DNA of 24,846 bases, from IMG/VR virus record IMGVR_UViG_3300049846_000818, positions 1 through 24,846 of that record; one strand, given 5' to 3'. The position numbers and the translations under genes were made by a program. A model generated the notes under the pieces. It was not told the DNA's origin and did not search any database. It saw only the letters and a program-made list of their open reading frames with translations. Shown here piece after piece: positions 1-24,846 of this stretch (within the stretch, counting starts at the first letter, position 1; every line of letters starts with the position of its first letter). Source of the DNA: a virus.

Positions 1-243
1 GCTCAGATCGAGCAGGACGAAGATTACAGCATCTACTTCCCTGGTAACGTGCCAAGTGGAAGCGGCCTGCCTTCTTATCGTTCGTCGATGCCGACAACTG
101 ACAATCCGTTTGCGAAGTCCACTGCAAACGCTACGCGAGCGGCTGAAATCATTGGTCGCGATCGTGCATTGGCCAAGCGGCTTGTGCAGCAGGCCCGAGC
201 CCGTGGCGACCTCGACCCGATCCTTGCACGCGCTGTTGGCTGA
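1..243 (+). CDS. C-terminal end of an unidentified phage protein (partial)
   Basis: The frame is open from base 1 to the TGA at 241-243, giving the last 80 residues of a gene that begins upstream. The tail is polar and ends in a predicted basic helix (residues about 50-77, rich in Arg, Ala and Leu) preceded by a Pro/Ser/Gly-rich linker. A stretch beginning NPFAKS, followed by an alanine-rich helix and then alternating Ala/Lys/Arg, recalls the C-termini of small head-assembly or scaffold-like phage proteins, which often end in NPF/NPW plus a basic helix. This is only a weak resemblance. It lies before the head genes and is closed by a strong terminator at 277-304, so it is the last gene of its transcription unit. 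Function not recognised. Confidence 0.7.
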   Translation, partial: AQIEQDEDYSIYFPGNVPSGSGLPSYRSSMPTTDNPFAKSTANATRAAEIIGRDRALAKRLVQQARARGDLDPILARAVG

Positions 244-276
244 CGGGTGCTAGAATTTCTTCGATGAATAGAGGAG

Positions 277-304
277 GGCGTTCACTTCGGTGGGCGCCTT
301 TTTT
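277..304 (+). terminator. Intrinsic terminator after the first gene
   Basis: A 9-bp stem (277-285 with 290-298, two G-T pairs) closes a TTCG tetraloop and is followed by six T. It sits 34 nt after the stop codon of the preceding gene and is followed at once by a promoter-like -10 element. Confidence 0.9.
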
Positions 305-316
305 CTTGCCTATAGT
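305..316 (+). promoter_or_regulatory. Promoter candidate A (TGCC-TATAGT)
   Basis: TATAGT at 311-316, preceded by TTGCC, starts 7 nt after the T-run of the terminator and 24 nt before the ATG at 340. There is no convincing -35 box because the upstream DNA is the terminator hairpin. It matches six other sites in this window that share TGSC-TANNRT or a close variant. Confidence 0.6.
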
Positions 317-339
317 TCGGGCAGGTACGAGCTGGACCC

Positions 340-522
340 ATGCCGCTGAAGAAGGGTAAGTCTCAAAAGACCATTTCGGCAAATATCAGCAAGCTTCGTC
401 GTGAAGGCTATCCCGAAAAACAAGCTGTCGCAATTGCGATGAGCGAAGCTGGCATGAAGAAGAAGCCGAAGCCCAAGGGCGGCGGTAAGGGCAAAGGTAA
501 AAAATACGGCAAGATGAAGTGA
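340..522 (+). CDS. Small lysine-rich protein, 60 aa, unknown function
   Basis: This is a 60-residue protein with an N-terminal helical part (residues 1-38, including [20 protein letters not shown]) and a C-terminal tail that is almost all Lys and Gly. The N-terminal part resembles short phage proteins with a 'NI..L..EG...KQAVAIAL..AG' pattern, which I know from cyanophages and other phages but cannot name with certainty. The charge suggests nucleic-acid contact or packaging inside the head; that is inference. It has no Shine-Dalgarno; the ATG lies 24 nt after promoter candidate A. Its TGA overlaps the GTG start of the next gene (GTGA), so the two are probably translationally coupled. Confidence 0.8.
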
Positions 523-692
523 AGAAGAACGTCCCCACGGACAAAGCTTTATACGTTCGGGTCAAGGCGGAAGCTAAAAGAAAGTTTGCCGTGTATCCGA
601 GCGTATATGCTAATTCGTGGTTAGTCCGCGAATATAAAAAGCGTGGCGGTACTTACAGGGTGCGAGAGGTGAAGCGCCGTGGCAAAAAGTAG
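519..692 (+). CDS. 57-aa basic protein, DUF5872-like pattern
   Basis: A frame of 57 codons runs from GTG 519-521 to TAG 690-692. The protein has the pattern [18 protein letters not shown], then [19 protein letters not shown], and ends in a basic tail. This strongly recalls a small phage family with 'LY..VK.EAK.KF.VYPSAYAN.WLV.EYKKRGG' that I associate with DUF5872-type proteins; the family name is from memory. Its start overlaps the preceding stop (GTGA) and its end overlaps the next start by 14 nt, so it sits naturally in the operon. The conserved, non-repetitive middle makes it a real gene rather than a chance frame. Function unknown. Confidence 0.8.
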
Positions 693-942
693 AAAGCCAA
701 GAGGCGGCCTTGGTCGCTGGTTTGCTGAAAAGTGGATCGACATCAAAACCGGCAAGCCATGTGGCAGGCAGGAAGGCGAAAAGCGCCGCAGCTATCCAGC
801 CTGTAGACCATCAAGGCGGGTATCAGCAGATACGCCAAAGACTTCAGGCGAACTGTCCAAAAAAGAAAAAGATAAGTTCAAGCGAGAAAAGACAAGCTCT
901 AAGCGCATCGGCTATCAGCACAAGAGAAAGAAGCGCTCCTAG
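679..942 (+). CDS. Small Cys- and Lys-rich protein, 87 aa, conserved phage type
   Basis: The GTG start at 679 lies inside the 3' end of the preceding gene. The protein begins with a Trp-containing block (GGLGRWFAEKWIDIKTGKPC), has two cysteines about 17 residues apart (KPCGR and YPACRP), and ends in a strongly basic segment with KTSSKRIGYQHKR. I recall very similar small proteins in cyanophages and marine phages, always annotated hypothetical. The paired Cys and basic composition could suit metal or nucleic-acid binding, but a complete zinc-ligand set is not evident. The opposing + frame at 710-985 is less family-like and was not chosen. Confidence 0.8.
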   Translation: MAKSRKPRGGLGRWFAEKWIDIKTGKPCGRQEGEKRRSYPACRPSRRVSADTPKTSGELSKKEKDKFKREKTSSKRIGYQHKRKKRS

Positions 943-965
943 TATTAAGAAGTCGCTGGAGAGCT

Positions 966-1280
966 ATGGCGCCTCGTCCTGTTAAAAATAAGCGCCGCAC
1001 TGCTGCTTATTATGCGGCCAATCCTGAAGCACGCAAAAAGAAAGCGGCCTACGACAAGAAATACCACTCAACAAAAGAACGCCGTAAGTATCGAGCTGAG
1101 CTTTGGGCTGAGCGCGAGGCCCGTGGTGTTGCAGGCAGGGGCGGCAAAGATGTGAGCCATGCTAGTGGGGGTGGCTTTAAGATGGAAGATTCCTCAAGAA
1201 ATCGTGCACGTAACGGGCATGGGGACAACCGAAGAATGACGCCAGGCAGGGGAACAAGAAAGCGCAAGCCTCGTCGCTAA
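966..1280 (+). CDS. Small basic protein with degenerate HNH-like motif, 104 aa
   Basis: ATG 966 is preceded by GGAG at 958-961. The protein is very basic. Residues 1-45 form a Lys/Arg/Tyr-rich segment (KNKRRTAAYYAANPEARKKK), and the middle carries GKDVSH followed about 15 residues later by SSRNRARNGH. The GKD-x-x-H plus N-x-x-R arrangement recalls small phage proteins with GKDASH/GKDVDH motifs that look like reduced HNH folds. No complete nuclease active site can be read, so endonuclease activity should not be assumed. It belongs to the run of small basic genes before the capsid gene. Confidence 0.75.
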   Translation: MAPRPVKNKRRTAAYYAANPEARKKKAAYDKKYHSTKERRKYRAELWAEREARGVAGRGGKDVSHASGGGFKMEDSSRNRARNGHGDNRRMTPGRGTRKRKPRR

Positions 1281-1305
1281 GCTTATTGCCAAACGGGAAG
1301 GTCTA

Positions 1306-1638
1306 ATGGCGGTTCCAGAGCGCGTTAAAAACAAAATGAAAGAGCTTGGGCTCTCTGGTGTCAACAAGCCTAAGCGCACGCCCAGTCACCCAACCAAGTC
1401 GCATGTGGTGATGGCGAAGGAGGGTGATACATATAAAGTTATTCGTTTTGGTCAGCAAGGCGTTGAGGGAGCTGGTAGTAACCCCAGGACAAAAGCCGAA
1501 AAAGCAAGGCGGCGCAGCTATTATGCAAGGCATAACGCGCAGGGCAAGCCTACAACGAAACTATCGGCGAAATTTTGGAGCCATACGACCAAATGGACTA
1601 TATTGCTATGTTTAATTAGTAGTCAGGTATTTGTATGA
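1306..1638 (+). CDS. Small basic conserved phage protein with unusual C-terminal extension, 110 aa
   Basis: ATG 1306 has a good Shine-Dalgarno (GGGAAGG, 1295-1301). Residues 1-97 match a family I recognise from cyanophages and other marine phages, with VNKPKRTP, HPTKSHVV, a short beta segment (YKVIRFGQQGVEGAG), a TKAEKARRRSYYARH helix, and a final 'S..FW...TKW' that is usually the end of the protein. Here 13 further hydrophobic residues (TILLCLISSQVFV) follow, and the gene runs 16 nt into the convergent minus-strand gene. The extension looks like loss of the original stop. Function unknown. Confidence 0.8.
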   Translation: MAVPERVKNKMKELGLSGVNKPKRTPSHPTKSHVVMAKEGDTYKVIRFGQQGVEGAGSNPRTKAEKARRRSYYARHNAQGKPTTKLSAKFWSHTTKWTILLCLISSQVFV

Positions 1639-1838
1639 CTGCGTTTCTCTGCCTCCTGATCCTTAATCCAGTCCTTCAGCTCAACAACATATCCCCGAAG
1701 CTCTGCCGCTTTCAGGATGTGCCACTCGTCTCCTGTTGCAAAGTAGCAGATGTTATGCCTATCAATAGCACGAAGCATCTGATGGATAATTGGATTCCAG
1801 TGCTCTCTTACGGGTGTGTCCCAGGTGCGTCGCTCCAC
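1623..1838 (-). CDS. Lone minus-strand gene, 71 aa, unknown function
   Basis: This frame reads from GTG (complement of 1836-1838) to TGA (complement of 1623-1625). The product has a globular composition with conserved-looking aromatics and charges: HWNPIIHQMLRAIDRHN, CYFATGDEWH and a C-terminal helix (LRGYVVELKDWIKDQEAE). The + strand frame over the same bases is Cys/Leu-rich and unlike a protein, so the minus frame is preferred. An in-frame stop lies two codons before the GTG. I do not recognise a named family, although I faintly recall similar short 'YF.TGD.WH...A..LR.YV..LK.WI' proteins in cyanophages. It converges on the preceding gene with a 16-nt overlap and diverges from the following gene. 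Confidence 0.7.
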   Translation of the reverse strand: MERRTWDTPVREHWNPIIHQMLRAIDRHNICYFATGDEWHILKAAELRGYVVELKDWIKDQEAEKRSHTNT

Positions 1839-1858
1839 GCCTAGTCCCCGCTACCCGG

Positions 1859-1870
1859 CCTGCCTAAGAT
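1859..1870 (+). promoter_or_regulatory. Promoter candidate B (TGCC-TAAGAT), possibly bidirectional
   Basis: TAAGAT at 1865-1870, preceded by TGCC, lies 27 nt before the ATG at 1897. Read on the minus strand the same bases give TATCTT, 27 nt before the GTG of the minus-strand gene. It is the only candidate not directly preceded by a terminator or a + strand gene end. Confidence 0.5.
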
Positions 1871-1896
1871 AGCTGCAGAACACCTTTTCAAGCACC

Positions 1897-2184
1897 ATGA
1901 CTGTCTCCGGCGCCTACCGCTCCAGTGTCAACATGCGTGGCGTCCAGTCCGCCACCGAAGTTGATGAAGTTGTCTCTGCCATCATCATTGGTGTCAAGGG
2001 CCTCAAGAGCTTTACTTTCATCCTTCCCGACGCCTTCACTGAAGCTCAGCTCAACGCCCTGTTTGCAGCTGCCCCTACCGTGACTGGCACCAAAGTCATC
2101 ACCGCAAGTGGTTGTGCAGGTTGGGCCGCTCTTGACTCCACTGAGAAGGCTGTTCTGACTGGCAAGGGCTACACGCTGAACTGA
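1897..2184 (+). CDS. Small structural-type protein of unknown role, 95 aa
   Basis: The ATG at 1897 is preceded by TTCAAG and a 4-nt gap, as in the capsid gene. The protein is acidic to neutral, unlike the basic cluster upstream, with C-ending codons like the capsid gene, which suggests high expression. Residues 26-52 hold hydrophobic strands (IIIGVKGLKSFTFILPDAF), and the C-terminal half (LNALFAAAPTVTGTKVITASGC) recalls the final segment of leucine-rich-repeat-like phage proteins. Its place just before the capsid gene would suit a head decoration or accessory protein, but that is inference from position alone. Confidence 0.7.
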   Translation: MTVSGAYRSSVNMRGVQSATEVDEVVSAIIIGVKGLKSFTFILPDAFTEAQLNALFAAAPTVTGTKVITASGCAGWAALDSTEKAVLTGKGYTLN

Positions 2185-2219
2185 CTTGTATTGTCGGCTA
2201 CCGCCTGGTTTGTTGATAC

Positions 2220-2239
2220 GAAGACAAAGATCTTCTTTT
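2220..2239 (+). terminator. Possible weak terminator after the 95-aa gene
   Basis: GAAGA (2220-2224) can pair with TCTTC (2231-2235), leaving a 6-nt loop, followed by TTTT. The stem is short and AT-rich, so it is far weaker than the terminator at 2282-2304. Confidence 0.3.
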
Positions 2240-2281
2240 AACCATGGCGGCTTAGCTTGATACCTGTCATGAGGTGAACGG

Positions 2282-2304
2282 GCCGGGGGAAACCCCGGCT
2301 TTTT
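2282..2304 (+). terminator. Strong intrinsic terminator before the capsid gene
   Basis: The stem GCCGGGG / CCCCGGC (2282-2288 with 2293-2299) closes a GAAA tetraloop and is followed by five T. The rest of the gap 2185-2412 holds only this terminator, the weak one before it, a promoter and the capsid leader. Confidence 0.92.
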
Positions 2305-2305
2305 C

Positions 2306-2317
2306 TTTGGCTACTAT
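2306..2317 (+). promoter_or_regulatory. Promoter candidate C (TGGC-TACTAT) for the capsid gene
   Basis: TACTAT at 2312-2317 is preceded by TTTGGC and starts 8 nt after the T-run of the terminator. The leader from here to the ATG is about 95 nt, the longest in the window. Confidence 0.6.
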
Positions 2318-2326
2318 TTGGCAAGA

Positions 2327-2373
2327 GAGGCAGTGCCTCGCAGCAGCGACCGAAAGGTCTGGCAGCAGTGCTG
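2327..2373 (+). promoter_or_regulatory. Structured 5' leader of the capsid gene: three hairpins
   Basis: Three small perfect hairpins follow one another: GAGGC-AGT-GCCTC (2327-2339), GACC-GAAA-GGTC (2348-2359, GNRA-type loop) and CAGC-AGT-GCTG (2363-2373). The first begins 10 nt after the -10 box, so it would stand at the very 5' end of the transcript. The same design recurs before the tail tube gene. Confidence 0.65.
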
Positions 2374-2412
2374 TGAAGCTGAACAACATTCCCGCAAACT
2401 CGCTTCAAGACA

Positions 2413-3390
2413 ATGCTTCTCGCAGGCGTCCCCCTTATTCCCGAGCTGTTCCTTGAGTATCAGCAGGAAGAGATCCAGGACAAGAATGCCCTGGTCACTT
2501 CCGGCCTGATGGTTACCAACGCTGCCATCCAAGCTGAATTCCAGAAGGGCGGCAAAACCATCGATCTCCCCTTCTTCGGTGATCTGTCCGGCGATTCGGA
2601 AATTGATTCCGACACCGAGGCTTCCACCCCTACTGACATTGCAGGTGACCTGCAGGTCGGCGTTCGCAACATGCGTCGCAAGAGCTGGAAGTCCTCTGAC
2701 CTGGCCGCCGATCTGTCTGGTTCCGACCCGATGCAGGCCATTGCCCGCAGCACCGGTCGCTACTGGATCCGCGACATGCAGAAGACCTGCGTCTCGATCC
2801 TGCAGGGCATCTTCGCTGGCCCCCTGGCCTCCAGCCACGCTGTTGGCGGCACCTCCTCCCAGCTGTCCCAGTCCCTGATGGTGGACGGCATCGCCAAGCT
2901 CGGCGATGCTGGTGACGAGCTGACCGGCATCATGATGCGTTCGCCGGTCTACTACGCTCTGATGAAGATGGATCTCATCATTCCAGCTTCTAACACTTCT
3001 CAGCTTGACACTCGTCTGTCGGCTGAATCGCTGGAAAAGGGCACCTATCTGGGTCGTCCGGTGTTTGTTGATGACCGCCTGCCGGTCGCTGTTGGCGCTG
3101 GTACTGGTAGCACCGACGTTCACGACACCTACTTCTTTGGCCCTGGCGCCTTCGCTTATGCGACTGCTCCTGCCAAGACGCCGGTGGAAACCGATCGTGA
3201 TCGCTTCCTAGGCATCGACTACCTGATCAACCGGACGCACTACCTTGTGCATCCGAACGGTATCAGCTGGCGCGGTACCTCGGCGAAGGCTGCCCCTAGC
3301 AACACCGAGCTGGCCACCGCTGCCAACTGGGTGAAGGTGTTCGACGACGACCGCAACATCCGTATCACCCGGATGCGCTGCTTCGTCTGA
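2413..3390 (+). CDS. Major capsid protein (HK97 fold), 325 aa
   Basis: This should be the main shell protein of the head. The N-terminal part (VPLIPELFLEYQQEEIQDKN, then SGLMV, then KTIDLPFFGDLSGDSEIDSD) and the middle (KSWKSSDLAADLSGSDPMQA, GRYWIRDMQ, ILQGIF) follow the layout of HK97-fold capsid proteins of the type sometimes called Gp13-like. A later segment, MRSPVYYALMKMDLI, fits the same family, as does a C-terminal GTDYL-like block (LGIDYLINRTHYLVHPNGISW). Length is normal. ATG 2413 is the only start after an in-frame TGA upstream; TTCAAG lies 3 nt before it. Codons are strongly C-ending, as expected for very high expression. A terminator follows at once. Confidence 0.93.
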   Translation: MLLAGVPLIPELFLEYQQEEIQDKNALVTSGLMVTNAAIQAEFQKGGKTIDLPFFGDLSGDSEIDSDTEASTPTDIAGDLQVGVRNMRRKSWKSSDLAADLSGSDPMQAIARSTGRYWIRDMQKTCVSILQGIFAGPLASSHAVGGTSSQLSQSLMVDGIAKLGDAGDELTGIMMRSPVYYALMKMDLIIPASNTSQLDTRLSAESLEKGTYLGRPVFVDDRLPVAVGAGTGSTDVHDTYFFGPGAFAYATAPAKTPVETDRDRFLGIDYLINRTHYLVHPNGISWRGTSAKAAPSNTELATAANWVKVFDDDRNIRITRMRCFV

Positions 3391-3411
3391 TAGCTGAGCC
3401 AATCCGCAAAT

Positions 3412-3437
3412 GCCCCGGTTCGCCGGGGCTTCCTTTT
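3412..3437 (+). terminator. Intrinsic terminator after the capsid gene
   Basis: The stem GCCCCGG / CCGGGGC (3412-3418 with 3423-3429) closes a TTCG loop and is followed by TTCCTTTT. The T-run is interrupted by CC, so some readthrough is plausible. No promoter-like -10 element was found between it and the next ATG at 3451, unlike the other strong terminators in the window. Confidence 0.85.
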
Positions 3438-3450
3438 ACCCACAAGAACC

Positions 3451-3642
3451 ATGAGTGCTGGAACTTTTCGTATGAGGCGTGAGGCCGCCCTGGCCGCCAA
3501 GGAGGCCAAGGCCCAGGAGGCTACCGAGGCCCAGGCTGCAGAGCCCGCTGAGGAGGCCCCCAAAGCCGTCTCTACCGTTGCAAAGGCGAAGCCCAAGCCG
3601 GCTGCCCCGACTGCTGCTCCTGCCCCCGCTCCCGCTGCCTGA
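3451..3642 (+). CDS. Small Ala/Glu/Pro-rich low-complexity protein, 63 aa
   Basis: The product is nearly all Ala, Glu, Lys and Pro: a charged N-terminal helix (MRREAALAAKEAKAQEATEA) followed by a Lys/Ala/Pro tail ending in APAPAPAA. It is probably largely disordered. Short genes of this style often follow the capsid gene in siphoviruses, but no function is known to me. CAAG lies 4 nt before the ATG. The next gene starts 10 nt downstream, and the GAGAGGTG that serves as its ribosome site overlaps this gene's stop. The GC-rich composition comes mostly from Ala and Pro codons. Confidence 0.7.
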   Translation: MSAGTFRMRREAALAAKEAKAQEATEAQAAEPAEEAPKAVSTVAKAKPKPAAPTAAPAPAPAA

Positions 3643-3652
3643 GAGGTGACCT

Positions 3653-4309
3653 GTGGCCTTCGTATCGACACTGGGGGCGCCTGACGCGAATTCCTACCTG
3701 TCGGTGGCGGAGGCCACGGCTCTTCTTGGCGACATTCCTGCAAGCTACGGCGTTCAGCAATGGCTTGCATTGAACACTACGCAAAAGCAGCAGACACTGG
3801 TTGCTGCAACAATGGCGATCAACCCTTTGCAGTGGAAGGGGAAGCCTGCTGGCCCTGAGCAGAGCCTGGCTTGGCCAAGGCTGATGATCGCCGATTACTA
3901 CTACTCTGAAATTGACGAGCTACCGCTTGATTTCAAGATGGGCGTTGCCTACATGGCAGCATTTCTTGGTATCAATGGCGGCTACATGGGAATCAAAGAT
4001 GCCGATGGCGGTTCCAAGCGGCAAAAGAACAGCGAGTACGAAGAAGTTGAGCTTGGCAATGGTGACTTGAGAGTCAAGTTTGATAAGAGCGGGATGGCAC
4101 AGACAGGTGCTCTGTTCATTCCGCCGTACTCAATGGATATTTTCCAGAAGTACATGATTCGTGGTGACTTTGTGCAGCCGAGAGTTCGGCGTGAATCAAC
4201 GGCTCGCGTTGGTTACAGAGGTTTTGTGACGAGGCAAAAGCCAAGTGGCGTTCGGATGATTAACGGGCAGCTGTGGCCTTATGGCGGCTCCTGGAGCAAC
4301 AGGTTCTGA
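3653..4309 (+). CDS. Head-tail adaptor, DnaT-like phage protein, 218 aa
   Basis: Residues 1-85 match the phage 'DnaT-like' family of head-tail adaptors: NSYLSVAEATALL, then WLALNTTQKQQTLVAATMAI, then WKGKPAGPEQSLAWPR. Despite the family name there is no reason to infer DNA replication; these proteins bind the portal and begin the connector. The part after residue 120 is an extra C-terminal region with a loop of charged residues, a beta-rich stretch and a basic, Gly/Arg/Tyr-rich end, longer than the usual family length of about 150-180. GTG 3653 was chosen because it has a Shine-Dalgarno (GAGAGGTG) and matches the family N-terminus. First gene of the four-gene connector block. Confidence 0.8.
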   Translation: MAFVSTLGAPDANSYLSVAEATALLGDIPASYGVQQWLALNTTQKQQTLVAATMAINPLQWKGKPAGPEQSLAWPRLMIADYYYSEIDELPLDFKMGVAYMAAFLGINGGYMGIKDADGGSKRQKNSEYEEVELGNGDLRVKFDKSGMAQTGALFIPPYSMDIFQKYMIRGDFVQPRVRRESTARVGYRGFVTRQKPSGVRMINGQLWPYGGSWSNRF

Positions 4310-4311
4310 TC

Positions 4312-4698
4312 ATGTCACTTGTTGACGACGTTTTCGGTTCAATCCCTGGTCCGCTGATTGATGACTGGGGGATTGATGGCGTGTACGTGAAGAAGGTTGA
4401 AAATGCTCCCTACGATCCGCTGATGGGGACATTTGCCACGCCGGAAGCTGAGGCAACCGAAGTGCCGATCAAGCTGGTGCCACTTCGCATCAAACCAGAA
4501 GAGATAAAAGGTGAGATTCAGCTTACAGACCTAAAGATTTTGATCTCTGGTGATGCGCTTGGCGACTATTACCCAAAAACTGCAGATTGGATCAGGTATG
4601 ATCAGGCTGGTGTGCAGCGAACTGCGAAGATTGTGCAGCCGCTGACTCACCGTGGCTCAGCCCCAGTCCTACATTCTGTCATCGCGAGGCTTGCCTGA
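4312..4698 (+). CDS. Head closure / neck protein, 128 aa
   Basis: ATG 4312 lies 2 nt after the preceding stop; an upstream in-frame ATG at 4273 would overlap the adaptor gene by 37 nt and is less likely. The protein has a short N-terminal helix, then a beta-rich domain with YVKKVENAPYDPLMGTFAT, a segment ending VPLRIKPEEIKG, and LTDLKILISGDALGDYYPKT. This is the usual pattern of siphovirus head-closure (Hc1-type) proteins, with a first strand pair around 'Y.V...YDP.TGT' and a later 'D..vLi.g..l......g'. It should close the head after packaging by binding the adaptor ring. The assignment rests on order and pattern. Confidence 0.65.
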   Translation: MSLVDDVFGSIPGPLIDDWGIDGVYVKKVENAPYDPLMGTFATPEAEATEVPIKLVPLRIKPEEIKGEIQLTDLKILISGDALGDYYPKTADWIRYDQAGVQRTAKIVQPLTHRGSAPVLHSVIARLA

Positions 4699-4699
4699 T

Positions 4700-5326
4700 A
4701 TGGCCAGAATTCCAAGCTCAAAAACAAGGCGTGACCTTGAGCGAAGGGGAAGGAAGAGAAAGGCTGGCGATAAGCCGTGGAGCGAAGTTTCTACGGCAGT
4801 TCGTAATCGAATCAACAATGCTGCCAGGCAGGCAGCTGCAGCGGTGATGAATGATCTGGCTGAAAAGGGACCGGCCTACAGCGGTGAATTCCGTGATAGT
4901 TGGCGTGTAAATGCTGTAACTGGTGGCCTTGGTCAAGTGACGCCAAATGGGTACCCATACACCACGCGGGATGTCCCTAAGCTTGATACTAAGGCGAGAA
5001 CATTAGAGGTAGTGAAAGTATTTGAGATTGTCAACACAGCTCCATACGCCCTTTACGCGATGGACATCATTCCCGGCACCTGGAGAAAGCCAAAGGGCTC
5101 CGAGCCGATTGGTGGAATTGAGTTTGGCATTGAACGAGGTAAGCGACAATGGGGAGAATCATTTCGTGGTGATGTTGACCTGAGCAAAGATGGAACTGCT
5201 GTAACCACAGCAGAAAAAGACTGGTATGAAAACTACGTTAGAGGCGGTGGATTGTCTGCCAACTTCAAGAAAGTCGTCAAGTTTGCCTTCCGCAGCGGCG
5301 GTGATGGAACTGTGAGGCTGTCGTGA
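4700..5326 (+). CDS. Neck / tail-completion protein, HK97 gp10-like, 208 aa
   Basis: ATG 4700 follows the preceding TGA by one base; the upstream GTG at 4652 lies inside the previous gene and was rejected. After a basic N-terminus, a long helix (INNAARQAAAAVMNDLAEKG) leads into PAYSGEFRDSWRV, which is the equivalent of 'P..TG.lr.SW.v' in HK97 gp10-like proteins, and later INTAPYA-like IVNTAPYALYAM, the usual 'I.N..PYA..lE.G'. The region 133-190 is an insertion compared with the usual family. These proteins join the head connector to the tail terminator. The stop overlaps the next start (GTGA). Confidence 0.75.
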   Translation: MARIPSSKTRRDLERRGRKRKAGDKPWSEVSTAVRNRINNAARQAAAAVMNDLAEKGPAYSGEFRDSWRVNAVTGGLGQVTPNGYPYTTRDVPKLDTKARTLEVVKVFEIVNTAPYALYAMDIIPGTWRKPKGSEPIGGIEFGIERGKRQWGESFRGDVDLSKDGTAVTTAEKDWYENYVRGGGLSANFKKVVKFAFRSGGDGTVRLS

Positions 5327-5754
5327 ATTATCAAGCAATCTGCGCTGCGCTTGAGCTTCCACTGAACAATGCGTTCATTGCCCTGAGTCCACCTGTCAAG
5401 GTTTTCTTTGATAACTTGATTGTCATACCGCCTGACCCGCCTGGCGAGTACGTGATGGTTAATATCACCTTTGGCTTGACGAGTGAATCAACCTTGACGG
5501 ATTCGCTTGACCACGCTCGTGGTGCCATCATCGTCAGGATCTTCACTGAAAAAGGCCGTGGTGGCAAGAGGGCCAGACAGCTTGCTGGCGTTGCTTCACA
5601 GGTTTTCAGTGTTCTGGGCGCAACAAAAAGACCGCCAACTGGGACATTTGTGCGCGTAAGAGACGTTTCTGGTCCAAATTTCTATATGGATGAAGCGCAG
5701 CCGCATTTCATGGCTAGGTTCGCGGCTTCATGGGACGCAACTAGCTGTGGCTAG
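5323..5754 (+). CDS. Tail terminator protein, DUF4128 / gpU-like, 143 aa
   Basis: GTG 5323 overlaps the stop of the neck gene and has GAGG upstream. The protein has the tail-terminator layout: a helical start (ICAALELPLNNAF), a strand and loop (VKVFFDNLIVIPPDPPGEYV), a central strand (ARGAIIVRIFTEKGRGGKRA), a long helix, and a C-terminal two-strand end (YMDEAQPHFMARFAASW). It should form the ring that stops tail tube growth and docks on the neck. The stop codon TAG overlaps promoter candidate D for the next gene. Confidence 0.75.
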   Translation: MNYQAICAALELPLNNAFIALSPPVKVFFDNLIVIPPDPPGEYVMVNITFGLTSESTLTDSLDHARGAIIVRIFTEKGRGGKRARQLAGVASQVFSVLGATKRPPTGTFVRVRDVSGPNFYMDEAQPHFMARFAASWDATSCG

Positions 5755-5757
5755 GAT
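5746..5757 (+). promoter_or_regulatory. Promoter candidate D (TGTGGC-TAGGAT) for the tail tube gene
   Basis: TAGGAT at 5752-5757 is preceded by TGTGGC and overlaps the TAG stop of the tail terminator gene. Candidate G before the tail fibre has almost the same sequence (TGTGGC-TACGAT). No terminator precedes it. Confidence 0.5.
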
Positions 5758-5765
5758 TGGTGTAT

Positions 5766-5778
5766 CGGGCAGTGCCCG
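5766..5778 (+). promoter_or_regulatory. 5' leader hairpin of the tail tube gene
   Basis: CGGGC-AGT-GCCCG is a perfect 5-bp hairpin with an AGT loop, starting 9 nt after the -10 box. It has the same stem length, loop and position as the first hairpin of the capsid leader (2327-2339); both contain GGCAGTGCC. Confidence 0.65.
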
Positions 5779-5804
5779 CACTGCTGTTCATTTCTTCAAG
5801 GTCC

Positions 5805-6557
5805 ATGTCCTGTGATACCACGGTACTGACCGGCTCTTCGGGCGCTTTCTGGTATAAGCCGGCGAACACCGATGCCTGCCTCTCGGCTTCCGCTTTCCCC
5901 ACCACTGGCGGCAACATTACTGTTGGCGACTTCCTTGGCTTCCAGGTTGACGATCCCGTCACTCTTGCTTATCCGACTGGTGCAACCACCACTGGCGCCA
6001 TCACCGCTGGCAACTACTACGTGAAAACGTATGATCCCACCACCGGGATTATGACGCTTTCCAGCACGGTTGGCGGCTCCGCTGCAACCGCAACGGCAGC
6101 TCCTACCGGTTTTGGCAGCCAGTTGGCGACCATTTCCTACCAGGCATTCGCGCCGATCGCTCAGGTGCGTGACTGGACCTTGGAGATCACCAGGGCTGAG
6201 ATCGACGTTACCACCATCGGTGTTCCCAGCGGCCAGTTTGCTCCGTTCCGTAAGTATCAGACCTCGTTTGCTGATGCTACCGGCACGACCACCGTGTACT
6301 TCACGGATGCTGACTCGGCCATGTCCAACCGCCTGGTGAGCGACGTGTTCCAGCGCCGTCAAACCGGTGCTGCGGTGAAGCTCTACATTGATGCCGTCTA
6401 CTCGGGTGGCACGATCTCTGACACGCTCAGCCGTTCGATCACCTGTGACGTTGTGCTGACCTCGGCCGGTTTCGGTGTGAACCCGGATGATGCTCAGAAC
6501 GTGACCATCAACTTCCGTCCCTCCAGCAACGTTGAGTTTGACCTGACTCGCTCCTGA
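5805..6557 (+). CDS. Major tail tube protein, 250 aa
   Basis: This should be the subunit of the tail tube. The N-terminal half is a beta-rich Gly/Thr/Ala-rich domain (residues 1-115), followed by the tube-like core: QVRDWTLEITRAEIDVTTIG (from about residue 121), typical of tail tube proteins with 'W.l....ve.DtTtlG', then FRKYQTSFADATGTTTVYF, and a C-terminal strand pair (CDVVLTSAGFGVNPDDAQNV). The N-terminal half is probably an added surface domain. ATG 5805 was chosen over TTG 5757 and GTG 5760 because TTCAAG lies 4 nt before it and because the earlier starts would fall in the promoter and leader hairpin. Codons are C-ending, as in the capsid gene. Confidence 0.85.
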   Translation: MSCDTTVLTGSSGAFWYKPANTDACLSASAFPTTGGNITVGDFLGFQVDDPVTLAYPTGATTTGAITAGNYYVKTYDPTTGIMTLSSTVGGSAATATAAPTGFGSQLATISYQAFAPIAQVRDWTLEITRAEIDVTTIGVPSGQFAPFRKYQTSFADATGTTTVYFTDADSAMSNRLVSDVFQRRQTGAAVKLYIDAVYSGGTISDTLSRSITCDVVLTSAGFGVNPDDAQNVTINFRPSSNVEFDLTRS

Positions 6558-6581
6558 TGGCCCTGATTTGGTGCCTGACCT

Positions 6582-6606
6582 GCCCCCGCTTGTTCGGGGG
6601 CTTTTT
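6582..6606 (+). terminator. Intrinsic terminator after the tail tube gene
   Basis: The stem GCCCCCG / CGGGGGC (6582-6588 with 6595-6601) has a 6-nt loop and is followed by five T. It ends the tail tube transcript 25 nt after the stop codon. Confidence 0.9.
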
Positions 6607-6618
6607 CATTGGTATAGT
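6607..6618 (+). promoter_or_regulatory. Promoter candidate E (TTGG-TATAGT)
   Basis: TATAGT at 6613-6618 is preceded by TTGG, giving a near extended -10 (TGG-TATAGT). It starts 7 nt after the T-run of the terminator and 23 nt before the ATG at 6641. Confidence 0.6.
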
Positions 6619-6640
6619 TGTTAGGCCTCCGTCCTTTACC

Positions 6641-7054
6641 ATGGCCTCCCCTTCGATGGGCTTCGGCTCTGCTCTTGAAAAGCTGAAGCAAGCCGCCAAT
6701 CTTGAGCCCGCCCGCAAGGTCGTTCCCCTGAGCGATGGCTTCACCGAGCTTGAGATGTTCATCACTCCGCTTGTTGCTGCTGAGCGCGATCGGGCTCGTC
6801 GCAATGCCCGTGCTGCCTCCAAAACCAAAGATGATGACAGCGACTGGCTGATTCACCTGCTGGTTGCAAAGGCCAAGAATGCTGACGGCAGCGCAATGTT
6901 TGCCGCTGGTGAGATTCCTGAGCTGAAAGGTGCAATTCGCGCTGAAGACCTTGACAAGATGATTCTTGTTGTTCTTGGCAGTGAAGATGATGAGGTTGAT
7001 GCCTCCACAAAAAAATCGCAGACGAACTCCGCCAAGACCGCTGGACCTACCTGA
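6641..7054 (+). CDS. Tail assembly chaperone G (zero-frame product), 137 aa
   Basis: ATG 6641 was chosen over the ATG at 6557 because the intervening DNA holds a terminator and a promoter. The protein has the chaperone layout: a basic helix (GFGSALEKLKQAANLEPARK), a GFTELEMFITPLVAAERDRA segment, a helix with WLIHLLVAKAKNADG, and an acidic C-terminus (GSEDDEVDAS). It is the lambda gpG equivalent: it coats the tape measure before tube assembly and is not found in the virion. Seven A at 7009-7015 near the end create a -1 slippery site, producing the longer GT form. The last 12 residues after the slip site are the part unique to G. Confidence 0.85.
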   Translation: MASPSMGFGSALEKLKQAANLEPARKVVPLSDGFTELEMFITPLVAAERDRARRNARAASKTKDDDSDWLIHLLVAKAKNADGSAMFAAGEIPELKGAIRAEDLDKMILVVLGSEDDEVDASTKKSQTNSAKTAGPT

Positions 7055-7203
7055 AACTGGTAGTTGCCGAGACACTTGGCAAGAGTTACCGTGAGGTTGA
7101 TACAACGATGGCACCAGAGGAATTGATGCTCTGGTCTGCGTACTTCAAGATCAAACAAGAAGATCAAGAAGAGGCAGTGAAGAAAGCCAAGAGGGGCCGC
7201 TAG
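6641..7203 (+). CDS. Tail assembly chaperone GT (-1 frameshift product), 187 aa
   Basis: A -1 shift on A-AAA-AAA (7009-7015) joins 125 zero-frame residues to 62 residues of the overlapping frame, which starts IADELRQDRWTYLKLVVAET, continues with EELMLWSAYFKIKQED and ends in KKAKRGR at TAG 7201-7203. The T part has the composition and the 'W....L....ELMLW.AYF' pattern typical of gpT domains. It has no convincing start of its own close to the slip site. Position between tail tube and tape measure genes is exactly that of lambda G/GT. GT links the chaperone-coated tape measure to tube subunits; the ratio of G to GT sets assembly. Confidence 0.85.
7009..7015 (+). other. -1 ribosomal slippery heptamer A-AAA-AAA
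   Basis: Read in the G frame the seven A fall as A | AAA | AAA before TCG, the X-XXY-YYZ arrangement needed for a -1 slip. A 5-bp hairpin (CTACC 7047-7051 with GGTAG 7059-7063) lies 31 nt downstream, which is farther than the usual 5-9 nt, so stimulation by it is doubtful. Confidence 0.85.
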
Positions 7204-7217
7204 TAGGCCCCTTTTTT
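7192..7217 (+). terminator. Intrinsic terminator at the end of the GT frame
   Basis: The stem AGGGGCC / GGCCCCT (7192-7198 with 7206-7212) has a 7-nt loop that contains the TAG stop of GT, and six T (7212-7217) follow. Confidence 0.9.
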
Positions 7218-7228
7218 CTGGCTACAGT
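7217..7228 (+). promoter_or_regulatory. Promoter candidate F (TGGC-TACAGT) for the tape measure gene
   Basis: TACAGT at 7223-7228 is preceded by CTGGC, directly after the terminator T-run and 27 nt before the GTG at 7255. In the leader, GGCTT (7230-7234) could pair with AAGCC (7250-7254) right at the start codon. Confidence 0.6.
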
Positions 7229-7254
7229 TGGCTTAAGTAAGGCAAGTTCAAGCC

Positions 7255-10200
7255 GTGGCAACAAACAGGGAGACAATCGAAATCGCCCTGTCAGGCCTTG
7301 AAAAGCTTAATCAGCTTGAGCGAACTCTGAAGGGGCTTGAGACTTATGCAGATAATGTTGCCGACGCAATTGGAGGGATTCAGTCACGAATTGATGAATT
7401 AAGTGGCGTTGCTGGAAGGGCAGCCACCAGAGCAAGAAGTGCAAGTGTTGCCGCAAGGGCAATTGGTGGCGTTGTTGGCGATAAGTCATTCGGCAGGGGT
7501 CCAAGTGGTGGCGAAACGCTTAAAAATAGGAATCGTCTTAAAAAGATTGCAGCAAGTGTAGACCTTGAACTTCAGCAGTCAAGAACTGTTTTTCGGGAGG
7601 CGGCGAAAGCCAGAAGAGCGCTTACACCAGAGCTTGAAAAACTTGGAAAAGCGGCAAATCAAAATGCTCGCGAGCAGGCAAGGGTTGGCGCGGAATTAAC
7701 GGAGTACAGAAAAACTGTTAGATCGGCCAGGGAAAGAATTCTTGCTGGCGTGAGCGAGCTTGGCGCTCAAGCGAGAGGCAGGAGCACAAACATTCTTCGC
7801 AGTCGTTATAGAACGCAGAGGAACAGGCTTAGCTCTGGACCTGAGCTGAGTGGCGAGCTTGCAAAACAAGCCGAAGAGCTTGAAAGAAAATTTGAATCTA
7901 CGGAAAAAAGGCTCGCGCAGCTTGACAGGGCAGAGCGTGCGCTGAATCGAACCGTTAGGGCGGCAAATCCTGAAGCAGGTCCGTCTGAGCTGAGAAGAAT
8001 TATTGGCAGAGAACGAGGCGCTATTGCGTCAAGCCGCCGAGCTACGGTAACAGAGCAGGGCAGATTGCTTGAGCAAAGGCGGGAAATTGGACGTGTAAGC
8101 CGTGGCAGAAGACTCGTTGGTGCCCAAAGCACTATTCTTAGAGAAAGAATTAGTGGACTTGAAAGAGCTGGTGTTACACCCGGACGGCTAAAGGCGGATA
8201 TTGGTGGTCAAAGCGTTGACTTAGAAACAATAATTAAGCAAGCATCGCAAGCCGCAAATCTTGCGGGCAAGAAAGGCGACATCAGAGGAAATGTAGAGAG
8301 GGCCAAGACTCTCCTTGAAATTGCAAAAAATCAGGTAGGCATCCTTGAGCGAGAGCTTACGCTTACCAATAAAGTTGCCGATGCGGAGCAAAAAAGAGCT
8401 AGTGCAATCCAGAAAGTAACAGACATACTTGAGCGGCTTCGGACATCTGGTGCCAGCGGCTCAAGAATGCAGGCTTTTGAGCAGCTCGCTACTCAACTCC
8501 GTGGAATGAGTAACTCAAAAAATATGCCAGAATTTGATCGCGTGCTGCGTGATGCACTTGCAGCAAGTGCTCGCGTTGCTCAGCCCAAGGGCTTTGTGCG
8601 CGGTCCAGCTTCACCACTGCTTGGCAAAAAGTTTATTCAAGGTAGTCCCAAAAATATTGCCGCCAGGGAAACGGCGTTACTTCAGATTGAGGAGTTTCAG
8701 CAGCGAATCAATAAACTGTCTGCAAAGGGTGCGCCTGGGGAAATCCTTAATCGTGCCACAGACGCCTTCTCAAGACTTGCCAGCCTTGCCTCTTCAAATA
8801 ACTTCAGGCAGTTTGATCAACTTGCCTCCAACCTTCAGCGTCTACTGAGAATTGCGTCTGGCCAGATTCAAGGAGGTGCTGGCGGCGCCGGCAATAGAGC
8901 CAAGGCAGAAGAAAATGTTATCAATACCTACAAAAAAACAGCAAGCGCTGTTGAGCAGCTTGAACTTGCCAATGAAAGAGCTGCAAATAGAGCTGCTGGG
9001 CTTTACGACGATAGCGATCTCAAAAACTTTTTGAACGGTCTCTATCAAACCGAAGAAGCCGCGAAGGGATACCTCGATCAGCTGGATAAAACGTTCAAGC
9101 TTGAAGATGCTCGCAGAAAAGCAAACGAAAAGGGCGCGGCAAAAACCGAACAGCAGCTTGACCGTGAAAACGGTCAAATGCTGGCGATTGAAAAGCGTCA
9201 GCGAAAACTGGCTGAGCTTCGGGCTGCTGGCGTAGCCGGCCCTGCAATCCAAAGGGCTCAATCTCTTGTTGAGAGGCTTCCTGAGCTTGCAGCGCAGGGC
9301 GCTGGCGGTGCCAGGGAGTTCAGAAGGGTAGAGCGACAGGCTGCGCAGGCTCTTGGATTTGCAACTCCAGGTCGCGGCGCTGGAGCGGGCGGGGGCAGAG
9401 CCAAAACCCCAGAGCAAATTGCCAGAAACTTTGCACGAGAGCTTAGCTCAGCTCAGGTAGCTGAACAAAATCTGATCGGCCTGTCAAGAAAGAACGTAGA
9501 CGCTTCGTCGCAGCTGGTTTCAATCCAGGGCGCAATCAATCAGGCAAAAAAACTTGGCACCAGCATCTCCGAGAAGGATCTTGAGATTCTTAAGGACCAA
9601 GTTGCCACTGCTCGTGATTTTGTAAAAGTTCAAAACGCGCAGCTTGCCAATGCCCAGAAAGGTTCCAACCTCAAAGCGCTGAAGGCCGCGAGCGAGAGCC
9701 GCCTGCCCTCTCTCCAGCGCGACACTCTGACCTCTGGCCTGATCGAGCTGGGCCGTGCTGACACTGCCGCCAAGGTTTTCCGTGGTGGTCGCAGTGGCGA
9801 GCAGGCTCTGAGCAATATTATTAACGCCTTCAACAAGACCCAGCAAACTCAGGCTACTCGCGGTAGCGCGGCTAGGCCAGCAGACGAAAGAACCGGGGTC
9901 GAAAGAGAGATTGATCGCTACAAGCAAATCTTTGCTGGGCTGACCAGTAATCCACGCTTCTATGGCGAACTGCTGTCAAAGCTTCCTCGCGAAGCCATTA
10001 CAACGACGATGGCGGGAGCGGCAACGGAGCGTGAAGCAAGTATTAGACGGCCCGGCCTGAGTGTTTTCAGGCCTGGTGGGGGTCCTGGCGATCTTGAGGG
10101 ACAAATTCTCTCTGAATATCAAAAGGTTTTTGGAACTGTCCCGTCAGGAGTTAAGCAGCTTTTTGACAAGATTGGCAGTGTGTTTGACGCGATTGTCGGT

Positions 10201-13200
10201 CGTCCCTCTGGTGGCGGAGGTGGCGGGCGTCCGCCGATTGGCCCAGGTGGACCCTCTGGCCCTGGGGATTTCGGGGATGAGATCAACAGCGCACGCGGCA
10301 ATACGCAGAGGCTGCTTGGTTTGGCAGATATTGCCGATATGTCTGGTGCCAGCATCAAGGAGCTGCAGCTATTTTCGCAGGCGCTGTCTGAAACACGCGA
10401 AGGCGTGAAGATGACGGATGCGAGCTTTAATCAGCTGACAAAGGCAATAGACAAGGTTGACGACAGAATTGCGAGAACCGATCCAGATGCTGATCTGCTT
10501 GTACGCAGATTCGGCCGTAGAGGAGGCCAAGCGGTCGGGGAAGGCCTGATCGGTGGTGCGTTCCCCCTCCTGTTCGGTCAAGGCGGTGGAGCGGCCCTGG
10601 GGGGCGGCGTGGGCGGCTTCCTGGGCGGCTTTGCTGGTGGCACGCTGGGCTTCGGCCTGTCGCTGGCTGGTACGGCGATCGGTAGCCAGGTGGATGCGCT
10701 GGCCCAGGCTGCGCAGGACACTGGGAATCTGCTCAGGGATCTTGCCGGTGACGTAAGCGGATCTTTTGAAAAAATCAAAGAATCAGGCTTGTTCGCAAGC
10801 CGTGGTCAAGAAAAGCTTGTCAGCCGCTTACTTGAGGCTGGTGATAAAACAGCTGCATATGCAATTATCCAGGGAGAACTAAACAAGAAAATTGGTGCAG
10901 AGGGAGCCGCTCAACTGAAAGCTGCTGCAGACGCTGGAGATCGAATGAAGCGAGCAATGGCAGACCTCAGCGTCCAGATGCAGATTTTCATCGCTGGCCC
11001 ACTGACGGATCTTCTAAATAAAATAAGCGCAGCCATTGAGGGAAGGGCAACTGAAAACAGGGTTCAGGATCTTCTTGCAACGCTTCCCCAAGATCAGCGA
11101 AAAAGATTCCAAGCTGAGTTGTCGAAAGAAGCTGCCGCCAATTCTCCGTTTAGGGGATTCCTTGGCGGGCTATTTGGCTTTAATGCTCAGCGAGCCGGTC
11201 AGGCGACTGGTGGCGGTGAGCGCTCGCTTATTCCACAAGAAACATTGAGATCCCTTATTGCGGAATTTTCGCAATTTGCAGCTCAAGGCGGTCCACAGTC
11301 AATTAGCGAGAGAAGTCAGGAGACGATTAGAAATGCTGAAAGCCGCCGCTCTCTTGCTCAAGCGGAGCTTGATATTGCAAGCAAGGCGGGTGAGCCAGCT
11401 GAAATCCTAAAAGGCTTCAAACAGCAGGCTACCGCAATTCGCCGCGAACAAGAGGACATTGATCGTCAGTCTTTTGAACTGCGTCGTGACTACGAAAAAC
11501 AGATTGAAGATATTCGCCGAGGTGTCGAAGATCGAATCACCCAGATTCGTCAAGAAAACGCTCAAAAGGAGCTTGAAATCGTTGTTAAGCAGGGTCAGAT
11601 ACGCGAAGCCTCGCTTAAAAACGCAAACGCACTGATTCAGGCTTCTTTCGCTGGCGATGAGCTTGCGTCAAGCCTTTCTGACGCAGTTTCTGCTTACCTA
11701 GAAAGCCAGCTTTCTGCTCAAAACCAGATTGAACAGAGGCGCAGGCAGTTTGAGATCGAAGTTTCCAACAGGCAGGTTGAGATCGAAAAATACAAAGCAG
11801 AGGTAGCGAGAAACATATCTAGGCTGAATATTGACACAGCCCAGAAAGTCGCTGAAATCAACCGCAACATAACACGAAGGAACGAAGACGCAGCTCTTAA
11901 TAACTTTGAGACTGAGAAAAAGATTGCGAGTTTGCGAATCAGGGTCACAAACGAAGACCTGATCGTTCAGCGGGCAAACCTAAAGGCTGACATAGCCGGT
12001 GTTCAGGCTGCTCTTCAAAAAGAAGGTCTTACGCCAGACCAAAGAAAAACTTATGTTGATCTGAATTTTGTCAGATCACAGAGACTACGTGAAATCAATG
12101 ACGCAGTTAGTGACTTCAAGGATTATCAGAAAAAGATTGAGCAACTTCAGGCACCGCCTCGGCTGACTGAAATCGCTCCAGTCGCTCTTGGCAATGTCAA
12201 TGCAAGCCTGGGTGCACTCAACAGCTCGTTCCGTGAAGGCACGAGACTGCTGACTCAGTTCAACGAAGCTGCGGATGAGCTTGATGGAATCCTTGAGACC
12301 GGTCGGACAATTGAATTCGTTGCAAGAATTCAGCAAATTGCACTGTCAAGTGGCCGTGGTCTCATCAATTCGCTTCGCGAGTCTGTCGATGGATACAAAG
12401 CGTCGATTGGTCAAATTGAGCCGCTTTCGGAAAGAATCAGAAAATCCTTCGACGACCTGATCACGAAATACCAAGGAAAACTCACTCCTGCCGACGTTCA
12501 GGATCTGAAACAGCTCAGAGATCTGCAGATCAGGCTGAAAGAGCTTGAGCCTACGATCAAGTTCTACACCGATAGCTTCAGCGGCTATACAAACGAAATC
12601 AAGGGCGCCAAGGAGGCAATTGTTGAGCTGCTTGCTCCAACAAGTGAGTATGAAAAAGCACTGCGACTCATCAATAAGTCCGGTGGGCTTAGTATTGATC
12701 CGAAAATCAGAAAAGACTTGCTTGAGTCTGCAAAAGAGCTTGACAACATCAACGCCAAGCTTAAGGCGCTTAGGGCGCTCAAGGACGTAGCCGGTGGAAT
12801 TACGGATTCCTTTATTGAATTCAACAAACAGCTGCTTACCGGGCAGGGTCTTACTGAAAGTCTTAAGGGCTATCTTGAGGGAGTTGCAAACAAAACGCTC
12901 GGCGTTCTTCTTGAATTTACGCTTCGCCCCTTGGAAGAAGCTCTATTCAAGAATCTTGCCGGAGCCCTTGGTTTTGAGATTGACAAGGAAGATCCATTGC
13001 TCAAGCCTCTTGGCTCAATCGAAGGAGATGTAAAAAGGATCGCTGATTCGATCACCAGCAGGGCTGCTCTCGGTCGTCAAGAGCGTGAGGCTGCTGCTCA
13101 GGCAGCGGCACAGCAGCCAGCGGCGCAAATGCCAGCAGCTCAGCTCCCCGCTAATGGCATCGTGCCTGGGCCTGGTGCTATGGCACAAAGGCAGGGCTAT

Positions 13201-14490
13201 CCCGAGTACATCGACAAGTCAGTCCTTCGTAACTGGCTGATTTCACAGGGAATGGGGAGGACCAGCGGCGATTTCACCAACGCTGGTCATAGAACACCCA
13301 ACCATATGCTTAACGCTATGGATATGGGATTTATTGACCCCAAATATGACAGCAATTACGTTCAAAAGACAAAAGAGATGGAAGCCAAGCTTCGGGCAAC
13401 CGGGGCATTTGGGAATCAGCTGTTTGGGCCGACCAGCGACCCCGGCGGACACGGAACCCACCTTCACATTCCGACGCCGGGTGGAAGAGTGAAAGTCACG
13501 CCTGGCCTGGCTCAGTTAATGGGGCTTGGCCAGCCAATGCAGCAAGGTCAAACCTATCCATCCGTTGGCAATGGTCAGCCGGAACCGGAATCACCAGTTG
13601 CACCAGCCGCCAACCAGGCAGCTGAATCCCTCGGAAATCTTGATCAAAAGGCAAGGCAGGCAGCTGAAGGAGTTACCCAGGTTGGCACGCAGATGTCTGA
13701 CTCCGTTTCTAAGTTCCAGCAAATCGTTGGCACTGGTCTACAGGCGATCACAAGTGTTGCCATGGGCATTGGTGGCGCCCAAATGATTCGCAAAGGCGGT
13801 ACTTACAACACGTTGATGGGCGCTGCTTCGATTTTCGGATCTATTAGCTCTCTGACGGGGATGTTCGGAACCGGTGGCCCCCTGTCTGGTCTATTCGGAA
13901 GCAAGGCCCCATCGGCCACTGCCAGCAACTTCATGATGCCCCAGGTGACCGGTGTTCCCGGCGGCTTACGCGCCTTGGGCGGCCCAGTCTTCAAGGGTGA
14001 GGAGTATCTGGTCGGCGAAGAAGGCCCTGAGGTCATCAGGATGGGTGCCAACGGCACTGTCATCCCCACCGATGAGCTGTACGTGCCCGGACTGGACGAC
14101 AGGGACTCCTCCAGCGCCCCTCCGATCGGTCGCTATGCCAGACGGTCCAATGCCAGCTCCGACATGGCTGATGGCGATTCTGAGCGGAGCGTCTACGGCG
14201 ACACTTACGAACGGGGATCCAGTTCCACCACCTACATCGGCAACTACGGCAGAACAGTTCCGTATCAGCGGAGTGAAACCAGCCGGGAGATTGATCGACT
14301 GGAGCGCGTTACTTCCAGCCCGAGCGAACTGCCTCCGATCAAGTATGAAACCACCAGAGTCAATGAGTATGACTTTGTGACACCGGAGCAGCTTGAGGCA
14401 TCCAACGCAAGAACCGCCAAGGTCGCCAGAAACCAGACGATCCGCGAGCTTGCTGATAGTCTCAAGACACGTAAGCGCCTGGGGCTCTGA
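7255..14490 (+). CDS. Tail tape measure protein with possible embedded peptidase, 2411 aa
   Basis: Its length sets tail length, and it probably reaches the host membrane during DNA injection. Residues 1-1000 are Arg/Lys/Ala/Glu-rich and largely helical. A very Gly-rich hydrophobic segment (about 1095-1150) could be membrane-active. A long coiled coil runs from about 1356 to 1632. At 2011-2075 lie His2012, His2017, Asp2023 and then HGTHLHI (His2066, 2069, 2071), resembling the zinc and catalytic residues of M15-type D,D-carboxypeptidases. A second hydrophobic stretch (2152-2210) is followed by ALGGPV...YLVGEEGPEVI (2242-2261), the standard C-terminal motif of tape measures. GTG 7255 follows TTCAAG by 2 nt. 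At about 0.15 nm per residue the tail could be near 300 nm or longer. Confidence 0.95.
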   Translation: MATNRETIEIALSGLEKLNQLERTLKGLETYADNVADAIGGIQSRIDELSGVAGRAATRARSASVAARAIGGVVGDKSFGRGPSGGETLKNRNRLKKIAASVDLELQQSRTVFREAAKARRALTPELEKLGKAANQNAREQARVGAELTEYRKTVRSARERILAGVSELGAQARGRSTNILRSRYRTQRNRLSSGPELSGELAKQAEELERKFESTEKRLAQLDRAERALNRTVRAANPEAGPSELRRIIGRERGAIASSRRATVTEQGRLLEQRREIGRVSRGRRLVGAQSTILRERISGLERAGVTPGRLKADIGGQSVDLETIIKQASQAANLAGKKGDIRGNVERAKTLLEIAKNQVGILERELTLTNKVADAEQKRASAIQKVTDILERLRTSGASGSRMQAFEQLATQLRGMSNSKNMPEFDRVLRDALAASARVAQPKGFVRGPASPLLGKKFIQGSPKNIAARETALLQIEEFQQRINKLSAKGAPGEILNRATDAFSRLASLASSNNFRQFDQLASNLQRLLRIASGQIQGGAGGAGNRAKAEENVINTYKKTASAVEQLELANERAANRAAGLYDDSDLKNFLNGLYQTEEAAKGYLDQLDKTFKLEDARRKANEKGAAKTEQQLDRENGQMLAIEKRQRKLAELRAAGVAGPAIQRAQSLVERLPELAAQGAGGAREFRRVERQAAQALGFATPGRGAGAGGGRAKTPEQIARNFARELSSAQVAEQNLIGLSRKNVDASSQLVSIQGAINQAKKLGTSISEKDLEILKDQVATARDFVKVQNAQLANAQKGSNLKALKAASESRLPSLQRDTLTSGLIELGRADTAAKVFRGGRSGEQALSNIINAFNKTQQTQATRGSAARPADERTGVEREIDRYKQIFAGLTSNPRFYGELLSKLPREAITTTMAGAATEREASIRRPGLSVFRPGGGPGDLEGQILSEYQKVFGTVPSGVKQLFDKIGSVFDAIVGRPSGGGGGGRPPIGPGGPSGPGDFGDEINSARGNTQRLLGLADIADMSGASIKELQLFSQALSETREGVKMTDASFNQLTKAIDKVDDRIARTDPDADLLVRRFGRRGGQAVGEGLIGGAFPLLFGQGGGAALGGGVGGFLGGFAGGTLGFGLSLAGTAIGSQVDALAQAAQDTGNLLRDLAGDVSGSFEKIKESGLFASRGQEKLVSRLLEAGDKTAAYAIIQGELNKKIGAEGAAQLKAAADAGDRMKRAMADLSVQMQIFIAGPLTDLLNKISAAIEGRATENRVQDLLATLPQDQRKRFQAELSKEAAANSPFRGFLGGLFGFNAQRAGQATGGGERSLIPQETLRSLIAEFSQFAAQGGPQSISERSQETIRNAESRRSLAQAELDIASKAGEPAEILKGFKQQATAIRREQEDIDRQSFELRRDYEKQIEDIRRGVEDRITQIRQENAQKELEIVVKQGQIREASLKNANALIQASFAGDELASSLSDAVSAYLESQLSAQNQIEQRRRQFEIEVSNRQVEIEKYKAEVARNISRLNIDTAQKVAEINRNITRRNEDAALNNFETEKKIASLRIRVTNEDLIVQRANLKADIAGVQAALQKEGLTPDQRKTYVDLNFVRSQRLREINDAVSDFKDYQKKIEQLQAPPRLTEIAPVALGNVNASLGALNSSFREGTRLLTQFNEAADELDGILETGRTIEFVARIQQIALSSGRGLINSLRESVDGYKASIGQIEPLSERIRKSFDDLITKYQGKLTPADVQDLKQLRDLQIRLKELEPTIKFYTDSFSGYTNEIKGAKEAIVELLAPTSEYEKALRLINKSGGLSIDPKIRKDLLESAKELDNINAKLKALRALKDVAGGITDSFIEFNKQLLTGQGLTESLKGYLEGVANKTLGVLLEFTLRPLEEALFKNLAGALGFEIDKEDPLLKPLGSIEGDVKRIADSITSRAALGRQEREAAAQAAAQQPAAQMPAAQLPANGIVPGPGAMAQRQGYPEYIDKSVLRNWLISQGMGRTSGDFTNAGHRTPNHMLNAMDMGFIDPKYDSNYVQKTKEMEAKLRATGAFGNQLFGPTSDPGGHGTHLHIPTPGGRVKVTPGLAQLMGLGQPMQQGQTYPSVGNGQPEPESPVAPAANQAAESLGNLDQKARQAAEGVTQVGTQMSDSVSKFQQIVGTGLQAITSVAMGIGGAQMIRKGGTYNTLMGAASIFGSISSLTGMFGTGGPLSGLFGSKAPSATASNFMMPQVTGVPGGLRALGGPVFKGEEYLVGEEGPEVIRMGANGTVIPTDELYVPGLDDRDSSSAPPIGRYARRSNASSDMADGDSERSVYGDTYERGSSSTTYIGNYGRTVPYQRSETSREIDRLERVTSSPSELPPIKYETTRVNEYDFVTPEQLEASNARTAKVARNQTIRELADSLKTRKRLGL

Positions 14491-14493
14491 TCT

Positions 14494-14982
14494 GTGAAGG
14501 GTGAATTTGCAATCGTCAGCTACATCCGCTTCAAAGAGCGCGGGGGAGGGGGCTACCTTCCCTATGCGTATCAGAACTACTTCATCAGTGAAATACGAAA
14601 CTACGGCGGCGTTTCCTACGATTTTGCTCCGTTAGGTGTTTCCGGTGGTGGCGGCAAGCAAGGTGGTGAACGCAGCAGGGGTGCGATTGTCTGCCCTGCT
14701 AACACGATTGCACAGAACATCTTTTGGCAAGCAGATTCCAATAAGTGGCTGGTTGAAGTCACTTCTGTTGAAATCGACACCTCAAGCGATGAAGAACTTG
14801 CGCAGCTAACAAGAATGCTGTGGGCCTGTAAAGTTGAGGGCAGTGTTGAACTTGGCAAACCCGGTCAATCAGTTCTTCAGTTGTTTAGTCCGCTTGATAC
14901 AATCGGAGCTACTGTCGGTGGCAGACCGCTTTCGCAGTCACTGGTGGGAGCGCTGCCAACAACAGGGAGTATCTCAGTATGA
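14494..14982 (+). CDS. Minor tail / tail-tip protein, gpM/gpL-like position, 162 aa
   Basis: GTG 14494 lies 3 nt after the tape measure stop. The protein has a Gly-rich N-terminal beta region (FKERGGGGYLPYAY, YGGVSYDFAPLGVSGGGG), a middle with WLVEVTSVEIDTSS and two cysteines (VCPAN, WACKV), and an end with LFSPLDTIGATVGGRPLSQS and LVGALPTTGSISV. The 'L.SPLDai.a.v..r.ls..lVG.LP.tG' end is familiar from distal tail or minor tail proteins that follow tape measures. No Fe-S cluster motif like lambda gpL is visible. It would sit at the junction of tube and tip. No Shine-Dalgarno. The stop overlaps the next ATG (ATGA). Confidence 0.65.
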   Translation: MKGEFAIVSYIRFKERGGGGYLPYAYQNYFISEIRNYGGVSYDFAPLGVSGGGGKQGGERSRGAIVCPANTIAQNIFWQADSNKWLVEVTSVEIDTSSDEELAQLTRMLWACKVEGSVELGKPGQSVLQLFSPLDTIGATVGGRPLSQSLVGALPTTGSISV

Positions 14983-15386
14983 GCCTGAAAGACTATCTTG
15001 GCCTGAAGCATGAGTTTGCAGCTGACCCAAGGGATGGGAGGGCTGCCGATTGCCTGCTCCTTTGCTTTACACTTCTGGATGAAAGTGGTTTTTACAGGCC
15101 TGAGCTTGATCCGCGCTGGATGGACATGGCGCTTGCTGGGCTCTGGTCATCGCTGGAAACAGCATGGAATCACCACACCTCCCCTGTCAATGCTGTTGGC
15201 GCTGGTTGCGTAGCACTTCACTGGAATAGACCAAACAGCAAGCACCCACGACTTGGTATTTCCACTGTTGTTGAAGATAGCGGCAATCTTGGTGTCGTTA
15301 TGATTCACGCAAGAAAGGGTGTTGTCTGGCTTCCGCTTACAACTCCTGGACTTCCACGGTTCAACTTTCGCCGTTTTACACGATGA
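14979..15386 (+). CDS. NlpC/P60-like tail-tip protein, diverged, 135 aa
   Basis: It sits in the place of the lambda K peptidase domain, between the M/L-like gene and the J-like gene. Residues 18-34 (RDGRAADCLLLCFTLL) resemble the NlpC/P60 start '..G.DC.gLv', giving Cys25 as a candidate nucleophile, and the end has HPRLGI (His89) and VMIHARKGVVWLPL, like 'HvGI...' and '.fiHA..GV...pL'. Residue spacing between Cys and His is close to that of the family, but the Gly-rich surroundings are altered, so activity is uncertain. If active it would cleave peptidoglycan cross-bridges during entry or be a structural remnant. ATGA overlaps on both sides. Confidence 0.6.
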   Translation: MSLKDYLGLKHEFAADPRDGRAADCLLLCFTLLDESGFYRPELDPRWMDMALAGLWSSLETAWNHHTSPVNAVGAGCVALHWNRPNSKHPRLGISTVVEDSGNLGVVMIHARKGVVWLPLTTPGLPRFNFRRFTR

Positions 15387-18300
15387 AGCCTCATCTGCTG
15401 CCGATGCACTACCGGCTCGGTCGCATCCTGGGGATCCGGCCGGAGGAGGTGAAGCGCTTCTACGCGGAGGCCGCCAAGAAGGCAGCGGAAGGCCCCCAGC
15501 CAGCCGTTGTGGCCGGTATCGAGACAGCCACGCTGGCCACCATCGCAGCGGTCGCTTCGGCCATCTCCGTGGGCCTGACGATCGTTGCCCAGTTCTTCCG
15601 CCCTGGGGAGGCGAATCCAGCCAGGCTGCAAAGCAGCGAGAAGTTTGGTCGAACAGTCAGTGATGTGCGGCGCTATGCACCTCGCGATGGCTTTGATTCG
15701 CTGCAGGAGCCGGCCTCAATGGGTCAGCCCATGCCGATGGTTTTCGCACTGAAAGAGGAAATTGATGGCGAAACATATGGCGGGATCAGGGTCAATGGCT
15801 CACTGGTGTGGAGTCAGCTACAAACTAGCAATGGACAGCAACTTCTTAGAACTGTTTTCTTGATTGGCGATGGTGGCATTGGCGAGCTTGACCCAAACGG
15901 TTTCGCCCTTGGCAACAATCTTCTCAATGCGTATAATATTGGCCCAGGAACAGAGCTTGGCTCCTCATACGTCGTTTATGTCAGGCCGAATGGTGGACGG
16001 ATCACATCAGCGGACCGCATTGCTGGAAGACTTGCAAATCTTGATCCAGGAAATGCCGAAAACTACGGTGGCAGCGATGTTTTTGCGGTTAGGTCTATTG
16101 ACAGAGCATGGGCTGGTGACTTCTGTTCTGTCACACGACCCAGTTCAAATGCTGTTTTTGGCCTTTATTCTCCAATCGGCAACAATCTTGCTTATCGCAT
16201 AAATCCCGTCATCCGCGCACAGTACCAGGCGCAGCTGATCCCAAAGGGAGATGATGGCGATGCAAAAGTTGTCTGTCAGATTGATGATGTTGCAGCTGCT
16301 CAACGCGATAAGACTCGGGCAGTTTTTTCAACGCGCTCTGGCTTCATCTCTGGTAGCGCTGATGCTATTGGCAATACGCTAGTTTACATCCTTGACAACA
16401 GCAGTGATGTAGAAACAGACTTCAGTAAAGCCTTCAACCCACTTGCATGGAGCGTTGAAGTAGAAGTTGAGCGAATTGGCGGCAGTGGAACAACGGTCAA
16501 CGAATACGGATCTACATCGTCCTCGACTGGGCTGTCTTCATCAGCATTTAACGAAGGCTTTATTGAAAGCTCGCTTATTGCTGGCATCCAGTGGCTTGAC
16601 GCAACGAATAATCCAATTACTAACCCATTTGTCTTAATCACGGAGACGTCCGGAACAAAGGTTACGCTGAGCACAAACCTTGAATATGACGCCTCTTCGT
16701 TGACAGATGAAGAGAAGAAGGTACTGCTTTACTGTCGCTTCAAGCTAAAGTTTGTCAACGGAGCCATTGATGACGATGACGAGCCCTCGGCCTATTATCG
16801 TGTCAACGTTGAGCAGAAAACAGATATTTCAACAAACTACAACATCAACTTCACCAATCAAACATTTTCGGCAAGCAATCAAGCGCCAACCATAACTTAT
16901 GTCGTTGATTCGCAGGCCGCCTCGCGCAAAACTGTTGAAACAACACTGAACAAAGGTGAGCTTTACAGTGAGCCAGCGGCTGACATCGCTTCTGCTATCG
17001 CTGGCAAGCAAGAGCAGTGGGATGATGCAATCCAGATTGGCGCACTTTACAAGTTTGGTACGGCACTGGTTGTTTGCACTGGTCGCAGCCCAGAAGGCGA
17101 GGTCTTCACAAGCGAGGCCGGTTTTAATAACCCAAGTTCGCAGAATCCACGCCCAGGTCAAGCAATTCAAGCAACCTTCACTGTCGTTCGACCTGGGCAA
17201 ATTGAGCTGACGACGCTGAATGATATTCGCCGTGGTGCAAATGAGCTGACCGAGCGTAGCGTTGCAACCAACTTTCCTCACCTGTTCAGGGTTTCAATTG
17301 CAACCATCACGACAACCCGTCCAACGCGACTGATTGAGATCATCGTCAGGAGCAACCTTGGCATCAGGATCAGCAATCTCTGCAACTTCAGGGACACGAT
17401 CTCTTATGGCGCTGCTGACAACAAGGCGTGTCTTGACTACCGGGGAGACACGATCTCAAAAGGCTCAACGCTCAAGCAGTTCAACTACACCTCTGGAACG
17501 GTGACAACCGCCCAGATGCGGTACTCCTTCTTCAGGATTCGCGTCAGAAAAAGCGGTAGCGAAGATGAGTGGACGCAGTTCCCTGAGTGCTATTGCATTC
17601 GTGGCATCAACCAGCAGAATCAGTTCAATACAATCAGACTTCAGTTCCCCGAGGTTGCGCAGTGGGAGATTGAATTTGAGCCATTGTCTGGATGGGAAAT
17701 CAGATCCGGCAATGCAACCGGCACCTACGTGCTAATTGATGACAAACGCAATACCGAAAGCAATCTGATCACCAAAAGCTATCAGTCGGTCACGCTATAC
17801 GTGTACGGCAAGCAGGGCAGTGGAGCTGACATTGGAGTCGTCAACACCAACGACGATCCCTTCAGGCTCCCGGCGATCCATAAAGACCAGTCCCAGGGCT
17901 ATGGAAGCCTGGGCTACGGCTACACCGATGGCGTTCAGTTCGTTGATGAATTCGGCGCCTTGGCTGAAACATTCGTATTCCCCGAAGTCACATCAAGTGC
18001 CGAAGGCAATCCAGAGCATGAGATCGTTTCAGTCACTGAAATCGTTCAGAACGAAACGCTGCCGCTCTACCCAGGTCTAGCGCTGGCAGGTCTTGATCTA
18101 CTGCCTGGCAATACCTTCCAGCAGCTGGGGCAGTTCTCTGGTTACGCGAATGCCGGATACCCGGAAACTAGAAGGCTTCGCAATGACATGACGCGAGGTG
18201 CTAGCCACCTCCTACCTGACATTGCTCTTGAGCTGCTGACCAATCCGGTGTATGGCAATGGCGATCAAGTCAGTGATGACCAGATCGACATGGACTCCTT

Positions 18301-19240
18301 CAAGGAAGCGGCCGAATGGTGCTACGCCAACAGGTACTTCTGCGATCTGGTCTATCTGCCGTCAAACATCAAGGAATGGATCGCCCAGAAGGCCGAAGAG
18401 CACCTGATGTACTTCCTGGAGATTGATGGCATATTCGTGCTGCGTCCAATGTTCCCGTATGTCAGTGGCGATCCGACAAACTGGAATGCACCAGTGCAGA
18501 TCAAGGGCGTATTTGGCCTGCTGCAAATGCGTTCCTTCTCGTTCTCAGCTGTTGACGAAGAGGCTAGGCGTTCAATCAAGGTTTCCGGCCGCTGGAGAGA
18601 AGAGAGAAAGTCCAGTAATATTACGAATCCAGGGATTTTCCCCGTAGAGAAGGAGGTTTTGATTCGTGAAGCCGGAACGCTGTCATCTGAGGAAGATCCG
18701 ATCCAGTCGTTCGATCTTTCGGATTTCGCCACCAATGAGAAGCACCTGATTGACTATCTGAAGATGAAGGCCCGTATCCGCAGGCTTGCAACTCATGGAG
18801 TCACGATGGAGCTGACACAGGACTCTCTGCTTGCTCCCGTCAAACCTGGGGACTATGTTCAGGTTCCCGTTGAGGTGACGTTCTTTGATGAATACAAGAC
18901 CGGAATCGTGAAGGATGATGGCGTGCTGATCTCAGTTGTTGACATTTCGCCCGGTGTCTATCAAGCTGCAATATGGAATGGCATACTGGAAAGCCCTATC
19001 ACTGAAACGCAGATCACCATCAACGGAGACGGAACTGCATCACCAGCTGGCGTTATCTTCATGATCAAGGAGTCTGGCTCCGATTACAGGACATACCGCA
19101 TCCTTGACATTGATCCAGGGGAGAGCGGTGGTTTTACCGTAAGCGCAATTGAATCACCAACCGATGCAAACGGAAGGCTGATCCTGTCCCAGAATTGGGG
19201 TGGATTGACCACTGACGAAAACTGGGTGATTGAAAAATGA
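15383..19240 (+). CDS. Central tail-tip protein, gpJ-like, 1285 aa
   Basis: This should form the tip below the tape measure and contact the host surface or the fibres. Residues 42-72 are a hydrophobic helix (VVAGIETATLATIAAVASAI) like the membrane-like segment near the N-terminus of J/TipJ proteins. Next comes SLQEPASMGQPMPMVFALKE, the equivalent of '.G..iP.vYG', then VNGSLVWSQL and beta-rich domains up to about 800. The region from about 960 (DDQIDMDSFKEAAEWCYANR to LQMRSFSFSAVDEEARRSIK) matches the phage-tail hub part of J, and the C-terminus (from PVKPGDYVQVP) is an OB-like and Ig-like end. Length is typical of lambda J (about 1130). ATGA overlaps at both ends. Confidence 0.85.
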   Translation: MKPHLLPMHYRLGRILGIRPEEVKRFYAEAAKKAAEGPQPAVVAGIETATLATIAAVASAISVGLTIVAQFFRPGEANPARLQSSEKFGRTVSDVRRYAPRDGFDSLQEPASMGQPMPMVFALKEEIDGETYGGIRVNGSLVWSQLQTSNGQQLLRTVFLIGDGGIGELDPNGFALGNNLLNAYNIGPGTELGSSYVVYVRPNGGRITSADRIAGRLANLDPGNAENYGGSDVFAVRSIDRAWAGDFCSVTRPSSNAVFGLYSPIGNNLAYRINPVIRAQYQAQLIPKGDDGDAKVVCQIDDVAAAQRDKTRAVFSTRSGFISGSADAIGNTLVYILDNSSDVETDFSKAFNPLAWSVEVEVERIGGSGTTVNEYGSTSSSTGLSSSAFNEGFIESSLIAGIQWLDATNNPITNPFVLITETSGTKVTLSTNLEYDASSLTDEEKKVLLYCRFKLKFVNGAIDDDDEPSAYYRVNVEQKTDISTNYNINFTNQTFSASNQAPTITYVVDSQAASRKTVETTLNKGELYSEPAADIASAIAGKQEQWDDAIQIGALYKFGTALVVCTGRSPEGEVFTSEAGFNNPSSQNPRPGQAIQATFTVVRPGQIELTTLNDIRRGANELTERSVATNFPHLFRVSIATITTTRPTRLIEIIVRSNLGIRISNLCNFRDTISYGAADNKACLDYRGDTISKGSTLKQFNYTSGTVTTAQMRYSFFRIRVRKSGSEDEWTQFPECYCIRGINQQNQFNTIRLQFPEVAQWEIEFEPLSGWEIRSGNATGTYVLIDDKRNTESNLITKSYQSVTLYVYGKQGSGADIGVVNTNDDPFRLPAIHKDQSQGYGSLGYGYTDGVQFVDEFGALAETFVFPEVTSSAEGNPEHEIVSVTEIVQNETLPLYPGLALAGLDLLPGNTFQQLGQFSGYANAGYPETRRLRNDMTRGASHLLPDIALELLTNPVYGNGDQVSDDQIDMDSFKEAAEWCYANRYFCDLVYLPSNIKEWIAQKAEEHLMYFLEIDGIFVLRPMFPYVSGDPTNWNAPVQIKGVFGLLQMRSFSFSAVDEEARRSIKVSGRWREERKSSNITNPGIFPVEKEVLIREAGTLSSEEDPIQSFDLSDFATNEKHLIDYLKMKARIRRLATHGVTMELTQDSLLAPVKPGDYVQVPVEVTFFDEYKTGIVKDDGVLISVVDISPGVYQAAIWNGILESPITETQITINGDGTASPAGVIFMIKESGSDYRTYRILDIDPGESGGFTVSAIESPTDANGRLILSQNWGGLTTDENWVIEK

Positions 19241-19644
19241 GTTCCATTCAGTTCCCTGACATCACCCCCTCGTCAATGGATTTTACGCCTCCGCGCTTTC
19301 CGGTGGGCGTCGATACAAGCCTTGGCGGTGTTACAACCAGAAGAAGGTTTGGTAACCGTCAATATGACGGGAGGTTAGCTGTTGAATTCAGGAATATCGC
19401 GAACTCTATCTGTGCTGAGACGCTGCTGGCCCATGTCCAGACAGGCGGGCTTGCGTCAATCACTTTTTACGACAGCTTTTTCCTTGGCGCTGGTGCCGAC
19501 CTGAGGCCATTCTTGGACTGCTCAGCGTACCAAGGCTTATCTTGGTATTTTGTTGAAGAGTCGCCGCCAAGAATCAACCGGATCGAGGGTGGAGCAGAGA
19601 TTTCAAATATGTCTGTAGAGTTTGCCGCTCGTCTGGTGCTGTAA
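19237..19644 (+). CDS. Conserved tail-tip-associated protein, 135 aa
   Basis: The protein starts with FPDITPSSMDFTPPRFPVGV, then GVTTRRRFGNRQYDGRLAVE with FRNIANS, a helix and FYDSFF, and ends with WYFVEESPPRINRIEGGAEI and a final strand. This follows a family of small phage tail proteins found near receptor-binding genes ('FP...PSsr...PG..p...f....G...RR..G...y...L.l.f.Ni' and '..W.y.e.P.i....g.....v.l.a'). It is a beta-rich fold with no catalytic motif; role in the tip or in fibre attachment is inferred. ATG overlaps the J-like stop (ATGA). Confidence 0.7.
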   Translation: MSSIQFPDITPSSMDFTPPRFPVGVDTSLGGVTTRRRFGNRQYDGRLAVEFRNIANSICAETLLAHVQTGGLASITFYDSFFLGAGADLRPFLDCSAYQGLSWYFVEESPPRINRIEGGAEISNMSVEFAARLVL

Positions 19645-19645
19645 A

Positions 19646-19660
19646 ATGGTGAAAAACCAT
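19646..19660 (+). repeat. Short hairpin between tail genes
   Basis: ATGGT-GAAAA-ACCAT forms a 5-bp hairpin right after the stop of the preceding gene and 7 nt before the next ATG. There is no T-run, so it is not a terminator. It may shape ribosome access or protect a processed 3' end; it could also be chance. Confidence 0.3.
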
Positions 19661-19667
19661 CTCTCCA

Positions 19668-20069
19668 ATGACCATCGCAACCGGCGCAGACGCCTACGTC
19701 TACTGGAACGGACAGCACGTTGGAAGCTTTGTGTCAGCTGAGCAGCCAACCGAGAATCCGGCACTTGAAACAACGCCTCTTGGTGTTAGCGATAGAACCT
19801 ACATCAGCTCACGACTGAGAAACAATACGTTCTCTGGGACGTTGTACTACGATCCCGACGACTCTGCAGCCAAGTTGCTGATCAATGCAATCGACGAGAA
19901 CGTATCACAAAACGGCACCCTTAAGGTCGAATGGCTCAAGAATACGTCAAACGGAAGCCGTGAAGGTTCGGCTATTGTTACCTCCAGAGGTGCTTCAGTT
20001 TCTGTAGGTGATCTTTTGCGGATCAACCTTTCGATTCAGTTCACCGGCACCGTTTCTGGCAGCTTCTGA
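19668..20069 (+). CDS. Tail tube-like protein, 133 aa
   Basis: The protein looks like a single tail tube-fold domain: GADAYVYWNGQHVGSFVSAE at the start, ALETTPLGVSDRTYISSRLR in the first loop ('..letT.lG.....y..g.r...'), SGTLYYDPDD and AAKLLINAIDEN in the middle, and a final RINLSIQFTGTVSGSF strand. It is separate from the major tail tube protein at 5805-6557 and lies beyond the tail-tip genes, so it is more likely a fibre-attachment or tail-decoration protein than the bulk tube. No Shine-Dalgarno is present; the TGA overlaps the next ATG (TGATG). Confidence 0.65.
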   Translation: MTIATGADAYVYWNGQHVGSFVSAEQPTENPALETTPLGVSDRTYISSRLRNNTFSGTLYYDPDDSAAKLLINAIDENVSQNGTLKVEWLKNTSNGSREGSAIVTSRGASVSVGDLLRINLSIQFTGTVSGSF

Positions 20070-21121
20070 TGTCCGTCATTCTCGGCTATGGGGGCTCGAT
20101 CCAGCTGAGCCGTGAATGGCCGATCCCCACGGTCTTCCCGCAGTCGAGCCTGACCGGAGCCGGGACGCTGCTGTGCCGCGAGAAGGCCTTCTGGACCGGC
20201 CAGAGGGTGCTGATCTACTCGGAGCTGGGCCTGCCGCTGAGGGTCGGTGGAGCGACCTACGCGCCGTCCCCTGATGGGCATCGGTTCTGGGGAGGCCTGG
20301 GCGTGACGGGGCCGAACACGGACCACCGGACGAACGATGCTGGGGTCTTCTGGGACGCCTCAGATGCCAGCCCCTTCTGGGAGGACGCTGCATCGACGGG
20401 ATTTACGCAAACGACATCGGCGTACATCTATCGAGACAGACTGGACAGAATCAGTTTTTATTCTTCGGAGATCGGCGCAATTAACAAGAGCCAGGATCTC
20501 CTGATTCCTTTCTCGCAGGTTCAGTTTGATAACCTATTGATCGCTGCCTACGATCCAGTCACTGAATACATTGCAGCTGTTGAAGCTCTGGGTGAGGTGA
20601 TCTTCTACGAGTCACCGCAAGCTGAAGAACCGGCCACGAATTACGTTGATCTTCCTTCGCTGATCACAGAAGCTGCTGATGACCCAGAGCGCAGAGGTTG
20701 GTCTACACTTGTCGCCTGCAAGGAATGGACGCTGCAAACAGATCCAACTGTTCTTGATACAACGGCGATTGGTGAAGACTTTGGTGATAGCGTCAAGGAT
20801 GTTGTCAGAGGATCCGGTAGCTTCAATGGCTTCGTCCCCGTGAGTCAACGCCAATCTGGCAAGATTGATGCCAAGGACTTTGTTCGCTTGATGTTGATGA
20901 CAGAGACAGGCTCAAAGGCAAGCGCAAGGCTGCGCATACAAGATGAGTTCGGCGTCGGAAACTGTAAGGAAGAATGCGTGTGGATTGAATGCGATATACT
21001 GCTCGGCCCAGGTGAGCTATCCGCCACATTTGACAACGCTGTCAGCTACTCGTCTCAGTTCGTTGTTGTCAAGGATTCCGACGGAAACGGCATCAAGCCA
21101 GTAATTGGCGTATTTGAGTGA
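20069..21121 (+). CDS. Tail protein with C-terminal tube-like domain, 350 aa
   Basis: The C-terminal half (about 210-350) repeats tube-like features: CKEWTLQTDPTVLDTTAIGE, with Trp220 and DTTAIG matching W124...DVTTIG of the major tail tube protein, then VRGSGSFNGFVPVSQ, a helix FVRLMLMTETGS, and strands CVWIECDILLGPGELSATFD. The N-terminal half (1-210) is an unrecognised Trp/Gly-rich beta region with a remarkable GC-rich start (to base 20400). It may be an adaptor that fits the tail tip and carries the fibre. TGATG overlap with the previous gene suggests coupling. The stop is followed by a 48-nt gap with promoter candidate G and no terminator. Confidence 0.65.
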   Translation: MSVILGYGGSIQLSREWPIPTVFPQSSLTGAGTLLCREKAFWTGQRVLIYSELGLPLRVGGATYAPSPDGHRFWGGLGVTGPNTDHRTNDAGVFWDASDASPFWEDAASTGFTQTTSAYIYRDRLDRISFYSSEIGAINKSQDLLIPFSQVQFDNLLIAAYDPVTEYIAAVEALGEVIFYESPQAEEPATNYVDLPSLITEAADDPERRGWSTLVACKEWTLQTDPTVLDTTAIGEDFGDSVKDVVRGSGSFNGFVPVSQRQSGKIDAKDFVRLMLMTETGSKASARLRIQDEFGVGNCKEECVWIECDILLGPGELSATFDNAVSYSSQFVVVKDSDGNGIKPVIGVFE

Positions 21122-21130
21122 GTCATTCAA

Positions 21131-21142
21131 TGTGGCTACGAT
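21131..21142 (+). promoter_or_regulatory. Promoter candidate G (TGTGGC-TACGAT) for the tail fibre gene
   Basis: TACGAT at 21137-21142, preceded by TGTGGC, lies 28 nt before the GTG at 21170 and nearly repeats candidate D (TGTGGC-TAGGAT). Confidence 0.5.
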
Positions 21143-21169
21143 AGTGTAACCACGGCAGTCAGTTAAATC

Positions 21170-24100
21170 GTGTCGTCCATCATCCGTTCTGGTCAGTCAG
21201 GCTCTATCACCACTGCCACCAACCAGGGCACCGTCAGGGAGCAGATGGCTGCTCTTGTTGATGCAGTGAAGATGGTCGGCGCTGGTGGCGCTCAAATTGG
21301 CCCCGGCACAACGATCAACGATCCACTTTCCGCTCCGTACGTTCTTTACGTCAACTTCTACACTGGTAGCGATAAGTTCGTTTCTGGCAGCTATTCGACT
21401 GGTGGCTCGGCAACGCAACGCATTGAGCTTCAGCGACTGGAGTGTGGCTACACGGAGGCACGACCCTTCAAGACGATCAACCGTGCGATCATTGAAGCCG
21501 GTATTATCACATCGAAGAGCTACTACGAACAGCCGCTAGGAAATAATGATCTCGTCAGCATCATCTTGATGCCTGGCGCTTCTGTTGTTGAAAATGGCGC
21601 TGGTTCTTCGGTGTCCGAGTGGGCCAATGGAAAGGTTCCAACCGATGCTGAACTGAGAGCCTTTAACACTACCAGCACGGGTGGCATTATCCTGCCGCGT
21701 GGTTGCAGCCTGGTTGCGATGTCCAGCGACCTGCGCAAAACAATCCTCAGGCCGGCTTTTGTGCCAGATCCTGCGCCAGAAGCCTCTGATACAAGCAATC
21801 GCCGAACGATCTTCAAGGTAACCGGAACGGGCTACTACTGGGGATTGACGTTTATGGACAAGGTGGGCAGCACCAGCTCCCACCACCTTCTTCACTGCTT
21901 TGAGTTTGCAAGTCAAGCTGAGCTGGATGAGTTCTACGGCAAGATTCGTACAGCTTTCGCTGGAACAAACAACACGGGTGGTCTTGATCCAGCGCTTGCA
22001 GTAACTCGCAGCTCTGAATATCAGATCGTTGGCCCGCGTCCCGTTTCTGGCAGCCAGACGGAAAGCACGGACACCACAACCTCCGCTTCGCCGTACATCT
22101 TCAACTGCTCGATTCGCAGTAACTACGGCCTGTGCGGCATTTTTGCTGATGGTGCCAAGCCCACTGGCTTCAAGTCGATGGTGCTGGCTCAGTTTACGGG
22201 CGTCAGCCTGCAGAAGGACTTGAGTTCCTGGCAGAAGTATGTTTCGTCGCCAACGCCTGATTGGACGAGCTTCGCCAACTACGCGGAATACATCAGCACT
22301 GATCCTGATAACGTCCGCATGAATCCAGTGCGGCGCTCATTCCACATCAGGGCGATCAATGACGCCATCATGCAGGAGGTGTCGGTCTTCGCTATTGGTC
22401 AAGGCATCCACCACTGGACGCAAAGTGGCGGCGAGCTGACGATCACCAATTCCAACAGTAACTTCGGTGGCTGTGCTGCACTTGCCGAAGGTTACAAGAG
22501 CAGTTCCTTTGTTTCTGATAGCAGCTGGAACGTAGGCACGATTCGCGTCGCCACCAACCTGAGCGAAAAAAGCAACAATATTAAGCAAATCTTTCTTGGC
22601 ACTGTCGCAGGGTCAACGGCAGACAATGCAACCACAATCGTCCTGACTGAAGACCTTGAGGACGGAACCACCAATCCAGGTGTTCCGCAGCTTCTTGACA
22701 AGGATGGCTATTCCTTTGTCAGCGGTCATTACATCTGGATTGAAAACTCCCGTGGTGAGGACTACAGGGCTCAGTTGGCGTCTACACCGTGGAGTTCTGC
22801 AAATCCAAATCGCATTGTCGTCACGGCTGCCTTCAGGAACGAAAATAACAAATTCCCTGGTGACACAATTCTGAATGATCAAGGTTTTACTGTTGGCACT
22901 TACCCTTCACTGGCTGGTGCTCGGATCTACGTCCGTCGTCTGCAGGATACCCGCACGGTTGATGAGCGCCGCTATTCGCTGCGCTGCAATAACAGCACAA
23001 GCCTTTCGCGTAATCCTGTTCGCGATTACGTGCTGCAGACTGCCCCCGGTAACGGAGGTATCACTGGCAGAATCTCCGATAGCCAGCTTCTCGTTGTTGC
23101 TTCTGCATCTTCAATCGCACCAGATGGAGCTGGTGTAGCCAGATCGGCATCGGTTGAGCTGCGTCGCGCCAATGCAGCAAATGACTGGACCTCGGGCGCT
23201 ATCTATCGCGTTGGCGACGTGGTGAGAAAGGATGCAAAGTCCTTCAGCTGCAAGCAGGCCAACAAGGACACCGCTTTTGATCCAGACAAGTGGGAGGAGT
23301 CCTATGCCCACATGGAAACCAGCTACAGGCCAGAAGATTTCTGGAAAAATACACAGCCGATCATTACCTTCAACAAGGATACTGACCCGCTTGACGCTTC
23401 AACGACCTGTGGCTACAACCTGACGACCGTCTGGTCTACCGACGAAGATATCTGGAAGCAGCTTCGCAGCGGTGTTGACTACCTGGCCCTGCACTCTCTG
23501 TTGGTGAGTCTTGGCTTCAGCGCCAGCAATGCCCATACGATCCTGCTGCCGAAACTTTCCAGCACCCGTGAGCGCAATCCTGTCAGCGCCCTGGATGGTA
23601 TCAGCGCCCCGAACGGTGCAGCCAACAGCTGGGCGAACTGGGCGATTGAGTTTCGCCGTCCCAGCAACATTCGCCTGTTTGGTCATGCCTGGGAATGGGC
23701 CGGCTTCCTGAACTACTCGAAGTCGCTGCCCGAGTATCAGCTTGAGCTGAGCCCACTCAACAAGTTCACGTATTACTTCACCAACAAGAACGGTGGTCGT
23801 GTTTATGGCAGTGGCTTCAACGAAGAAGGATTTGTTGTCACGCCGCAGGGTCTGCAGGATCTTGCCACTGGTCAAGAGATCACGGTTGAGAACCTTGGCG
23901 ATCGTGATGTACCGATTGATCAGGTTGAGTTTCCTAGCAGCTTTGCCAGCCTTACTGCTGTTACCGCAAATATCGGCACACTGACAGCCGGCTCTGTTGT
24001 GACAACGCCGCAGTCTTGGGGAGCCGGCTTTGGCACGACTCTGCCGGTGCTGCCACAGGCCTCCACGACCGTCAGGGGCGCCGTGGAGCTGGCTGACAGC

Positions 24101-24846
24101 ACGGAAACCGTGGCCTTGGCCCGGAACGACCTGGCGGTCACCCCCGAGGGCCTGGGGGCCTTCCAGGACGACTTCCTGGATCGACTGGAGTTCATGAGCG
24201 ACGCCGAGTCGATCGTATATGTTGACAATTCTGTTGTCATCAATGGCAGCAATGTTGCTACCTACGCCAGCATTTCAAATGCTATCTGGACTGACATTAA
24301 GGCAAATCGTGTTGTCCACGATCTTGATAACTGGGCTACAACGGCACCAGCAGAGACCTCGGATCAGTACAAGTTTGCAAGAAATGTCGTCTTCAAGACA
24401 GTCAAGCAAGCTTTTGATTTTATCAATAGTCGGGTTCCGATCACTCGCAACACGATTGAGATCAGACTGTATCAGTCCAGCGACTCAAACGCCAGTGGCA
24501 TCGTAACTTGCAGCTATCGCGGTACGGCCAATCTGCTGATTGCCGCTGGCGCATCTGCAACGCTTCTGGCCAACGGTTGGAGTGCAGAGCACTACTGCGG
24601 CTATCTGTCAATTCCTTATGCAACGCTGAAGCTACAGCAGGCCAACCTGAACATCACAGGCACTGCTGCAGCGCCAGACACCAGGCGCTCCAATGGACGA
24701 CCTGTTGTCGCCGGAAGCATTGAGATTGTCAATTCAAGAGTCAAGTGCGTATCTACATCTACCAATGGCGCGATCATCTTCCTTGCTGCTACGGAGCAGT
24801 TCTCAATTCTTGCCAACGAAGCATTCTCCAACAAGAATGAGATCAC
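21170..24846 (+). CDS. Giant tail fibre / receptor-binding protein, at least 1225 aa (partial)
   Basis: The frame is open from GTG 21170 to the window edge without a stop. It should bind the host surface. Residues 50-420 (YVLYVNFYTGSD, RPFKTINRAIIEAGIITSKS, SHHLLHCFEFASQAELDEFY, FADGAKPTGFKSMVLAQFTG) resemble the N-terminal region of cyanophage tail fibres as I remember them, with a right-handed beta-helix character. Residues 673-706 (WTSGAIYRVGDVVRKDAKSF, then CKQ and DPDKWEE) look like a CBM5/12-type carbohydrate-binding module. Residues 970-996 hold GAVELADSTETVAL and AVTPEGL, a common fibre linker repeat. After about 1070 (VVFKTVKQAFDFINS) a second beta-helix begins. GTG start has no Shine-Dalgarno. 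Confidence 0.88.
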   Translation, partial: MSSIIRSGQSGSITTATNQGTVREQMAALVDAVKMVGAGGAQIGPGTTINDPLSAPYVLYVNFYTGSDKFVSGSYSTGGSATQRIELQRLECGYTEARPFKTINRAIIEAGIITSKSYYEQPLGNNDLVSIILMPGASVVENGAGSSVSEWANGKVPTDAELRAFNTTSTGGIILPRGCSLVAMSSDLRKTILRPAFVPDPAPEASDTSNRRTIFKVTGTGYYWGLTFMDKVGSTSSHHLLHCFEFASQAELDEFYGKIRTAFAGTNNTGGLDPALAVTRSSEYQIVGPRPVSGSQTESTDTTTSASPYIFNCSIRSNYGLCGIFADGAKPTGFKSMVLAQFTGVSLQKDLSSWQKYVSSPTPDWTSFANYAEYISTDPDNVRMNPVRRSFHIRAINDAIMQEVSVFAIGQGIHHWTQSGGELTITNSNSNFGGCAALAEGYKSSSFVSDSSWNVGTIRVATNLSEKSNNIKQIFLGTVAGSTADNATTIVLTEDLEDGTTNPGVPQLLDKDGYSFVSGHYIWIENSRGEDYRAQLASTPWSSANPNRIVVTAAFRNENNKFPGDTILNDQGFTVGTYPSLAGARIYVRRLQDTRTVDERRYSLRCNNSTSLSRNPVRDYVLQTAPGNGGITGRISDSQLLVVASASSIAPDGAGVARSASVELRRANAANDWTSGAIYRVGDVVRKDAKSFSCKQANKDTAFDPDKWEESYAHMETSYRPEDFWKNTQPIITFNKDTDPLDASTTCGYNLTTVWSTDEDIWKQLRSGVDYLALHSLLVSLGFSASNAHTILLPKLSSTRERNPVSALDGISAPNGAANSWANWAIEFRRPSNIRLFGHAWEWAGFLNYSKSLPEYQLELSPLNKFTYYFTNKNGGRVYGSGFNEEGFVVTPQGLQDLATGQEITVENLGDRDVPIDQVEFPSSFASLTAVTANIGTLTAGSVVTTPQSWGAGFGTTLPVLPQASTTVRGAVELADSTETVALARNDLAVTPEGLGAFQDDFLDRLEFMSDAESIVYVDNSVVINGSNVATYASISNAIWTDIKANRVVHDLDNWATTAPAETSDQYKFARNVVFKTVKQAFDFINSRVPITRNTIEIRLYQSSDSNASGIVTCSYRGTANLLIAAGASATLLANGWSAEHYCGYLSIPYATLKLQQANLNITGTAAAPDTRRSNGRPVVAGSIEIVNSRVKCVSTSTNGAIIFLAATEQFSILANEAFSNKNEI

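Follow-up and report, generated by a model that had tools for sequence, protein, structure and literature searches.

Two short hairpins open the predicted leaders of the major capsid protein (MCP) gene and of a putative major tail tube (MTP) gene in a viral DNA stretch of 24,846 nt (hereafter, the window). Are they chance structures, or do they represent a signal? Hairpin 1 (GAGGC-AGU-GCCUC) was located at positions 2327–2339 and the tail-tube leader hairpin (CGGGC-AGU-GCCCG) at 5766–5778, both on the + strand, exactly where an earlier sequence-only reading had placed them. Each consists of a 5-bp stem and a triloop of the form NGU. The MCP gene (2413–3390, + strand, 325 aa) matches PHROG 247, major head protein, with an E-value of 6.8e-76, and the first hairpin lies ~80 nt 5′ of its start codon. 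The MTP gene (5805–6557, + strand, ATG start, 250 aa) was assigned based on a relative's similarity and on its position after the tail-terminator gene. A member of the same family (L390) is 29% identical to the ‘major tail protein’ of cyanophage S-2L; for the window protein itself there was no PHROG match.

Judged from the window alone, the hairpins are unimpressive and the evidence is weak. There are 33 perfect hairpins with a 5-bp stem and a 3-nt loop, compared with 27.6 in dinucleotide shuffles, and two of these have the AGT loop, compared with 0.35 in the shuffles. The element GGCAGTGCC, said to be shared by the two hairpins, indeed occurs exactly twice in the 24,846 nt, both times on the + strand and within these hairpins, and its reversed control is absent from the window. 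The sequence-only reading had also interpreted the differing but paired outer stem bases of the two sites as covariation. This is invalid, because the sites are non-homologous; genuine covariation is seen only in a wider set. We count the hairpins as real because they are conserved in relatives.

The relatives were sampled as 46 nonredundant MCP leaders and 42 MTP leaders of related phages. The 5-bp hairpin with an NGU triloop recurs across both sets, in one to four copies per MCP leader and in one copy per MTP leader. In many capsid leaders tandem sites are 17–25 nt apart. Altogether, the MCP leaders contain 71 NGT-loop hairpins on the sense strand (0.5 expected from dinucleotide shuffles) and none on the antisense strand, and the MTP leaders contain 24 (0.3 expected). 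NGU accounts for 71/99 triloop hairpins in MCP leaders and for 24/27 in MTP leaders, the exceptions including two tail-tube leaders with ACC or ACT loops. The first loop base may be any of the four. The closing pair of the stem is C-G, sometimes U-A, and the stem sequence is otherwise free.

Conserved pairing in relatives had been named beforehand as a test of the signal, and it was found. Sites were chosen solely by the loop and the two inner pairs (127 MCP and 30 MTP sites). At outer pairs 3, 4 and 5, Watson-Crick pairing is present in 117, 104 and 87 of the 127 MCP sites and in 30, 30 and 26 of the 30 MTP sites, whereas 216 control sites from other parts of these phages reach 22–30%. Pairing drops to 24/127 and 0/30, respectively, at pair 6, so that the stem ends at 5 bp. 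In a set of 115 distinct sites, six standard pair types occur at pair 4 and six at pair 5, and the covariation of these pairs exceeds that in all 1000 shuffles, although the relatives are phylogenetically correlated and the counts overstate independence. An alignment of close relatives alone (A3) carries no covariation information, since hairpins 1 and 2 hardly vary there. The covariation, the limit on stem length and the strand specificity of the loop show that the hairpin is under selection as an RNA structure.

In the window, the capsid leader contains a second copy, hairpin 2 (GCAGC-AGU-GCUGU, 2362–2374, + strand), which is conserved in relatives; its inner CAGC-NGU-GCUG stem is invariant in group A. 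The earlier proposal that such hairpins occur only before the capsid and tail tube genes overlooked this copy, but it holds in that they are found practically nowhere else. Alignments place an accessory hairpin (GACC-GAAA-GGUC, 2348–2359, + strand) between the two NGU hairpins. It is variable and is missing from the short form of the capsid leader.

A -10-like box, TACTAT (2312–2317, + strand), belongs to the predicted capsid promoter TGGCTACTAT, and another, TAGGAT (5752–5757, + strand), to the predicted tail-tube promoter; the first three bases of the latter double as the preceding gene's stop codon. Between box and hairpin there are 9 nt in the capsid leader and 8 nt in the tail-tube leader, in agreement with the earlier statement that the hairpins begin 10 and 9 nt after them. 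This spacing is conserved in relatives: a TANNNT box precedes the hairpin by 8–9 nt in 41/42 MTP leaders and the first hairpin by 9–10 nt in 33/45 MCP leaders. A first hairpin 8–10 nt after the -10 box would be the 5′ end of the transcript, and the conserved spacing alone predicts its position at about +2 to +4. Class-3 capsid leaders, which come from a large phage group, differ: their hairpin is located closely 3′ of the upstream stop codon, and no promoter-like box at a fixed distance from it was noticed. Thus, the hairpin is tied to the capsid and tail tube genes, and in most leaders its first copy lies at a fixed distance from the promoter box. Neither 2339 nor 5778 is followed by a U run, so these are not intrinsic terminators, which combine a G+C hairpin with such a run. 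A terminator-like structure of that kind (GCCGGGG-GAAA-CCCCGGC-T run, 2282–2305, + strand) is present 5′ of the capsid promoter and is retained by most group-A relatives.

The signal extends beyond these relatives. In an independent phage group, the MCPs of which are only 25–29% identical, tandem NGU hairpins with different stems occur in nearly every MCP leader, and 73/76 triloop hairpins are NGU. Among isolates, Prochlorococcus phages P-HS2 and MED4-117 have tandem UGU hairpins in the MCP leader and Synechococcus phage S-H1 has tandem UGC hairpins. Intergenic NGU hairpins are found almost exclusively 5′ of capsid and tail tube genes. They are absent upstream of the related tail tube proteins of KBS-S-2A and S-2L, and from the leaders checked in the out-group cyanophages P-SSP7, Syn5, S-CBS1, S-CBS3 and S-CBS4. 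When 84,980 genomes were searched for exact matches to the capsid-leader core, 36 were returned, about the number expected by chance and none of them cyanobacterial; a capsid protein search of genomes gave no match. The degenerate tail-tube pattern proved too unspecific to be used against viral contigs. Rfam release 15 yielded nothing at gathering or permissive thresholds, and a literature search did not find an NGU-triloop hairpin described. Judged by sequence conservation, these data show the NGU-triloop hairpin to be a real, previously undescribed control signal of cyanobacteria-infecting tailed phages, marking the mRNAs of the two virion proteins that are most abundant in them.

What might such a signal do? 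The sequence-only reading proposed an mRNA-protecting stem-loop of the ompA type at the predicted 5′ ends. The signal itself is conserved and phage-specific, but this analogy is too narrow. Like the ompA/papA stem-loop and the aprE leader hairpin, the phage hairpins would lie within a few nucleotides of the start of an abundant mRNA. If they acted only as a shield against RNase E/J or a pyrophosphohydrolase, the loop and the extra copies would be incidental. The first hairpin's predicted place at the 5′ end fits this explanation. Moreover, 5′ hairpins stabilize mRNA in Escherichia coli and Bacillus subtilis (PMC3997798), cyanobacteria employ RNase E together with the 5′-3′ exonuclease RNase J (PMC10989914), and one cyanophage raises host RNase E (PMC9692554). 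In an ompA-type protective stem the loop sequence is free. In contrast, the phage hairpins keep the NGU loop in all lineages, at the frequencies given above, and repeat it internally within leaders, while the class-3 capsid hairpin comes shortly after the stop codon of the preceding gene and no promoter-like box was noticed at the usual distance from it. These three features make a sequence-specific partner likelier than a plain 5′ cap, and we regard simple protection as unlikely. Still less likely is a nascent-RNA signal letting polymerase pass the terminators after the capsid and tube genes. Lambda nut/boxB and HK022 put are likewise short phage-encoded leader hairpins opening operons; our hairpins are tandem like put, and the late operons they open include terminator-like hairpins at about 3410–3437 and 6583–6605. 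Lambda boxB has a 5-bp stem and a recognized loop; that loop, however, is a GNRA-like pentaloop rather than an NGU triloop, which excludes identity. Furthermore, nut and put serve early operons, whereas here two late virion genes are marked; no such hairpin accompanies the window's other late promoter-like sites, at about 310, 6612 and 7220, even though these too are followed by genes; and no boxA-like element was identified. Hairpin number (two in group A and class 3, and one, three or four elsewhere) and spacing appear too variable for the fixed two-hairpin fold of put. Neither a gene for an N-like, arginine-rich protein nor a shared small regulator was found among eight compared hairpin-bearing phage records.

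Autogenous repression by virion proteins is known in RNA phages, and the restriction of the hairpins to two virion genes would suit free capsid or tube protein binding its own leader to halt synthesis. However, one hairpin type is found before the genes of two different proteins and before those of capsid proteins sharing only 25–29% identity, and its first copy is about 80 nt from the capsid start codon, making this very improbable. We give even less credence to a DNA palindrome that overlaps the transcription start and serves as an operator or as a downstream activator site. Its palindromic arms and fixed distance from the -10 box are suggestive, and a cyanophage MarR protein binds downstream of a start site (PMC9692554). 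An operator, however, should have conserved arms and work on either strand; here the arms covary freely, the asymmetric NGT centre is confined to one strand of the MCP leaders (71 sense, 0 antisense) and further copies lie tens of nucleotides downstream.

Several other small RNAs bear a resemblance. The iron-responsive element (CAGUGN, AGU pseudo-triloop) has the same apical C-(AGU)-G closing, but it depends on a sixth loop base and on a C bulged out 5 bp below the loop, and the protein known to bind it is the animal IRP. The phage hairpins have no sixth loop base, no conserved bulge across the set and a free first loop base, so the likeness is resemblance only. The guanidine-II riboswitch (mini-ykkC) also has two tandem small leader hairpins; its loops are ACGR tetraloops and its ligand is a metabolite. 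In the Roquin constitutive decay element, a protein recognizes a specific triloop on a short stem (PMC5603727), as may be the case here, but this is a eukaryotic 3′ UTR decay element with another loop rule, and a Roquin-homologous protein is not expected. Of the structured RNAs reported from cyanophages, manA, wcaG and PhotoRC-II (PMC2864571) differ in accompanying metabolic or photosynthesis genes, mostly in T4-like cyanophages; their Rfam models matched neither the window nor the relatives.

We lean towards reading the NGU hairpins as cis-acting recognition elements for a putative RNA-binding factor, which would increase or time the synthesis of the capsid and tail tube proteins. Such a factor would read the NGU loop and would most likely come from the picocyanobacterial host, since a comparison of eight hairpin-bearing records revealed no common phage gene that might encode it, only structural-looking families. 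Binding at the 5′ end, and at tandem sites in many capsid leaders, might shield the mRNA from 5′-dependent decay, favour its use, or both. This would allow ample and coordinated production of two proteins of which hundreds of copies are required. Stabilization of the mRNA by the hairpin is plausible. It is possible, if rather doubtful, that the hairpin represents a new RNA code of a large siphovirus lineage of Prochlorococcus and Synechococcus, by which a putative host RNA-binding protein channels translation or protection to the capsid and tail tube mRNAs. An RRM-type cyanobacterial Rbp is a candidate reader. If true, an abundant aquatic phage group with poorly known late-gene control would have a conserved RNA-level signal for its virion assembly genes, and a new cyanobacterial RNA-binding specificity could emerge. 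The motif is simple, and cultured pairs (P-HS2 with Prochlorococcus MED4 and S-H1 with Synechococcus WH7803) permit testing. It also provides a sequence handle on capsid and tube genes, and on likely hosts, in unassigned viral contigs.

Thermodynamic folding sets a caveat on the hairpins. The predicted minimum-energy folds of the complete window leaders exclude both 13-mers, and mean predicted hairpin occupancy in complete leaders is 0.45. In the tail-tube leader, the 13-mer (-7.0 kcal/mol) is excluded by a predicted competing hairpin (GGCAGUG-CCCG-CACUGCU, 5768–5785, + strand; -9.0 kcal/mol). By eye, this alternative pairs in most class-1 leaders. It is broken in leader L252 and in class 2, and a conserved switch between the two overlapping hairpins was therefore rejected. 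In a 19-nt context, the 13-mers fold with a predicted probability of 0.94–1.0.

Both 13-mers, GAGGC-AGT-GCCTC of the capsid leader (2327-2339) and CGGGC-AGT-GCCCG of the tail-tube leader (5766-5778), lie where the sequence-only reading had placed them, and its spacings from the -10-like hexamers are correct. Within the window, GGCAGTGCC is confined to these two sites. Perfect hairpins with a 5-bp stem and a 3-nt loop number 33 (27.6 in shuffles), two of them with an AGT loop (0.35 in shuffles). The differing outer pairs, previously taken as covariation, belong to unrelated sites and do not represent covariation. Since, in addition, the evidence from the window alone is thin, the case rests on relatives.

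The capsid protein (gene 2413-3390) matches PHROG 247 (E 6.8e-76) and has 45 relatives in IMG/VR (72-99% identity); an alignment query added others at 73-79%. In close relatives the capsid leader starts with GAGAGGC(A/G)GTGCCTCGCAGC, and its second part reads GCAGC(A/G)GTGCTGTGAAGCTGAA. The exact core of this leader occurs in 36 viral contigs, nearly all representing capsid leaders of the window's group (L055 is an apparent exception), and has no cyanobacterial match in the 84,980 genomes searched. In some phages a third, variable hairpin (GACC-GAAA-GGTC in the window) separates the two conserved ones. The capsid leader of the relative L244 has, upstream of position 1030, the second structured unit, GGC(G/A)GCGGTGCTGCAA(A/G)GCT(A/G)AATT, in duplicate.

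In more distant leaders the stem sequence varies and the loop is kept, as in GCGGT-TGT-ACCGC, AGCAGC-AGT-GCTGCT, GTGGC-AGT-GCCAC, GGGGC-CGT-GCCCC and TCGGC-TGT-GCCGA. Among 31 dereplicated capsid leaders, 71 of the 99 triloop hairpins have an NGT loop (NGU in RNA; 0.5 expected), and their antisense strand has none; in 26 tail-tube leaders the count is 24/27. For the pairing analysis, sites were chosen by the loop and the two inner pairs only. Stem positions 3-5 are Watson-Crick paired in 117, 104 and 87 of the 127 sites; for control sites taken from other parts of these phages the figure is 22-30%. Pairing drops sharply at position 6 (24/127; 0/30 for the tail tube). When 115 distinct sites are compared, six standard pair types occur at each of pairs 4 and 5, both of which surpass all 1000 shuffles; pair 6 falls below its own shuffle mean. 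Because the outer positions are paired above controls and shuffles and pairing ends at position 6, the leader hairpin has a covarying 5-bp stem; the conserved pairing that the earlier reading looked for in relatives is thus present.

Upstream of the tail-tube gene (putatively 5805-6557 in the window), the hairpin is found in the main-group relatives examined, down to 41-52% protein identity, and in further contigs retrieved with a divergent tube protein. Its outer pair changes from C-G through U-G to U-A. Exceptions are an ACC or ACT loop in two leaders and a UGC loop in one subgroup. UGC replaces NGU in separate lineages (tail-tube leaders of the contigs L375-L381; capsid leaders of phages S-H1 and KBS-S-2A), as if the loop and its putative reader had changed together.

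The distance from the promoter is fixed in most leaders: the hairpin follows the end of a TANNNT box by 8-9 nt in 41 of 42 tail-tube leaders and by 9-10 nt in 33 of 45 capsid leaders. If transcription starts about 7 nt past the box, the hairpin would begin at +2 to +4. Several subgroups, as well as class 3 (capsid leaders with a hairpin close after the upstream stop codon), have additional copies well within the leader. The centre-to-centre spacing of tandem copies is 17-25 nt in the short leader form of group A (the window's group), class 3, P-HS2 and S-H1. The proposed restriction to two genes largely holds over the full length of the phage records examined, where intergenic NGU hairpins with a downstream gene stand almost only before capsid and tube genes. 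In the window, the promoter-like sites near 310, 6612 and 7220 have no NGU hairpin. A cassette of a terminator-like hairpin and T run, followed immediately by a TGGCTAnnnT/TATAGT promoter-like box, recurs amid the structural genes (270-320, 2282-2317, 6583-6620 and 7205-7230).

Many contigs found via the divergent tube protein encode a different capsid protein (25-29% identity; at least 568 relatives), whose leader carries GCCCC-TGT-GGGGC directly past the upstream stop codon. Forty non-redundant leaders of this family provide an independent replication: 73 of their 76 triloop hairpins have NGT, although the loop was not used for selection. Nearly all main-subgroup members have two tandem hairpins, the first being G(T/C)CCC-NGT-GGG(A/G)C, GCACC-NGT-GGTGC or GCATC-NGT-GATGC and the second AAGTC-NGT-GACTT or AGATC-NGT-GATCT. 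This family keeps NGU with other stems, so only a 5-bp stem and C-(NGU)-G are essential to the motif, and the R-G-Y at the top of the stem is specific to the lineage of the window's group.

The nearest isolates of the second family are all cyanophages, and the host of the window phage is therefore very probably a picocyanobacterium. Prochlorococcus phages P-HS2 and MED4-117 have GTGGT-TGT-GCTAC and GAGGT-TGT-GCCTC, the first hairpin 6 nt downstream of TATAGT; with a U-G closing pair, they make a weaker case. In Synechococcus phage S-H1 the hairpins are CCGGC-TGC-GCTGG and TGGGC-TGC-GCCCG. Before its capsid gene, KBS-S-2A carries UGC hairpins only in shorter form, and no hairpin precedes its tube gene. 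No such hairpin was found in S-2L or in the leaders checked of the T7-like P-SSP7 and Syn5 and the siphoviruses S-CBS1, S-CBS3 and S-CBS4.

Folded in isolation, the 13-mers form with probability 0.94-1.0; across whole leaders the mean hairpin probability is 0.45. A long-range fold is predicted as preferred in the window capsid leader, and a more stable hairpin overlapping the 13-mer, GGCAGUG-CCCG-CACUGCU (5768-5785), in the tail-tube leader, which is possibly a two-state leader. This competing hairpin is apparently retained in most class-1 relatives and broken in L252. Despite the competing predicted folds, the covariation points to a role for the 5-bp hairpin, towards which folding during transcription or a bound factor may tip the balance.

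The analysis shows an RNA hairpin under selection, with a fixed stem length, a conserved loop, two target genes and, in most leaders, a constant distance to the promoter. We infer that a candidate factor reads its loop. Comparison of hairpin-bearing phage records yielded no phage-encoded candidate, and for this reason we prefer a host factor. Most simply, the hairpin would protect against 5'-dependent decay or enhance translation. RNA decay in cyanobacteria depends on RNase E and RNase J (PMC10989914), and at least one cyanophage increases RNase E in its host (PMC9692554). Rival explanations are that the hairpin acts as a plain 5' cap, an antitermination signal or an autorepression site, or that it marks a DNA operator; the restriction of the loop to one strand speaks against a simple DNA palindrome. 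The hairpin behaves most like protein-read leader hairpins, but it does not fully fit any of the named families against which it was tested. No Rfam family matches it, and the literature searched yielded no report of phage leaders with NGU triloop hairpins.

Several neighboring ORFs also deserve mention. A small, very basic ORF with a lysine/glycine-rich end occupies 340-522, and in several relatives a gene with a KKKR end lies immediately upstream of the capsid leader. Immediately 3' of the capsid gene and terminator is a 63-aa ORF (3451-3642) rich in Ala, Glu, Pro and Lys, with no match in PHROG. After the tail-tube gene, an A7 run (7007-7013) links a 165-aa ORF (6557-7054) to a -1-frame ORF (7000-7203), a junction reminiscent of the programmed -1 frameshifting in tail assembly chaperone genes; the run is retained in the relative L224.
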